Shown one piece after another: positions 1-61,773 of a stretch of DNA of 61,773 nt. Position 1 is the stretch's first letter, and each line of letters begins with the position of its first letter. Below the pieces are notes generated by a model. The model was not told the DNA's origin and searched no databases. It worked only from the letters and a program-made list of their open reading frames with translations. The stretch lies in the NCBI GenBank assembly GCA_024276195.1, contig JAJRXR010000027.1, forward strand, positions 1-61,773, in the 5' to 3' direction. A program made the position numbers and the translations under genes. The stretch is from Planctomycetota bacterium (lineage in GTDB: Bacteria > Planctomycetota > Phycisphaerae > Phycisphaerales > UBA1924).

Positions 1-100
1 TCGTCGAAGCGGCGGCATCCGTGACCTCCTGACCGGAGGCCAGATCCATGGCCTCCAAGAGGCGCATCTTCGCCGCTCAACCAACACAGCGCAACCCCGC

Positions 101-181
101 TCATGCGCCGAACAACTGAGCCGTCAGACACTGCCTAGCAGTACCAGCAAACAACAGGCACGACAGAACGCTACTGACCAT
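101..181 (-). CDS. Short ORF with strong RBS and signal-like N-terminus, probably truncated
   Basis: Reading leftward from an ATG at 181 there is a 26-codon ORF whose start has a strong ribosome binding site (AAGGAGAA, 6-9 bases upstream). The peptide has a hydrophobic SVLSCLLFAGTA stretch, like the start of a secreted protein, but it stops at 101-103 and no reading frame to the left clearly continues it. The stop lies just beyond the 19-bp insertion-sequence-end repeat at 118-136, which overlaps the ORF. I infer that an export-signal start was left by a gene cut by an insertion, or that this is a chance ORF. The rest of 1-434 shows no other gene. Confidence 0.25.
   Translation of the reverse strand: MVSSVLSCLLFAGTARQCLTAQLFGA
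118..136 (-). repeat. 19-bp IS-end-like repeat, copy A
   Basis: On the minus strand this reads AGGCAGTGTCTGACGGCTC. It differs only at positions 4-5 from copies at 55019-55037 and 61641-61659. The last copy coincides with the 3' end of an IS5-type transposase gene. Read on the plus strand, this copy also encodes EPSDTA followed by TAG, like the EPSDTT-stop end of that transposase. It is most simply a solo end of the same insertion-sequence family; no transposase body is left beside it. Confidence 0.55.
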
Positions 182-434
182 GGTGATTCTCCTTTGAGTT
201 GAAGCAGTTGCCAATCAACACAAAGATCATGTACGCTGCCCAATTCGCCTGGTTTGCCCAGTTTGTCTCAATAAGTCACTTAGGTCTGAACATCTCACTA
301 CCAGCCCCAGAACACCGCGCGCAAAGTCATGGAGCTTATGCGAACAAATCGTGTACGCACGCCGCTCAGAGAATGAACGTACGACTCTGCGATGTCTGCT
401 CCGCAGCTATACAGCGATCAAGCTCAGCTCATCG

Positions 435-1523
435 CTAGTAAATACGCGCTCGAGCGGGGTTTCCGCCGGACTGCTCGGCCATAAACTGGATTGACTCAGG
501 CGTCGCACTATTGCCCGTCCAGCGACTCCCGCTCGGGAACCACGGGTTCGGATTGGAATAGGCCTCGGCCTGCGGCATTCCGGCGGCGTGCCCATCGAAG
601 TATGCGGCATTGATCGAGCCGTTGGGATGACGGAATGAGAGGAGTTGGTTCTCTGGAAGCTGGATGCTTGAGTTAAACGGCATTCGTCCGAATGCTGATG
701 AGCCCTGAATGATAGGGTTATTTGCGAAGAACGAGCCGAAAAAACTTGGCGCCAACCGGGGGTCGAAGTCGAGACCGTCATCGGCTGACGCGAACCTAGT
801 TCCGTCAGAGAACATGATTTTGGTCGAAGTGCTAATCCCGACACGATCGAGGCGAGGCACGAACCCGGCTGGTGAAACTGCGGCGTTCTCAAATGTCTCT
901 TTCATCCGCCGCGTCAGGCGCCCGTTTCCGACTTGGATAACGGGGATTGGGCTGTCGTAAGAGAGATAATAAAATGCCGTTGGGGCGAGATAGCTGATCT
1001 GGAGGAATCCGCGATCTTGAAGGGTCTCACGAAACTGCTCCTCATCTTGGATGGCGTTTACGCGGTAGATCGTGTCATTAAATACTCTGGCAGCAGCGCA
1101 CCCGTATTCATTGAAGAGCTGAGACGTGCGCGCAGCACGGTTCGGCGAGAGGCCAACCGCATCACCCAGAATCGGGCTGATCCAATCCAGTGTCGTCGTC
1201 GGTGCGTCCGGATCCGAGTCGAAGTAGAGTTGGTCGAGCGGCTGTTCTGTTGCTCCGATCTCGATCCACCAATGATTGAGGTTCGAGGTATTCGGGCCAG
1301 AGTAAAGATCTTGATTGTCAAGAGCATAGGACGTCTGCAACAGGGCGATCTGACGCTGCATGCTGGCGCAAACCATACTGCGGGCAGTACCCCTGGCGGC
1401 ACCGAGTGCTGGCAGCAGGATGCCGATGAGCAGCGCAATGATCGCGATAACAACCAGGAGCTCAATCAGCGTGAATCCATCTCGGTGATTTGCTCGTTGT
1501 GTATTGCGCATTGTGTTCTTCAT
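435..1523 (-). CDS. Prepilin-type N-terminal domain secreted protein (DUF1559/H-X9-DG type)
   Basis: A 362-residue protein with a short basic leader and the type IV prepilin cleavage/methylation motif [19 protein letters not shown], where the glycine before FTLIE is the expected prepilin peptidase site. The hydrophobic helix is followed by a long extracytoplasmic domain. Near the C-terminus the [17 protein letters not shown] segment matches the H-X9-DG signature of the large planctomycete family of pseudopilin-like proteins. The ATG at 1523 was chosen because GGAG lies about 8 bases upstream; a GTG four codons earlier is less likely. It follows the 124-residue gene at 1556-1930 by 32 bases on the same strand, so the two are probably co-transcribed. 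The specific substrate or role is unknown for this family. Confidence 0.85.
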
Positions 1524-1555
1524 GGTATTCTCCACTGACTATCGTGAGCTGGCTG

Positions 1556-1930
1556 CTATGGACGGAGCTTTCTCGGAGACCGGTCACTGATATTGACGAC
1601 TTGTCCCCCGGATTTCACGATCTCTGATGAGACAGGGAGATCTCCGAGCATGATTCTGGCACGGGGAACAATGACCCACTGGTCATCCTCACCCCGATGG
1701 ATCGGGAGCAAGACATTCTCCCCGGTCTCCGGATTTTTCTCAGGCAGTGCCATGCCCCGCCTCCCCCCGGTGTTGAAGGTAAAACGATCACCGGTTGTGA
1801 CATCAACAAGGACATGGTTTTCTTTCAGATTGACACTCTCGCCTCCAAGCACCGCCCATACGAGCGACGCCCCCAGCACCACAACGGCCGCGATAAAGAG
1901 TCCGATCTGCCAGGGCTTCATCCGGTCCAT
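1556..1930 (-). CDS. Small single-pass membrane protein of unknown function
   Basis: This 124-residue protein has one N-terminal transmembrane helix (about residues 6-25, IGLFIAAVVVLGASLVWAV) and a polar, presumably extracytoplasmic tail containing VDVTTGDRFTFNTGGRRGMALPE. The ATG at 1930 has AAGGGA about 4 bases upstream; a TTG eight codons earlier is the alternative. A TATACT hexamer on the minus strand at 2018-2013 could be the -10 element, but I see no good -35. The gene precedes the prepilin-like gene at 435-1523, suggesting a small accessory membrane protein for it. That is inferred from adjacency only. I do not recognise the family. Confidence 0.7.
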   Translation of the reverse strand: MDRMKPWQIGLFIAAVVVLGASLVWAVLGGESVNLKENHVLVDVTTGDRFTFNTGGRRGMALPEKNPETGENVLLPIHRGEDDQWVIVPRARIMLGDLPVSSEIVKSGGQVVNISDRSPRKLRP

Positions 1931-2075
1931 GCTTTCCCTTTTCGCCTCGGGCAATCCTCATCCGGGCGCGGTGGTGTCCATTGTCTCGAGGCTGCTCTCG
2001 TGCAGCCTTGCGAGTATAGAGGGAATCTGGCTCGCAGGCCCTATCCCGAGTGATCTCAATGCAATCTAAACCGTA

Positions 2076-3203
2076 TCAGGGCCTTTCACCCGCCTGGGCG
2101 TTCGGAGCCCGTGCGGGGTGGAGCTCGATGACGACGGGGTAGTGGTCCGAGGCGTAGCCGGGGAAGGTGTCGAGTTCTCGCCAACTGATCGTGCTCGGGC
2201 GGGCGGGGGTTCCGAGGACGAACTCGGAGGCCGGGTCGCTCAGGGCGCGGGCGAGATCGTTGGCGAGGATCAGGTCGATGCGCCGCCCAGATTCGTGCGA
2301 GGTCCAGGCTTTGGCGGGCGGCGGGTTGTCCTCGAAAAGATCGGTGAAGCCGGCGTTGAGGTAGGCCTGGACGCTGGGGGCGTCGGTCTCGGCGTTGAAA
2401 TCGCCGAGGATGAGCGTGGGGATGGGAGCGCCGCTCTCGTCCGCTTCCGAGAGGAGCGCGAGCAGGCCTTCGGTTTCTTTGTCACGCCAGTAGTCGCTGT
2501 AGCGCCCTGATTTGTGGTGGACGACGAGCAGGCGGAGGCGGAGGGGGGCCTGACCATCCCAGGCGGCGGCGGGGACCTCGACGACGCCCATGAGCGGGGA
2601 GCGGTGGAAGACGATGTCCTCGCCGGCGTACCAGTTTTTGTTTCGGCCGTATTTTTCGGGGTGGACCCCCCCGAGCGGGCGGCGGACCCAGTTTTGGGAT
2701 TCGACGATGGGGTAGCGCGAGAGGATGGCCTGTTCGATGCCGCGCTCATCGCCGGCGTCGATCGAGAGGATGTGCGTGTAGCCCATGTCCTCGAGTCGCC
2801 CGGACATGAACCAGTCGAGCGCGGCGCGAGACTCGATCTCCTGCAAGCAGAGGATGTCGGCGTCGATGGCGCGGATGGCCGCGGCGACGGCGTCGAGCTG
2901 GCCCTCGGGTTTGATGTCGTCGATGTCCTCCTGGCGATCGCTCAGGGTCGGGTCGTCGATGTCGTCGAACAGATTCTCGATGTTGTAGGTCGCGATGCGG
3001 AGGGCGCCGGGTGTGCGCTCGGGGGCGGTGGTTGTCCCGAACCGGGGCGGGAAGAGCGCTTCGACCGCGCTGGCCTGGGCGGCATTCTGCGCCGCGTCCG
3101 GGGCGACCTCTGGGGCCGACTCGGGCTGGGCGTATGCGGACAGCCCGACAGCAAGGGCAGCGGCGAGGGCGGTCAAGGTCAACTGCAATCGTGGGATGCT
3201 CAT
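2076..3203 (-). CDS. Secreted endonuclease/exonuclease/phosphatase family protein
   Basis: A 375-residue protein with a signal peptide (hydrophobic LTLTALAAALAVGLSAYA) followed by the Mg-dependent EEP nuclease/phosphodiesterase fold. Conserved pieces in order are RIATYNIENLF (metal/phosphate-binding Asn and Glu), LQEIE, VVHHKSGR (catalytic His region), LILGDFNAE (Asp/Asn) and YASDHYPVV (the C-terminal Asp-His pair). All expected catalytic positions are present, so an active hydrolase acting outside the cytoplasm is likely; the substrate (nucleic acid, lipid or phosphoester) cannot be read from sequence. The ATG at 3203 was chosen because it begins the signal peptide and has AGGAG about 8 bases upstream; the frame is open further upstream without signal-like sequence. 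Confidence 0.85.
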   Translation of the reverse strand: MSIPRLQLTLTALAAALAVGLSAYAQPESAPEVAPDAAQNAAQASAVEALFPPRFGTTTAPERTPGALRIATYNIENLFDDIDDPTLSDRQEDIDDIKPEGQLDAVAAAIRAIDADILCLQEIESRAALDWFMSGRLEDMGYTHILSIDAGDERGIEQAILSRYPIVESQNWVRRPLGGVHPEKYGRNKNWYAGEDIVFHRSPLMGVVEVPAAAWDGQAPLRLRLLVVHHKSGRYSDYWRDKETEGLLALLSEADESGAPIPTLILGDFNAETDAPSVQAYLNAGFTDLFEDNPPPAKAWTSHESGRRIDLILANDLARALSDPASEFVLGTPARPSTISWRELDTFPGYASDHYPVVIELHPARAPNAQAGERP

Positions 3204-3244
3204 GGGCGAGTCTCCTGCTGGCCCCTGTGGTGAGGGGGTGAACT

Positions 3245-4228
3245 CTAGCGCGCCGCCCCGGCCCGCCCGGAGCCATGGCGGCGACCGAGCTTGGCCCGGA
3301 CAACGACGCGAGACGCCCACGAGCTGGGGGCGTTGATGCGTCCGCCGCGGACGATGCGGGATGGGTCGCGCTGGAGCTCGGTGAGCACGCCCGCGCCGAG
3401 CTCGGTCAGGGAGAGAACGGCGCGCCCGGAATCCGGGAGCATCATCGAGGCGAGTTCCTGCCCGTTGACCAGGCTGGACTGGGCATTCTGAGTCCAGCGG
3501 GCGACGAAGGCGGCGCAGGCGTCGGTGTCGGTCCAGGCGCGCAGCTTGAACGCCGTCAGCCCGAACTCCTCGAAGCTCTCGCTGGGCAGGTGGACCCGGC
3601 GCGGCACGGAATCGAAGTCTCGCGCAAAGTTGCGCAGCACCCCCACCACCCGCATCGAAGCGCCCCAGCGGCGCGCGGTGCGGGCCGCCTCGTGGGCGTC
3701 GGCTTGCGGCGCAAGGCCCGCGATCGCCAGCACGACGATCGCCAGCGATCCCCAGCCGGCGACGGCGCTTTCCTTGAGATCGGCGGTCGTGGTGTGGGTC
3801 CGGGTTTCCAGGTCGCGCCCCATCTCGTCCAGGGCGGAGAGCACCCAGGCGGGGTCGATCGCGTAGGAGCAGACAGCGGCAGAAAATGCGGGCCAGAGCG
3901 GGTCAGCGTGGCGCGGCGCGTTGGCGTCGAGCGCCCGCTCGGTCTGGTCGCGGAGGCGGGCGAGGTTCTGCAGGCGGGCCTCGACGGGCCAGTTGGCGTC
4001 GATGAGATCTCGGGCGGCGCGGTACCACGCCAGGAGCGCGATGAGCGACTCGCGGCGCGGCGAGCCGATCGGGCGCAAGCAGGCGAGGATCGGCTTGCCC
4101 TCACGAGCGCCCCAGTTGGCGCAGTGGAGAAAGGACTTGGCGGTCTCGGTCGGGTCGAGCCCGCTGGCGACGGGCGCCACGCCCGGGGCCTGGCGCCAGC
4201 GTTCGGCGATCGTGTCCCAACTGCTCAT
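3245..4228 (-). CDS. Squalene/phytoene synthase family-like protein
   Basis: A 327-residue, mostly helical protein resembling trans-isoprenyl diphosphate synthases of the squalene/phytoene synthase family (HpnC/HpnD/CrtB group). LLAWYRAARDLIDAN sits where the first Asp-rich substrate motif is expected. RVVGVLRNFARDFDSVPRRVHLP matches the second motif, normally NILRDxxED followed by GRxYLP. Both motifs are degenerate (fewer Asp/Glu than active enzymes), so catalysis is uncertain. The gene is divergent from ispH, which makes an isoprenoid role plausible. The ATG at 4228 starts the recognisable fold and has GGAG upstream; the frame extends upstream without conserved sequence. Confidence 0.55.
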   Translation of the reverse strand: MSSWDTIAERWRQAPGVAPVASGLDPTETAKSFLHCANWGAREGKPILACLRPIGSPRRESLIALLAWYRAARDLIDANWPVEARLQNLARLRDQTERALDANAPRHADPLWPAFSAAVCSYAIDPAWVLSALDEMGRDLETRTHTTTADLKESAVAGWGSLAIVVLAIAGLAPQADAHEAARTARRWGASMRVVGVLRNFARDFDSVPRRVHLPSESFEEFGLTAFKLRAWTDTDACAAFVARWTQNAQSSLVNGQELASMMLPDSGRAVLSLTELGAGVLTELQRDPSRIVRGGRINAPSSWASRVVVRAKLGRRHGSGRAGAAR

Positions 4229-4419
4229 CCACACACTCCGTCCCCCCACACACACCGCCGGGGAGGTGAAACGTACACCATGATCGCGTTTCAACCCAGT
4301 GCGAGAGAGGCCCCGAGGGGGAGAAGGTGGACAACCTGTCGGATGGGCCAGTCCGGGGGCGAGCTATCATCTCGGCGCAGGCACGAACTGATCTCGACCG
4401 ATGATGAAAAGGATCCGGT

Positions 4420-5463
4420 GTGCGCCTTATTCTCGCCAATCCCAGGGGGTTCTGTGCTGGTGTGCGCATGGCGATTGATGTCGTTGACCAGGTTCTGGAC
4501 GTGTTCGAGGGTGAGCCGGTCTTTGTTTATCACGAGATCGTTCACAACCGGCATGTGGTCGATCGGTTCCGAGGACGCGGGGTCACGTTTGTTGAGGATC
4601 TGGGCTCTGTGCCCGAGGGGAGCGTGGTCGTGTTCAGCGCCCACGGGATCAGCCCGGCGGTTCGGGGCGAGGCGCGTGATCGCGGGCTGCGGACGATCGA
4701 CGCGACGTGCCCGCTGGTGACGAAGGTTCACTCGGAGGCAATCCGGTACGCGCGTCAGGGGTACCAGATCCTGCTTGTCGGGCACAGGGACCACCAGGAG
4801 GTCATCGGGACCCGCGGCGAGGCGCCGGAGCGAACGCTGGTCGTCGAATCAGCGGATGATGTCGAGTCGCTCGTGGTCGAGGATCCGGGCAAGCTGGTGT
4901 ACCTGACGCAGACGACGCTCTCGACGGACGACGCCGGGGTGATTGTCGAGGCGATCAAGCGGAGGTTCCCGGGGGTCAAGGCGCCGCCGAGCGAGGATAT
5001 TTGCTACGCGACGACCAACCGCCAGGCGGCGGTCCGCCAGATCGCGCCCGAGTGTGATCTGGTGCTCGTGGTCGGGTCCAAGAACTCGTCGAACTCGGTG
5101 CGCCTGACGGAGATCTCGCAGAACGTCGGGACGCGGGCGAAGCTGCTCGACGATGCGAGCGCCCTGGACGATGCCTGGTTCACGGAGGGGACGGAGACGG
5201 TGCTTGTCACGGCTGGGGCTTCGGCGCCGGAGGATCTGGTCGCGGCGTTGTGCCGAGAGCTTGTCGATCGCTTCGGGGCGACGATCGAGCAGCGGGACGT
5301 GTACCCGGAAGATGTCGAGTTCGGGCTGCCCCTGACACTCAAAAAGGCGATGGTGGAGCGCGGGATCGACCCGAGGGATCGGCGGGTGATGGTCGAGGCG
5401 CCGGTGATCAGCGCCGAGCTGTACGGGGCGACCGACCTGACCATCTCGGCGCGGAAGGCATAA
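4420..5463 (+). CDS. ispH: 4-hydroxy-3-methylbut-2-enyl diphosphate reductase
   Basis: IspH/LytB catalyses the last step of the methylerythritol phosphate pathway, reducing HMBPP to IPP and DMAPP through a [4Fe-4S] cluster. The 347-residue protein has the three cluster cysteines at about C12 (RGFCAGV), C97 (DATCPLV) and C195 (DICYATTNRQ). It also has the catalytic Glu in HQEVIGT (about 127), the substrate histidines near 42 and 75, and the SKNSSNS phosphate-binding segment. The start is a GTG at 4420; the conserved MRLILANPRGFC begins there. It is followed 11 bases later by rlmN, and the squalene/phytoene-synthase-like gene diverges upstream. Length and motifs are normal for the family. Confidence 0.96.
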   Translation: MRLILANPRGFCAGVRMAIDVVDQVLDVFEGEPVFVYHEIVHNRHVVDRFRGRGVTFVEDLGSVPEGSVVVFSAHGISPAVRGEARDRGLRTIDATCPLVTKVHSEAIRYARQGYQILLVGHRDHQEVIGTRGEAPERTLVVESADDVESLVVEDPGKLVYLTQTTLSTDDAGVIVEAIKRRFPGVKAPPSEDICYATTNRQAAVRQIAPECDLVLVVGSKNSSNSVRLTEISQNVGTRAKLLDDASALDDAWFTEGTETVLVTAGASAPEDLVAALCRELVDRFGATIEQRDVYPEDVEFGLPLTLKKAMVERGIDPRDRRVMVEAPVISAELYGATDLTISARKA

Positions 5464-5474
5464 AGCCGAGACGA

Positions 5475-6632
5475 ATGCGCCACCCCGAGCACCACATCTT
5501 CTCCCACACGCCCGAGTCGCTCGCCCGATGGTGCGACGAGCGTTCGATGCCCGCGTTTCGGGCGAAGCAGATACTCGAATGGGTGTACGCCAGGGGCGTG
5601 ATTGACCCTGCGCTGATGACGAATCTCTCGGAGAAAGACCGCGAGGCGCTGGCGCGGGAGATGACCTTTCTCTCTGGGCCGACGGTCGCCCACCAGCTCG
5701 CTTCGGACGGGACGCAGAAGCTACTGATCGAGTGGCCCGATGATCTGACCGAGATCGCGCCCGAGGAGGCGAGCGTCGATCACTCGATGCGGTTGCCGCT
5801 GCTGGGCTCGGAGATGCCGTACTCGAACAGCGCGCGCCAGACCGAGTGTGTGATGATCCCCACGAAGGAAGCTCGTGCGGACGGGATCGCGTCGCGACGG
5901 ACCGCGTGCATCTCGAGCCAGGTCGGGTGCCCGGTGGGGTGCCGGTTCTGCGCCTCGGGGCTGGGTGGGCTGGACGGGAACTTATCAACAGGGCGGATCG
6001 TCGAGCAGGTCTGGCGCCTGGGGCGTCTGGAGCGGGTGGATCGGATCACGAACGTGGTGTTCATGGGGATGGGCGAGCCGCTGGCGAACTTCCGGGCGGT
6101 GACGGACGCGGTGCGCCGGATCACGGCTCCCTGGGGGCTGGGGATCTCGGCGCGGAAGGTGACGATCTCGACGGTGGGGATGCCGCGCGCGATCGAGCGT
6201 TTGGCGGCGGAGCTGGATGTCCCGGTGACGCTGGCGTTGTCGCTGCACGCGCCGAGCGATGAGCTGCGCCGGCGCCTGATCCCGTGGGCGGAGCTGACGA
6301 GCATTGAGGACCTGCTGGGGGCTTGCAGGAAATGGTTCGACAAGACCGGTCGAGAGATAACCCTTGAGTACATCCTGCTGGGAGGCGTGAACGATCAGCC
6401 CGAGCACGCGCAGGAGCTTGCGTGCGTGGCGAAATCTCTCCGTGGGAACGTGAACCTGATCCGGTACAACGAGGTCGCGGGGCTGCCCTACGAGCGTCCG
6501 GACAGCGCCGACGTGGCTCGGTTTCAGGAGATTCTCCGGGATCGCGGCGTCAACGCGCACATCCGGGCGTCGCGCGGGCGTGACATCGCTGCGGCGTGCG
6601 GGCAGCTCCGCCATGAGAGCGCCGGCCCCTGA
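5475..6632 (+). CDS. rlmN: Dual-specificity RNA methyltransferase RlmN
   Basis: A 385-residue radical SAM enzyme that methylates C2 of adenosine in 23S rRNA (A2503) and some tRNAs. The radical SAM cluster motif CxxxCxxC is at C152-C156-C159 (VGCPVGCRFC). The family-typical upstream TECVMIP, the LSLHAP segment and the C-terminal RGRDIAAACGQL with the cysteine used in the methyl transfer intermediate are all present. The ATG at 5475 lies 11 bases after the ispH stop and begins the RlmN N-terminal domain; the frame is open well upstream inside ispH, but that stretch is a shadow. Confidence 0.95.
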   Translation: MRHPEHHIFSHTPESLARWCDERSMPAFRAKQILEWVYARGVIDPALMTNLSEKDREALAREMTFLSGPTVAHQLASDGTQKLLIEWPDDLTEIAPEEASVDHSMRLPLLGSEMPYSNSARQTECVMIPTKEARADGIASRRTACISSQVGCPVGCRFCASGLGGLDGNLSTGRIVEQVWRLGRLERVDRITNVVFMGMGEPLANFRAVTDAVRRITAPWGLGISARKVTISTVGMPRAIERLAAELDVPVTLALSLHAPSDELRRRLIPWAELTSIEDLLGACRKWFDKTGREITLEYILLGGVNDQPEHAQELACVAKSLRGNVNLIRYNEVAGLPYERPDSADVARFQEILRDRGVNAHIRASRGRDIAAACGQLRHESAGP

Positions 6633-6671
6633 CGCCTTGGCCTCCGCCAGGCGCGGGGCTAGTCTGCCCGC

Positions 6672-7448
6672 ATGGTCTGGATTCTTGCACAATCGGGCAA
6701 CGGCACGCCCCCGTCATGGACGGATGAGTTCCACGCGTTCACCAGCTTCCACGCGGTCGCGGTCTCGGTGAGCATCGCGCTCATTGCGTTGATCTGCTCG
6801 CTCGGGCGGAGCTGGAGGGGTGACGCGCGCGAGCGCCGCCTGCGCCGTTCGATCGGGTGGCTCATGTTTGCGTTCTTTGCGTTCAGCACGGTCTGGCGGC
6901 TGACGCCGGGGCAGTTTGATCTGAACGAGTCGCTGCCGCTGCATATGTGCAGGGTCATCGGGTGGGTCTCGGTAATCTCGATGCTGACGGGCGGGTGGCG
7001 CTGGCGGGCGTTGACGTTCTACTGGGGATTCGGGCTGAGCACGCAGGGGTTTGTGACGCCCATGTGGAGCGACGGGTACGCGAGCCTGAACTTCTGGCTG
7101 TACTGGGGGAGCCACGCGCTGATCAGCGGCGCGGCGGCGTACGACCTGTTCGTGCTCGGGTACCGACCGAGCATGCGCGATCTGCGATTGGCGTGGGCCT
7201 GGGGGCTCGTGTTCGTCGTGATTGTCATTGCGTTCAACCAGGTGGCCGGGACGAACTATTCGTACCTGGGCTCAGGACAGTACGAAGGCACGTCGGTCGT
7301 GGACTTTCTGGGGCCATGGCCTCGACGTGCGACGAGGATCGTGCTGCTCGGCGGGCTGGTTTTCTTCGCGCTGCACATCGTTGCTACGCTGGTGCTGCGT
7401 GCGATCGGGGCCTTGCAGGACCGTCAGTCCCCGCGTGAGAGCGCATAA
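6672..7448 (+). CDS. TIGR02206/YwaF-like integral membrane protein, copy 1
   Basis: A 258-residue polytopic membrane protein with about six or seven hydrophobic segments. The pattern of short TM helices with conserved LPLHMCR, FYWGFGLSTQGFVTP and FWLYWGSHA pieces matches the TIGR02206 (YwaF) family, whose function is not established. It is followed 17 bases later by a paralogue with the same layout (7466-8230), so the pair arose by tandem duplication. Neighbours on the right are cell-surface polysaccharide genes, but no functional link is proven. Confidence 0.75.
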   Translation: MVWILAQSGNGTPPSWTDEFHAFTSFHAVAVSVSIALIALICSLGRSWRGDARERRLRRSIGWLMFAFFAFSTVWRLTPGQFDLNESLPLHMCRVIGWVSVISMLTGGWRWRALTFYWGFGLSTQGFVTPMWSDGYASLNFWLYWGSHALISGAAAYDLFVLGYRPSMRDLRLAWAWGLVFVVIVIAFNQVAGTNYSYLGSGQYEGTSVVDFLGPWPRRATRIVLLGGLVFFALHIVATLVLRAIGALQDRQSPRESA

Positions 7449-7465
7449 GCGAGGTCGCTATCGCG

Positions 7466-8230
7466 ATGCCCCCCCCACCGACGACGCTCGAAACGACTGG
7501 GCTTGGTTGGATCGAGCGCTTCACGTCGTTCGGCGTCTTTCATCTGGTGGTGTTCGTCTTGGCGGTCGTGCTGATTGTTGGCTCGTGCGCACTCGGGCGG
7601 CGCTGGCGGGGGATGGTGAAGGAGAAACGCCTGCGGACCGCTTGGATCGTGTTCACGCTGGCGTGGCAGGCTTTCGCGGTGGCCTGGTGGGTGGCGCCGA
7701 TGAACTTTGCGGATGACGTGCTGCCGCTGCATGTGTGCGATATCGCGGCGTGGGTGGCGCCGCTGGCGCTGGCGATGCAAACTCGATGGCTCCGGGCGTG
7801 GCTGTACTTCTGGGCGATCGGGCTCTCGACGCAGGCGTTCTTCACGCCTGTGATCCAGGAGGGGGCGGGCGACGCCCGGTTCTGGCTGTTCTGGATAGGA
7901 CACCTGCAGATTGTGGGCTCGGCGATCTACGACGTCGCGGTTCTGGGCTATCGCCCAAAGATCCGGGACCTGGCGGTGGTGGTAACGATCTCGCTGGTAT
8001 ACGCGGCGGTGATGCTCGCGCTGAACATCGCGTTCGGCTGGAACTATGGGTATCTGGGCCGGGGCTCGCCCGATGCGCCGACGCTGATCGACCATCTCGG
8101 GGCGTGGCCCTTCCGCCTGCTGCCGCTGGTGAGCCTGGGCGTCGCGGCGATGGCGCTGGCGTGGGCGCCTTGGGCTCTGGTCGCCCGGGTCAAGAACGGC
8201 GCTTCGGATGAGTCGGGCGCGGTTCACTAG
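7466..8230 (+). CDS. TIGR02206/YwaF-like integral membrane protein, copy 2
   Basis: This 254-residue polytopic membrane protein is paralogous to the gene just upstream. It shares LPLHVCD for LPLHMCR, LYFWAIGLSTQAFFTP for FYWGFGLSTQGFVTP, FWLFWIGHLQ for FWLYWGSHAL, and a matching NYGYLGRG for NYSYLGSG near the last helices. The copies are clearly diverged, so both have been kept for some time. The WecA-like gene begins 9 bases after it, suggesting one transcription unit 6672-11769. Function unknown. Confidence 0.75.
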   Translation: MPPPPTTLETTGLGWIERFTSFGVFHLVVFVLAVVLIVGSCALGRRWRGMVKEKRLRTAWIVFTLAWQAFAVAWWVAPMNFADDVLPLHVCDIAAWVAPLALAMQTRWLRAWLYFWAIGLSTQAFFTPVIQEGAGDARFWLFWIGHLQIVGSAIYDVAVLGYRPKIRDLAVVVTISLVYAAVMLALNIAFGWNYGYLGRGSPDAPTLIDHLGAWPFRLLPLVSLGVAAMALAWAPWALVARVKNGASDESGAVH

Positions 8231-8239
8231 ACTCGACCC

Positions 8240-9370
8240 ATGATCTGGGTGTGCCTGGCGTTGATTCCGGTGGCGTTTGCGATCTCGCTGCCGAGCGTGT
8301 GGGTCGCGGCGCTGGTGAGCCGTCGCGTTGGCGCGGTCGATACCGAGCCCATGGCGGGGCAGGTCAAGATGGAGCGCCGGTCGATCCCGAACACGGGGGG
8401 GATCGGGATCTATCTGGGGATCGCGGTCCCGATGGGGCTGGCCTTGGGGGCGTTGTGGCTGGCGCCCGAGGCGCTTGCCGAACGATTGCCGGCGATCGAG
8501 CAGTACCTCGACGGGATGCGCGAGCAGACGCCGCGGGCGTTGGCGCTGCTCGGAGCGATCACGCTGCTGCATGTGCTCGGGGTGCTCGACGACCGGCGCC
8601 CGATGGGGGCGATGGGCAAGCTGGTGGTCATGGCGCTGCCAGCGTTGATCGTCGCCTGGCCCTCGGGTCCGCAGGACACACGCCTGCTGATGATGCTCGA
8701 CGGGCCGGCGGGCGGGGCGTGGTTGTCGGTCATTATCACGGTGCTGTGGTTTGTCGCGGTGACCAACGCGATGAACTTTATTGACACCATGGACGGGCTG
8801 TGCGCCGGGATGGCCGCGGTCGCGGGCGGGTGTTTTCTGGTCGCGGCGCTCAGCGGGGAGCAGTGGTTTGTCAGTGCGATGCTGGCGCTGGTGGTCGGGT
8901 CATCGTTGGGGTTCCTTACGCTGAACTTTCCGCCGGCGCGGGTGTTTATGGGCGACGGCGGGTCGCTGGTGCTCGGGTTTGCGTTGGCGTTTTTGACCGC
9001 GCGGACGACGTACCTGCCCGAGGGAGCCGACCCGGGGCGCCAGTGGTACGCGCTGCTGATGCCGGTGGTGGTGCTGGCGATCCCGCTGTACGACATGGTG
9101 AGTGTGACGCTCGTGCGGCTGAGCCAGGGCAAGAGTCCGTTCAAGGGGGATCTGCAGCATTTTTCGCACCGATTGGTGCAGCGTGGATTGAGCGGGCGCG
9201 GGGCGGTGCTGGTGATCTACGGGTTCACGCTGGTGACGGGGCTGAGCGGGATTCTGCTGGTGGGCGCCGACGCGCGCCAGGCGATGCTCCTGGGCGCCCA
9301 GATCGCGGCGCTGCTGATTGTGCTGGCGCTGTTTGAGTACGGGTCGCGCTCGCGGGGTGAAAAAGCGTGA
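8240..9370 (+). CDS. MraY/WecA-like undecaprenyl-phosphate sugar-1-phosphate transferase
   Basis: A 376-residue glycosyltransferase-family-4 membrane protein with about ten TM segments, expected to transfer a sugar-1-phosphate from a UDP-sugar to undecaprenyl phosphate at the inner membrane, starting a surface polysaccharide. Visible motifs are RRSIPNTGGIG (45-56), the catalytic LGVLDDRR (Asp pair about 117-118), NFIDTMDGLCAG (179-190, metal-binding Asp) and VFMGDGGSLVLG. The HFSHRLVQRG cytoplasmic loop resembles the HxHHRL-type loop of WecA/TagO rather than MraY, so O-antigen or teichoic-like glycan initiation is more likely than peptidoglycan. Its TGA overlaps the GTG start of the next gene (GTGA), which indicates translational coupling. 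Confidence 0.85.
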   Translation: MIWVCLALIPVAFAISLPSVWVAALVSRRVGAVDTEPMAGQVKMERRSIPNTGGIGIYLGIAVPMGLALGALWLAPEALAERLPAIEQYLDGMREQTPRALALLGAITLLHVLGVLDDRRPMGAMGKLVVMALPALIVAWPSGPQDTRLLMMLDGPAGGAWLSVIITVLWFVAVTNAMNFIDTMDGLCAGMAAVAGGCFLVAALSGEQWFVSAMLALVVGSSLGFLTLNFPPARVFMGDGGSLVLGFALAFLTARTTYLPEGADPGRQWYALLMPVVVLAIPLYDMVSVTLVRLSQGKSPFKGDLQHFSHRLVQRGLSGRGAVLVIYGFTLVTGLSGILLVGADARQAMLLGAQIAALLIVLALFEYGSRSRGEKA

Positions 9371-11769
9371 GCGGGACAGTCCAGACGGAGTTGGGCGTAA
9401 AGGACCGGCGCGCGCGCGCCGGGACGGCCCTCGGGTGGGTCGCGCTGGCGATGATCCTGGGCGGGGCGCTCGGGCGAGCGTCGGTCGCGGCGGACCCGAT
9501 GCCGTTCTGGGACACGGACCCGCTGGTGACGCTGACATCCAAGACGGGGCTCGGCCCGACGATGCGGGGCGTGCTGGACATCCTCGCGCTGCTCGGGTGC
9601 GGGGTTGCGATTGTTGGCAGCGCGATGTCGGGCGGCGGCGTGCGCACACGGATGGTCGTGCTGCTGGGCCTGGGGTTCATAGGTGTTGCGCTGCACGGGC
9701 TGGTGCTGCCTGTTGCCCCCGCGGCGAGTTCGCCCGTTCGCGGGGGGCTTGATGATCTGCTTCTCGGGGGCGCCTGGGCGGGGGCGCTCGCGGGCGGGGT
9801 GGGGCTTGCGCACCTGCGCGGCAGGGCCCGGCGCGTCGCCCTGGCGGCGTGCCTCGGGTTTGTTGTCATGCTCGCGGGCAAGGGGGCCTTTCAGCAGCTT
9901 GTCGAGCACCCGCTGACCGTGCAAGATTATGAGGCTCAGCGCGAGAATGTGCTCGCGGCCCGGGGGTGGAGCCCGGACTCGACCATGGCCCAGGCGTTCG
10001 AACGCCGTCTGCGACAGAACGACGCCTCGGGCTGGTTCGGGCTGTCGAACGTGTACGCGACGTTCGGGGCGACCGGGCTTGTTGTGCTCGCGGGTCTGGG
10101 CGTGAGCGCCGCGCGCCGGCGAATGCCTCGCCCTGCGCTGGCGCTCGCCCTGGGCGGGGCGAGCGCGCTGGCGATTGTGCTGATGAGCCACTCCAAGGGC
10201 GGGCTCGGGGCGGCGGCGATCGGGCTGGGGGCTGGCGCGCTGCTCGGATTCGGGGTCGCCCGGGGGCGCTGGCGGACGGCGCTGATGGTCGCGGCGCCCG
10301 CGGGCGTGCTGGCGATCATCATCGTGCGCGGGCTTCTCGGCGAACGACTCGGCGAGCTGAGCCTGCTCTTCCGCTGGCACTACATGCAGGGCAGCGTCCG
10401 GATGATTCTCGAGCACCCGCTTGTGGGCGTGGGGCCGGGCGGGTTCAAGGAGGCGTATCTGCTGACGCGCCCGGCGCTGGGGGTCGAAGAAGTGACGAGC
10501 CCGCACTCGGTGGTGCTCGACTGGGTCTCGACGCTGGGGGTGTTCGGGCTGGCGTGGTGCGGGCTCGGGCTGGCGCTGGTGGTGGGCACGGGCGATGGGG
10601 CGCTGTCGGACCCGGAGCATGACGAGGCCCCGTCGGGGCGCGAGGACCTGATGATTCTCACTCTGCTCGGCGCGGGCGTCACCGGGATGAGCGCCACGCT
10701 CGAGAGCGCGATGGGCACGCCCGAGAGCGCGATGATGCGCCTGCTCGGGCTGGCGGGCTGGGTCGTGGTCGCCTGGGGCGTCTTGCGGGTTGTGCGCGGG
10801 GAGCGCGGGCGCTGGGTTCTGGGCGCGATGGGCGGGGGCGCCGCGGTGATTGCGGCGCACTCGATGATCGAGGTGACGCCCGTCTGGGCCAACTCGGCGG
10901 CGCTGCTCGCGGCGATGCTCGGGCTGCTGTGCGGACGCGAGCGTGAGAATGCGGGCCGGCGCCCGGGGCTGGGGGTCGCAATCGGGCTGGGCGCGAGTGT
11001 GCTCATGGCCCTCGTGCTGGCGCGCGGGCTGGTGAGCGTCGGACGCTGGGAGCGGTCGCTCGAGCTCGCGGCGGAACGGGTTCAGCCCGCGGCCCAGATC
11101 CGGGACCGCCTCATGCGCCTTGGCGCCCAGGGCGGCGTCTGGGAGGACAACGCCGACTCCATCCGGTGGGATCTCGGGGAGGCTCTGGGTGAGGATGCGG
11201 CGACATCCGGCGACTCGCTCGACTCGCAGCTTCGCAGGCTGACCCAGCGGGGCGGCGAGGAGGCGTACGAGATTCTCGAACGCGCTCTCGAACAGCGCCC
11301 CGACCACCTGGCGACCCGCCAAGCCCTTGGGCGGTTGGCGTTGACGCTGACTGAGCTGAGCGAGGTCGGCGGGCAAGACGAAGATGCGGCTCTGTGGCGC
11401 GGGCGGGCGATCGAGGCCGCCCGGATCGGGACGCAGCGCCGCCCGTCGAACGCTGCGGCCTGGTCGTGGCTCGGCTCGACCCACTGGGCGCTCTGGTCCC
11501 GCGGCCAGAACCCGGAGAACCTTCGCCAGGCCCGGCGGGCCTGGGCACGGGCGCACGAGCTGGACCCGCTGGGCCTGACACTCGTCGTCCGCCTGATGGA
11601 CACCTCGGACCAGCTCGGAGAGCGAGAGGAGGCGGCGCGATGGGCGGGCGAGGCGCTGCGACTCGATGGGCTCAAGCGTCTGGATCCGCTCAAGCAGTTG
11701 AGCGGGCGGGAGCGGGCCAGGGCGGGGCGGCTGTCTGAGGCTGGGGCGGGGGCTGGGCCGGGTCCATAG
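9367..11769 (+). CDS. O-antigen ligase/polymerase-like membrane protein with C-terminal repeat domain
   Basis: An 800-residue protein with roughly twelve hydrophobic segments in the first 540 residues. The periplasmic loop VGVGPGGFKEAY...SPHSVVLDWVSTLGVFGL matches the Wzy_C/O-antigen ligase signature, normally GxGxxxF...HNxxLxxxxExGxxGL. The C-terminal ~230 residues are soluble and helical with tetratricopeptide-like spacing (EILERALEQRPDHLATRQALG; NAAAWSWLGSTHWAL; WARAHELDPLG). The GTG start overlaps the stop of the WecA-like gene, supporting a joint role in making and polymerising or ligating a surface glycan. Whether it is ligase or polymerase cannot be told from sequence. Confidence 0.8.
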   Translation: MSGTVQTELGVKDRRARAGTALGWVALAMILGGALGRASVAADPMPFWDTDPLVTLTSKTGLGPTMRGVLDILALLGCGVAIVGSAMSGGGVRTRMVVLLGLGFIGVALHGLVLPVAPAASSPVRGGLDDLLLGGAWAGALAGGVGLAHLRGRARRVALAACLGFVVMLAGKGAFQQLVEHPLTVQDYEAQRENVLAARGWSPDSTMAQAFERRLRQNDASGWFGLSNVYATFGATGLVVLAGLGVSAARRRMPRPALALALGGASALAIVLMSHSKGGLGAAAIGLGAGALLGFGVARGRWRTALMVAAPAGVLAIIIVRGLLGERLGELSLLFRWHYMQGSVRMILEHPLVGVGPGGFKEAYLLTRPALGVEEVTSPHSVVLDWVSTLGVFGLAWCGLGLALVVGTGDGALSDPEHDEAPSGREDLMILTLLGAGVTGMSATLESAMGTPESAMMRLLGLAGWVVVAWGVLRVVRGERGRWVLGAMGGGAAVIAAHSMIEVTPVWANSAALLAAMLGLLCGRERENAGRRPGLGVAIGLGASVLMALVLARGLVSVGRWERSLELAAERVQPAAQIRDRLMRLGAQGGVWEDNADSIRWDLGEALGEDAATSGDSLDSQLRRLTQRGGEEAYEILERALEQRPDHLATRQALGRLALTLTELSEVGGQDEDAALWRGRAIEAARIGTQRRPSNAAAWSWLGSTHWALWSRGQNPENLRQARRAWARAHELDPLGLTLVVRLMDTSDQLGEREEAARWAGEALRLDGLKRLDPLKQLSGRERARAGRLSEAGAGAGPGP

Positions 11770-12287
11770 CAGGGTTGGGGCGAGGGCGCCGGGGGCGGCT
11801 TGATCCTGGACAGACGGGGGATAGCATTCTCGCGGTTGGTATTTGTTGACAGCTGCGGGAGTTGCACGCTCCTGGGGCGAACTGATTCAACTGGAGTGGA
11901 AACGGCGAGCGACTCCCGATTGAGGGCGTCGTGCGGCGTTGGTAGACGGTTCGAGACAGGCCGCCCGAGGGGCGGGGATTGGGGCGAAACCCATGGACGA
12001 CCAGCCTGATCCGGAACCCGCGTGACGAGGGGCTCGCGCGGCGTTTCCAGGAGCAAACGCACCCGCAGCGAGCCCGACGCTTCCCCGCTCATTTCGAGCC
12101 CCACACCACAATCGAACCTGTCGAGTTGGCGCCCGCGACCGGGGCGGACTCGTTGATACAAAAGCAGCCCGAGCGGAAGCTTGCGGAGATTGGTTCCGAG
12201 GCGCCCGCGACCGGCGGAAACAGACGAACGGGACTGAACACCCACGAGCCCGGAACGCCCGGGACCGAGACGACCGAGGAACGACCC
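11770..12287 (+). other. Long non-coding gap and leader before fusA
   Basis: About 518 bases without a convincing gene. The frame of fusA is open back to an ATG at 11979, but the peptide there is low-complexity and lacks EF-G similarity, so I treat it as untranslated. A direct repeat GGCGCCCGCGACCGG occurs at about 12127-12141 and 12201-12215. A TTGACA at 11846-11851 lacks a matching -10. GACCGAGGAACGACCC before the ATG at 12288 carries the fusA ribosome binding site (GAGGA). Confidence 0.5.
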
Positions 12288-14420
12288 ATGGCCACCGACC
12301 TTTCTTTCATCCGCAACATCGGCATCTGCGCCCACATCGACGCGGGCAAGACCACCGTCACCGAGCGCATCCTGTTCTACACGGGCAAGAACTACAAGCT
12401 GGGCGAGGTCCACGAGGGCACGGCGACGATGGACTTTCTCCAAGAGGAGCAGGAGCGTGGCATCACGATCCAGTCTGCCGCGACGACCTGCCCGTGGATC
12501 CACAAGGGCAAGGACTACAAGGTCAACCTGATCGACACCCCCGGGCACGTGGACTTCACGATCGAGGTCGAGCGGTCGCTGCGGGTGCTCGACGGGGCGG
12601 TCGCGGTGTTCGACGGCAAGGAGGGCGTCGAGGCCCAGTCCGAGACCGTGTGGCGCCAGGCGGACCGGTACGACGTTCCGCGCCTGTGCTTCATCAACAA
12701 GATGGACAAGCTGGGCGCGGACTTTGAGTTCAGCTTCGACTCGATCATCAAGCGCCTGGGCGCCAACCCGGTCGCGGTGCAGATCCCGATCGGCTCGGGG
12801 CACGAGCTGCAGGGGATCATCGATCTGCTGACGATGCGGGCGTACTACTTCGAGGCGGACAGCCAGGGCGCGATCGTCACCGAGAAGGACATTCCCGATG
12901 ATCTGATGGACAGCGCCAAGAAGTGGCGCCACGAACTGATCGAGAAGGGCGTGGAGCTCGACGACGCGCTGATGGAACGGTACCTGGAGGTGGGCGAGGA
13001 CTCGATCACCGACGATGAGATCCGCAGGGCGATCCGCAAGGGCACGATCGCGCTCGAGATCAACCCCGTCTTCTGCGGCTCGGCCCTGAAGAACATCGGC
13101 GTGCAGCGCCTGCTCGACGGCGTGATCGACTACCTGCCCAACCCGCAGGAGGTCCCCCCCGTCAAGGGCACGCACCCGAAGAACAAGGAGAAGAACAAGG
13201 AAGAGACGCTGACGCGCCCGCACGACGACACGGCGCCGTTCTCGGGGCTGGTCTTCAAGGTCGTCAACGACGCGCACGGCGACCTGACGTATGTGCGGGT
13301 GTACTCGGGCGTGCTCAAGAAGGGCACGCGGGTGGTGAACCCGAACAACGGCAAGCGCGAGATCGCCAGCCGCATCTTCGAGATGCACGCGAAGGACCGC
13401 CAGCCGCTCGACGAGGCCCACGCGGGCAACATCGTGGCGGTCGTGGGGATCAAGGACTCGATCACGGGCGATACGCTGTGTGATATTGACGACCCGATCA
13501 TCCTGGAGCGGATGACGTTCCCGGAGCCGGTGATCAGCATGTCGATCGAGCCGAACACGGCCGACGACAAGCGAAAGCTCTCCGAGGCGCTGGTGACGAT
13601 CCGTCGCGAGGACCCGTCGTTCCGGTCTGAGTTCAATGATGAGACGGGGCAGACGATCATCTCGGGGATGGGCGAGCTGCACCTGGAGATCATCAAGAAC
13701 AAGCTGGTCCGCGACATGAAGGTGGGCGTGCAGGTCGGCACGCCGCGCGTGAGCTACCGCGAGGCGATCAAGGGTTCGGCGAAGGGATGCCGCGGGCTGT
13801 TCAAGAAGCAGACGGGTGGTCGGGGCCAGTTCGGCGACTGCACGATCAACATCGAGCCGTTCACCAAGGCGCAGGCCGAAGAGGCGGGACTGAAGTTCAC
13901 GGACAGCTTCGCGTTCGAGAACAAGGTGGTTGGTGGATCGATCCCGAAGGAGTTCATCTCGTCGGTCGAGGCGGGCGCCCGCCAGACGGCCAAGGGCGGC
14001 GTGACGGCGGGATACCCGCTGATCAACGTCAAGGTGACGCTGGTCGATGGCAAGGCCCACGACGTGGACTCGAGCCAGATCGCGTTCGAGCAGGCCGGGC
14101 GACTGGCGCTGCGCGAGGGCGTGACGCGGGCCGGGTCGGTGCTGCTCGAGCCGATCATGAAGGTCGTGATCACGACACCCGAGGAGTATGTTGGCAACGT
14201 GACGGGCGACCTGTCGAGCCGGCGCGGGATGATCCTCGACTCCGAGGACCGGGGCATGATCAAGCTGATCACGGCGGAGGTGCCGCTGAGCGAGATGTTC
14301 GGGTACACGACCGTGCTGCGGGGGCTCTCGCAGGGTCGGGCCTCGAACGTGATGGAGTTTGAGGCGTACCGCCCGATGCCGGCGAGCCTCCAGAAAGAGG
14401 TCATCGAGGCCGGCGCCTGA
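12288..14420 (+). CDS. fusA: Translation elongation factor G
   Basis: This 710-residue GTPase drives ribosomal translocation and, with RRF, recycling. It shows the P-loop AHIDAGKTT (near residue 17), the switch region RGITIQSAATT, DTPGHVDF (G3) and NKMD (G4), followed by EF-G domains II-V, including the domain IV loop GGSIPKEFI. The ATG at 12288 (MATDLSFIRNIG) has GAGGA about 8 bases upstream. The gene is not next to rpsL, rpsG or tuf, so this is not a classical str operon; a second EF-G elsewhere in the genome is possible. A strong intrinsic terminator follows at 14457-14498. Confidence 0.96.
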   Translation: MATDLSFIRNIGICAHIDAGKTTVTERILFYTGKNYKLGEVHEGTATMDFLQEEQERGITIQSAATTCPWIHKGKDYKVNLIDTPGHVDFTIEVERSLRVLDGAVAVFDGKEGVEAQSETVWRQADRYDVPRLCFINKMDKLGADFEFSFDSIIKRLGANPVAVQIPIGSGHELQGIIDLLTMRAYYFEADSQGAIVTEKDIPDDLMDSAKKWRHELIEKGVELDDALMERYLEVGEDSITDDEIRRAIRKGTIALEINPVFCGSALKNIGVQRLLDGVIDYLPNPQEVPPVKGTHPKNKEKNKEETLTRPHDDTAPFSGLVFKVVNDAHGDLTYVRVYSGVLKKGTRVVNPNNGKREIASRIFEMHAKDRQPLDEAHAGNIVAVVGIKDSITGDTLCDIDDPIILERMTFPEPVISMSIEPNTADDKRKLSEALVTIRREDPSFRSEFNDETGQTIISGMGELHLEIIKNKLVRDMKVGVQVGTPRVSYREAIKGSAKGCRGLFKKQTGGRGQFGDCTINIEPFTKAQAEEAGLKFTDSFAFENKVVGGSIPKEFISSVEAGARQTAKGGVTAGYPLINVKVTLVDGKAHDVDSSQIAFEQAGRLALREGVTRAGSVLLEPIMKVVITTPEEYVGNVTGDLSSRRGMILDSEDRGMIKLITAEVPLSEMFGYTTVLRGLSQGRASNVMEFEAYRPMPASLQKEVIEAGA

Positions 14421-14456
14421 CGCGCCCACCCGAGGCCTTGCAGGACTGAATCTCAA

Positions 14457-14498
14457 CCGCCCGCGCCCGGCCCGAAGCCCGGCGCGGGCGGTTCTTTT
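14457..14498 (+). terminator. Intrinsic terminator after fusA
   Basis: A GC-rich inverted repeat with arms CCGCCCGCGCC and GGCGCGGGCGG, and a short loop around CCCGAAG, is followed directly by TTCTTTTT. It sits 37 bases past the fusA stop on the same strand. Confidence 0.85.
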
Positions 14499-14685
14499 TG
14501 GCACGCGCAAGAGGCGCCCGGCGACCGTCCGATACCCCGGGGGGCGCTTGCGGAAGCGAGTCTGGCAGGGCCAGTCGGCGAGGGGGGCGAAAGTCCGGAG
14601 CGGGGCGGGCCGACGAGGTGGTCTGGAGCCGCTCGGAGTCGTAACGCGGCGCTAGGATTCGCTCCACCAGACTCGGAGACGATCG

Positions 14686-15306
14686 ATGCCCGATAAGTAT
14701 CAGACCGTGCTGCTGTTCGGCGCACCCGGCGCGGGCAAGGGAACGCAGGGCAAGATCCTCGGGCAGATCCCCGGGTTCTATCACCTGTCGTGCGGCGACG
14801 TGTTCCGGAACCTGGACATCCACTCAGAACTCGGCAAGGTCTTCTACGAGTATTCGTCCAAGGGCGAGCTGGTGCCCGACGATGTGACGGTCAAGATGTG
14901 GGCCGAGAACCTGAACGCCCAGACGGTGCTGAGCATCTACAAGCCGCACGATGATCTGCTGGTGCTCGACGGCATCCCGAGGACGGTGCGTCAGGCCCAG
15001 CTGATGCGTGAGTATGTGACGGTGCTGTCGATCGTCCACCTGGTCTGCAAGGACAAGGACGCGATGGTCAAGCGCCTGCGCCGGCGTGCGCTCAAAGAGA
15101 ACCGGGCCGACGACGCGAAGGAGAACGTCATCCTCAATCGCTGGAAGGTCTACGAGGAAGAGACGGCGCCGGTGCTCGAGCAGTACCCGCCTGAGATCAT
15201 CCACGAGGTGGACGCGATGGGCTCGCCGGCGAACGTGCTCGAGCACGTGCTCCAGATCGTGGTGCCGGTGCAGGAGACGCACTTCTCGAACGCCTTGGGC
15301 GTCTGA
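14686..15306 (+). CDS. adk: Adenylate kinase-like nucleoside monophosphate kinase
   Basis: A 206-residue NMP kinase interconverting ATP + AMP and 2 ADP. The P-loop is LFGAPGAGKGTQ (10-21). The SCGDVFR (AMP-binding), LVLDGIPRTVRQA and RRRALKENRADD segments correspond to the NMP-binding, core and shortened LID regions. No zinc-binding cysteines are seen in the LID. It ends with a family-atypical tail (VVPVQETHFSNALGV). The ATG at 14686 follows a 190-base gap after the fusA terminator. The gene name follows the family; substrate preference cannot be confirmed from sequence, and other NMP kinases share these motifs. Confidence 0.85.
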   Translation: MPDKYQTVLLFGAPGAGKGTQGKILGQIPGFYHLSCGDVFRNLDIHSELGKVFYEYSSKGELVPDDVTVKMWAENLNAQTVLSIYKPHDDLLVLDGIPRTVRQAQLMREYVTVLSIVHLVCKDKDAMVKRLRRRALKENRADDAKENVILNRWKVYEEETAPVLEQYPPEIIHEVDAMGSPANVLEHVLQIVVPVQETHFSNALGV

Positions 15307-15357
15307 ATCCGTCCACCACCCCGCGACCGGACGCTGCGCATCCGGTAGACTGCGGGC

Positions 15358-16218
15358 ATGCACAGACGACACGCCTTTACGTTGATTGAGTTGCTCGTGG
15401 TGATCGCGATCATCGCGCTGCTGATCGGGATTCTGCTGCCGGCGTTGGGCTCGGCCCGGGAATCGGCCAAGATCACGAGCTGCGGCTCGCGCCTGCAGCA
15501 GCTCGGGGTCGGGCTAACGATGTACCTCAATGACTACGACCGGACGCTGCCGCAGGTGATCGCGACGGGGTTCGACGGGAATCCGACGATCGTCGGGGCG
15601 TTGTTCGGCGGGAAGAAGGGGCTGCTGCCGTTCCTGGGGATCAACGAGTTCGGCGCCGAGCGTCGCCCGTTGAACTCGTATGTGTTTCACGGGACGCCGC
15701 TGGCGGACGTGAGCAATGACCCGCCGCCGAACGAGGGCGGGCCGGTGTTCGAGATGGAAGTGTTCACGTCGCCCATGGATCGCGGGGCGGGGAACACGGG
15801 GCTGCCGAGTTTTTTGGGGCCGGGCGACACGGACTCGATGTACGACCTGATCGGGTCGAGCTACACGCTCAACGATCACGCGCCCGACAGCGACCCGAAC
15901 GGGGACGCGTACCCGACGCTGGTGCCCAAAGGAAACGCGGCCCGCCCGGGCGGGCGGATGCCGTATGTCGTGACGCCGACAAAGACATGGGTGATCGGGA
16001 CGCACACGATCTACAACTACGACTCGCTGCTGGACTCGGAGATGCGCTGGTTCCGGGGCGAGCAGATCAAGGCGAACCTGCTGTACCTGGACATGCATGT
16101 GGAGATGTCGCTGCGCGTGCCGGCGCCGCTGGAAGGCGAAGACCCGCCCGCGACGACGGACGGGTACACGTCGCTGCCGACGCCGCGGTGGCTGGAGCGG
16201 TTTGGGGTGGGGCCGTGA
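15358..16218 (+). CDS. Prepilin-type N-terminal domain secreted protein
   Basis: A 286-residue protein beginning with a short basic leader and [19 protein letters not shown], the type IV prepilin cleavage/methylation motif, then a globular extracytoplasmic domain. Near the C-terminus, [13 protein letters not shown] resembles the terminal NxxFxDGHV element of planctomycete DUF1559-like pseudopilins. It lies 51 bases after adk and ends close to a convergent minus-strand gene. Prepilin peptidase and the secretion machinery at 22.7-31 kb could process or export it; this is inference. Confidence 0.8.
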
Positions 16219-16267
16219 GGGATCACTCTGAGCCGGTTGAAAACCGGCTCCACCAGGAGCCGGGCGA

Positions 16268-17572
16268 TCAGGGCTTCGGCGCCCCGCGCTGCACTGTGCG
16301 GTTGACGTCGAGGTCGAGGAACTGGGTTGCGTAGGGGGCGTTGAGGGGAGTCTGGCGCCAGCCGTAGAAGGCGGGCGAGTTGTAGGAGCGGACGTCCACG
16401 GGCGGGATGAAGTGGAAGGCGAACGGGACGACCTCGTGGAGCTCGTCGTGGGTGCCGAAGTATTCCCAGGGGCGGTCGAGCGGGAGCATGCGGCTCGAGC
16501 GTGCGCGCAAACGGGCGATATCGACGGGGATCCAGGTGGTGATGTCGAGCTTCTCGTCGTAGAGGCAGAACTCGACCCAGGAGCGGACCTCGCGGCTGCG
16601 CCGTTCGGGGTCATCATCGATGCCGATGACGACGCGGGCGGGCAGGCCCGCGGCCCGGTAGACCGCGGTGAGGAGGGCGGCCATGTCGTGGGGGCTGCCT
16701 CGCCTGTCAACGACGGTCGCGGCGGCGCCCTTGAGCTCAACACCCTCGGCGATGCCCCCCCCTGCGACGTAGTAGGCGCGGTTGACGCCGTCGCCCTCGA
16801 GCTGGACATACTCCTGCACGTTGCCGGCGAGCCACTTGGCGAGCAGGACCGGGGAGATGGACTTGGGATCCTGGCCTTTGGTCCAGAGCGAAACGAGATC
16901 GGCGACCGGGGCGTCGGGGGCGCCCTGGGGGTTGATGTATTCCTGGGGGCCGAAGGTGGACATAGCGTCGTCGGGCCAGGGGCCGGTGGGCCAGGGAACT
17001 TCGAGCGCGGGCAGCTCGTTGAAGAAGGTGTCCCACGCGGTGACCTCGTGGGTGTGGACGAGGCGGACGGTGCGTGCGTTGCCGTCCTGGGCGTCGTAGC
17101 GGGCGTAGATCGCGCCGGAGTGGTAGGGACCGATGAGCGTGGGCGAGGTATCGACGGCGGTCTGGTCGAGGAAAAGTGAGCCATCGGCCGAGCCCGGGCG
17201 CCAGCGGCTCGAGGCGGTCGATCGCGCGATCGGGAAGATCATGGTCATCGACTCGAACCGGAAGCGGTCGAAGTTTGCAAAGCCCCGGTACAGGTTGTCG
17301 TAGTTGGCCTGGAGCGTGATCTGCGCCCGGACCGTCCACTCGCGTCGGCGGATGAGCTTGAGATAGGGGCTCTCGATCGGCGGCGCTTTGTACTGCGGGG
17401 GCGGGGACTTGGCGGGCGCCGGGCTGGGCTGGGCGGGATTGGTCGGCGTTGGGTTGGGCTGAGCCGGGGCGGCAGTCGAGCCCGTCTGGGCGCCCGCGTG
17501 CGGGGCCAGAGCGCAGAGCAGTGCGGAGAGGGTCAGCGCGGCGAGTGGTCGGCGCGAGGGGCGTGCAGGCAT
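16268..17572 (-). CDS. Secreted transglutaminase-like fold protein, catalytic residues apparently lost
   Basis: A 434-residue exported protein with signal peptide LAALTLSALLCALAPHAGA, then a Pro/Ala-rich linker and a C-terminal transglutaminase-like core. RRGSPHDMAALLTAVYRAAGLPARVV aligns with the segment that normally reads GxCxxxAxLxxALLRAxGIPAR, but the catalytic Cys position holds Ser/Pro. The later VRSWVEFCLYDE replaces the usual HAWVE, so the catalytic His is Arg/Ser. WIPVDIARLR keeps the third-position Asp. I read it as a transglutaminase fold without the usual Cys-His pair. The ATG at 17572 begins the signal peptide. It is convergent with the prepilin gene. Confidence 0.7.
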   Translation of the reverse strand: MPARPSRRPLAALTLSALLCALAPHAGAQTGSTAAPAQPNPTPTNPAQPSPAPAKSPPPQYKAPPIESPYLKLIRRREWTVRAQITLQANYDNLYRGFANFDRFRFESMTMIFPIARSTASSRWRPGSADGSLFLDQTAVDTSPTLIGPYHSGAIYARYDAQDGNARTVRLVHTHEVTAWDTFFNELPALEVPWPTGPWPDDAMSTFGPQEYINPQGAPDAPVADLVSLWTKGQDPKSISPVLLAKWLAGNVQEYVQLEGDGVNRAYYVAGGGIAEGVELKGAAATVVDRRGSPHDMAALLTAVYRAAGLPARVVIGIDDDPERRSREVRSWVEFCLYDEKLDITTWIPVDIARLRARSSRMLPLDRPWEYFGTHDELHEVVPFAFHFIPPVDVRSYNSPAFYGWRQTPLNAPYATQFLDLDVNRTVQRGAPKP

Positions 17573-17751
17573 GTCGGGCTCCGGGGCGAGCGCGGGTTGC
17601 GCGTGCCTGGGCGGTGTTCCCGGGCAGCGTCCCGGGTCTCCTCGAGATACGGCGTCCACGGGGTGTAGATCCTGCCGTGCGTCTCCTTGGAACTGGCATT
17701 GACCATACCATGCCCGGGCGGGCGTTGTCACGCCCGACACGGAGGATTCCT

Positions 17752-19206
17752 GTGACCAGCATAACCAGCCAGACTCGGATCGAGAAGGACTCCATGGGCG
17801 AGATGGAGGTGCCCGCGGGGGTTCTCTACGGCGCCTCGACCCAGCGGGCGGTGCTCAACTTCCCGGTCTCGGGGCGGCGCGTGCCCGATGATGTGATCCT
17901 CGCGTACGCGATGCTCAAGGGCAGCGCGGCGTCGGTCAACGTGGGGCTGGGCAAGCTGGACCAGGACCGGGGCGCCGCGATCATGAGCGCGTGCCGCCAG
18001 ATTTTGCACGGCCTCGATGAACACGCTGGGCTGGGGACGCACTTCCCGATCGATATCTTTCAGACCGGCTCGGGGACCAGCACCAACATGAACGTCAACG
18101 AGGTCGTCGCCAACCTCGTCTGCCTGGCCCGGGGGGCGCCGATCGGATCGAGCAAGAGCAAGGACTACCTCGAAGGCGGCGGCGTCCACCCGAACGACCA
18201 TGTGAACATGGGGCAGTCGTCCAACGACACGTTCCCGACGGCGATGCACGTCGGGGCGGCGCTGGCGATCAAGAACGACCTTTTGCCCGCGATCGAGCGG
18301 TTGCGCCAGGATTTGGACGCGAAAGCCAAGGCGTGGGACTCGATCGTCAAGATCGGTCGCACGCACATCCAGGACGCGACACCGATCCGGTTGGGACAGG
18401 AGTTCTCGGGGTACGCGGCCCAGATGCGCCACGCCGAGGAACGCCTGCACCGGGCGCTGCACACGCTCGGCGAGCTGGCGCTGGGCGGGACAGCAGTTGG
18501 CACGGGGATCAACACCCACCCGGAGTTTGGCGCTCGCGTTGCGGCGGAGCTGACCGAAGAAACCGGCATTCACTTCCGCGAGGCGAGCAACCACTTCGAG
18601 GCGCAGCACGCCAAGGACGCGGTGGTCGAGGCGAGCGGGCATCTCAAGACGATCGCGGTGAGCATCTCGAAGATCGCGGGAGATATTCGCCTGATGGGGT
18701 GCGGCCCGCGCTGCGGGATCGGGGAGCTGAAGCTCGCGAGTGTGCAGCCGGGCTCGAGCATCATGCCGGGCAAGGTGAACCCGGTGATCTGCGAGTCGGC
18801 GGTGATGGTGTGCTGCCAAGTGATCGGCAACGACGCGGCGGTGACAACGGGGGCTCTGGGGGGTGTGGGGTCGATCCTGGACTTGAACGTGGCGATGCCG
18901 ATGATGGCGGCGAACCTGCTGGACTCGATCCACCTGCTGGCGGGGGCCAGCCGCATCATGAGCGATAAGCTGCTGGCGGGGCTGGAGGCGGACGAGGAGC
19001 GGTGCAAGAGCCTGATCGAGGGGTCGCTGGCGATGTGTACGTCGCTGGTGCCGGTGCTTGGGTACGACCGATCGGCAGCCCTGGCCTATCAGGCGTTCCG
19101 CGAGGGAAAGACGATCCGCGAGGTGGCCCTGGCGGAGCAAGTGCTTTCCCCTGAGGAGCTGGATAAGCTGCTGGATGCGAGGTCAATGACAGAGCCAGAG
19201 GGTTGA
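17752..19206 (+). CDS. fumC: Fumarate hydratase class II
   Basis: A 484-residue, oxygen-stable fumarase of the aspartase/fumarase superfamily that hydrates fumarate to malate in the TCA cycle. It shows TGSGTSTNMNVNEV, GGGVHPNDHVNMGQSSNDTFPTAMH, IGRTHIQDATPI (catalytic His region) and the superfamily signature GSSIMPGKVNPV with the active-site Ser loop. The GTG at 17752 has GGAGG 7 bases upstream and begins TSITSQTRIEKDSMGEMEVP, matching the family N-terminus; the frame is open farther upstream without similarity. Length is slightly above the usual ~465 residues. Confidence 0.94.
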   Translation: MTSITSQTRIEKDSMGEMEVPAGVLYGASTQRAVLNFPVSGRRVPDDVILAYAMLKGSAASVNVGLGKLDQDRGAAIMSACRQILHGLDEHAGLGTHFPIDIFQTGSGTSTNMNVNEVVANLVCLARGAPIGSSKSKDYLEGGGVHPNDHVNMGQSSNDTFPTAMHVGAALAIKNDLLPAIERLRQDLDAKAKAWDSIVKIGRTHIQDATPIRLGQEFSGYAAQMRHAEERLHRALHTLGELALGGTAVGTGINTHPEFGARVAAELTEETGIHFREASNHFEAQHAKDAVVEASGHLKTIAVSISKIAGDIRLMGCGPRCGIGELKLASVQPGSSIMPGKVNPVICESAVMVCCQVIGNDAAVTTGALGGVGSILDLNVAMPMMAANLLDSIHLLAGASRIMSDKLLAGLEADEERCKSLIEGSLAMCTSLVPVLGYDRSAALAYQAFREGKTIREVALAEQVLSPEELDKLLDARSMTEPEG

Positions 19207-19309
19207 CCTGAGTGATGGTTTGGTCGGGTCTGGGGTGAGATCCACCTGTCGGGACGACATTCTGGGCATTCGGGGGAGAATGCGGGATCCGTCAGGGAAG
19301 GCGAGAGCG

Positions 19310-19315
19310 TATACT
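19310..19315 (+). promoter_or_regulatory. Candidate -10 element before the structured leader
   Basis: TATACT sits about 7 bases before the first stem-loops of the structured region that leads into the S8 protease gene. No good -35 hexamer is seen at 16-18 bases upstream. The same TATACT hexamer occurs in the rpsB promoter at 31566-31571. Confidence 0.35.
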
Positions 19316-19321
19316 CTCAGT

Positions 19322-19640
19322 GCCAGACTCCCGCGCGACGTGCCGGGAGGGCGGATCGGCCTTGGACCCCCACTCCTGCGTTTCCCGCAACGGGAGGCGA
19401 ATGGCCGATCGAAGGGAGTGTCGGAAAGACCGACAATGTGCCTGTCGTGAAAGAACTCACGAGCAAGGCGACCCCGGGAGACGGTACACTGCCCTACGGA
19501 ACGGATCGGACCGGGAGACCGGCGTCGATAGAGACGCACGACCCGAGGAAGACCGAATCCGGCGTCGCAGTGAAGGCCGCAAGCGACGACGTGGGGCTGG
19601 CTGCCCAGCGAGGGCAGCACGAGCCATAGATACGGAGGCA
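19322..19640 (+). ncRNA. Structured RNA / 5' leader upstream of the S8 protease
   Basis: The 440-base gap between fumC and the protease has no convincing gene but a dense run of perfect inverted repeats. A long-range GATCGGCC/GGCCGATC pair is at 19354-19361 and 19403-19410. GTCGG-AAAGA-CCGAC is at 19420-19434 and TCGTGA-AAGAAC-TCACGA at 19445-19462. CCGG-GAGA-CCGG is at 19511-19522 and GCGTC-GATAGA-GACGC at 19522-19537. GTCGC...GCGAC is at 19564-19587 and GCTGCCC-AGCGA-GGGCAGC at 19600-19618. Several loops share GAAAGA-like purines. The last hairpin ends about 15 bases before the protease ribosome binding site. It could be a riboswitch-like leader or a separate small RNA; I cannot match it to a known family. 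Confidence 0.5.
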
Positions 19641-19646
19641 TCAGCA

Positions 19647-22367
19647 ATGACCAAGAGGCGCCCAATGCAGACCATCCAGCCCGTAGCCCCACGAAGTCAG
19701 AAGCGTCTCGCAGCGGCGGGGCTGTTGGCCTTTGCGCTGGCTGCGGGAACCACGATGGCGGCAGAGCCTGGCACTGGCGCGGTTGGCGGCGGGGAAGCCG
19801 GGGCTGGCCCCGGTGATGGCGTTGGCGCGATCGGCGCGGCGCGGGTGCTGATGATTCCGATGGGCAAGGGTGATATCCCGCTCCGGGTCGAGAACCCGGG
19901 CGCGAAGGTCAGCGCCGCGCAGCACGCGCAGGCCGGGCCGGCGATTGCAGGCGCTACCCAGCCCGACTTCGGGTACAAGGTCGCCAACCGCATCATCGTT
20001 CGATCCGGCACGACAGCTCGCGCGGTTGACGCGATCCGGCGGATCGAGGCCCGCACCGGGGAGGCGTTCAACGCGCAGATCAGCATCGAGAGCCTGGCCG
20101 GGGTCACGGGAACAACCGTGTTCGAGCTCGACTCGATCGCGGACGCCGTGCGCCTTGCGAAGCGGCTCCGCGATGAGAAGGGGATCGAGCATGTCTCGGT
20201 GGAGATGCAGGAGCCGCGCTCGAACCGGGGCAGCGGTCTCTCGACCGACCCGCTCGTGCCTTTGCAGTGGCACCTGCTCAACACGATGAACCCCGGGGTG
20301 GATCACGACCTGGTCCCGCTGTACGAGGCGGGCCTGAGCGGCGCGGGGATTACCGTTGGGGTTCTCGATGCGAGCGTAAATGCGTCCCAGCGCAACCACC
20401 CCGAGCTGAGCCAGAACTACAGCGCGCAGCTCTCGATGTTTGAAGACCCTAACTCGCTGTTCATGAGTCATGGAACTTCCGTGACCGGGCTGATCGGGGC
20501 CAAGTCAAACGGGGGGGGCGTCGCGGGTGTGTCGCCGAACGCCCGACTGATCTCGCTGACCAACGGGACGAGTGTTGTTGAGGTTCAGGCGCACCGCTGG
20601 AAGAACTTCATCACTCATGTCAAGAACCATTCGTGGGGACCGGTGTGGGGGCAGCCGTTCAATGAGCCTGACCAGATGTACATGGATCCGATGCTCTTCC
20701 CGACATTCGGGGTGCAGGCCGAGTGGGGCGCGAACGACCTGTTCCCGTCGTCAAACACGGGTCTGGCGATCGCCGCCGGGGGGACAGTTGGGCGGGGGCA
20801 GAAGGGCATCGTGGTGACATGGGCCGGCGGCAACGAGGCCAGCGGGCTCAGCCCGGCGCAGCTCGGGGTCGGGAACATGATCGGGATCCCGTCGCTCACT
20901 TATATTAATGGCGTCGGCTTTATGGGACCGACCTTTGGCAACCTCATCACAGAGGGGAGTGGTACCTGGCCGCTGCGCAGCTATGGCGCCAGGACGGAGT
21001 TTGATCCGTACGTCAGCTCCAGGCACACGCTTGCGATAGCCGCTGTCGGCGAGGACAACACGATCGCCTCGTACTCGACCACGGGAACGGCGATCTTTGC
21101 TTCCGCGTACACCTCCGGCGATACCGGGCGTGGGATCACGACGATCAGCCAGATCAACGACCCCAGCGCTTACGATCCCACTGTCGCTGGCGAGGGGTTC
21201 GACACCATGTTCGGCGGCACGAGCGCGGCGGCCCCGATCGCTGCGGGGATCTTCAGCCTGCTGATGGAGGCTCGCCCCGACCTGACGCTGCGTGATATCA
21301 AGCACATCATTGAACGCACCGCCATTCGCCTGAACTTCGACCCGACGAACCCGTACTTCGTGAGCGGGGGGACATCGTTCTGGGAGGCCAACGGCGCGTT
21401 CCTTGTCGATGGGCGCGACGTGGCGCACAGCGACCAGTACGGGTTCGGTCTGATCGACGCCAAAGCTGCGTATGACCTTGCGATGGTCTGGCCAGGGCTT
21501 CCGCCTCAGGAGGTTCTCGTTCGCATGCGGGACGAGGAGTTTGCCGAAGAGCTCCCGCTTGATATCCCGGACGCGACGTTCGTGGAGACCGTCCCGGGCG
21601 TGACATTCACGGCGGCGCCAGGAGAAACAGTCTTTGTCAACTTCTGCGTCCGCTACAACTACGTGGTTGAAGAGGTCGAGGTCATCATTAACGCAACCGG
21701 TTCCGCCCCGGGCGACCTCTTTATCCGCCTTGTCAGCCCTCACGGCACGAGTTCCGTGCTGCACATGCCGCGGATTGACAACACGTCCGGGCAGATCGGC
21801 GGGATGGAAGCCGCGTTCCTCGATACCTCGATGCTGACGTACAAGCACTGGGGCGAGTTTGCCGGCGGCGAATGGATGCTGGGTTTCACGGACTACCGCC
21901 CCGACGAAGACCTTGAGGTCGGCGAGATCGACGACGACACCATGATGCCGATCGATGTCTTCAACGTCTTCCCGCTCGTCGGAAACATCCCGACACTCCC
22001 GGGGGATCCGATGGGCGATGATAAGTCGATTATCAGCTATGAGGTTCGGATCTACGGGTACAACGTCGGAGCGACCAACTTCAGCGCGTGCGAGAACCCG
22101 CAGAACTCGGTGTGCCCGCACGATATCGACGCCGACGGCATCGTCACCGTCCTCGACCTGATCCTGTTCATGGAACTGTGGGAGAACATGGAGCCGATCG
22201 GCGACTGGGAGCAGGACGGCGACTGGGACTTCTTCGACTTCCTGCTCTTCTTCCAGTCGTGGACCCCCGGCTACTGCGCGTTCAACCCTGATCCCGACAA
22301 CAACGACGCCGCCGGTGGGCGCCCGCGTCCGGGTGAGGACGGCACCGGGAACGAACGCCCGATCTGA
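19647..22367 (+). CDS. Secreted subtilisin-family (S8) serine protease with P-domain and dockerin-like C-terminus
   Basis: A 906-residue exported protease. A signal peptide (about residues 20-38) is followed by an I9-like propeptide region and an S8 catalytic domain with Asp241 (TVGVLDASV), His275 (SHGTSVTGLIGA), oxyanion Asn396 (WAGGNEA) and Ser526 (FGGTSAAAPIAAG). Next is a proprotein-convertase P-like beta domain (about 680-800; GDLFIRLVSPHGTSS, GEWMLGFTDY). The C-terminus carries a tandem EF-hand/dockerin-like module (DIDADGIVTVLDLILFMELW and DWDFFDFLLFFQSW), typical of planctomycete secreted proteins and probably for cell-surface anchoring or sorting. The ATG at 19647 has GGAGG 8 bases upstream. 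It is preceded by the structured leader and followed by an intrinsic terminator. Confidence 0.88.
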   Translation: MTKRRPMQTIQPVAPRSQKRLAAAGLLAFALAAGTTMAAEPGTGAVGGGEAGAGPGDGVGAIGAARVLMIPMGKGDIPLRVENPGAKVSAAQHAQAGPAIAGATQPDFGYKVANRIIVRSGTTARAVDAIRRIEARTGEAFNAQISIESLAGVTGTTVFELDSIADAVRLAKRLRDEKGIEHVSVEMQEPRSNRGSGLSTDPLVPLQWHLLNTMNPGVDHDLVPLYEAGLSGAGITVGVLDASVNASQRNHPELSQNYSAQLSMFEDPNSLFMSHGTSVTGLIGAKSNGGGVAGVSPNARLISLTNGTSVVEVQAHRWKNFITHVKNHSWGPVWGQPFNEPDQMYMDPMLFPTFGVQAEWGANDLFPSSNTGLAIAAGGTVGRGQKGIVVTWAGGNEASGLSPAQLGVGNMIGIPSLTYINGVGFMGPTFGNLITEGSGTWPLRSYGARTEFDPYVSSRHTLAIAAVGEDNTIASYSTTGTAIFASAYTSGDTGRGITTISQINDPSAYDPTVAGEGFDTMFGGTSAAAPIAAGIFSLLMEARPDLTLRDIKHIIERTAIRLNFDPTNPYFVSGGTSFWEANGAFLVDGRDVAHSDQYGFGLIDAKAAYDLAMVWPGLPPQEVLVRMRDEEFAEELPLDIPDATFVETVPGVTFTAAPGETVFVNFCVRYNYVVEEVEVIINATGSAPGDLFIRLVSPHGTSSVLHMPRIDNTSGQIGGMEAAFLDTSMLTYKHWGEFAGGEWMLGFTDYRPDEDLEVGEIDDDTMMPIDVFNVFPLVGNIPTLPGDPMGDDKSIISYEVRIYGYNVGATNFSACENPQNSVCPHDIDADGIVTVLDLILFMELWENMEPIGDWEQDGDWDFFDFLLFFQSWTPGYCAFNPDPDNNDAAGGRPRPGEDGTGNERPI

Positions 22368-22409
22368 CCGTTCGTCCGTTCGGCGTCCAAACTTTCGCAC
22401 GACAAGACA

Positions 22410-22440
22410 GGCCCGCCTCTGCAAGAGGCGGGCCTTTTCT
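22410..22440 (+). terminator. Intrinsic terminator after the S8 protease
   Basis: A perfect ten-base stem (GGCCCGCCTC / GAGGCGGGCC, loop TGCAA) is followed by TTTTCT, 43 bases after the protease stop. It lies between two converging transcription units (the protease and the minus-strand tRNA gene) and may stop both. Confidence 0.9.
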
Positions 22441-22522
22441 ATTCGCTCGCAGATCATGAAAAACGAGCTGGTCGCGGAGAGGATCCTCAGGGAACGCCTC
22501 CCGCGAACTCGAACCGATCCAA

Positions 22523-22596
22523 TGGGCGCAACAGGACTCGAACCTGTGACCTCTGCCATGTGACGGCAGCGCTCTAGCCAACTGAGCTATGCGCCC
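22523..22596 (-). tRNA. tRNA-Val (anticodon CAC)
   Basis: The minus strand folds as a complete tRNA. The acceptor is GGGCGCA paired with TGCGCCC, the D-arm GCTC...GAGC, the anticodon stem CTGCC/GGCAG with the 7-base loop GTCACAT (U33 then CAC), and the T-arm ACAGG-TTCGAGT-CCTGT. CCA is not encoded; the discriminator is A. The anticodon CAC reads GUG, i.e. valine. Confidence 0.95.
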
Positions 22597-22654
22597 GGGC
22601 ATGGATTATCACTCGCTCTCGGCGCGGTGTCCACCCGGGGCGGGCGGAATGGGC

Positions 22655-23191
22655 TCAGGGTGTGCTGAGCGTCAGCTCGACGCGCCGTCCGGAGGCGTGG
22701 CGGATGACCAGCGTCCGGCTTTGCTCATCGATCGCGTCGAGGGTCCAGCCGGGAGCGACTTTTGAGCCGACGGAGCGGATGCGCGAGTCGATGACGGCGA
22801 TGGGGCCAGCTCGGCGTGACATGATCGCGGAGACCCGGAGCGAGGGGTCCTCACGTGAGAACTGCGCGGGCTGTTGGACGAGGGATGTCCCAGAAACGAT
22901 GGGTGTATCGCCGGATCCAGCTTCCACTTCTTGCGCGGGGAAGGGGCTGGCGGAGATCCCGCTCTCGAAGAGCTGGCGGGCGTACTGAGCCGCAGCGCCG
23001 AGCACGCCCTCGGGCGCTGGCTGAGAGAGCTCAAGGCTCGGGAGCGATGGGGATGCGAGTTGCACGTCTCCGGTCGCTGCAAACGATTGCTGCGGGCCAG
23101 CGAAGCGGATCAGCACGACGGCCAGCACCGGGGCGAGCACGGCGCCGGTGCGCATGATGCGGGCTTGTCGGAGGATGGGGTCGGTGCTCAC
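22655..23191 (-). CDS. PilP/GspB-like inner-membrane secretion protein
   Basis: A 178-residue protein with one N-terminal TM helix (about 15-32), a Pro/Ser-rich periplasmic linker and a small C-terminal beta domain (RVSAIMSRRAGPIAVIDSRIRSVGSKVAPGWTLDAI). The pattern is like the homology region of GspB/GspC or PilP proteins that link the inner-membrane platform to the secretin. It is the last gene of the minus-strand pseudopilus operon; its start overlaps the stop of the PilO-like gene by four bases. The assignment rests on domain layout and position, not on strong motifs. Confidence 0.6.
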   Translation of the reverse strand: MSTDPILRQARIMRTGAVLAPVLAVVLIRFAGPQQSFAATGDVQLASPSLPSLELSQPAPEGVLGAAAQYARQLFESGISASPFPAQEVEAGSGDTPIVSGTSLVQQPAQFSREDPSLRVSAIMSRRAGPIAVIDSRIRSVGSKVAPGWTLDAIDEQSRTLVIRHASGRRVELTLSTP

Positions 23192-23802
23192 GGGGCGTCC
23201 TCCTTGAACACATCAAAGGCCGCGAGCCCGCCCTCGACCTGGTAGTGCGTCGTCCGGACGGAGGCCCGGATCTGGGCGCCGAGGTCTTGGGTGAGCGCTG
23301 GGCTGATTCTGAACGAGTCGACCCTGGCCATGCCGAGTTCATTCTGGATGGCGCGGATGAAGCGTGCGACGCCCTCGTAGCTGCCGACGAGCTCGATGCT
23401 GTAGCCGAGCTCGATGAAGACGGGCGCGTCCTCCTGCTCGTCCTGAGACGGAACGACGGCGCTACCGCGCCGGGGTTCGAGGCGTTCGATGACGACGCCG
23501 TAGCGGTTGGCGATCTCGTCGATGGCCTCGTATATCTGTGACGCATCGGACGAAACGGCCCAGAGCTGCTCGATCGCGGTGGCGGATGAGCGAAGGTCCG
23601 CGATCGTCTCGGCGGGCGTCTGTTCGCCCTGCATGATCTGGATCTGCCCGGCCTCGATCTCGGACTGAGCCGCGGCGAGGCTCGCCTGCTGAGCTTCAAG
23701 GTTGTCTCGCATCGGTCGGACCCCGAAGTACCACGCGGCGCTGGCGACCGCAGAGGCAACGCACAAGCGAACAATATAGCTACGCGCGGCTGATGTGTTC
23801 AT
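23188..23802 (-). CDS. PilO/GspM-like assembly platform protein
   Basis: A 204-residue bitopic protein. TM helix at about 7-25 (YIVRLCVASAVASAAWYFG), then a coiled-coil-rich stretch (RDNLEAQQASLAAAQSEIEAGQIQIMQ) and a ferredoxin-like periplasmic domain (VFIELGYSIELVGSYEGVARFIRAIQNELGMARVDSFRIS), the hallmark layout of PilO/GspM. It lies between the PilM-PilN-like gene and the PilP/GspB-like gene with four-base overlaps on each side, matching the canonical M-N-O-P order. Confidence 0.8.
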   Translation of the reverse strand: MNTSAARSYIVRLCVASAVASAAWYFGVRPMRDNLEAQQASLAAAQSEIEAGQIQIMQGEQTPAETIADLRSSATAIEQLWAVSSDASQIYEAIDEIANRYGVVIERLEPRRGSAVVPSQDEQEDAPVFIELGYSIELVGSYEGVARFIRAIQNELGMARVDSFRISPALTQDLGAQIRASVRTTHYQVEGGLAAFDVFKEDAP

Positions 23803-25469
23803 GGCGACACCTCCGCCCGCGTTTCATGATCGCCCGCGCCGGCGCCCGCGTTCGGGATCGACGGCGAGAACATTCGAGGGGTCAGGCGCAGCGCGAACTG
23901 CTTGGCGGTTGTATCGCCGTATTCAACCAGGCTTGTAGAACCGAGCTGGACCTCCTCGAACAGAGGCGAGGTGCGGAGGCTCTCGATGAGCTGACTCAGG
24001 CTGTTTCCGGCGTCGGCATCGAGCTCCGCCGCCCCCTCGATTGTGATCCGCGCGACGCCCTCCTCGCGGAACCCTCTGATGTCGCGGAAGTGGATGGTGT
24101 CCGAGCCCAGCGCTCCGAGCTCGGCCATCACGGCAAACCAGTCTGGGCGTTTCCCAAGATGGCCCCGGGTCATGGTGGCGGCTGTCTCGAGTGAATCGGC
24201 GAGCGTGTTGGCGAGTTCGCACTGCTCGCGGTGATCTCTGACCTGGACGAGGCTCGGCTCGTTGGCGCGGAGCGTCTTGGCGCCCTCGACCCGCTTTGAG
24301 TACAAGAAGCCGCCCTCGGCGGCGAGCACGAGCCCGGCGCAGAGCACGCCCGTGCGAACACCCGCCGAGATGAGGCGCGAGGCGTTCTGCTCGGAAACAA
24401 TCCGCGGCACGAGGCGCAGCCCCGGGGCGTCGTCTTCGATGAGATCGTGCTCCAGGCTCAGCTCAGAGCAGACCGAGTCCGGATCGAACCGTGCCCAGGT
24501 CGGATCCACGCACACCTCGTTGTCAATCGAGAGGCTCAGAGGATCAATGAACCCCCGGATCGCGGCGCCTGGACCGGTCAGGCGGAGCTTCTGATTCTTT
24601 GTGCTGACCTGTGGGATTCCGAAGCGGATCGTCTGCTTGATCTCGATGCAATACCGCTGGAGGACGGGCTGGAGCAGGGGCATGATTCTGCGGGTCAGCT
24701 CGGCCTCGGGAGCCGCCTTGTCGCTGGTGGGCAGCCCAACTTCGAAAAGGCGTTCGCGAGCTTCGGCGTGATTCGAGCAGATCTCGGAGACGCCGCCTTC
24801 ATCAACGTCTTGGCGGAGGCCGCGTGCGAGGGCCTCGACGAGCAGGGAGAAGCCGAAGTCGATCGAGCGGATGGATTGGAGTGTACCGGAGCCGCCGCTG
24901 GCGATGATGGTGGTGCGTTCGCCGAGATAGCACGTCACCGAGCCGTCATCCTCGCGTGAGGTGACGTCCTTGATGACAGATCGCAGCGCGATGGAGCGGG
25001 TGGGGATGAGGGCGTCGAGGCGGCAGCCGCACCGAGAGAGCCAGGCAAAAATAGCCTGCGCGTTGAGGTCACGATCCGCCGCAACGAGCACGTTTGCGCC
25101 GCTCTTGTGGCCCAGGCGCATGGCGCTCGAAATGTATGCGAGACCCGAGCTGGAGATGTTCTCGACAACTTCCAGGCGGGCGGCGTCGATGCCCTCATCG
25201 CCCGCGTCGGGTGCGTTTTTGACTTCGGTGATCGATCCAGGGCTGGTGTAGAGCACGCTGGTCTTAATGTCTTTGGGCACGCCGAGCGCGCGAAGCATCG
25301 AGCTGAGCGTGACATCGTACGGCGAGAGCCCCTCGCCCCACGCCTCGTCCCAGACGGCCGGGCTCAGCTTGGCCCGCTTGGTTGCGCGGACGCGCTTGCC
25401 GACCACGAGCGCAGCGTCGATCTGCGATGGTGCGAGGCTGAGGATCAGGCGAGATTGTCCGAAACGCAT
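23799..25469 (-). CDS. PilM-PilN-type fusion (GspL-like) assembly platform protein
   Basis: A 556-residue protein. The first ~370 residues look like the cytoplasmic actin-like PilM/GspL domain (SLAPSQIDAALVVGKRV; SSMLRALGVPKDIKTSVLY; CYLGERTTIIASGGSGTLQSIRSIDFG). One TM helix (about 385-405, TGVLCAGLVLAAEGGFLY) leads to a coiled coil and a PilN-like periplasmic domain (HFRDIRGFREEGVARITIEGAA; LIESLRTSPLFEEVQLGS). This is the GspL arrangement, or a natural PilM-PilN fusion. The ATG at 25469 was preferred to one 14 codons earlier because the fold begins there. The downstream PilO-like gene overlaps by four bases. Confidence 0.8.
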   Translation of the reverse strand: MRFGQSRLILSLAPSQIDAALVVGKRVRATKRAKLSPAVWDEAWGEGLSPYDVTLSSMLRALGVPKDIKTSVLYTSPGSITEVKNAPDAGDEGIDAARLEVVENISSSGLAYISSAMRLGHKSGANVLVAADRDLNAQAIFAWLSRCGCRLDALIPTRSIALRSVIKDVTSREDDGSVTCYLGERTTIIASGGSGTLQSIRSIDFGFSLLVEALARGLRQDVDEGGVSEICSNHAEARERLFEVGLPTSDKAAPEAELTRRIMPLLQPVLQRYCIEIKQTIRFGIPQVSTKNQKLRLTGPGAAIRGFIDPLSLSIDNEVCVDPTWARFDPDSVCSELSLEHDLIEDDAPGLRLVPRIVSEQNASRLISAGVRTGVLCAGLVLAAEGGFLYSKRVEGAKTLRANEPSLVQVRDHREQCELANTLADSLETAATMTRGHLGKRPDWFAVMAELGALGSDTIHFRDIRGFREEGVARITIEGAAELDADAGNSLSQLIESLRTSPLFEEVQLGSTSLVEYGDTTAKQFALRLTPRMFSPSIPNAGAGAGDHETRAEVSP

Positions 25470-25601
25470 GACGAGAATGCCCCCGATGGACGTGCCAGTC
25501 TGGGCGCACAATCGCCCAGACGACGAAGCGGATATCGGCCTGATCCGAGGCCCACTTTCGGGTGGTTTGGCGGCACAGGCGCGGTTATCGGGACCGAGCA
25601 G

Positions 25602-25973
25602 CTACTGGATTTCGAGGTTGATCCGGCGACGGGCGAGGCCTGCGCGCCCTTCGATGATGACGGTCCCGACGCCACTCGGGGGCGTCTGAACGAACTCGAT
25701 GGTCTGCGACCCGAGGTCGATCTGAGCGCCGGTGACGGGCAGCGTCTCACCCGAGGCGACGGACCGGAAGATGATGATGGCGCCGCTTTCGGCGGCGTAG
25801 AACGCCCGAGCGGTCTCGACTCTGATCGCCGAGGCCTGAGTATCGCCCTGGGCGCCACCGATCGCGGCGATGACGACGAAGCTGATCATGGCAAAGACGA
25901 TCACGAGCACCGCGATGGCGATGCCGCGCCGAGACGTCGCGGGGCGGGGTGGGTTGGTCGGCGGGTGTGTCAT
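25602..25973 (-). CDS. Small pilus-assembly/PilX-like membrane protein
   Basis: A 123-residue protein with one N-terminal TM helix (RRGIAIAVLVIVFAMISFVVIAAIG) followed by ETARAFYAAESGAI, the AFYAAESG element common in PilX/GspK-like minor pilin partners. The leader lacks the standard FTLIE motif, as in PilX and GspK. It lies 3 bases after the GspJ-like gene's stop and before a 132-base gap to the PilM-PilN gene. Probably a minor pseudopilin of the same machine. Confidence 0.65.
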   Translation of the reverse strand: MTHPPTNPPRPATSRRGIAIAVLVIVFAMISFVVIAAIGGAQGDTQASAIRVETARAFYAAESGAIIIFRSVASGETLPVTGAQIDLGSQTIEFVQTPPSGVGTVIIEGRAGLARRRINLEIQ

Positions 25974-25976
25974 GGC

Positions 25977-26504
25977 TCAGTCCCCGATCCTGGCGCGTGC
26001 GAACGCCGAGCCGGTGAGCGTCATGCCTCCGGTCGTCAGAGTGATGTTGAACCGCTGGGTGGTGGTCGGGTCGCCGATGGCGTCTTTGATACCATCATCG
26101 CTGATGTAGTCGATGCGAAAGAGCGTGACATCGCGGCACAGCGGCGAATCGGGCTGCCCGGATTCGAGGTAATACAGATCGGTCCCGGAGAGGCTCAGCC
26201 CACGCCCATCGGCGAAGACGATGCGGTCGGTCTGCGCGGTTGTGATATCCAGCCCACCGACCGGGGTTGTTCCCTCGGCCTCGCGCAGGAGGCGGATGCA
26301 CCGCTCGAGGGCGAAAGCGATGCGCTCGGTGTCCTTGCGGGCTCGTGTGGCGGAGGCATAGGCGTCCGCCGCCGAGGCGATAACGGGGAAGACCGACGCG
26401 GAGATCACGGACATGATCAGGATCGAGGCGACGAGCTCGAGCAGCGTCAGACCCCGGGCGAAGCGGCGCCCTCGCGTGATAGATGCAGGAGAAGGAGTGC
26501 TCAT
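25977..26504 (-). CDS. Minor pseudopilin, GspJ/PilW-like
   Basis: A 175-residue protein with prepilin motif GLTLLELVASILIMSVISASVF (Gly before LTLLE). The C-terminal domain is beta-rich (ITTAQTDRIVFADGRGLSLSGTDLYYLESG), as in GspJ/PilW. It overlaps the GspI-like gene by four bases. Within the operon it would contribute to the tip of the pseudopilus. Confidence 0.8.
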   Translation of the reverse strand: MSTPSPASITRGRRFARGLTLLELVASILIMSVISASVFPVIASAADAYASATRARKDTERIAFALERCIRLLREAEGTTPVGGLDITTAQTDRIVFADGRGLSLSGTDLYYLESGQPDSPLCRDVTLFRIDYISDDGIKDAIGDPTTTQRFNITLTTGGMTLTGSAFARARIGD

Positions 26505-26989
26505 GGTCCCATCTCCGCGACCACCGTCGTGATCGGCATGTTGATATCGCCTGCACTGGCCGAGGGGTAGGTGATCGTGACGGTGATCCGGCGGTACACG
26601 TCGAGCTGGGTATCGCCCGAGATGACGCCATCGGCCTGGGCGAGCGGGCCGATCGTGATGGCGTAAGTAAACCGGAGCGTGGTGTAGGCGTTTGTCATGC
26701 CGTCGATGCGCGCGATCAGCCCCACAACTGGTGTATTGAAGTAGGCGTCGGCATCGGCGAGAGCATCGAATCCGAGCCCGGGAGCCGAGCTGTGGACATC
26801 CGCAAGGATCTGCTCCATCACGCTCGTGCCCAGGATCGTCGCCCGGGTCGCGTTGATCGCGTCGGCCCTGGTCGAGGCGGCAGAATCGAGCAACTGGAGC
26901 GAGGGCGGAACCGAGATCGCCATGACCAAGATGACAACCACGGCCTCGATCAGGCTGAAACCGCGTGTGCTGGTTGGTCGCCTGCGCAT
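26501..26989 (-). CDS. Minor pseudopilin, GspI/PilV-like
   Basis: A 162-residue prepilin with the motif GFSLIEAVVVILVMAISVPPSL at the N-terminus (cleavage expected after Gly). The small C-terminal domain is the usual size for GspI/PilV. It overlaps the GspJ-like gene (ATGA) and starts 3 bases after the GspH-like gene's stop, so it is part of a tightly packed operon. Confidence 0.8.
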   Translation of the reverse strand: MRRRPTSTRGFSLIEAVVVILVMAISVPPSLQLLDSAASTRADAINATRATILGTSVMEQILADVHSSAPGLGFDALADADAYFNTPVVGLIARIDGMTNAYTTLRFTYAITIGPLAQADGVISGDTQLDVYRRITVTITYPSASAGDINMPITTVVAEMGP

Positions 26990-26991
26990 GC

Positions 26992-27522
26992 TTACTCCAC
27001 GAGCCCTACGCCCATGCGGACGCTGACGGTTCGCGAGCCGCTGAGCTCGATGACCGCGTCCTGGGTGAAGAGTCCGACGAGGACGCCGGCGCTGGTGCGG
27101 ATCTGCGGGGCGCCATCGAAGCGGAACCAGATCGTGCCCGAGCCGCCGCCGCCGTTGCCGTGGACGATGCTGACGAGTTCAACTCCCGAAAAGAGGTCTG
27201 GGAAGACAACGGGCAGCTCAGGCTGACCGAGCGCGTCTACGCCCGCGACGGGCGAAGCGCCGGTGGTGACAATGCGGACGATCTGGGCGGTCTCGGCGTC
27301 CAGATCGATCGACACGCCGCTGGGCTCGCCCGAGGCCATGGCCAGCGAGCGGGCGTGGGTGAGCATGCGCGCCAGCTCATCAGCGGCGGCGCCCCGGCGC
27401 GCCTCCTCCAGGTTCCCGAGCGCGGGCATCACCGTCACCGCGATGATCGACATCAGGATCACTACAATCATCGCCTCGATGAGTGTGAAGGCCCTGACCG
27501 AGTTTGTACCGGAGACGGTCAC
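26992..27522 (-). CDS. Minor pseudopilin, GspH/FimT-like
   Basis: A 176-residue prepilin with AFTLIEAMIVVILMSIIAVTVMP and a GspH-type beta domain (SGEPSGVSIDLDAETAQIVRI; GTIWFRFDGAPQ). I chose the GTG at 27522 because GAGGAG lies 8 bases upstream and it follows the major pilin stop by 13 bases; the ATG 28 codons earlier would overlap the previous gene by 71 bases. Confidence 0.78.
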   Translation of the reverse strand: MTVSGTNSVRAFTLIEAMIVVILMSIIAVTVMPALGNLEEARRGAAADELARMLTHARSLAMASGEPSGVSIDLDAETAQIVRIVTTGASPVAGVDALGQPELPVVFPDLFSGVELVSIVHGNGGGGSGTIWFRFDGAPQIRTSAGVLVGLFTQDAVIELSGSRTVSVRMGVGLVE

Positions 27523-27535
27523 GCGTGGACGCTCC

Positions 27536-28027
27536 TCACAGCTCGTTGGCTGTCGCCAGCCCGCCCGCGCCGTTGCCGGCGGTGGTTGGATCGGTGGAGT
27601 TTGCATAGAAAACGGCCGTGGGTGGCGTGGCGTTGTTATCGACGTAGTAGTTCCAGCCGTAGCTCGTTGGGTTGCTGACGGTCCTCGATGCGGCTTCGAG
27701 CGAGCCGACCGACTGGATGGCGGCGGCGCCGGTGAACGGGTTGGCGGGCATGTCGAACTTGAAGACCACGCCGTCGGTGGTGAGCTGAGTGAGCGTGGGG
27801 TAGGGGTCCGAGCCGTTGATCACGGCGGTGGACCGGAAGCTGGCGATAGACGAGCGGGCGCCGGCGAGCGAGCTTTGCAGCGCGGTGGTCCGGGCCTCGT
27901 CGGTGACGCCAACGAACTGGGGCACGGCGATGGCCGCGAGGATGCCCAGGACAATCACGACCGAGAGCACCTCGAGGAGCGTGAATGCTCGTGAGCGTCT
28001 CGGGGATGTGGGGTCTGCGGCGAGCAT
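27536..28027 (-). CDS. Major pseudopilin, GspG-like
   Basis: A 163-residue prepilin with AFTLLEVLSVVIVLGILAAIAVPQFVG, then ARTTALQSSLAGARSSIASFR, the typical GspG/PulG-like helix. The C-terminal part contains PANPFTG and GWNYYVDN, resembling the conserved pseudopilin loop. The ATG at 28027 has AAGGAA 8 bases upstream and follows the GspF gene by 17 bases. Position right after gspE-gspF also fits the major subunit. Confidence 0.85.
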   Translation of the reverse strand: MLAADPTSPRRSRAFTLLEVLSVVIVLGILAAIAVPQFVGVTDEARTTALQSSLAGARSSIASFRSTAVINGSDPYPTLTQLTTDGVVFKFDMPANPFTGAAAIQSVGSLEAASRTVSNPTSYGWNYYVDNNATPPTAVFYANSTDPTTAGNGAGGLATANEL

Positions 28028-28044
28028 GGCGCGGTTCCTTCCGG

Positions 28045-29250
28045 TCAGTGGTTGACCTTGATCATCTGCCACATGGGCAGGAATACGGACAGAGCCACGA
28101 GCAGGACGATGCCCGCCATGGCGATGGTCATCATGGGCTCGATGAGCGTGTTGATGTTCTTCGAGAGGTGGTCCGCCTCACGGTCGTAGTGGCGTGCGAT
28201 GACGGAGCTGGCGCTGGCGAGTTCGGTCGAGTCCTTGCCCGCGCCGAGCATCCGCGTGGCGAACCCGGGGAGATACTCTGACGACTCGATCACATCGGCG
28301 AGCATCTCGCCGCTTCGCAGACGGTCGGACATCGAGTCGCACTCTCGGATAAATAGCGGGCGCCCGGTGGCGCGCCCGCCGATCTCGACGGCTTCCATCA
28401 GATCCAGCCCCGAGCCCACGCAGATGCTAAGCACACGGCTGAAGCGGGCGGACGTTGTCGCGACGACGATCTTGCCGATGTGCGGGATGCGGAGCAGGAT
28501 GCGCTCGAAGACATCGCGCCCGCGTGGGTTGCGATAGGCCGTGACGAGGCCAAAGATTATTCCGGCCAGAGCTGCGGCGTACCCCCACCACGCGGCCTTG
28601 ACCGAGTCGCCGATGGCCTGGACCACGAGTGTTGTCAGGGGCAAGTCCACGCCGTTGGCCTCGAAGATCTTGCCGAACTTGGGCACGACAAAGATGACGA
28701 TGACAGAGAGCGCGAACGCTACGAACGCCATCACGATCACCGGGTAGGTCAGCGCTCGCTTGAGCTGCTGACCGCTCTCGATCTGTTTTTCGAGCATGTC
28801 GGCCAGGTGCATCGTGACCTCGCTCAGGTTGCCGGTTTTTTCGGCGGCGCGCATCGTCTCGATGTAGACCTCGCCGAACACGTCCTTGTACTTGGTCAGC
28901 GCGTCGGTAATCTTGGCCCCGGACTCGATCATCACGGCCAGGTCCATCACCATCTCTCGATGGCGAGGGCGTTTCTCGTGCTCTGCGATGCTCTGGAGCC
29001 CGCGTCCAAGCGGGATCCGGGCCTCGACGAGCACGCTCAGCTCTCGCGTGAACGCGGCGACGTCCACGAGCTTGATCGCATCCCGGGACAGCAGGCTCTG
29101 CGAGCCCCCCACCGCAGAGATTTTGGTCGGCGTGAGCCCCTGCGACGAGAGCTCGCGGTAGGCCTCTTGCTCACTCTGCGCGGTGACCTTGCCCTGGGTT
29201 CGCCTGCCGCCCGCATCGAGGGCAGTGTATTTGTATTTCTTGGCGATCAT
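28045..29250 (-). CDS. Type II secretion / type IV pilus inner-membrane protein GspF/PilC
   Basis: A 401-residue polytopic platform protein. Two GspF repeats are visible: LVDVAAFTRELSVLVEARIPLGRGLQ...LTYPVIVMAFVAFALSVIVIFVVPKF and ATTSARFSRVLSICVGSGLDLMEAVE...LIEPMMTIAMAGIVLLVALSVFLPMW, each ending in TM helices. The N-terminal YTALDAGGRRTQGKVTAQSE is the standard start. Its ATG overlaps the gspE stop by four bases. Confidence 0.93.
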   Translation of the reverse strand: MIAKKYKYTALDAGGRRTQGKVTAQSEQEAYRELSSQGLTPTKISAVGGSQSLLSRDAIKLVDVAAFTRELSVLVEARIPLGRGLQSIAEHEKRPRHREMVMDLAVMIESGAKITDALTKYKDVFGEVYIETMRAAEKTGNLSEVTMHLADMLEKQIESGQQLKRALTYPVIVMAFVAFALSVIVIFVVPKFGKIFEANGVDLPLTTLVVQAIGDSVKAAWWGYAAALAGIIFGLVTAYRNPRGRDVFERILLRIPHIGKIVVATTSARFSRVLSICVGSGLDLMEAVEIGGRATGRPLFIRECDSMSDRLRSGEMLADVIESSEYLPGFATRMLGAGKDSTELASASSVIARHYDREADHLSKNINTLIEPMMTIAMAGIVLLVALSVFLPMWQMIKVNH

Positions 29251-30932
29251 GCGGCCACCTTCGGTGCAGTAAGAAGATCGTGGTCAAGCGACGCGTTGAG
29301 CTTGGACATCTCGCTGATGGCGGTCAGGCCCAGGCGTGCCTTGCCGATGCCGTCGTCGAGCATGGACCGCATCCCCTCGGTCCGGGCGCACACCCCTATC
29401 TCCTTGGTTGTCGCGTCGGCCTCGATGAGCTGCTGGATCGCCGAGGTCACACGGAGCATCTCGTACACGCCCAGGCGCCCGTGGAAGCCCGTGTTCATGC
29501 AGCGTGAGCACCCGCTCCCGCTGACAAACCCGACGGTGTCGGCGTCGGTCAGGCCAATGGCGCCCAGCTCGCCATGGCTCGGGGTGACGCTCTCGGAGCA
29601 GCACTCACAGACGCGCCGGACGAGGCGCTGCGCGATCACGCCCAGCAGCGCGTTGTTGATAGCGAACGGCGGCAGCTCGAAGTCTCGCAGGCGCGCGATC
29701 GACCCCACCGCGTCGTTCGTGTGGAGCGTTGAGAGCACGAGGTGCCCGGTCAACGCCGCCTGGACACCGATCTTGGCGGTCTCCTCGTCGCGGATCTCGC
29801 CGACGAGCACCACGTCCGGGTCCTGACGCAGGATCGAGCGGAGTGCGCTGGCGAAGGTCAGCCCGATCTCGTGGTTGGCCTGGATCTGGCGGATCATCGG
29901 CAGGCGGATCTCGACGGGATCCTCGATGGTCATGATGTTGCGGCTCGGCGTGTTGATGTGCGAGAGCGCGGTGTAGAGCGTGGTCGTCTTGCCCGAGCCT
30001 GTGGGGCCGGTGACAAGGATCATGCCGTGCGGCTTGGCGACCATCTTCTCGAACTGCTCGGTCATGTCGCTGGGCATGCCCAGGTCATGGATGGAGCCGA
30101 TGTCCGACGCGGGGCGCAGCAGGCGGAGAACGGCGTTCTCGCCGTGGACCGTGGGCAGGAGGCTCAGGCGAACGTCGATGACCTGGTCGCCGTGGTTGAA
30201 CCGGAACTTGCCGTCCTGCGGGCGGCGTGTCTGGGTCAGGTCGAGCTGGGCCATGACCTTGAGGCGTTGGACCATGCCCGCGTGGACGCTCATGTCCGGG
30301 GCTTGCTGAGACTGGAGAACGCCGTCGATGCGGTAGCGGAGCAGCAGCGCGTTCTCGTCCGGGTTCAGGTGGACATCGCTCGCGCCCGAGTCGATCGCGG
30401 CGGCGATGACCTGGTTGACCGCGACGACAATGGGCTCCTCGCCCGTCGTCAGATCCTCGTCCTTGTGATTGTAATCGCGGACGATGCCGGCGGCCCGGGC
30501 CAGGGAGTACGCCCGCGCGATCAGCCCGGAGAGCTGGTCCGAATCACAGATGACCGGGTCTATCTGGACCTTGAGGAGTTGGTTGATCTGGTCGATCGCG
30601 TTGAGGTTGAGCGGGTCCTCCATCGCGACGGTCGCGATCTCACCAAGAATGAACAGCGGGAAGACGTTGAGCTTCTCGGCGACCTGCTTGGGCACACGCA
30701 GCGCGTTCTGGAAGTCCACCTCGAACATATCCAGATCCACGAACGGGTATTCGCAGATCTTGGCTCGGGCGATCGCGAGCTCGCGCCCCGTGATGACCCG
30801 CAGGTCGAGCAGCGTCTGCGTAATGTCCCCCTCGTCCTGGGCGGCCTGGACGCGGGCGCGCTCGAACTCCTCGGGCGTGATCTGCCCGTCGTCAAGCATG
30901 GACCGGATGACAAACTGCGAAACGTCCTGCAC
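29247..30932 (-). CDS. Type II secretion / type IV pilus assembly ATPase GspE/PilB
   Basis: A 561-residue cytoplasmic hexameric ATPase powering pseudopilus assembly. It has an N1D-like N-terminal domain, then a Walker A GPTGSGKTTT (309-318), Asp box IEDPVEIRLPMIRQIQ, Walker B DPDVVLVGEIRDEETA and the His box (TGHLVLSTLHTNDAVGSIAR). A tetracysteine zinc module follows (CECC...CSRC). All motifs for activity are present. It lies between the PilZ gene and gspF and overlaps gspF. Confidence 0.94.
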   Translation of the reverse strand: MQDVSQFVIRSMLDDGQITPEEFERARVQAAQDEGDITQTLLDLRVITGRELAIARAKICEYPFVDLDMFEVDFQNALRVPKQVAEKLNVFPLFILGEIATVAMEDPLNLNAIDQINQLLKVQIDPVICDSDQLSGLIARAYSLARAAGIVRDYNHKDEDLTTGEEPIVVAVNQVIAAAIDSGASDVHLNPDENALLLRYRIDGVLQSQQAPDMSVHAGMVQRLKVMAQLDLTQTRRPQDGKFRFNHGDQVIDVRLSLLPTVHGENAVLRLLRPASDIGSIHDLGMPSDMTEQFEKMVAKPHGMILVTGPTGSGKTTTLYTALSHINTPSRNIMTIEDPVEIRLPMIRQIQANHEIGLTFASALRSILRQDPDVVLVGEIRDEETAKIGVQAALTGHLVLSTLHTNDAVGSIARLRDFELPPFAINNALLGVIAQRLVRRVCECCSESVTPSHGELGAIGLTDADTVGFVSGSGCSRCMNTGFHGRLGVYEMLRVTSAIQQLIEADATTKEIGVCARTEGMRSMLDDGIGKARLGLTAISEMSKLNASLDHDLLTAPKVAA

Positions 30933-30947
30933 AGATTCCTCTCTTGC

Positions 30948-31373
30948 CTATTCCTTGCTCTCTGGATCAACCGGCCCGCCCTCGAGCAGGGTGATGAGGT
31001 CGTCAATTTTCTTGAGTGACTCGGGCGACTGCCCGGCGAACGCGGTTCCGATCAGGTACGCCGGGCGTCGATCGGTCATCACCACCCGCTGGACCTTGAC
31101 GCGGCAGGCCAGGAGGATCTCCCCGCCCTGGTCTTCGAGGCTCATGATCTCGACGTCGAGGACCACGCCGCGAGGGACGAAGTACTGGCTGATCATGCCC
31201 ACGCCGCCGGATCCGAAATCGAGCACATCGGTGTTGACCCAACCATCCTGGGCGCCGGTCGCCGCTCCGAAGGCCACGATCGCCTGGTGCTCGCCCGCGA
31301 CACGCAGGCGCGCCGGCAGCGCCACCTCGTAGCGGGCGTTGCGCCGAACGATGAGTCCGTTCTGACCGCTCAT
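30948..31373 (-). CDS. PilZ-domain protein
   Basis: A 141-residue protein with a PilZ-like beta barrel. RRNARYEVALPARLRV carries the RxxxR-type c-di-GMP-binding start and VLDFGSGGVGM the (D/N)xSxxG-type second motif (here DFGSGG). It precedes gspE by 15 bases, suggesting c-di-GMP control of the secretion/pilus machine. This is inferred from family and position. The ATG at 31373 has GAGGA upstream. Confidence 0.75.
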   Translation of the reverse strand: MSGQNGLIVRRNARYEVALPARLRVAGEHQAIVAFGAATGAQDGWVNTDVLDFGSGGVGMISQYFVPRGVVLDVEIMSLEDQGGEILLACRVKVQRVVMTDRRPAYLIGTAFAGQSPESLKKIDDLITLLEGGPVDPESKE

Positions 31374-31543
31374 CTTCCAGATCCTCAAATACGAACCAAG
31401 GGCGCTCCAGCGTCCCAAGGAGTGAAATCACGCAGAATCGCTCTCGGGCGTTCAGACCGCCCAGTTGAGGGGGCCTCGTTCGATCCGGTGTTGATTGGGT
31501 ACTGAACGGTGTTTCAAACACACGTTCGTTCGCCTGACTGCCC

Positions 31544-31571
31544 TTGCCGAGGGCGAACGGGACCCTATACT
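31544..31571 (+). promoter_or_regulatory. Probable sigma-70-type promoter for rpsB-tsf
   Basis: TTGCCG and TATACT are separated by 16 bases, about 200 bases upstream of the rpsB start. Nothing coding lies in 31374-31773, so the transcript would have a leader of nearly 200 bases. Confidence 0.55.
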
Positions 31572-31646
31572 CGTGGGCTCGGTCCCGGTCGAGGGGGCGG
31601 GGCTTCGGGGTGGTTGACGCCGCCCTGATCGCAGATATTTTGACAC

Positions 31647-31665
31647 CGCCGGGGAATCCCCGGCG
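31647..31665 (+). promoter_or_regulatory. Perfect hairpin in the rpsB leader
   Basis: CGCCGGGGA-A-TCCCCGGCG is a perfect inverted repeat in the leader between the promoter and rpsB. It is not followed by a T tract, so it is not a plain terminator. Ribosomal protein S2 leaders are often autoregulatory, and this may be such a structure, but nothing here proves it. Confidence 0.45.
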
Positions 31666-31773
31666 ACAAACCAAGCGCCCTTTCGTGGATTGCGGCCCGC
31701 CGAGGCACGTTTTTCGGCTGGTCCATCTCGATCGCTTTCTGCGGGTGTCGCTGACGACGGATGGAAGACAGAC

Positions 31774-32643
31774 ATGGCCACGACACTTGTGCAGGATCTT
31801 ATCGAAGCTGGGATCCACTTTGGGCAGCGCTCGAGCGGATGGAACCCCCGGATGGAGCCGTACATCTACGGCAAACGCAACGGGATCCACATCATCGACA
31901 TCAAGGAGACCGTCAAGGGTCTGCTGCTGGCCAAGAAGTTCATCACCAAGACCGTCGCCGACGGCAAGGACGTCTGCTTCGTCGGCACCAAGCGCCAGGC
32001 CAAGGGCGTCATCGAGCAACGCGTCGGCGACGCCAAGATGCACTACGTCACCGAACGCTGGCTCGGCGGCACGCTCACCAACTTCCGCACCATCCGCTCC
32101 CGCCTCAAGAGGCTCGAAGAGCTCGAGGCCATCGAGGCCAACGACAACTTCCAGAGCTACTCCAAGAAAATGGAGTCCCAGCTCCGACGCGAGATGCGCA
32201 AGATCAAACGCAACCTCGACGGCATCCGCAACATGAGCAAGCTCCCCGGCGCCATCGTCGTCATCGACGTCCGGCGCGAGACCACCGCCCTCAAAGAGGC
32301 CCGCAAGCTCGGCATCCCCACCATCTGCCTCATCGACACCGACGCCAACCCCGAGGACGCGGACATCCCCATCCCCGGCAACGACGACTCGATGCGATCC
32401 ATCGACGTGGTGATCCGCGAGCTGTGCAAGGCCGTATCCGAGGGCAAGCAGGCCCGACAGACGGTCGATGCGGGGCAGGACGAGGGCGAGCAGGGCACGG
32501 GCGAGCCGGCGCGCAAGCGTTCGAGCCGCTCGCAGTTCCGGGCCGACGACTCCGGGGTCGCAAGCCCCGAGGCGGACAGCCAGACGCCCGCAGCAGCACC
32601 CGAATCGGCCCCGGCGCCGGCCCCCGCGCCGGCCGAGTCCTGA
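31774..32643 (+). CDS. rpsB: 30S ribosomal protein S2
   Basis: A 289-residue S2 with the conserved EAGIHFGQRSSGWNPRMEPYIYGKRNGIHIIDI start, FVGTKRQAKGVIEQ, ERWLGGTLTNF and IDTDANPEDADIPIPGNDDSMRSI. The C-terminal ~45 residues are a low-complexity Ala/Pro/Ser extension beyond the usual ~240-residue protein. It is followed by tsf, the classical order. The ATG at 31774 begins at the S2 N-terminus. Confidence 0.96.
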   Translation: MATTLVQDLIEAGIHFGQRSSGWNPRMEPYIYGKRNGIHIIDIKETVKGLLLAKKFITKTVADGKDVCFVGTKRQAKGVIEQRVGDAKMHYVTERWLGGTLTNFRTIRSRLKRLEELEAIEANDNFQSYSKKMESQLRREMRKIKRNLDGIRNMSKLPGAIVVIDVRRETTALKEARKLGIPTICLIDTDANPEDADIPIPGNDDSMRSIDVVIRELCKAVSEGKQARQTVDAGQDEGEQGTGEPARKRSSRSQFRADDSGVASPEADSQTPAAAPESAPAPAPAPAES

Positions 32644-32771
32644 CCGAACCAGACCGAGAGAACGACAACCATCCGAGTGGATCGCGCACCCGAGCGAGGC
32701 CCCGAGCGAGTGCGGGCGGGGCGGGGCGATCCGTGACTGACAAACGACACCACCCAACGGGAGAAGCGCCG

Positions 32772-33593
32772 ATGTCGATCAGCGCAAAAGATGTAATGGC
32801 CCTCCGCAACCGGACCGGGCTTCCGATGATGGCGTGCAAGAAGGCCCTGACCGACGCCGACGGCAACGCGGACAAGGCCGAGGAGATCCTCCGCAAGTCC
32901 CTCAAGGGCAAGATGGAGACCAAGTCCGACCGGGTCGCGGGCGAGGGACGCATCGGCGTCGCGTTCACGGGCGACGGGACCGCCGCGTCGATCGTCGAGC
33001 TCAAGGCCGAGACCGACTTCACCGCCAAGAACGAGAAGTTCATCGACGCGACGACCAAGCTGGCCGACCTGACGCTCAAGGCCGACGGGGCGGGCGAGGT
33101 CGAGCCGACGGACGAGATGACCGCGATCATCGACGATCTGCGCATCACCACGGGCGAGAACATCTCGCTCGGTCGCGCGCACAAGATCATCGGTGAAGCC
33201 GGCAAGTCCGCGTTCGGTAACTACATCCACCACGACGGCAAGACCGGCGTGCTCCTCCACGCCGAGGGCTCGATCAACGACGAGACGATGCGCAAGGTCT
33301 GCATGCACATCGCCGCAGCCTTCCCGCGCCCCGTGGGCGTGACGCCCGACGACATCCCCGCGGAGGTCGTCGAGAAGGAGCGGGCGTTCCGCCTGAGCCA
33401 GGCGGAAGAGAGCGGCAAGCCCCGCGAGATCGCCGAGAAAATGGTCGAGGGTGGCATGCGCAAGTTCTTCTCCGAGCTCGCCCTGCTCGAGCAGCCCTTC
33501 GTCATGGACACGGCTCAGAAGATCAAGGATGTTGTTGGCTCCGACGCGTGCGTCATCGGGTTCTACCGCTGGGAGGTCGGGCAGGAGGCCTGA
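32772..33593 (+). CDS. tsf: Translation elongation factor Ts
   Basis: A 273-residue guanine nucleotide exchange factor for EF-Tu. ISAKDVMALRNRTGLPMMACKKALTDADGN is the UBA-like N-terminus and VELKAETDFTAKNEKF the EF-Tu-binding core (TDFVA/KN motif). It follows rpsB by 128 bases; GGGAG lies 10 bases before the ATG at 32772. Confidence 0.96.
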   Translation: MSISAKDVMALRNRTGLPMMACKKALTDADGNADKAEEILRKSLKGKMETKSDRVAGEGRIGVAFTGDGTAASIVELKAETDFTAKNEKFIDATTKLADLTLKADGAGEVEPTDEMTAIIDDLRITTGENISLGRAHKIIGEAGKSAFGNYIHHDGKTGVLLHAEGSINDETMRKVCMHIAAAFPRPVGVTPDDIPAEVVEKERAFRLSQAEESGKPREIAEKMVEGGMRKFFSELALLEQPFVMDTAQKIKDVVGSDACVIGFYRWEVGQEA

Positions 33594-33721
33594 GCCCCTC
33601 CCCCAACAAGCCCTCTTCGGCGCCAACCCTCTCGCGCGAACAAATCAGGGACCAAGCCATGGGGCGCAGCGCGCCCCCCCCACTGGCCCCGACGCCCTGA
33701 TTGAGCCGATCCTCGCTGAGC

Positions 33722-35113
33722 ATGGACCAGACGCCCAGGCCATCCCGCCCGAGTCCATGGCCCGCGATGCTGATCGTGGGCGCTGTCCACACCGCCTTTC
33801 GCCTCTGGATCGCCCTCGGGCGGGGCATGTCCGGCCCGGGCCTCAGCGATGAGCAGCGCTTCCACCTCCCGGTGATCCGCACATTCGCTGAGCAGTGGCC
33901 CGGGCTGGATCTGAGCGACTACCTCGCCGCCTCGACACCCGGGTATCACATCGCGATGCTCGCCGTCTCACCCCTTGTCGGGGGTGAACTAATCCCCATG
34001 CGCCTGGCCAGCGGGGTGCTCATCACCATCATGCTCGTCGCCCTGACCTGGTTCAGCGCCAGGCGCCTGGGCACGCTGGGCGCGGTCTGCCTCGCGGCGC
34101 CACTGATCGCGTCGCCCTACCTCATGGCCGCCTCGACGCTGCTGCTGCCCGAGGGCGGCGCGTGGATGCTCCTGACGCTCATCATGGTGCTGGCCCTTCG
34201 CCCGCGGGTCTCGTGGACGACATACGCCGTCGGCGGCGCCCTTGTGCTCGCCACCGTCTTCACACGCCAGATCTTTCTCTGGACCGCCGGGCTGCTCTGG
34301 CTCGCGGCATGGCTCGGCTCGGAGCGTGACACGTTCCCCCCTACGTCGCTGGTCCCACCGCGAAAGGACTGGAAACTTGGCGCACGAAGCGTGCGCACAT
34401 CCATCGCGTTGGCTGCCACGCTGCCCGCGTTCGGGGCGCTTGCATATTTCTACCGTATCTGGGGCGGGCTGACCCCGCCGCAGTTCCAGGCAGGCGCCGA
34501 GAGCCAGATGGAGCTAGCCGGGACGCACACGGGCGTCAACCCGAGTGTCGTCCTTCTGACGCTGGCGTTGATCGGGTTCGGCGGCGTGTTCTTCGCTGGC
34601 TACTTCCTGGGGCCGATGAAGCGGGCCTGGGCGGAGCGCCGCGCGCTGTGCGCACAGGCTCTTGCGATCGGGGGCGGGATCGGGCTGGCGCTGGCGCTGG
34701 CGCTGCCGTCGTCGTTCAGCCGGGCGGACGGGCGGTACTCGGGGCTGTGGAACGCGATCGGGAAGCTGCCGACGATCGCCGAGAGAAGCCCGGTGATGCT
34801 GGCGCTGGCGCCGCTCGGGGGATTGACGCTCGCGGCGATCTGGCTCTGCCTGCCCCGACGCAGCGCGACCCTGCTGATCGGATCGGTCGTTGGATTCTCG
34901 ATCGCGCAGGCGGCCAACTTCCAGGCGTGGCAGCGGTATGTCGAGCCGATGGCGCTCATCGTCCTGGTGCTCGCCTCGTCGCTGGTCCGGGCGGAATCAC
35001 CCGGATCACCCGGGGGCGAACCCGTGCGGGCGCCCCGCTGGGTACACGCGGGGCCGCTGGCGCTTGGGGCCTTGCTCTTACTCGTGACGCTGACACGCAT
35101 CGGCCCCGCCTGA
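33722..35113 (+). CDS. Polytopic membrane protein resembling ALG10/DIE2 glucosyltransferases
   Basis: A 463-residue protein with about ten TM helices. DEQRFHLPVIRTFAEQWPGLDLSDYLAASTPGYH near the N-terminus resembles the ALG10 luminal motif DExFHxPQxxxYCxxxxxxWDxxITTPPGLY. ATVFTRQIFLWTAGLLW resembles its RQTNIxWxxF helix. ALG10 adds the terminal glucose to the eukaryotic lipid-linked oligosaccharide, so a lipid-linked-sugar glycosyltransferase is a reasonable but unproven guess. I chose the ATG at 33722; a TTG seven codons earlier is possible. It stands 128 bases after tsf. Confidence 0.5.
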   Translation: MDQTPRPSRPSPWPAMLIVGAVHTAFRLWIALGRGMSGPGLSDEQRFHLPVIRTFAEQWPGLDLSDYLAASTPGYHIAMLAVSPLVGGELIPMRLASGVLITIMLVALTWFSARRLGTLGAVCLAAPLIASPYLMAASTLLLPEGGAWMLLTLIMVLALRPRVSWTTYAVGGALVLATVFTRQIFLWTAGLLWLAAWLGSERDTFPPTSLVPPRKDWKLGARSVRTSIALAATLPAFGALAYFYRIWGGLTPPQFQAGAESQMELAGTHTGVNPSVVLLTLALIGFGGVFFAGYFLGPMKRAWAERRALCAQALAIGGGIGLALALALPSSFSRADGRYSGLWNAIGKLPTIAERSPVMLALAPLGGLTLAAIWLCLPRRSATLLIGSVVGFSIAQAANFQAWQRYVEPMALIVLVLASSLVRAESPGSPGGEPVRAPRWVHAGPLALGALLLLVTLTRIGPA

Positions 35114-35157
35114 GCACGCGATACACTCTCCCAAGACATTCATCGGGAGACCAACGC

Positions 35158-35751
35158 ATGGGCATCAAGGCAGGACCGGGCGAGCTCTACACCGTGCGCC
35201 GGAAGATCCTCAAGATCTTCGGCGCCGCGTTCCACGTCTACGACGCCCAGGGCCAGCTCGTGGGCTACTGCAAGCAGAAGGCGTTCAAGCTCAAGGAGGA
35301 CATCCGTCTGTTCACCGACGAGTCACGCTCGACGGAGCTACTCCGCCTGAGCGCGCGCAGCATTATCGATTTCGGCGCCACCTACGACGTCACCACGCCC
35401 GACGGCGGCGCGGTCGGATCGCTGCGGCGCAAGGGGCTCAAGTCCAGCTTTGTGCGCGATGAGTGGCTCGTCTTCGACGAGGAGGGCGAGCAGATCGCGA
35501 CCATCCGGGAGACCGGCTCGTTTACCCCCTTTGTGCGCCGGTACATCGACAACATCGCCGTCTTCTTCCCCCAGCGGTTCGAGGTTTTGCGCGAGAGTGA
35601 CGGCGCGCACATCGCAACCCTGCGACAGCACTTCAACCTGTTCGTGTACCGCCTGGGCGTGGCGATCCATCAGGACGACGAGAACCTCGACGAGCTGATG
35701 CTGCTCGGAGCAACATGCCTGATCGCGGCCATCGAAGGGCGCCAGAGCTAG
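35158..35751 (+). CDS. LURP-one/phospholipid-scramblase-like domain protein
   Basis: A 197-residue soluble protein. The YTVRRKILKIFGAAFHVYDAQGQLVGYCKQKAFKLKEDI start and repeated beta hairpins (YDVTTPDGGAVGSLRRKGLKS; WLVFDEEGEQIATIRE) fit the tubby-like beta-barrel of LURP-one-related/scramblase proteins. No catalytic motif is expected. The ATG at 35158 lies 44 bases after the ALG10-like gene, with CGGGAGA upstream. The superoxide dismutase gene follows by 36 bases. Function unknown. Confidence 0.65.
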   Translation: MGIKAGPGELYTVRRKILKIFGAAFHVYDAQGQLVGYCKQKAFKLKEDIRLFTDESRSTELLRLSARSIIDFGATYDVTTPDGGAVGSLRRKGLKSSFVRDEWLVFDEEGEQIATIRETGSFTPFVRRYIDNIAVFFPQRFEVLRESDGAHIATLRQHFNLFVYRLGVAIHQDDENLDELMLLGATCLIAAIEGRQS

Positions 35752-35787
35752 ACCCCCACATACAGCCACACCACACGGAGACAAGAG

Positions 35788-36510
35788 ATGAGCGAGATCA
35801 GCAGGAGACGAGCGATCGGAGCCTTGGCCGGGGGCGCGGGGGCGTTGAGCATGGGCGGCGTCGCGCTCTCGCGCGAGGCGCTGGGCTGGAGCGAGGACGA
35901 GGGGTTGTACACGCTCCCGCCGCTGCCATACCCCCCGAACGCGCTCGAGCCGCACATTGATGAGCAGACGATGCTCGTCCATCACGGCAAGCACCACGCC
36001 GGATATGTCCGCGGGCTCAACAAGGCCCTGGAGATGCTCCACCAGATCCGCACTGGCCAGGGCGACAGAGCAACCCTCCAGCACTGGCAGCGCCAGCTCA
36101 GCTTCCACGCGGGCGGGCACATCAACCACACGCTGTTCTGGAACGGCATGGCGCCGCCCGACCACGGCGGGGGCGGGCGCCCGACTGGCGCACTTGCCAC
36201 ACAGATTGAGCGTGACTTCGCGTCGTTCGACAAGATGGCCTGGCAGTTCCGGGCGGCCAGCGCCAGCGTCGAGGGCTCGGGCTGGGGCTGGCTCGTCTGG
36301 GAGCCGCTGGGCCATCGCCTGATGATCCTCCAGATGCAGAACCAGCAGCAGATGATGTTCGCCGGCGCTGTCCCCCTGCTGGGCGTCGATGTCTGGGAGC
36401 ACGCGTACTACCTGCGCTACCAGAACCGACGCAAGGATTATCTGGACGCGTACATGAACATCATCAACTGGTCCGAGATCGGACGGCGCTTCGACGCGGC
36501 CCGGGCCTGA
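35788..36510 (+). CDS. Exported Fe/Mn superoxide dismutase with Tat-like signal
   Basis: A 240-residue SodA/SodB-type dismutase preceded by an N-terminal SRRRAIGALAGGAGALSMGGVAL, a twin-arginine-like signal. The metal ligands are H65 (LVHHGKHHAGYV), H114 (GGHINHTLFW), and D201 and H205 (GVDVWEHAYYL). Export through Tat would place a pre-folded metalloenzyme outside the cytoplasm. Metal preference cannot be read confidently. An intrinsic terminator follows at 36658-36693. Confidence 0.9.
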   Translation: MSEISRRRAIGALAGGAGALSMGGVALSREALGWSEDEGLYTLPPLPYPPNALEPHIDEQTMLVHHGKHHAGYVRGLNKALEMLHQIRTGQGDRATLQHWQRQLSFHAGGHINHTLFWNGMAPPDHGGGGRPTGALATQIERDFASFDKMAWQFRAASASVEGSGWGWLVWEPLGHRLMILQMQNQQQMMFAGAVPLLGVDVWEHAYYLRYQNRRKDYLDAYMNIINWSEIGRRFDAARA

Positions 36511-36657
36511 GAGAGTGCAGAAGCGTTTGCCCGGCGTTATCGGCTGGCCAGGGGCGGCGCCCGGCGAAATCGGCAGGATCAAAACAACCCGGACAACTGG
36601 CACAATCGGAACCGCAGCGCATACTGAGAGAGTCTTGTCTCTCTCCTCCTATGACTC

Positions 36658-36693
36658 GGGCGTTGGGATAAACCCAACGCCTGATTCATTTTT
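36658..36693 (+). terminator. Intrinsic terminator between sod and the opp operon
   Basis: The stem GGCGTTGGG / CCCAACGCC with loop ATAAA is followed by TGATTCATTTTT. It lies 148 bases after the dismutase stop and about 30 bases beyond the 3' end of the converging opp operon, so it may serve both strands. Confidence 0.75.
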
Positions 36694-36723
36694 GCACTCT
36701 GTGTGATTGCCGAGGCGTGCTCA

Positions 36724-37689
36724 CTAGGCGACTTCGTGGCACGCCACCATCCGCCCGCTCTCCTTGCGTTCGAGCACCGGGCGTTCGACCTTGCACCGGT
36801 CGGTCGCCAGCTCGCACCGCCCGGCGAAGGCGCACCCCGCGGGCGGGTTGATCGGGCTCGGAACGTCGCCCTGGAGCACCGTCAGCGGACGCCGGTCGTC
36901 GGGGTCGTCGATCGGGTTGGCGCCGAGCAGGGCCTTGGTGTACGGGTGCTCGGCATCGCGGTCCAGGTTGTCCGTGGGCAGCTCCTCGACGACGTGCCCG
37001 AGGTACATCACCAGCACCCGGTCGCAGAAGTGCTCGACGACCTTCAGGTCGTGGCTGATGAACATCATCGTCAGCCCGAGCTCGTCCTTGAGGTCCTTCA
37101 TCAGGTTCAGCACCTGGGCCTGGATCGAGACGTCCAAGGCGCTGACCGGCTCGTCGGCGACGATGAACGTCGGGCGGACACACAAGGCCCGGGCGATGCC
37201 GATGCGCTGGCGCTGGCCGCCGGAGAACTCGTGCGGGAACTTGCGTTTGTCGTCCGGGCGGAGCCCGACCTGGCGCATGAGCGTGTCGATGTAGTCGTCC
37301 ATCGAGTCGCCGTCGCCAAGAACGCGGTGGAGCTTGATCGCCTCTTTGAGCGTCGCCGACACGGTCAGGCGCGGGTTGAGCGATGAGTACGGGTCCTGGA
37401 AGATGATCTGCATCTTCCGTCGGTAGGGCATCATCTCGCTGTGGTTCAGGCCCGTGATCTGTTCGCCCTCGTAGGCGACGAGCCCGGCGGTCGGCTCGAG
37501 CAGGCGGATCATGGTCTTGCCAAGCGTGGACTTGCCGCACCCGGACTCGCCCACCACGCCCAGGGTCTCGCCCGAGGCGATCTCGAACGAGATATCGCTC
37601 ACCGCGTGAACGTGATTGATCACACGGTTAAGCACCCCGCCTCGGATCGGGAAACGCTTGGTCAGGTTGCGGACTTCGATCAATGACAT
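36724..37689 (-). CDS. oppF: Oligopeptide ABC transporter ATP-binding protein, OppF-like
   Basis: This 321-residue ABC ATPase has Walker [12 protein letters not shown], the Q-loop [13 protein letters not shown], signature [17 protein letters not shown], Walker [13 protein letters not shown] and the H-loop. The C-terminal extension holds the four-cysteine element of the OppD/OppF group ([14 protein letters not shown]...ACHEVA). The ATG at 37689 ([13 protein letters not shown]) is the natural start; the frame continues upstream as shadow sequence. It is the last gene of the opp operon. Confidence 0.92.
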
Positions 37690-37706
37690 AAGCAATCGCC
37701 CGGCGC

Positions 37707-38772
<1,066 letters not shown>

Positions 38773-38780
<8 letters not shown>

Positions 38781-40143
38781 GCTTGGGGTCGAATGCGTCC
38801 TGGAGGGCGTCGGAAACGATGTTGAACGCGAGCACAAGAACGAACATCAGGAAGCTCGCGGCACCGACTTCCCAGAAGAAGTAGTTGGACAGGTCGTCCT
38901 TGGAGTTGGAGATCATCGTCCCCCAGCTCGGCTGCCCGCTGACACCCAGACCCAGGAACGAGAGGATGACCTCGCTCTTGATGGCGCCGATGAACAGCAG
39001 GCTGAAGTTGATGAACATGATGTGGAACGTGTTGGGAATGACGTGCTTGAGCACGATGTAGAAGCGTCCGAAGCCGATGGCGGTCGCGGCCTGGACGTAC
39101 TCGAGCTCCTTGATCTTCATGACCTCGCCGCGGATCACGCGGGCGGTGCCGACCCAGAACGTCAGGCCCATGGCCGTGTAGAGCTTGACGAGCTGTAGCT
39201 CGGGATACTCGGCGGAGTTGTCGAAGTACTGGTGCCCGGAGAACATAAACGCGAGGACCGCGAGCAGGACCAGGTACGGGATCGACGAAAGCGTGGAGAT
39301 GAGCCACATGACGGCGCTGTCGATCCACCCGCCGTAGAACCCCGCGACCGCCCCGAGCAGGGTGCCAATGAGCACACTGATCGTCGCGACAACCAGCCCG
39401 ACCTGGAACGCGATCTTGATCGAATAGAACGCGCGACCGGAGATCGACTGGCCCAGAACATCCGAGCCGAACATCGTGCGGAAGCGGTAAACCACCCCGC
39501 CAAAGCCGGTGGGTTGCGGCATCAGCTCTTCGTACACCTCATCAACCGCGTCGAGCGCCGTGCTCAGCTGAGACTCGGCGTCACGCCGGCGCTGCTCGAG
39601 CGGCTCGATCTGGGCTCTGAGAGCCGCCAGCTCCTCCTCGTCCCCGCCCTCTTTCGCCTTGGCGATCGCGTCGTCGAGGTCGTGGTGCTCCTCGTTGACC
39701 TCGTCGTAGATGTCATACACCTCGCCGACCGCGTCGAACTGCTCATTGAGTTGTTCGTTGAGCGCCCGGAGCTCGGCGATCGGCTTGTCGGCGAGCTTCC
39801 GCTCGCCCAGCGAGACCGCCGCCAGCTCGCCCGATGGATCTGCCATCGACTCGAGATCCTTGCGGAAGAGTCGGTTGAGATTGCTGACCTGCCAGTCGTG
39901 GGCGTCGTAGCGCTGCTCGATGCCAGCCGACTCGAGAAACCCGGGCCACTTGGGCGGGAGAACCCGCATCTGGAGGCCCTGGCGCGATCCGATGTTCGTC
40001 ACACCCGCCCAGTCTGTGATCTGGGTTCCGACGATGGTCAAGAAGATGGCCGCGTAGAGCCCGATCACGCCCGTCGCCACCAGGGCCGTCCGGTTGCGGG
40101 TGAACTTGCGCCACGCTCTGGATCGTGCCATGCGTCGGATCAT
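38773..40143 (-). CDS. oppC: Oligopeptide ABC transporter permease, OppC-like, with coiled-coil insertion
   Basis: A 456-residue permease, about 150 residues longer than usual OppC proteins. After TM1 (about 20-40) an extracytoplasmic insert rich in Glu/Ala/Leu heptads (LRALNEQLNEQFDAVGEVYD; AALRAQIEPLEQRRRD) spans about residues 120-205, before the normal GSDVLGQSISGRAFYSI and five more helices. The EAA-like loop VQAATAIGFGRFYIVLKHVIPN is intact. It overlaps the oppB stop by four bases. The insert could mediate contact with the binding protein or another envelope component; this is inference. Confidence 0.85.
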
Positions 40144-41120
40144 GAGAGCCTCACCCTCGGATCGACCAGGGCGTACAGCACGTCGGTCGCGATGACAGTC
40201 AGGATAAACATGGCGGCAAGAACGGCGACGAACCCCTGGATCACCGGGAAATCGAGGTTGGTGAGCGCGTTGATCAGCTGGAACCCCATCCCCGGGATTT
40301 TGAAGTAGATTTCCATCAGCACGGCGCCCGTGATCAGGAACGGCAGCGTGGACATCACCCGCGTGATGATCGGGATCATCGCGTTCTTGAGCATGTGAAC
40401 GAAAATAACCTTGGGCTTCGAGGCGCCCTTGGCCAACGCGGTCGTGATGTAATCGCGGCTCGATTCCTCGACCATCACCGCCCGGTAGAACCGGGTGTCG
40501 TACCCGAGCGAGACGATCAGGCCGATGATGACCGGGAGCATGTAGAACGACACCCAGTTCATGGGGGTGGCGCCCTCACCCAGAAAGAGCGGGCCGTACC
40601 CGGTGATCTCGAAGGGCCAGTTCTCTCCCCCCAGAGCCTGCCTGGGCAAGAAGGCCCCAAAAAACTGCCCGAAGATGATGTAGACCAGATAGCTGATGCT
40701 CATGCCCAGGACCGCGACGATCATCAGAACCCGGTCTACCGCGCGTCCTCGGTAGTACGCCGCGACGAGCGCGATGCAGACCCCGATGATCGCCGAGAGC
40801 CCCAGGGTAGGGACGGTGATCGCCAGGCTCATCGGGATCGAGGACTTGAGCATCTCGCCCACGGACTTACCGCCATGGGACCAGCTCTCCTCCTGGAAGT
40901 CGAAGGTGACAACGTTCTTGAGCAGCTCGAAATACTGGATCACGAACGGCTGGTCAAGCCCCATCGACTTGCTGACACTCTCGATCTGGGCGGGCGTGGC
41001 GTTCTTGCCCAGCTTCATCAGCGTCGGATCCTGCACGCGCAGCGCCAGCATGACGATCAGGATGATCCCCAGATAGACCGGGACGTTGTAGATCAGCTTG
41101 CGAGCGATGAAGCCCCACAT
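40140..41120 (-). CDS. oppB: Oligopeptide ABC transporter permease, OppB-like
   Basis: A 326-residue inner-membrane permease with six predicted helices. The N-terminal IARKLIYNVPVYLGIILIVM matches the OppB/DppB start, and the loop DYITTALAKGASKPKVIFVHMLKNAMIP is the EAA motif that docks on the ATPases. It follows the substrate-binding protein gene by 74 bases. Confidence 0.9.
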   Translation of the reverse strand: MWGFIARKLIYNVPVYLGIILIVMLALRVQDPTLMKLGKNATPAQIESVSKSMGLDQPFVIQYFELLKNVVTFDFQEESWSHGGKSVGEMLKSSIPMSLAITVPTLGLSAIIGVCIALVAAYYRGRAVDRVLMIVAVLGMSISYLVYIIFGQFFGAFLPRQALGGENWPFEITGYGPLFLGEGATPMNWVSFYMLPVIIGLIVSLGYDTRFYRAVMVEESSRDYITTALAKGASKPKVIFVHMLKNAMIPIITRVMSTLPFLITGAVLMEIYFKIPGMGFQLINALTNLDFPVIQGFVAVLAAMFILTVIATDVLYALVDPRVRLS

Positions 41121-41194
41121 GGGGTCGCGTCCTCTCTGGGTGTTGTTATGGCGCCGGGCGAGGCCCGGGGACCGGGTCCGAAACGGGCTCGACG

Positions 41195-43039
41195 TTATTC
41201 GCCCCGATCCTCGTGGTCCATATCAACATCCAGGTACTTGAAGTAGGTGAAGAAGGTCTCGGTGGGCTTGAAGTTCTTGACCCAGGGGTGCGTCAGGTAG
41301 ACACGTGTCCGGGCGAGCGACCCGCAGAACGGGGCGTCCTCAATAAGAATATCGCGCATCTTCTCGATATGGACGGTCCGCTCTGGTCCGATCGCCATGG
41401 TGCGCAGCTGCTCGTACATCAGGTCGTACTCGGAGTTCTTGTAGTTCGAGTGGTTGGACCCGGGCGACTCGTAAGGCCCGTAGTAGAGCTGCAGGTTGTT
41501 CTCCGCGTCGGGATAGTCCGACCCCCACGCGAAGCTGAACATCGGCGCTTTCTTGCGGTTCGTCACGTCCATCAGCGTGGGGAAATCCACATAAACGGGG
41601 TTGATCTTGATCCCCACCACATCGAAGTTCCGCTGGAGAAGCTCAACAACGCGGTTCGACTCCTGGCTTCGCGCCGTGTAGAAGCGGATGGGCTCGAAGT
41701 CGATGGCCTTGCCGTCCGGCCCGATCTCGTAGCCGGCTTTGCGCAGCTCCTCGCGGGCCTTGTCGTAGTCGGCGCCGCGGGTCGAGTTGGCGACGCGGTG
41801 GTCCTCGTTGTTCGGGTGCCCGTCGAGCCCGGGCGGGATCGGCCCGTCGTAGGCCAAGGCCATGCCGTGGTAGAGCGCCTCGTTCATCTCGTCCCAGTCC
41901 ATTGCCAGATTGAAGGCGCGCCGCAACGCCTTGCGGTCCTCGGTGTACCCGCCGACGCGCTCGTCGTCCATGTTGAACGAGCGGAAGATGAAGTCGAGCA
42001 GCGGGACCTTGTCCATATGGATGTTCCTGGACCGCCACTCTCGCTTGAGCTTCTTGGTGCGACGGCTGATCGTCTCCTCGAGCGCAAACTGCGGGATCGT
42101 CGTGTAGTCGAGCGTGTTTCCCTTGAACTCGAGCCACATCGGCTGCGCCTCGGGGTAGAACCCGAACTCGATCCGATCCACAAACGGGATCTGTTGCCCT
42201 GCGGCCTCGGTAAGCCCCGCCTCCACATCCTCGGGCATGTGCTCGGTCGGGTAGAACGCCTCGCGGTAGTTGGGGTTTCGGTACACGACCAGGCCCGAGC
42301 CGACAACCCAGTCCTTCTCGCTCTTGACCAGGAACGGGCCGGTGCCCACCGGGCGCCGTGTGAACTTCGCCCCGTACTTCTCGACCGCCTCACGCGGCAC
42401 GATCGAGAACTGGAACATCGCCAGCTTCCACGCGAACTGCTGGTTCGCCTCGGTCAGCTCGATCTCGAACTCGCGGTCGTTGATGATCCGCATGCCCTCA
42501 ACGGGCGCGTCGTAATCAAACGCCTTGCCCTCATCGACCAGGGCGCCCTGTGCGTCTTTGTACTCGTTGAAGCCCAGGATCAGCTTATCGACAAGCCACC
42601 AGTTCTCGTACGTGTACTCCGGGTCCGCCATCCGCTTCCACGAGTAGATCACGTCCGCAGCGACCATCTTGCGCCCCTTGCCCCCCGGGAAACAGTCGGC
42701 GTCGTGGAAGTACACGTCGTCACGCAGCTTGAACTTCCACAGCTTGCCGTCCTGCTCGACCGTCGGCATCTCTTCGAGCACCAGCGGACGGAGCTTGAAC
42801 GGGCGAACGAGGTACTCGTACTCGAGCAATGTCTCGTAGAACGTCGAGCAGACCCGGCTCTCGTAGGTCGTTGAACCCTGGACCGGATCCAGGTCGCCCG
42901 GGCCGGCGGTGCTCATCGGGATGCGGATGACCTTCTCGTCGGGTGACGCGAGCGCGGGGGCTGCGAGTCCGGTCAGCAGCGCGAGCGCCGTTGTGATCCA
43001 GGCGAGGCGCGGGGTCGGGGTCGGGGTCCGTGTGCTCAT
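41195..43039 (-). CDS. oppA: Periplasmic oligopeptide-binding protein, OppA-like (SBP family 5)
   Basis: A 614-residue exported solute-binding protein. Signal peptide ITTALALLTGLAAPALA is followed by the family 5 fold with LDPVQGSTTYESRVCSTFYETLLEYEY, LVVYRNPNYREAF and RRAFNLAMDWDEMNEALY, the conserved hinge regions. Peptides or similar ligands are expected; specificity is unknown. The ATG at 43039 has AGGAG about 10 bases upstream; the ORF extends farther upstream without a signal. It is the first gene of the A-B-C-D-F operon. Confidence 0.9.
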   Translation of the reverse strand: MSTRTPTPTPRLAWITTALALLTGLAAPALASPDEKVIRIPMSTAGPGDLDPVQGSTTYESRVCSTFYETLLEYEYLVRPFKLRPLVLEEMPTVEQDGKLWKFKLRDDVYFHDADCFPGGKGRKMVAADVIYSWKRMADPEYTYENWWLVDKLILGFNEYKDAQGALVDEGKAFDYDAPVEGMRIINDREFEIELTEANQQFAWKLAMFQFSIVPREAVEKYGAKFTRRPVGTGPFLVKSEKDWVVGSGLVVYRNPNYREAFYPTEHMPEDVEAGLTEAAGQQIPFVDRIEFGFYPEAQPMWLEFKGNTLDYTTIPQFALEETISRRTKKLKREWRSRNIHMDKVPLLDFIFRSFNMDDERVGGYTEDRKALRRAFNLAMDWDEMNEALYHGMALAYDGPIPPGLDGHPNNEDHRVANSTRGADYDKAREELRKAGYEIGPDGKAIDFEPIRFYTARSQESNRVVELLQRNFDVVGIKINPVYVDFPTLMDVTNRKKAPMFSFAWGSDYPDAENNLQLYYGPYESPGSNHSNYKNSEYDLMYEQLRTMAIGPERTVHIEKMRDILIEDAPFCGSLARTRVYLTHPWVKNFKPTETFFTYFKYLDVDMDHEDRGE

Positions 43040-43240
43040 CTCATTGATCTCCTGAAATCCGATTCGGGTTTCGATCGGGTCTCGATCGACACGTCGCCGC
43101 TCGCGGCGACCGCCCCGAGCCTGCAAGCGTAGCGGGGCGCATCGCCCCCCTCAAACGGCAATCGCCGTCATCCGCCCGCGTGGGCAAATCCGTATGCTCG
43201 GGGTGTGTCGCCCACGCGGACGGACCGACCCGAGAGACGC

Positions 43241-44383
43241 ATGCCTGACAAGATTCCGAAACATTCCCGCCGGGCCGCCGCCCCCGCCTTTGACCGGATC
43301 GACCGGGGCTATGTCAGCGAGCGTGGATGCTCGCTCATCTCATTCGCCGGGTGCGACTATCTGGGCCTGGCGCACGAACCCCAGGTCATCTCCGCCGCCC
43401 ACGACGCCCTGGACCGCTACGGCTTGAGCACCTCCGCCTCGCGCCAGACCTCGGGCAACACGCTCGAGCACGACGCCCTGGAAACCGAACTCCGCGAGTT
43501 TTTCGGGTTCGAGGGCGCCCTGCTGACCCCGGACGGGTACACGGCCAATCTCGCCGCCGCCCAGGCCCTGGCGCCGGAGCACCCGGTCGCCCTGCTCGAC
43601 GAGCGGGCCCATGCGAGCCTGCGCGACGCCGCCCGGTGCGCCGGGATGCGGATACTGACATACGCCCACCTCGACGCGGATGACGCCCGGGCCAAGCTTG
43701 GCTCGGTCGGACCGGAGCGCGTCGCCTTGATGACCGACAGCGTGTTCGCGACCGACGGCGCTCTGGCGCCGCTCGAGAGCCTGCTCGATTCAATGCCAGC
43801 GAGCGCCGTGCTGCTGGTGGATGACTGCCACGGGTTCTGCGTGCTCGGGCGCGCCGGTCGAGGAACGCTCGATCATCTTTCCCTTGCCGATCCGCGCCTG
43901 CGTCTGACGACGACACTGGCCAAGGGGCTCGGGTGCTCGGGCGGCGTGGTCTGCGGGCCTGACGCCTGGATCGCGCGCGCACGGGCGACGTCGAGCGCCG
44001 CAGTCTGCACGACCCCGGCCCCGCCCGCGTCGATCGCCGCCGCCCGGTGCGCCCTGGCGCTTATCCAATCCGAGCCGCTGCGATTCGAGCGCCTGAGCAG
44101 AAACATCGGGCTCGTGCGCAGCGCCCTCGGGCAGGCCGGGTTCGCTGTCCACGACCACCCGATCCCCGTGTTCGCGGTCTGGCAGGTGACGCCTCAACTC
44201 ACACGCGAGCTTTCTGAACACCTGCGCGCGCAGGGCGTGTTCGTGCCCGCGAGCGAGTATCCGGGCGGACCGGTGGGTGTGTACCTGCGGGTCTCGGTCA
44301 CCGCCGAGCACACGCCCGAGCAGATCGGGGCGCTCGCCAGCGCCCTCGCCTCGGCAAACCGAGAGCACCACCGCTCCGCATGA
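43241..44383 (+). CDS. PLP-dependent alpha-oxoamine synthase-like aminotransferase (BioF/KBL family)
   Basis: A 380-residue fold-type I PLP enzyme resembling 8-amino-7-oxononanoate synthase. FAGCDYLGLAHEPQVISAA and ASRQTSGNTLEHDALE match the family start, VLLVDDCHGFCVLGRAGRG carries the PLP-binding Asp/His, and the PLP lysine is K228 in TTTLAKGLGCSGG. The ATG at 43241 begins the aligned region. It overlaps the HisN-like gene by four bases. No other biotin genes are nearby, so biotin synthesis is one option among alpha-oxoamine synthases. Confidence 0.75.
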   Translation: MPDKIPKHSRRAAAPAFDRIDRGYVSERGCSLISFAGCDYLGLAHEPQVISAAHDALDRYGLSTSASRQTSGNTLEHDALETELREFFGFEGALLTPDGYTANLAAAQALAPEHPVALLDERAHASLRDAARCAGMRILTYAHLDADDARAKLGSVGPERVALMTDSVFATDGALAPLESLLDSMPASAVLLVDDCHGFCVLGRAGRGTLDHLSLADPRLRLTTTLAKGLGCSGGVVCGPDAWIARARATSSAAVCTTPAPPASIAAARCALALIQSEPLRFERLSRNIGLVRSALGQAGFAVHDHPIPVFAVWQVTPQLTRELSEHLRAQGVFVPASEYPGGPVGVYLRVSVTAEHTPEQIGALASALASANREHHRSA

Positions 44384-45204
44384 CCGGCGACCTCCGAACC
44401 CGCTTGCTCGAAACAGCGCTCCGGGCCGCCCGGAGCGCTGGCGACGCGGCGCTCGCCCATTTCGGCTCGCGCGATCTCGAGATCGAGACCAAGGGCGACG
44501 GCTCGCCCGTCACGAAAGCCGACCGCCAAGCCGAACGGCGCATGCGCGAAGTCATCGCTGGCGCTTTCCCAGACGATCTCGTCCTGGGCGAGGAGTACGC
44601 CTCCGAGAACGGTGAGAAGCTCGACACCGGGCGCCGCCAGTGGATCATCGACCCCATCGACGGCACCGCCTCGTTCATCCGCGGCGTCCCCCTGTTCGGC
44701 GCCCTCGTCGGCATCATCGAAGACGGTAAACCGATCGTCGGCGTCATCCACCTCCCGGCGCTCAACGAGACGGTCTTCGCCGCCAAAGGACGCGGCGCCT
44801 GGTTCCAGAGCGGAAGCGACGAACCCGTCCCGGCGCATGTGTCAGGCACGAGCGAGCTCGCCCGCGCGACGGTCTGCACGACGTCTGACGACTACTTCCG
44901 CCAGTCAGGCGCCCGCCCGGTGTGGGACGCCGTGCGCGACGCGTGCGCCTCGACGCGAGGTTGGAGCGACTGCTACGCCTTCGCGCTGCTCGCGACCGGG
45001 CGCATCGACGCGGCGATCGAGCCCCCGGTGCTCCACCCCTGGGACGCGGCCGGCGCCATCCCAGTCATCGAAGAAGCCGGCGGGATCTGGACCGACTGGG
45101 ACGGGGTCTGCTCGGTCGAGCGCCGCTCGGTCGCCGCGAGCAACGGGCTGATCCACGCCGAGCTGCTCGATCGGATCCGCGCCGCTTCCCAGCGGGATAC
45201 GTGA
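44380..45204 (+). CDS. Inositol-monophosphatase family phosphatase, HisN-like
   Basis: A 274-residue Mg-dependent, Li-sensitive phosphatase. Metal-binding motifs are LGEEY (about 69-73), WIIDPIDGTASF (88-99) and HPWDAAGAIPVIEEAGG near the C-terminus. DYFRQSG and WSDCYAFALLATGRIDAAIE are typical of the histidinol-phosphatase HisN branch, so histidinol phosphate is a likely substrate; inositol phosphates or CysQ-type substrates remain possible. It is translationally coupled to the PLP gene (ATGA). A 456-base gap follows. Confidence 0.85.
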   Translation: MTGDLRTRLLETALRAARSAGDAALAHFGSRDLEIETKGDGSPVTKADRQAERRMREVIAGAFPDDLVLGEEYASENGEKLDTGRRQWIIDPIDGTASFIRGVPLFGALVGIIEDGKPIVGVIHLPALNETVFAAKGRGAWFQSGSDEPVPAHVSGTSELARATVCTTSDDYFRQSGARPVWDAVRDACASTRGWSDCYAFALLATGRIDAAIEPPVLHPWDAAGAIPVIEEAGGIWTDWDGVCSVERRSVAASNGLIHAELLDRIRAASQRDT

Positions 45205-45660
45205 TCGCAACCGAGACCCGGACAGGCGAGAGCAGGTCTCATTCTTCAGACGTGTGTGCTCTAAGAGCACCATCCCAGTGCACTGTTCGGTGTGTCGAAC
45301 TGAACCCTAAACTGCAAGCTGATAGCTCGTGGGTTGGTGTATCAAGTTCATTCCACACTGAGCGGCGCCCAGCCCAAGATATCACCCGATTTGTTCACGC
45401 CAACACCTCGACTGCTGGACAAACCCGAGACCTTCCCGGGAAGCTCGCTGAACATCACACAACTCGAACGGCGTGATAGCCCAAAGCCTCACTGCGGATC
45501 AGCAGTTGATCCCGGACGCCAACTCGGCCCCAGCAGTCCCAATGAAAAGTCACAAAACTCAAAGTTTAGCAGATCAGAATGGTTATCAGTCCGATCGACC
45601 CAAGGCTTCCAGAGAACAACGGGTGCGGAATCAAAGGGCGCCCCGGAAGGATGAAGCCCG
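45205..45660. other. Gene-free gap at the left edge of the accessory region
   Basis: No frame looks coding and base composition falls below that of the left 45 kb. It holds a perfect 7-base inverted repeat GTGCTCT-A-AGAGCAC at about 45257-45271 and a palindrome CTTCCCGGGAAG. GGAAGG at 45645-45650 is the ribosome binding site of the following GGDEF-EAL gene. Confidence 0.5.
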
Positions 45661-48207
45661 ATGCAAAGAGCCATGTACGTCATTATCGCATTGGTTGGCG
45701 CCATACTTGCCGGGCTTGTGCAGTAGAACGCCCGCGTCAGTATGGATCGTGAGCTTGCCGCATATCGCGTTGAGAGCAACGACAAAAGCAAGAGAATTGT
45801 CAACGACATCCAGCAAACCTTCGACACGACATACCGTGCGGTCCGCACAATCGCTCGTCTGCCAGCCGTGCAGGGAATCGACTGGGACGAAACTCGACAA
45901 ACGATGGACCGGAAAGGTGTCATCCTTGACGAGAACACAAGGCTCACGGTACAGGAAATCTACAATGCACTGGCGATTGATGTTGATGTCAGCGAGCTGT
46001 ACATCGTCTCAGTCAACCTTGATCCCGATGGTCTCGATCCTCTTCAGTTGGCCCCGCGAGAGCCGCTGATTACATTTGACGAGTTCATTGTTGGCAGGAC
46101 CGGCGCGAGCCCTGAGAGCGAATCACATCACGATGAAGTCGATATCGAAGAAATAGAAATCTTCGAGTATCGCCTGATGCGAACACAGCTCGACTGGCTG
46201 CAAGATCAGTATCCAACGTCTGCCCGGGTCGTTGCGCTTGAGTACCCTGCGCTCACCGGCCCACCCGTGGTTACTTGCGACAACTCTCAGTTCGATCCCA
46301 GCGCCCCGGACGACGCCGATCGCTCCGGCATTATTCTATCGGTCCCGATCTTTAACGCGGATGGAGTGCTGAAGGGATGCGTCTCGGCGATTTTGCTTAC
46401 GCACACGCTCTCAGGTCTGCTCCCTTCAGGTGACTACGCAATTCTGAGCAACGCGAACGAGATTGTGGTCCCGCCAACCATGCCTGGACAATGGGATCTC
46501 TCGAACGCTGACGGCGTGCCGCCTGAGCCCGACTCATCCTTGCTCTTCTCAGTGGTCGCTGACATTCCAACCGCAGATCGTGGCGGAGATTGGTTTCTCT
46601 GGGCTGGCTTTCCCGATGACAAATATTGGTCACGAAACGACGTAAACGCAACACTTCAAGCAAGATCGATTGGCTTTGCTGCAGTAGCGATTCTTGCTCT
46701 CGGAGCTACATCTGGCACAATGCTCGTTCTCGGCGCGTACAAGCGACTGGCTACCGTAAACGCGGGGCTTGAAAAAACGATCTCGCTCCGAACATCTGAT
46801 CTCATGCTCTCCCGAGACGCTGCGATCCTGTCTCTCTCTCGTGAGAAAGACGCGATGGCAGAGAAAGACCGGGCCATGGCAATCCTCGAAGTTATGGCAT
46901 CAACGGACAAGCTCACCGGCCTGCCAAACCGAACACTCTTTGTTGACAGACTCCAGCAGGCGATCACCGGCTCCCGACGCAGCCGTGAGCTATTTGCCGT
47001 CCTATTCTTCGATTTTGATAGGTTTAAAGTCGTCAATGATAGCCTAGGGCACGACATCGGCGACGCCTTGCTATGCAATATTGCCACCATCTTCCGGCGC
47101 GAGTTGCGGGAGGACGACACCATTGCTCGCTTTGGCGGAGACGAGTTCGTTGTCCTTCTGCGAAACCTGGCCGAGTGGCCCAACGCTTTCACCAGAGCCG
47201 AGAGGCTGCTGGCGGCTTTCGCACAGCCACACCTGATTGACGATAATGTGATCGTCTCCACCGCGAGCATCGGGATAGTGACAAATCAGTACTCCTATGC
47301 ATCTCCATCCGAGATGATTCGGGATGCTGATGCCGCAATGTACCAGGCGAAAGAAAATGGGAAAAATCAGTTTGTAGTTTTTGATAAGGCCATGCATGCC
47401 AACGCGCTGAATCGCCTGAGAATCGAGTCTGATCTCCGAAGCACAGTCGAAAACGATGAGTTCCGCCTTGTTTACCAGCCAATAGTTGATCTCAATACCG
47501 GCAAACTGAAGGGATTCGAAGCGCTAATCCGGTGGGACCACCCGACGAGAGGTCTCGTTAGGCCAGATGAGTTTATCGATATCGCCGAGGACACGGGGCT
47601 CATCAAGCAGATCGGCAAATGGGTACTCTGGACCGCCGCTGCTCAGATTGCTGAGTGGAACAAGCGATTTGGGCTTCATCCCAATCTTAGCATCAACATC
47701 AACGTGTCAAAGAGACAGATACTCGATCCGTCATTTTTAGCCGATGTCCTCGCGTGTCAGCGCAAGTTTGATCTATTCGATGCCCAACTGCAGCTTGAAA
47801 TCACTGAAAGCGTAATCGTCGATTCCTGTAGCGATATCATCCCTCTGCTCAACGAGATCCGAAGTCACGAAATCCACATCGTGATGGACGACTTTGGAAC
47901 AGGGGTCTCTTCGCTAAGCACGCTCCACGCGTTTCCAATCGATGTGCTCAAGATCGACCAAACCTTTATCCGAGCTCTCAGCAGCGACCGCTCGTTGCTT
48001 GCTGTCGTTTCATCAATCACAAACCTTGCAGAAAATCTGGGTATCCGTACCGTGGCCGAGGGCATCGAGTCAAGCGACGTTATTGTGGCGCTCCAATCCA
48101 TTGGGAGCACTTGGGGGCAGGGTTACTACTTCGCAAAGCCACTGTCCATCGATGCTGCAGAGAAATTCATCATGACAAACTTGCAGCAGTCCAAGAATGC
48201 CGCATAG
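45661..48207 (+). pseudogene. GGDEF-EAL membrane protein with in-frame amber codon after the first TM segment
   Basis: From an ATG at 45661 (GGAAGG 10 bases upstream) the frame encodes MQRAMYVIIALVGAILAGLVQ, a signal/TM segment, then TAG at 45724-45726. The same frame continues without interruption for 821 more codons. The body has a sensor-like extracytoplasmic domain, a second TM (about residues 340-355 of the full frame) and a coiled linker. The GGDEF domain is intact (SLGHDIGDALL, GGDEF at about 492). The EAL domain is also intact (EAL at about 620, EITES, DDFGTG, LKIDQTF, AEGIES). Both diguanylate cyclase and phosphodiesterase motifs are complete. Either a single nonsense mutation removed the first membrane anchor, the amber is read through, or translation restarts at 45742. 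Codon and base use differ from the left flank. Confidence 0.8.
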
Positions 48208-48582
48208 CACGCCAGCGGCGTATAGGCCATCAGAGCGAGCGGGTGGAACAACGGGCATTGAACCGGGACACCTAAGTTTCGGGCGGCATGACACCAGCTG
48301 AACTACCTTTGCTCATGTGGGCTTCTGGATCCGAAAGACACAAGCTCTGATTTTACATTGAGGATGAGCATGGAGTTGCAAAGACGGCCAGTTTGACGAA
48401 CCGCCCTGTCAACTGAGCCCGGACTCGGCCCGGAGAGACATCCCGGGGCGGAGCTCGTAGGAACTCGTACTCATCGTCTCGAGTACAGATCGCATCGGCA
48501 GAAAACAACACGAGGCTACTCGAGTTGACCTGCCACGCGCATCGAGGTCGTCATCCTGAAACTTCGGGAGAGAGGTGGCTGG
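48208..48582. other. Gene-free gap containing a tRNA-like scar
   Basis: No coding frame seen. The only structure is the tRNA-like sequence at 48242-48315, described separately. The rest is unremarkable sequence. Confidence 0.4.
48242..48315 (-). other. Degenerate tRNA-like sequence
   Basis: On the minus strand GGTAGTTCAGCTGGT resembles a D-arm, GCCGCCCGAAACTTAGG an anticodon arm with broken pairing, and CCCGGTTCAATGCCC a T-arm, followed by GTTGTTCCACC. The total of 74 bases has the right order and spacing, but acceptor and anticodon stems do not pair properly. It looks like a decayed tRNA or tRNA fragment, possibly an old integration site. Confidence 0.3.
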
Positions 48583-48836
48583 TTACGCGGTGTAGAAGCG
48601 CTCGGCGATGACCTTGCCGTTGCGCCAGCGCCGGCCCAGGATCTCGTTCAGAGGATCGGCCCATCAGGACCGATCATGTCAAAGGTCGACTCCGAGAGTG
48701 ACCTGTCTCCGTTGGTCGCGGCCGCGTGCAGGGTCGCGCCGTTGAACGCCTTGAGCGTGCTGAAGAAGCCGCTCAGGTGCGCGTGCTGCGCGTCACGCCC
48801 TGTTGGTTGGACAGGCATCTTGCACCCCGCCTGCAA
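48583..48836 (-). pseudogene. NTF2/SnoaL-like protein fragment, frameshifted
   Basis: A minus-strand frame reads FNGATLHAAATNGDRSLSESTFDMIGPDGPIL and then stops. In a neighbouring frame the sequence continues ADPLNEILGRRWRNGKVIAERFYTA and a stop at 48585-48583. Joined, these look like the C-terminal half of a small NTF2/SnoaL-like protein, which often ends in RWRDGKxxxERFY. At least one frameshift and a missing N-terminus make it a remnant. Family assignment is by eye. Confidence 0.45.
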
Positions 48837-48922
48837 TCCCGATGAGACACCGTGGTTAGTGTTGATGGAAGCCCAGGAGCGTATACGACAGGCATCGTTT
48901 CGATCACAAATCCAAACTTCGT

Positions 48923-49706
48923 GCAGCCGTATTCGGCGAGCATGGCATCGAAAAATAGCTCATACGGCCGCGCTGCACAAGCCGAATATCGCCCGGCACC
49001 CTGCGGAGAAGTTCGTCGAGGTCAATATGAAAGGCGCCCGCTGCTCCTCGAATCAGCAATGGAGGCGGGGCACGACCGCTTTGTACTCACGTCGTCCACA
49101 TCGCTCATGATCTCAGCTTCCATCCGATCCGAGCGGGCCAAGCACACCATGTGGCTCGATCATGACACGGTCCCATTGGAGCCTCGGAGTATCTATCGCG
49201 TCACAAAGCTTACTGCGTAAAATCTCTGCCGGATAACGAGCCTTGAGTGCGACATCTCATGTTGTGCTACGCACCAGCCGTTTCTTTCCCGAAGACGACG
49301 ATATGGCGCACGCATTGCCTATCAGTGGGGAAAGCATCAATGCAAACGAGCTGCTTCACCGGGCACTCGCGGTCAGCAACGCTGCTGGCGCATACATTCA
49401 AGCACTTGACCGAGCACCGGACGTCGGGTTCGGCATCTACGTTGTCTCTGCTCCAACTCCGTTCACACGGGACCATGCTGATGACCTGAAGCGCGATGCA
49501 GCATCGGTCATCGAGCGGATATCCGGGGCGAGCAAGCTTTCCACCAAGCGCAGCTGGTCCCTGCCTGCGACAATTGGGCGTGATTATGACGCGCGTCACG
49601 CAAATCAGAACTGGGTTTCCGCTGCTCGACCGGCTTCGCTGAACTACTCGGAGCTTTACGCGACGAGACACCGCCAACGCGCACTCGCATGACCCACCGC
49701 ATGTGA
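48923..49706 (+). pseudogene. NAD-dependent epimerase/dehydratase pseudogene with several frameshifts
   Basis: A sugar-nucleotide epimerase-like protein can be pieced together across frames. AAVFGEHGIEK is at 48923 on, then HTAALHKPNIARHPAEKFVEV at 48961 on in another frame. ESAMEAGHDRFVLTSSTSLM and LEPRSIYRVTKLTA lie in a third frame; this holds the family's Tyr-x3-Lys region and ends in TAA at about 49218, where GAA is expected. VVLRTSRFFPEDDD and GFGIYVVSAPTPFTRDHA follow in a further frame. Finally ELGFRCSTGFAELLGAL resumes after another shift and ends at TGA 49704-49706. At least four lesions and no Rossmann GxxGxxG start. Clearly dead; no restart gives a complete enzyme. Confidence 0.8.
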
Positions 49707-50159
49707 CCGAAACCGTTATTCACAGCGGATATTAGAACAACTATCTGCGCTCAAGTGTCAATAGGCTCACAGAAAGACTCCATGCCACAACGAGAATGCC
49801 CATCGACATACCTGCCGAAGGGCCGATGTATCAGAAAACTCGGGATGATAGGATTCGAGCCAGCGGCCTCATGACGCCCTGACAAGCAGGCAGTCCCTCT
49901 CCGCTCTTCCCCGCAGCGCCCAGCTCCAGTCTCTCCCAGAGGCCGTCGAATCCGGCACTCGCCCCGAGTCCGTGACTGTCCCCGACCGGCCCGAGAGGGT
50001 CGGGGAGTAACGCATCCTGTCGCAAATCAGCGAGGGCGGCTTCGGCGGCGTGTCCGAGGCTAAGCGGTGGGGTATGGCGCCCTTCATGCCGAGGCTTTGC
50101 GGCCTGCTCGTGGGCGCGCGTCTTCCCACGAAAGCCCGACTTACGCCAACTCGACCCTG
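49707..50159. other. Gene-poor gap with a second possible tRNA-like scar
   Basis: No convincing gene. The longest frame is a minus-strand 110-codon ORF (49831-50163) of biased, unrecognised composition that I do not call. At about 49850-49935 on the minus strand GCCGCTGGCTCGAATCC and nearby CTGCCTGCTTGTCAGG recall T- and anticodon arms, but stems do not pair. Confidence 0.35.
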
Positions 50160-52565
50160 TCAATCGCTCCCGCTCTCATCTTCTTTGCCTTCCTCCGCGA
50201 TCGCTGCATCCAGGGCATATACGCACAGATCTGGAAAGCTCACATCGTTCCTCATCGCGAGGTCGAACAGCTTTCGGAACGAGGCCTTGACATCCTCCGG
50301 GACGACGCCGCCTCTGTACTCGTTTACCCAGCGGAACTGGTCCTGGAGTTCGAGGTAGCCGCGGGGACCGGAGAGCACATAGAAATCAAACGGAGCGGTT
50401 GTCCCGCCAAAATCGGTGGGGATTGTAAATTTTTTCATGCTTCCCGAGGGGATCTCGACCGAACTCTTGGCCTTGAAGGCCTCTCTCGTCTCATCATTCA
50501 TGAACCGTACAAACTTCGCTGTATCCTCGTCCGGCATCCCCTCCGGAAGCTCGTGCCTCTGCGGCAGTGCGCCCTTGTGCTGCTGCACAAACTCCGCTTG
50601 CCCGTAGCGCCCGAAGAGCAACGACCATGATCGGTACAAAAGATCCTGCGACCGTGCGCGGTCGCCGAGCAACGCGGTCACCTTTGCCACCTCGAATCCG
50701 AACCCGGTGTACGCCTCCTTCGCGTACCAGTCCCAGGGGCGATCACGCAGGTGCTCGTCCTGCATCGCGGTCACCGTATCCACAATCTCGGCCGCCTGGT
50801 CGCGTCGCCCATCGTTGTAGAGCGCGAGTGTGCAGATCTTGAGCACCCGGACGAGCGTTTCGATGTCGTTCGGGGGGTCGTAGCCGATGGAGAGGCCGCG
50901 TAATGTTGAATCCCAGAACTCCGCAATATCGTGCCAACGTTCCGCCTCTTGTATCCGCTTCAACGTGCCCAATGTCGCGCCCGCGAATGTGTAGAGCGTG
51001 CGCTGGCGGACGACCCGGTGAGACGAGGCGTACTGCTCGATCAGCTGCTCGGTCATCCGCTCGAGGATCGCCTTCACGGGATCGCCATCTTGAGCCCCCT
51101 CGATGGTGGTCAGCGCAATCTTGATTTGCCAGTCCGACATAATGCTGAGCTGAGCCTCGAATCGCAAACCCTGGTAGCGTTCGACCACGGACTCGATGTC
51201 GCTCAGCGCTCCGGCCGCGGACCTGTCGCCTGATTCTCCCTCGGCGCTCAGTGTCCCCGCGTAGGTGATGATCGCAGCATTGAACGACTCACCAAACAAC
51301 GAGGCTTGCGCGTAGGGGTTGCCCGCTTCGGCCGCGCGCTCGAACCAGCTCTGCGCGAGGCCCGGATCGGCCGGAAGATCCTCGTTCCCCGCTTTGTACA
51401 TCTGAGCGAGCGCGAGCATTGCAGCTGGGTATCCCAGATCAGCGGCCCGCTCGTACCACTCGACCGCCTGGCGCCAGTCCTTGGCAATCGTGCCCGACCC
51501 GTAGCGGTAAGACCACCCAAGATTTTGCATTCCTACGACATCGCCCCCCTCGGCGGCCGCGATGGTGAACGCGGCAAAGGCGTCGTGGTCGACGAGTAGA
51601 CCCCCACTCCCGAGGTCATAGGCGTATCCGAGCGCAGTCATTGCCGCTGGAAGATTCTGGTCGGCGGCCCGCTGCAACCACTCCACCGCGACTTTCTTAC
51701 TCTGCGAGAATCCGATCCCGTCCCAATACAACATGCCAACTGTAAACTGCGCCCCGGCATACCCGGCGTCCGCCGCCTGCAGCCAGGCCCGGAACCTGAT
51801 CGGGCCTCGGCGGAGAAGATACGCCTCGCCGAGTCCCTTCCTGCGCTGCTCGGAGTAGTCGTCCATCTCCGCGATGGTCTGCGGATCGATCGAAGAGTCT
51901 TGCCCAGGATCATCCGTCATGCCTGCGGTCTTTAGGGGATCTGAGCCCGCCGGTTCCAACGTGAGCGGCTCATTTCCCGCCACCGGCGAACTTCCCTTGG
52001 CGCCCCCCCACCCTCTGATGGTGATCCACGTCCCCGCGACAATCACGGCGAGCAGGGCGGCGCCCCCGACCATGAGCAGGACCCGATGCCGAGAGGCGGG
52101 CTTGCCCGGCGGCGCAACCCAGGACGTCGAGGAGGGTGAGAGCGCTGCGATCGGATCGCTTGGATGCTCCAAGATCGCCCGCACCTTCGATCCGAACTGC
52201 TGTAGATGGCGCTCCAGTGGCGGCGTGATCGCGTCCATCCAGTGGGCGGAACTGAGGAAGAACTCCAGCTCGCCTTCCGGCACGCAGTCCTCGATGCGGA
52301 GCGGGATCACGGTGATCCCCCGCTTGATCGCGAGTTCCACCTCGCGCTGGACATGCTCGGAATCGTTCGAGCTCTTCGAGAATACGAGCACCATCGCCTG
52401 GCTCTCGCTGATCGCCGTCACGATGGCCTTGGGCCAACTGGCGCCCGGCATGATGTTCCGTGGCGCGATCCAGCACGCGACACCTGATTGCTCCAGTTGA
52501 GCAACGACTGCATCCGCTGGGATGCGATCACGTTGGGCGTGGCTGATGAATACGCTGTGCGGCAT
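50160..52565 (-). CDS. TIR-domain protein with TM helix and SEL1-like repeats
   Basis: An 801-residue protein. The TIR domain (about 1-115) starts MPHSVFISHAQRDR, continues with GVACWIAPRNIMPGASW, and has SKSSNDSEHVQREVELAI, where Glu75 is in the position of the NADase catalytic glutamate. A Ser/Pro-rich linker leads to one TM helix (161-184). Then come SEL1-like repeats (about 275-460; AQFTVGMLYWDGIG, AMTALGYAYDLGSGG, GMQNLGWSYRYGSG, AMLALAQMYKAGNE) and a helical C-terminus. TIR domains in bacteria are commonly NAD+-consuming or signal-producing effectors of anti-phage systems; repeats often sense or assemble. The ATG at 52565 begins the TIR fold. It lies downstream of the SLOG-4TM gene on the same strand, separated by an IS3 remnant. 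Confidence 0.8.
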   Translation of the reverse strand: MPHSVFISHAQRDRIPADAVVAQLEQSGVACWIAPRNIMPGASWPKAIVTAISESQAMVLVFSKSSNDSEHVQREVELAIKRGITVIPLRIEDCVPEGELEFFLSSAHWMDAITPPLERHLQQFGSKVRAILEHPSDPIAALSPSSTSWVAPPGKPASRHRVLLMVGGAALLAVIVAGTWITIRGWGGAKGSSPVAGNEPLTLEPAGSDPLKTAGMTDDPGQDSSIDPQTIAEMDDYSEQRRKGLGEAYLLRRGPIRFRAWLQAADAGYAGAQFTVGMLYWDGIGFSQSKKVAVEWLQRAADQNLPAAMTALGYAYDLGSGGLLVDHDAFAAFTIAAAEGGDVVGMQNLGWSYRYGSGTIAKDWRQAVEWYERAADLGYPAAMLALAQMYKAGNEDLPADPGLAQSWFERAAEAGNPYAQASLFGESFNAAIITYAGTLSAEGESGDRSAAGALSDIESVVERYQGLRFEAQLSIMSDWQIKIALTTIEGAQDGDPVKAILERMTEQLIEQYASSHRVVRQRTLYTFAGATLGTLKRIQEAERWHDIAEFWDSTLRGLSIGYDPPNDIETLVRVLKICTLALYNDGRRDQAAEIVDTVTAMQDEHLRDRPWDWYAKEAYTGFGFEVAKVTALLGDRARSQDLLYRSWSLLFGRYGQAEFVQQHKGALPQRHELPEGMPDEDTAKFVRFMNDETREAFKAKSSVEIPSGSMKKFTIPTDFGGTTAPFDFYVLSGPRGYLELQDQFRWVNEYRGGVVPEDVKASFRKLFDLAMRNDVSFPDLCVYALDAAIAEEGKEDESGSD

Positions 52566-52779
52566 TGGACAGACTCTTGAGGCTAACTCCTTTCGGCGTC
52601 TGTTGCAAACAAGTCCCAACTGGGATGGGGCCTGCGGCTGTATACATGTCCCCATACGGATTCTGAAGAGGGTCAGATATCAGTCCGGTTGCGTCACATG
52701 TGCCACTCACCAGTTGCAGCAACGAAGGCCCGGATAGTCTCTTCAACAAAGTGGAAGCTGCCCCCTCTCACGGGGTCCA

Positions 52780-52971
52780 GTTCGAGTGTTCGTCTCTGCT
52801 GAACCAAGGCGGCACGAGTACAACACGATCCGTCCGCACAGCTCACTGGTATACCGGTCACCGGCCCCCACGGCGATCGCATCGGAGACCTGCTCCGCTG
52901 CACTCCGCACGCCTCTGATGGGGGGAGGTAGGACTCGCACTAACTTTGGTACGAAACTTGGGGGCGGGTCA
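52780..52971 (+). mobile_element. IS3-family remnant (end of transposase OrfB and right end)
   Basis: The plus strand encodes HEYNTIRPHSSLVYRSPAPTA, the well-known C-terminal motif of IS3-group transposases, normally YNTIRPHSSLGYRPPAPEA. It is followed by CACTAACTTTGGTACGAAACTTGG and a GGGGGCGGGTCA end typical of such elements. Nothing upstream of 52780 continues the transposase, so only the 3' end remains. It ends 14 bases from the stop of the SLOG gene, inside the 419-base gap before the TIR gene; no other gene is seen in that gap. Confidence 0.75.
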
Positions 52972-52984
52972 ATCCCCCGTTTTG

Positions 52985-54712
52985 TCAATGGCCCATGTTC
53001 TTAGAAACCGTGTACCATTCAAACAACTCGTCGAGCAGCACGTCCTCCGTGTCCTGCGCGGTGCGCCTCAGACTCCCCTCGGTCTTCAGTCCCGGAATGA
53101 TTTTCTTCTGGCGTTTGAGCCGGTAGAGAACCGCCCCGTACCGTTCTGCTCGCCGATCGGCATCGAGAGACACGATTAGCGACGTCGCGCCGCCCGCGAT
53201 CAGCGGGAGCACCACGGGCAAGAGCACCGCGAAGGTCGCCGCGAAGAGCTGCTCGGCGACATCGTCCGCGTGGTAGAACTTCAGCCACAGCGCAGTTCCG
53301 ACGATCAGGGGCGCGAGCACCGACGCGATGAGCGCCACCCGCCCGAGCCATCGGTTGAACATCCCGGCCCGGGGCTGCTTTTTTGAGAAGTGCTCGATCT
53401 GGTTTTCGACCCGGCCCGTGAGGTATTCTGCTCTCATCTGCTCGAAGGGTACTTTGGGCGCCGCCCGGCAAGCCGCCAGCCCCACCGAGAGCACATACCT
53501 GCGCCAGCGGTCGTCGAGACGGACCACCTTGGATCGCAAGGGGTCGAGCAACCCCGCAGACTCGATCAGCCCGTGACAGAGTTCGGCGGCAAACCTGTTG
53601 CGCCGCCATTTGTGGTGCGAATGACTCCAGGCCGCGTGCAACCAAATGAGCAGAGCAATAAAGACAAGCACCAACTCCAGCGTTGTCATGAGCACGATCG
53701 GATCAAGGGGATACCGATCTTGTGCATCACTCTCATGAGCCTCTTGATCTGTGGTCACCGTGAGTCCGCTATCTTGTGTCGTTCCAATCGGGACCGGAAC
53801 ATCGGCATGCCCACCATTATCGTGTGGGGCGGGGCTCTCGTGACTCGCTCCATCGACCTGGCTATCTGCGCCAAGATTGTCAACTTGATGGAGCAGCGGC
53901 GAGTATGCGGCCGTGAATGCCGCAAGCAGTGCCGCGGTAAAGTGCATCAGCATTGCGAGGATCAGCCCACGCCGAAATCGCCCGCCTGCGGCGTTGGCGA
54001 CCTCGTCATGCAGGATGAACTGCTGCCAGACGGTCCCGTCGCCGTCCCGATCATCGGGGCTCCGCACGATTGGCTTTCGATGCTGCGCAATGTCCTCTTT
54101 GACCTGATCGAACGTCTGATCAGGAGCCGGCCAAGCCTCCCACTCCCCTCGCTGGCGGACCTCCGCCCCGTTTCCCGGGTCAATTACGATGGTCGGAATC
54201 CCGACCCGCTCCGCCTCATCGACAAACTCTGGGGTTCCCCCGATCTGGCTCGTTTCCTGCCCGTTCCAAACCGCCAGGACGGCATCGCACGCCTCGAGCA
54301 TCTGCAAGTTGGCCTCGTGGTAGCAACCGGGGCGAGAGTTATCTCCGATTGCGATTCGGAACGAGCCTCCACCCTCCCCCGCCTTGGCCCTCTCGATTGC
54401 CAGCTCTGCGCGCTGCAGATCTTCACTGTCCTCCTCCCCGAAGTCCCGGAGAAAGCTCGCCTCGGGCATCGGCAGTATCACATGGACGGGCAATCCCAGC
54501 GCCTCGGCAGCATCGACCGCGACCAAATCCGCGCCCGAAGCCACCCCGGTCAGCAGCTCGATTGTTCCACCCCGCGCATTCGCCCGCTTGTTGAGCTCGC
54601 GGAGTGACTCTTCAACTTGCCCGCGACATGCCGCAAGTTCCTCTCGCGATCTCCCGGGCGCAGAGCTCGGCCGGTGACCTGAGAAAGCAACGATCCAGAT
54701 CGGACTCAGCAC
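52985..54712 (-). CDS. SLOG-like Rossmannoid domain fused to a four-TM region
   Basis: A 575-residue protein. The first ~190 residues form a SLOG/DprA-type Rossmannoid domain. IWIVAFSGHRP is strand 1, TGVASGADLVAVDAAEALGLPVHVILPMPEASFLRDF the GxAxGAD nucleotide-binding region, and DAVLAVWNGQETSQIGGTPEFVDEAERVGIPTIVI the later strands. Then come TM helices near RGLILAMLMHFTAALLAAFTAAY and VLMTTLELVLVFIALLIWLHAAW, an HKWRRNRFAAELCHGL segment, and two more TM helices (VALIASVLAPLIVGTALWL; FAVLLPVVLPLIAGGATSLIV). SLOG domains sense or process nucleotide signals and are often joined to membrane effectors. The GTG at 54712 was chosen for GGGGAGG 6 bases upstream; a TTG at 54769 would add 19 residues. 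Confidence 0.7.
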   Translation of the reverse strand: MLSPIWIVAFSGHRPSSAPGRSREELAACRGQVEESLRELNKRANARGGTIELLTGVASGADLVAVDAAEALGLPVHVILPMPEASFLRDFGEEDSEDLQRAELAIERAKAGEGGGSFRIAIGDNSRPGCYHEANLQMLEACDAVLAVWNGQETSQIGGTPEFVDEAERVGIPTIVIDPGNGAEVRQRGEWEAWPAPDQTFDQVKEDIAQHRKPIVRSPDDRDGDGTVWQQFILHDEVANAAGGRFRRGLILAMLMHFTAALLAAFTAAYSPLLHQVDNLGADSQVDGASHESPAPHDNGGHADVPVPIGTTQDSGLTVTTDQEAHESDAQDRYPLDPIVLMTTLELVLVFIALLIWLHAAWSHSHHKWRRNRFAAELCHGLIESAGLLDPLRSKVVRLDDRWRRYVLSVGLAACRAAPKVPFEQMRAEYLTGRVENQIEHFSKKQPRAGMFNRWLGRVALIASVLAPLIVGTALWLKFYHADDVAEQLFAATFAVLLPVVLPLIAGGATSLIVSLDADRRAERYGAVLYRLKRQKKIIPGLKTEGSLRRTAQDTEDVLLDELFEWYTVSKNMGH

Positions 54713-55018
54713 AACGCGCCTCCCCACTCGCTCATGATGAGGCCGGATAGCAGTCGCCGCCTCGATCAAACACCTCTCGGTACCTTACTGAGAGGCTTGC
54801 CAACACGCCAGCCCCGCTCTCGAGTGGAGCACCTCCCCCCCAACTGTGGATGCCACGAGATCTGGCTCTGGACCTGACCGGAGAACAAAGCCCGATCACC
54901 CCAGTTCGCCCTCGTCGGATTCCGAACTCGCGCAGGATCGGGCTGTGGGCTGCGTGTTGCCGCAGACGACACGTGATCTCCCAGTAGCACCACAGGGAGC
55001 GAGTCGCAGAACTGCGTC
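54713..55018. other. Gap upstream of the SLOG gene
   Basis: No gene seen; it would hold the SLOG gene promoter. The right edge abuts the second copy of the 19-bp IS-end repeat. Confidence 0.4.
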
Positions 55019-55037
55019 AGGTCGTGTCTGACGGCTC
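55019..55037 (+). repeat. 19-bp IS-end-like repeat, copy B
   Basis: AGGTCGTGTCTGACGGCTC, identical to copies A and C outside positions 4-5. Read on the minus strand it encodes EPSDTT-stop, the same C-terminus as the transposase at 61639-61773, yet no transposase body precedes it. A solo element end. Confidence 0.6.
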
Positions 55038-55076
55038 GACTACCTGGTTGTTTGGTGCGCCACCTTAGGACACGTC

Positions 55077-55529
55077 ATGAACCCATTTCGCGGGCTCCCG
55101 GGTCTCGTTGGATGGACTCTCGAACCCGAGCCAGAGTCTCCGGACACGACCTCGATACGGAATCGCCTCTACCAGAGAGGGCGCCTCGTCAGCGCCGGTG
55201 CGTTTCTCATCATTCCCTCTCCTGGCGCCGTAGATACTTCGCCGCTCCACGCGGCCGAGATTCTGAGAGAAAGAACCGAGCAGGTCAATCTGGCGGCAAC
55301 CACCACTGTTCGGGCTGCGGGATACGCCCGCTTGGGCGGGGCGGCACGTCCCTGTGTGTCACTTTCCATTCAGCGCAGAAATCGCAGCCATACGGCAATG
55401 GAGTGGTGGGGCGTCGATTCCGGGACGGGGTCGGTGCAAGTCTTTTTGAAGTTTGAATCAGATGATCCGGATGCGAGACGTCGATTTTTGGGCGAGACTC
55501 GTGCTGTGATTGGCACGTTTCGACCATGA
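55077..55529 (+). CDS. Small protein of unknown function, DcrB/LpqN-like by eye
   Basis: A 150-residue protein starting at an ATG with AGGA 7 bases upstream, 40 bases after the solo IS end. AGAFLIIPSPGAVDTS, INLAATTTVRAAGYARLG-like strands, and SVQVFLKFESDDPDARRRFLGETRAVIGTFRP at the end give an alternating beta pattern with a terminal helix. This loosely resembles DcrB/DUF1795-type proteins, some of which occur as immunity partners of polymorphic toxins. No signal peptide is seen. The family call is tentative. Confidence 0.5.
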   Translation: MNPFRGLPGLVGWTLEPEPESPDTTSIRNRLYQRGRLVSAGAFLIIPSPGAVDTSPLHAAEILRERTEQVNLAATTTVRAAGYARLGGAARPCVSLSIQRRNRSHTAMEWWGVDSGTGSVQVFLKFESDDPDARRRFLGETRAVIGTFRP

Positions 55530-55699
55530 TGTGGAGCTGCGAGCATGTGCCGACATCATTGCGGCGGGCTGACTACGGCTCCTCCGGTGCGTCAATCGTA
55601 TCGGAGCCCTGCTCCTCTCCGTGTTCATAGAAAGTGACGGTCTTGGAAGAGAGCAGGCCGCCGAGGTTGCTAGATCGGCGAGCACCTGAACCGCCATGA

Positions 55700-55921
55700 T
55701 CAGGGCTCGCTGGAGAGAACGGAGGCGGCGAGCGCCTCGGCCTCAACGGCGATGAGCTCGGGGACAGTGACCGAGATGAGCGCGGCAGCCACGCTCTTGG
55801 GATTGATGACATCGAGCCACGTTGCGCCTGGTAGGTCGCTGCCAGCCTGATAGCTGTCGATGGTCTGACTGAGTCGGCGGGTGACCACCTTGCATTCTGA
55901 CAGGAGTACCCAGACCGACAT
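55700..55921 (-). CDS. Short hypothetical protein, possibly frameshifted
   Basis: A 73-codon minus-strand ORF (MSVWVLLSECKVVTRRLSQT...) with a plausible soluble alpha/beta composition. Immediately after it another frame runs on with LGGLLSSKTVTFYEHGEEQG and ends near 55573, so the original gene may have been longer and frameshifted. AGGAG lies 12 bases before the start, too far for strong support. I do not recognise it. The rest of 55530-56072 shows no gene. Confidence 0.35.
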   Translation of the reverse strand: MSVWVLLSECKVVTRRLSQTIDSYQAGSDLPGATWLDVINPKSVAAALISVTVPELIAVEAEALAASVLSSEP

Positions 55922-56072
55922 GGTCGTGCGACGCTCCTAACTTACGGATGTATTTTCATTTGACCTGCAGGGTATCACGCGAACGGACATGCTCAGAGCA
56001 AGCTCGATCGAGCTATGCTCGACAAGCCGGAGACAATCAATCGACTCGCTCAACGCTACGGTGGAGCAAGCC

Positions 56073-56801
56073 TTGAACCGCAAGCTGACCCCAGAACTCA
56101 TGGACGATCCTGCGATCGAGGAAACCGCGCATCGAAATGCGCTCGCTGGTCTGGCCCGGCTGAACCGTGTCTCAGGCGTCGGCGCCATGCTCTGGCGCGA
56201 GATTCGCCCGCTGGCAGGGCGACTCGATCGCCCGCTTACAGTTCTGGATGTCGCGACCGGTTCTGCGGATGTCCCCATCGATCTCGCCAGGTGCGCCGCA
56301 CGGGATTCTGTTCGGGTTGAACTGCACGCCTGTGATATCAGCCCCGTTGCTCTGGAACAGGCGAGGCGGCGGGCTCAAGCGGCGGGTGTATCGATCCAAC
56401 TGAGCGAACTCGACGCCGTGAAAACCGCGATTGCACGCCCCTTTGACGTGGTGACCTGCAGTTTGTTTCTGCACCACCTCACCGAGGAACAGGGCATAAT
56501 CGTGTTGCGCCACCTCGCAGCGGCGACAAGCCAGCTCCTGCTTCTGTCGGACCTGCGCCGAGATCGGGCGGGGATTGCCCTCGCGTGGATCGCTTCGCGC
56601 ACGCTCTGCCGTAGCCGGATTGTCCATGTCGATGCCATCAAATCTGTTCGTGCCGCATACACACCGGATGAACTGCGCCAGCTCTCAGTACAGGCGGATC
56701 TGAGGGGCAGCACAGTCGTGAGGCGCTGGCCTCGGCGTATACTCCTTCGATGGTCGCCAGCCTCACCACGCTCCGAGACCGCCGATTTGACACCGTCGTA
56801 A
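56073..56801 (+). CDS. Class I SAM-dependent methyltransferase of the type III PKS cassette
   Basis: A 242-residue methyltransferase. Motif I is LTVLDVATGSADVPIDLA, motif II VELHACDISPVALEQARRRA, and motif III/IV DVVTCSLFLHHLTEE. The TTG at 56073 has GGTGGAG 7 bases upstream and begins LNRKLTPELMDDPAI, which fits the N-terminus of methyltransferases found next to type III PKS genes; an ATG at 55989 would give a non-conserved extension. It overlaps the FAD oxidoreductase gene by 52 bases. It probably methylates the polyketide product. Confidence 0.75.
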   Translation: MNRKLTPELMDDPAIEETAHRNALAGLARLNRVSGVGAMLWREIRPLAGRLDRPLTVLDVATGSADVPIDLARCAARDSVRVELHACDISPVALEQARRRAQAAGVSIQLSELDAVKTAIARPFDVVTCSLFLHHLTEEQGIIVLRHLAAATSQLLLLSDLRRDRAGIALAWIASRTLCRSRIVHVDAIKSVRAAYTPDELRQLSVQADLRGSTVVRRWPRRILLRWSPASPRSETADLTPS

Positions 56802-57871
56802 TCGGCGCCGGACCGGCCGGATCCGTCTCGGCGCACCAGCTTGCCCAGGCAGGCATGCGAACGTTGCTCGTCGAGCGCCGCCAACTGCCGCGCCCGAAGG
56901 TCTGCGGCGGCTGCCTTGCGCCGGCGGGCATCCAGCGATTGCGGGCGCTGGGCATGATCGATTCAGGATTCAATCAAAGTACACCCTCGCTCAACTCGCT
57001 GAGACTGTCGTTCCGATCTGGCTCCGCCGTGCTCCCGATCAGGCCCTACCAGGCGGTCGATCGCCGATCGTTCGACGAGTCCTTGGTCGAGCGGGCGGCG
57101 GGAGTTGGCGCCGAGGTCCTTTTGGGCGCGAGAGCCACGGTCCAGCCAGACGACCGAGTGCGTATTGATTGGGGTTCATCATCGATTCGTCTCGCCCCTG
57201 ATGTCGTCGTTGTCGCGGACGGGCTCGCCGGATCAGCGCTCGCGGAGAGGACCGACTTCGACTGGCGAGCGCCACCAACAGGGCCGATCGGACTCGGCGC
57301 TATCGTCTCGGAGGAGACAGGCTCGGTGAATCCCGATGAGATCCTGATGGTCATCGGTGAGGCTGGGTATGTGGGTTTCGCGCCGATCGGTCAAGGTATG
57401 ATCGCCATCGGCGCGGCGGTCTCCGCCGAAGCGGTGAAGCATCAGGGTCCCTCGTTCTCAGCTCAATCGATCCTGAAGCATGCTCGGATCGACGATGGTC
57501 GGCTCAGCCACATCCGATGGAGCGGGGTATCGCGCCTGACACGGTCCCGATCCCGGTACGCTTCGGGACGCGTGCTTGTCGTTGGTGACGCTGTTCAGTA
57601 CGTCGAGCCACTCACAGGCGAGGGCATGAGCTGGGCAATCCTGTGCGCATCGTCGGTTGCGCCCCACGCCGAGAGAGCCGCACGAGGCATTGACATCGAT
57701 CGCGCCTGGACAAGCCATTGCAGGAATCTGCTCCGCTCAAGGAGTCTTGTGTGTCGCGCCGTCACCCGCGCCGCGCGAAGCCCCACTGCGCTCGCGATGG
57801 TCTCGTTTCTGTCCAGCCGATCTCGCTTGCCAGGACTCGTGAGCCGTAGCCTGTGCTGGGAGCTCGACTAA
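56750..57871 (+). CDS. FAD-dependent oxidoreductase (geranylgeranyl-reductase-like)
   Basis: A 373-residue flavoprotein. The N-terminal dinucleotide fold is TVVIGAGPAGSVSAHQLAQAGMRTLLVERR (15-44), followed by KVCGGCLAPAGIQRL. The FAD-binding C-terminal GD motif is GRVLVVGDAVQYVEPLTGEGMSWAI, as in geranylgeranyl reductases and related hydroxylases. Its TAA overlaps the ATG of the type III PKS (TAATG), so the three genes form one translationally coupled operon. Likely tailors (oxidises or reduces) the polyketide or its fatty starter; the exact reaction is unknown. Confidence 0.8.
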   Translation: MVASLTTLRDRRFDTVVIGAGPAGSVSAHQLAQAGMRTLLVERRQLPRPKVCGGCLAPAGIQRLRALGMIDSGFNQSTPSLNSLRLSFRSGSAVLPIRPYQAVDRRSFDESLVERAAGVGAEVLLGARATVQPDDRVRIDWGSSSIRLAPDVVVVADGLAGSALAERTDFDWRAPPTGPIGLGAIVSEETGSVNPDEILMVIGEAGYVGFAPIGQGMIAIGAAVSAEAVKHQGPSFSAQSILKHARIDDGRLSHIRWSGVSRLTRSRSRYASGRVLVVGDAVQYVEPLTGEGMSWAILCASSVAPHAERAARGIDIDRAWTSHCRNLLRSRSLVCRAVTRAARSPTALAMVSFLSSRSRLPGLVSRSLCWELD

Positions 57872-58923
57872 TGCAGCCATGCCTTCTCGGAATCGGCCTT
57901 GCCGCCCCGGAAAGCCAGATCACAGCGGCTGAAGGGTATGAACTCGCGCGACAGGTTGCCGGGGACCACGATCAAGATTGGCTCCGCGCCCTCTATCTCG
58001 ATTCGGGTGTCTCGACCCGCGGCTCGATCATGACCGCCGAATCGATGCGAGCGAGCTGCATGGAGAACAACGGTTCTGGGCCGACGACGAGCGCGCGTCT
58101 TCAGCAGTTTTCGGTGGCTGCGCCGAGATTAGCAGAGGCCGCGGTCCGGCGAGCATTCGAGCAGTCGGGCGTCGGTCCTCTGAACATCACGCATCTCGTG
58201 ACCGTTTCCTGCACCGGGGCCGAGTCTCCGGGTCTGGATCACGCGCTGATCGAGCGGCTCTCGCTGAACTACAGCGTCTCAAGAACCCACCTCGGGTTCA
58301 TGGGATGCCATGGCGCGCTGAACGGGCTCGCTGTTGCGAACGCCTTCGTGCGGGCGGATCCCTCCGCCCTCGTGCTTGTCGTCTGCTGCGAGCTCTGCAG
58401 CTTGCATTACCAGACTGGAGTCGTCACGCGCGACCAGCTCATCGCCAACGCGATTTTCGCTGACGGGGCGTCCTGTGCGATCGTTGGCGCGGAAGGCAGC
58501 GGTCCGGCATTGCACTGCTTCGGCAGCCGGGTCTTCGACGGAACATCAGACCTCATGCGATGGCACATCGGTGATCACGGCTTCCAGATGCATCTATCCG
58601 CCCGTGTTCCTGTCATGCTCCGACGAGTGATAGCGCCCTGGATCGATGAGTGGCTCGGTTCAAACGATTTTGTCCGCTCCGATGTCACGCGGTGGTGCAT
58701 CCATCCCGGCGGGCGAGACATCCTCGATTGCGTTGAGCAAGGGCTTGAGATCGGCCCTGCAAGCACGTCAATATCAAGGGATGTTTATTGCCGGCGCGGG
58801 AACATGTCGTCCAGCACGGTTCTTTGGGTCGTCGAAAGTGCACTCCAAAGTGAGGGCGACGGCCCAATGATCGTGATGTCCTTTGGGCCTGGACTCAGTG
58901 GCGAGGCGCTGCTGCTCGCTTAA
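57871..58923 (+). CDS. Type III polyketide synthase (chalcone/stilbene synthase family)
   Basis: A 350-residue thiolase-fold homodimeric enzyme that extends an acyl-CoA starter with malonyl-CoA without an acyl carrier protein. The catalytic triad is Cys146 (HLGFMGCHGAL), His278 (CIHPGGRDIL) and Asn311 (RRGNMSSSTVLW). SFGPGLSGEALLL is the C-terminal CoA/cyclisation loop. The ATG at 57871 overlaps the preceding stop. With the methyltransferase and flavoprotein it makes a compact cassette; the product is likely a methylated alkylpyrone or alkylresorcinol, by analogy only. Confidence 0.9.
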   Translation: MQPCLLGIGLAAPESQITAAEGYELARQVAGDHDQDWLRALYLDSGVSTRGSIMTAESMRASCMENNGSGPTTSARLQQFSVAAPRLAEAAVRRAFEQSGVGPLNITHLVTVSCTGAESPGLDHALIERLSLNYSVSRTHLGFMGCHGALNGLAVANAFVRADPSALVLVVCCELCSLHYQTGVVTRDQLIANAIFADGASCAIVGAEGSGPALHCFGSRVFDGTSDLMRWHIGDHGFQMHLSARVPVMLRRVIAPWIDEWLGSNDFVRSDVTRWCIHPGGRDILDCVEQGLEIGPASTSISRDVYCRRGNMSSSTVLWVVESALQSEGDGPMIVMSFGPGLSGEALLLA

Positions 58924-59406
58924 ACAGCGATACATGCATCGAGCCATGCCACCGGCACGTCTACAAAAGAGCTGGCTCGTAGAAAGGATCGAAGTTGTGC
59001 GCGGGGCGATCGTGGGCTCCCTGTCCGCCTTTGTACAGATCTGGGCGAGCTCGGGCGAGCTCGCTTCACAAACCGATTCAGTGCCGAGCACCATGCGCTG
59101 CGTGTCCTATCGCTCGATCAGTTCATTGGACACTCCGGTATCGGTGGTGGAGAACTCTTGAAGCTGGAGCGCGGCGTGTTTGGGCTTGGCGACTGGTGGT
59201 GGAACTCTTTCGCGAGAAGAATGCCGAATGCCAGTATTCGGCCATGTCAATTGCTGCATGGGCGCCATACGAGTGAGCGATACTCCGCTTGCGCTTGGGA
59301 CCAAGAGCAGGTACGCGAAATCGGGATTGTGGCGCTGCGGTGTCGTGGCCACCCCTGTTCGGCGAATGCGTTGCAACGCCAGAGAGCAGATCCCTCCCTG
59401 CCCCCG
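58924..59406. other. Gap after the PKS cassette
   Basis: No convincing coding frame, no terminator hairpin with a T tract and no repeat recognised. The ORFs present are short, overlap on both strands and show no family motifs. Confidence 0.4.
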
Positions 59407-59631
59407 TTAGCAGCCATTCCCGAATGCCGTGAGAAAGGCTGTAATATCGCTGAAGTCGAAAATGCCAATCGGTGGAGCGAAGTCGGCACAGGGATCTGAG
59501 GCGGCGAACGCAATGAGAAATGCGGTTACGTCGGAGAAATCGAGCTCACCACAACTCGCCTGATGACAGATAATGCAGCTGGCGGCTGGTGCGCGATTAT
59601 CGATTACGGCGGCGGCGAGAGCGTGTCCCAC
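59407..59631 (-). pseudogene. Orphan dockerin-like C-terminal repeat of a secreted protein
   Basis: The minus strand encodes CGELDFSDVTAFLIAFAASDP and IFDFSDITAFLTAFGNGC-stop, the tandem dockerin/EF-hand-like C-terminal module seen on secreted Phycisphaerae proteins. The N-terminal body is missing; the upstream part of the ORF is unrelated. It is the severed 3' end of a larger secreted protein gene, probably cut by the rearrangement that brought in the small genes on the opposite strand. Confidence 0.7.
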
Positions 59632-59750
59632 GGGCTGGCCACAGCGCTGCGAAACGCGGCGGGCGGCACAGGTAGTGTTGCAGATGACTCGATCAACTCG
59701 GTGATGGCCGCTGTGGGCAAGACGTACAAGCGGGCGCGAGTGGGAGCGGT

Positions 59751-60410
59751 GTGCCTGATGCTGACGATTTAGCGTATGTTTCCGAAGCTCTGGCAGCGGC
59801 TCGTCCGCTGACGGATAGCCACCTTGCCAGTATCGCTGATGGCTTCATTGGTCCCAACAGAGCATTCAAATCCTGGGAAGAGTTCCAAGCTATTCGCATG
59901 CTCCCAGATGCGACAGACGAGCAGGTGGCCGCACTGAAGGCATTTCGGGATGCGATCGGAGTGCCGAGCCAGAACACGGTGATGCAAAAAGTAATCCCGG
60001 CAGACCAGATCAGCACATACATCACCGAAGCCCGCCGTCCTCGGGGCTTTGTCGCCACGGCCGATGACGCGGGGACGAGTGTGTTCCAGACGAGCGATGA
60101 GATGGTTGAGGGGCTCCGGCTCGATCACCTTGGCGATCCGGATACGGTAGGGATCATCGAGTGGGAGCTTGTGGATGAGGCGGCGATTGAGATCCCATAC
60201 AGCCCGCGATATGGCGGGTCTACAGTCGAAGACCATCCGTTCAATGGAAACGGGTTAGTCAATAACCCGGATAGAATAGTCCCCGAATCCAAGATTGCTG
60301 ATGCCGTCGAAATTACACCTTCCAACGGCGCGATGTTCGTACTTGATCGGCAAGGAAACAAGCAGCTAGTTGCTATCTGGGAGAACGGCGCATGGTCACC
60401 GGTGCCGTAA
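59751..60410 (+). CDS. Possible polymorphic-toxin C-terminal protein
   Basis: A 219-residue soluble protein. The middle holds TSVFQTSDEMVEGLRLDHLG, IIEWELVDEAAIEIPYSPRYGG and PFNGNGLVNNPDRIVPESKI, then a C-terminal beta tail (LVAIWENGAWSPVP). The PFNGNGxxxNxxxIVPE pattern recalls toxin tips found after Rhs or MuF domains, but I cannot name the family. A GTG start at 59751 has GGGAG just upstream. The frame before it (59563 on) could encode more of the protein after one frameshift. A small gene follows in 10 bases, as toxin-immunity pairs do. Confidence 0.5.
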   Translation: MPDADDLAYVSEALAAARPLTDSHLASIADGFIGPNRAFKSWEEFQAIRMLPDATDEQVAALKAFRDAIGVPSQNTVMQKVIPADQISTYITEARRPRGFVATADDAGTSVFQTSDEMVEGLRLDHLGDPDTVGIIEWELVDEAAIEIPYSPRYGGSTVEDHPFNGNGLVNNPDRIVPESKIADAVEITPSNGAMFVLDRQGNKQLVAIWENGAWSPVP

Positions 60411-60420
60411 AGGATGAGAC

Positions 60421-60645
60421 ATGAATAGACCAAGTGTGCGATATCATGGAAAGATTGTTTACCTGATGCAGTCGACGATGATCCCGAACGTGACTGTTAC
60501 TGATCAGGACTTAGTGCTGTTTACCGGCGATGGACAGTTCGCTCGTGACGACGGCGGCTGGACCCGAATCGAGCCTGCAGTGTACGAGAAGATCGTCTCA
60601 CGAGATGAAGTTGAGCACATCGACTCTTGTGGTGCCTGTGAGTAA
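60421..60645 (+). CDS. Small protein, candidate immunity partner
   Basis: A 74-residue protein with a good ribosome binding site (AAAGGA, 6-8 bases before the ATG), 10 bases after the toxin-like gene. It has KIVYLMQSTMIPNVTVTDQDLVLF and ends HIDSCGACE. No motif recognised. Position and size suit a cognate immunity protein. Confidence 0.5.
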   Translation: MNRPSVRYHGKIVYLMQSTMIPNVTVTDQDLVLFTGDGQFARDDGGWTRIEPAVYEKIVSRDEVEHIDSCGACE

Positions 60646-60671
60646 GGCACGTTACTCCTAGGGATGGAGAG

Positions 60672-61028
60672 ATGTACCATCTCGATGGCCGAGCCGACGA
60701 TTTCCCTGGAAACGCAGCAGCGTGTGGCCTCAACACGATCCGAGAAGCGCTCCGCGACATCGCTGACCTACAGTTCCCGGGGTCCGGCAACGGGATGCCG
60801 ACCTCGCGCGATGGGCATGTGCTGCCCGAGTTCAGAACGGAGAACGGGAACCCGGTCGCCATGACTGCGGGCCTTGACGCCGTGGGCGACCCGATGACGA
60901 CACTGAGGTTCAGATTCGATGATGGCTCGCCGTATCCGCAGACGATCAACGGGCAAACAGCGAGTGATTGGAAACTGATTCCTGATCCAGTTGACCCCGA
61001 TCGAGTTATATGGGAGCCCCATCAGTGA
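60672..61028 (+). CDS. Small hypothetical protein, toxin-like context
   Basis: A 118-residue protein (MYHLDGRADDFPGNAAACGL...) with CGLNTIREALRDIADLQFPG and a beta-rich tail ending DWKLIPDPVDPDRVIWEPHQ. AGGG lies 8 bases before the ATG. Its TGA overlaps the GTG of the next gene (GTGA), implying coupled translation. Unrecognised; layout mirrors the preceding toxin-like gene. Confidence 0.45.
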   Translation: MYHLDGRADDFPGNAAACGLNTIREALRDIADLQFPGSGNGMPTSRDGHVLPEFRTENGNPVAMTAGLDAVGDPMTTLRFRFDDGSPYPQTINGQTASDWKLIPDPVDPDRVIWEPHQ

Positions 61029-61504
61029 TTCTCGTTCGGTGGGATAATCGATGGTTTCTAGCAACGAAAAGGCGTCCAGATACGCCGTCGTGTTCGCTTA
61101 CGGCGGGAAACTGGCATGGGCTCAACGCGCTCGGATTCACCAAGCGTCATAGCTCTATCGAAAAACCGAGCGAACCCGACTACAAGGAGCGGATCTACTG
61201 GACGAAGTCGATGCCTGAGATGGTCGGGATAATCTTTTACCCAGAGATTTATTACCGACTCGGTGACGAGCGATATCGCGTGTACCCGTGGAACAGGTGG
61301 TGCCGAGACAGTACGGAGCCGGTGCTGCGATGTCTGATTGATCATGGGCTGATTAGCGAAGGAGGCATGGCGGAGACTGAGCGTAGAATAAAAACACTGA
61401 TCAACGATGGCTGGCAATGGGACCAACGCGTAGGCGGGATCAAGTACGTCCACGTCGATGACTTGGAGAAGATCGAGGGCCCACCCCCTGAGGGCGCGTT
61501 CTGA
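61025..61504 (+). CDS. Small hypothetical protein translationally coupled to the preceding gene
   Basis: A 159-residue soluble protein (VILVRWDNRWFLATKRRPD...). The GTG at 61025 has GGGAG 8 bases upstream (61012-61016) and overlaps the previous stop; an in-frame ATG at 61010 is the alternative. It has many Trp/Tyr residues (GIIFYPEIYYRLGDERYRVYPWNRW) and an acidic C-terminus, a common look for immunity proteins. No family recognised. Confidence 0.45.
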   Translation: MILVRWDNRWFLATKRRPDTPSCSLTAGNWHGLNALGFTKRHSSIEKPSEPDYKERIYWTKSMPEMVGIIFYPEIYYRLGDERYRVYPWNRWCRDSTEPVLRCLIDHGLISEGGMAETERRIKTLINDGWQWDQRVGGIKYVHVDDLEKIEGPPPEGAF

Positions 61505-61638
61505 CTCTGCGGGAGATTGCCTGCGTCTGCTTATCCCTGACGGGGGGGCGGTTGGGCGGGGCTATCGAGCACAGTGGGGACAATCCCCAGAATCGCTTGG
61601 GGGTAGCGACACGGCCTCTTGAGCCCAATTCATGTGGC

Positions 61639-61773
61639 CTAGGTTGTGTCTGACGGCTCCAAGAGTCGCAGGTATCGGCTGATGAAGGCGAGCTTGACCA
61701 TGGCGAGGAAGCTGGTGGCGAGCTTCTCGTACCTAGTCCCGAGACGCCGGTTGTGCTTGAGCCACCCGATGCA
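61639..61773 (-). mobile_element. C-terminal end of an IS5-type transposase, cut by the window edge
   Basis: The minus strand encodes CIGWLKHNRRLGTRYEKLA, then FLAMVKLAFISRYLRLLEPSDTT and TAG at 61641-61639. This is the C-terminal signature of IS5-group DDE transposases (ERxxxWLKxxRRLxxRYxK). The gene continues beyond the right end. The stop codon lies at the 19-bp end repeat (61641-61659), so the left end of this insertion sequence is about 61641. Confidence 0.8.
61641..61659 (+). repeat. 19-bp IS-end-like repeat, copy C, within the transposase end
   Basis: AGGTTGTGTCTGACGGCTC. Overlaps the last codons of the transposase at 61639-61773 and so links the solo copies A and B to this insertion-sequence family. 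Confidence 0.6.

Follow-up and report, generated by a model that had tools for sequence, protein, structure and literature searches.

Thoeris systems sense phage parts inside the cell, and ThsA binds 3'cADPR. Relatives of TIR, SLOG-plus-transmembrane (TM) and RyR parts also occur in animal cADPR/ADPR calcium signalling, and TRPM channels, in which SLOG is fused to a channel, have six TM helices per subunit. SLATT effectors are reportedly coupled to SLOG or SMODS, as is attributed to Burroughs et al. 2015. In the available part of PMC11204291, type I Thoeris combines a TIR protein with a SIR2-SLOG protein and type II a TIR protein with a TM-macro protein. Excerpts of three further papers bear on the same parts: PMC7159879 cites Burroughs et al. 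2015 for SLATT, PMC9503650 reports TIR adjoining a 2TM SLATT in some phages, and PMC13232231 discusses RyR relatives in animal cADPR/ADPR calcium signalling.

Here we describe a gene pair that differs from each of these and propose that it is, on balance, probably a two-gene, Thoeris-like membrane signalling system, in which a TIR-made messenger gates a SLOG-4TM membrane effector, most likely aborting phage infection. The pair lies in a stretch of 61,773 nucleotides (the window), a contig of a Planctomycetota genome of 3.04 Mb in 88 contigs. As the first-pass annotation had it, there are two same-strand genes, each a single open frame on the minus strand: a TIR-TM-SEL1-DUF2610 gene (50160..52655; 831 aa in the longest frame) and a SLOG-4TM gene (52985..54769; 594 aa). 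The IS3 remnant noted between them is real but tiny, an 18-residue scrap of the C-terminal part of an IS3-family transposase on the plus strand (52810..52863; rve_3 E 3.3e-4, below cut-off), and four other small ORFs gave no convincing Pfam match. Split by this scrap, the window pair may no longer be co-transcribed. In the window genome a single TIR_2 match is present at E 1e-5, and no second match to either the TIR or the SLOG protein was found.

The start codon of the TIR gene is likely Met31 (52565), based on the alignment with its homologue in genome G001 of the same genus. The TIR domain (residues 35-143; 52227..52553, minus strand as all features of both proteins; Pfam TIR_2 E 1.5e-22) carries a Glu in the NADase position, Glu105 in full-frame numbering, and its model matches NAD-bound TIRs, so that residues and fold together predict NADase activity. 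It is followed by one TM helix by hydropathy (residues 193-211; 52023..52079), with the TIR side predicted inside and a slight charge bias (three K/R before the helix, two after), and by SEL1 repeats (about residues 290-455; 51291..51788; Pfam Sel1 E 3.6e-22) predicted to lie outside the cytoplasmic membrane. All of these parts had been recognised at first pass, which overlooked the C-terminal DUF2610 domain (residues 740-818; 50202..50438; Pfam E 5.4e-22). DUF2610 is present in 3 of 61 genomes searched, the window genome included, and in the accessible part of PMC8283722 it is an accessory domain of two true orthocaspases of cyanobacteria. In genome G004 a DUF2610 match lies in a separate 235-aa frame.

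In the SLOG-4TM protein the SLOG domain (residues 24-212; 54134..54700; GHR 31-33, GAD 79-81 and GGT 177-179) has a weak Pfam match (YAcAr E 0.13), and the fold is backed by modelling, the model matching YpsA, ThsA and TRPM channels; the likeness to TRPM concerns the SLOG part. The modelled domain has the Rossmannoid fold, the conserved loop after strand 1 and the GG motif of the SLOG superfamily. No match was obtained when alignment A6 was compared with the sequences of proteins of known structure, and the model is therefore the basis for assigning SLOG. The four TM segments claimed earlier are found by hydropathy (residues 269-287, 358-376, 478-496 and 508-526). Profiles, hydropathy and charge arrange them as TM1-TM2 (residues 269-376; 53642..53965), weakly SLATT_3-like (Pfam E 0.056, 14.1 bits against a curated cut-off of 26.3), and TM3-TM4 (residues 478-526; 53192..53338), within a weakly SLATT_1-like region (residues 449-585; Pfam E 0.0012, 19.3 bits against 26.3; NCBIfam E 4.7e-5, 23.4 bits against 41). 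No SLATT profile of Pfam or NCBIfam thus scores above its curated cut-off, and the two hairpins are predicted from hydropathy and charge, the model of the TM part being mostly below pLDDT 70 (mean of the whole model 55.8).

Compared with Thoeris, the pair has a TIR protein with the NADase Glu, whereas Pfam and PADLOC detect no ThsA effector of a named type (SIR2-SLOG or TM-macro), and we therefore do not file it under a named Thoeris type. The Pfam scan of the window SLOG protein shows neither SIR2 nor macro domain, the ThsA models in PADLOC match none of 11 SLOG-4TM proteins, and a PADLOC scan of 10 relatives gave no match for nine and two weak ones for the tenth. In contrast to type I (ThsB TIR and ThsA SIR2-SLOG), SIR2 is replaced by four TM helices as the putative effector part, and in many cases the TIR protein is anchored in the membrane and carries a large additional module. 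The likeness to type II lies in a TIR signal passing to a membrane effector, one thought to perturb the membrane according to the available part of PMC11204291, although the receiver here is SLOG instead of macro and the TM helices number four instead of two. If the inference holds, the pair would combine the receiver of type I with an outcome resembling that of type II and would work in a Thoeris-like manner. Like SLATT systems, it brings together a domain that senses nucleotides and SLATT-like TM hairpins with a predicted role as pores. It differs from them in that a single protein carries SLOG fused to two hairpins of weak SLATT likeness, and in that the pairing is often with TM-anchored TIR proteins. 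In the literature searched we found no description of a TM-anchored TIR with SLOG-4TM; Burroughs 2015 or the Yirmiya 2025 preprint, which deals with TIR systems, may already list this variant.

We then characterized the distribution of relatives. In a set of 101 genomes that includes the window's own, matches to the SLOG protein occur in 8 and matches to some portion of the TIR protein, mostly SEL1, in 39. When the window SLOG protein alone served as query, scans of genomes and viruses returned no relatives. A profile of six SLOG-4TM proteins matches at least 24 of 392 sampled Planctomycetota genomes at E 1e-6, a lower bound because only three candidates per genome were scored, and a number that takes in the window genome, two source genomes and many SLOG-only matches; ten of the 24 give new loci with SLOG and TM helices. 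With a three-row profile against genome contigs we obtained six named loci, one in Planctomycetota (G357), three in Chlorobiaceae and two in Acidobacteriota. In an acidobacterial phylum sample 12 of 297 genomes match at E 1e-20 among the best candidates scored (three to four per genome in the two samples), the sources of loci L103 and L105 among them, and five genomes yield six new full-length SLOG-4TM loci. Plasmids gave no match, and the 137 fetched loci contain neither a TIR-SLOG fusion nor a TIR fused to the TM part.

The family is named SLOG-4TM after the window protein; other members have two to five TM segments by hydropathy. Besides the window it counts 26 loci, after SLOG matches lacking TM helices in the C-terminal part of the SLOG frame had been dropped (G063, G416 at two places, G136-C277, G311 at two, G143, G442, G247-C185, G179, G201 and the acidobacterial L133-L137), together with a TM-part fragment (G329) and a short frame (G052). 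Also outside the count are G136-C201 (two), G112 (two), G218 and G432. The SLOG frame of G327 lacks the N-terminal part, L101 is the same gene as that of G357, and L106 is counted but left out of the tree because a break splits its SLOG gene into two frames. TIR genes lie nearby also at the dropped G311 377307 and G112-C46, and two genes away at the dropped L133-L135, where a TM-less SLOG gene recurs in three acidobacteria together with two further genes, one encoding about 900 aa and the other, a TIR gene, about 1070 aa.

In the 26 loci, which come from Planctomycetota, Chlorobiota and Acidobacteriota, a TIR domain is encoded by the next gene in 16 (G001, G008, G010, G068, G085, G381, G273, G247, G431, G327, G267, L102, L103, L105, L106 and L131) and within two genes in 17, the addition being L104. 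In genome G001 the pair adjoins with the TIR gene first, 50 bp apart and with no IS, at 43-46% identity to the window pair and in the same TIR-TM-SEL1-DUF2610 layout. The pair therefore also occurs free of an IS, and one of the two genomes has the genes in swapped order. In the other nine, no TIR is encoded within two genes (G357, G350, G403, G194, L127, L128, L129, L130 and L132). G357 has a weak CAP12-like TIR neighbour, which is below cut-off and excluded from both counts, G350 has two NACHT-FGE genes as neighbours, and the third gene of G194 is Roc-TIR. One of the six new acidobacterial loci has TIR (three of eight with L103 and L105 added), and two of the five acidobacterial misses, L128 and L129, are near contig ends.

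It could be argued that the two genes are merely neighbours in a region that is rich in defence genes or rearranged, with no joint action. The IS scrap in the window and the nine loci lacking TIR within two genes fit such a reading, as does the gene order, which is SLOG first in the window, TIR first in G001 and divergent at several loci, so that there is no fixed operon. However, among the 15 Planctomycetota loci besides the window TIR adjacency is observed at 11 against 0.10 expected by random placement, a model that overstates the excess because defence genes cluster, and the genes overlap or lie less than 60 bp apart at seven loci (L041, L043, L044, L091, L093, L095 and L131), in addition to the short gap in G001. 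We consider mere co-location very improbable. Judged from these sequences, the TIR/SLOG-4TM partnership is not an accident of the window genome. The earlier idea that the two genes form a system is partly borne out: recurrent adjacency and the kept Glu speak for it, and the nine loci without TIR within two genes do not. TIR-partnered loci are scattered over the SLOG-4TM tree in all three phyla, a pattern that either recurrent gain or recurrent loss could produce, several rows having long branches. TIR pairing as the mark of one SLOG-4TM branch was rejected, with nine changes on the tree, no fewer than with shuffled labels.

The TIR partners share features with the window protein. The catalytic Glu is kept in 24 of 26 TIR domains at paired loci, as detected with a local profile that was built from eight Glu-bearing TIRs and may favour such domains. 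A TM helix follows the TIR at 14 of 18 paired loci, including G357 with its weak TIR-like neighbour, compared to 4 of 20 control TIR proteins encoded at other places in these genomes (Fisher p 0.0009; the controls were taken nearly in score order from 114 TIR matches, two being passed over). The difference persists without the window and the weak L101 (12/16, p 0.002) and when counted per protein (15/25 partner TIR proteins, p 0.014). TIR partners without TM occur at L081, L091, L102 and L106. In the 14 TM-bearing partner proteins 75 K/R precede the helix and 31 follow it, and this bias places the TIR in the cytosol by prediction. An acidobacterial genome, G468, has six TIR_2 matches in 18 kb on contig C68 (127-17877), which seem to form a TIR gene array separate from its SLOG-4TM locus.

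The C-terminal modules of the TIR partners vary between SEL1, SEL1-DUF2610, WD40, PD40, nSTAND, NPHP3-TPR and kinase-FGE, while SLOG-4TM is constant. Examples are TIR-TM in G068 and G010, TIR-nSTAND in G085 and TIR-TM-WD40 in G008; two long TIR partners at L105 are PD40-like by eye. At L081 a TIR-FHA protein (432 aa; 2549-3847, minus strand) lies beyond the TIR-NPHP3-TPR partner with one opposite-strand ORF between. At L104 a TrkA_N gene with a TM helix (4924-6831, plus strand), possibly an ion-channel or transport protein, lies between TIR-TM-SEL1 and SLOG-4TM.

SEL1, PD40 and WD40 modules behind a TM helix might be taken to resemble one-component receptors, and Sel1 after TM is called peptidoglycan-associating in the accessible part of PMC7159879. 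Together with a PRPP synthetase gene and an FG-GAP gene as neighbours of the TIR-less L127 and L130, this would suit envelope or developmental signalling instead of phage defence. We regard such a role as improbable, since TIR, RyR, NACHT, nSTAND and SLATT-like parts are typical of conflict systems and the distribution, with matches in 24/392 and 12/297 genomes among the best candidates scored, is patchy and therefore a poor fit to a housekeeping role.

At L081, L091 and L132 a RyR (PF02026) gene with AAA-like matches lies directly beside SLOG-4TM, and at L129 (G745:C120) a RelA/SpoT and RyR gene (3895-6429, minus strand) is one small ORF away. Its product, which combines nucleotide-signal parts in one protein, has a sub-threshold TRPM-type SLOG match (LSDAT_prok) between RelA/SpoT and RyR. 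In the available part of PMC13232231 RyR domains degrade or sequester cADPR signals, which together with the RyR neighbours lends indirect support to ligands of the ADPR type; the RyR proteins of that excerpt are phage anti-defence, whereas those described here are encoded by bacterial AAA-like-RyR or RelA-RyR genes. These loci also bear on the possibility that the effector role falls to the TIR protein, as a NADase that is tethered to the membrane and depletes NAD+, with SLOG-4TM as controlling sensor or remover of the product. This appears unlikely to us, as SLOG-4TM also occurs where TIR is missing and RyR genes are neighbours, which fits a receiver serving different kinds of signal protein, and the variable, sensor-like parts sit on the TIR partners.

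We thus favour a messenger passing from TIR to SLOG-4TM. The basis is gene anatomy, recurrent adjacency, the kept Glu, the modelled SLOG fold and the predicted single TM with positive-inside bias; from it we infer the enzyme activity, the messenger, the direction of signalling, the pore action and the phage trigger. The TIR protein would be a one-pass membrane receptor with its TIR in the cytosol and SEL1 repeats and DUF2610 at the outer face of the cytoplasmic membrane. Sensing of a trigger by the outer part would cluster the TIR domains, which may then cleave NAD+ to an ADP-ribose-type messenger. Binding of this messenger by the SLOG domain of the neighbouring protein would cause the four TM helices, two SLATT-like hairpins, to open or rupture the membrane and lead to growth stop or cell death, most likely aborting phage infection.

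A more far-reaching and tentative view is that the pair would be the bacterial equivalent of a Toll-like receptor circuit, in which an outer, swappable sensor for phage attachment or envelope damage acts through an inner TIR and an ADP-ribose messenger on a TRPM-like SLOG-gated channel. If true, sensing would occur from outside, in contrast to the sensing inside the cell by Thoeris. With the proposed system, TIR-to-SLOG signalling would reach beyond NAD+-depleting effectors to an effector in the membrane that is gated by SLOG. On the TIR side it would include, besides cytosolic sensors, receptors that span the membrane and whose outer modules can be exchanged; their layout resembles that of animal Toll receptors. 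TIR, SLOG-plus-TM and RyR parts are linked by the occurrence of the pair in three phyla and of RyR neighbours at some of the loci, and the loci provide a concrete, testable set of gene pairs.
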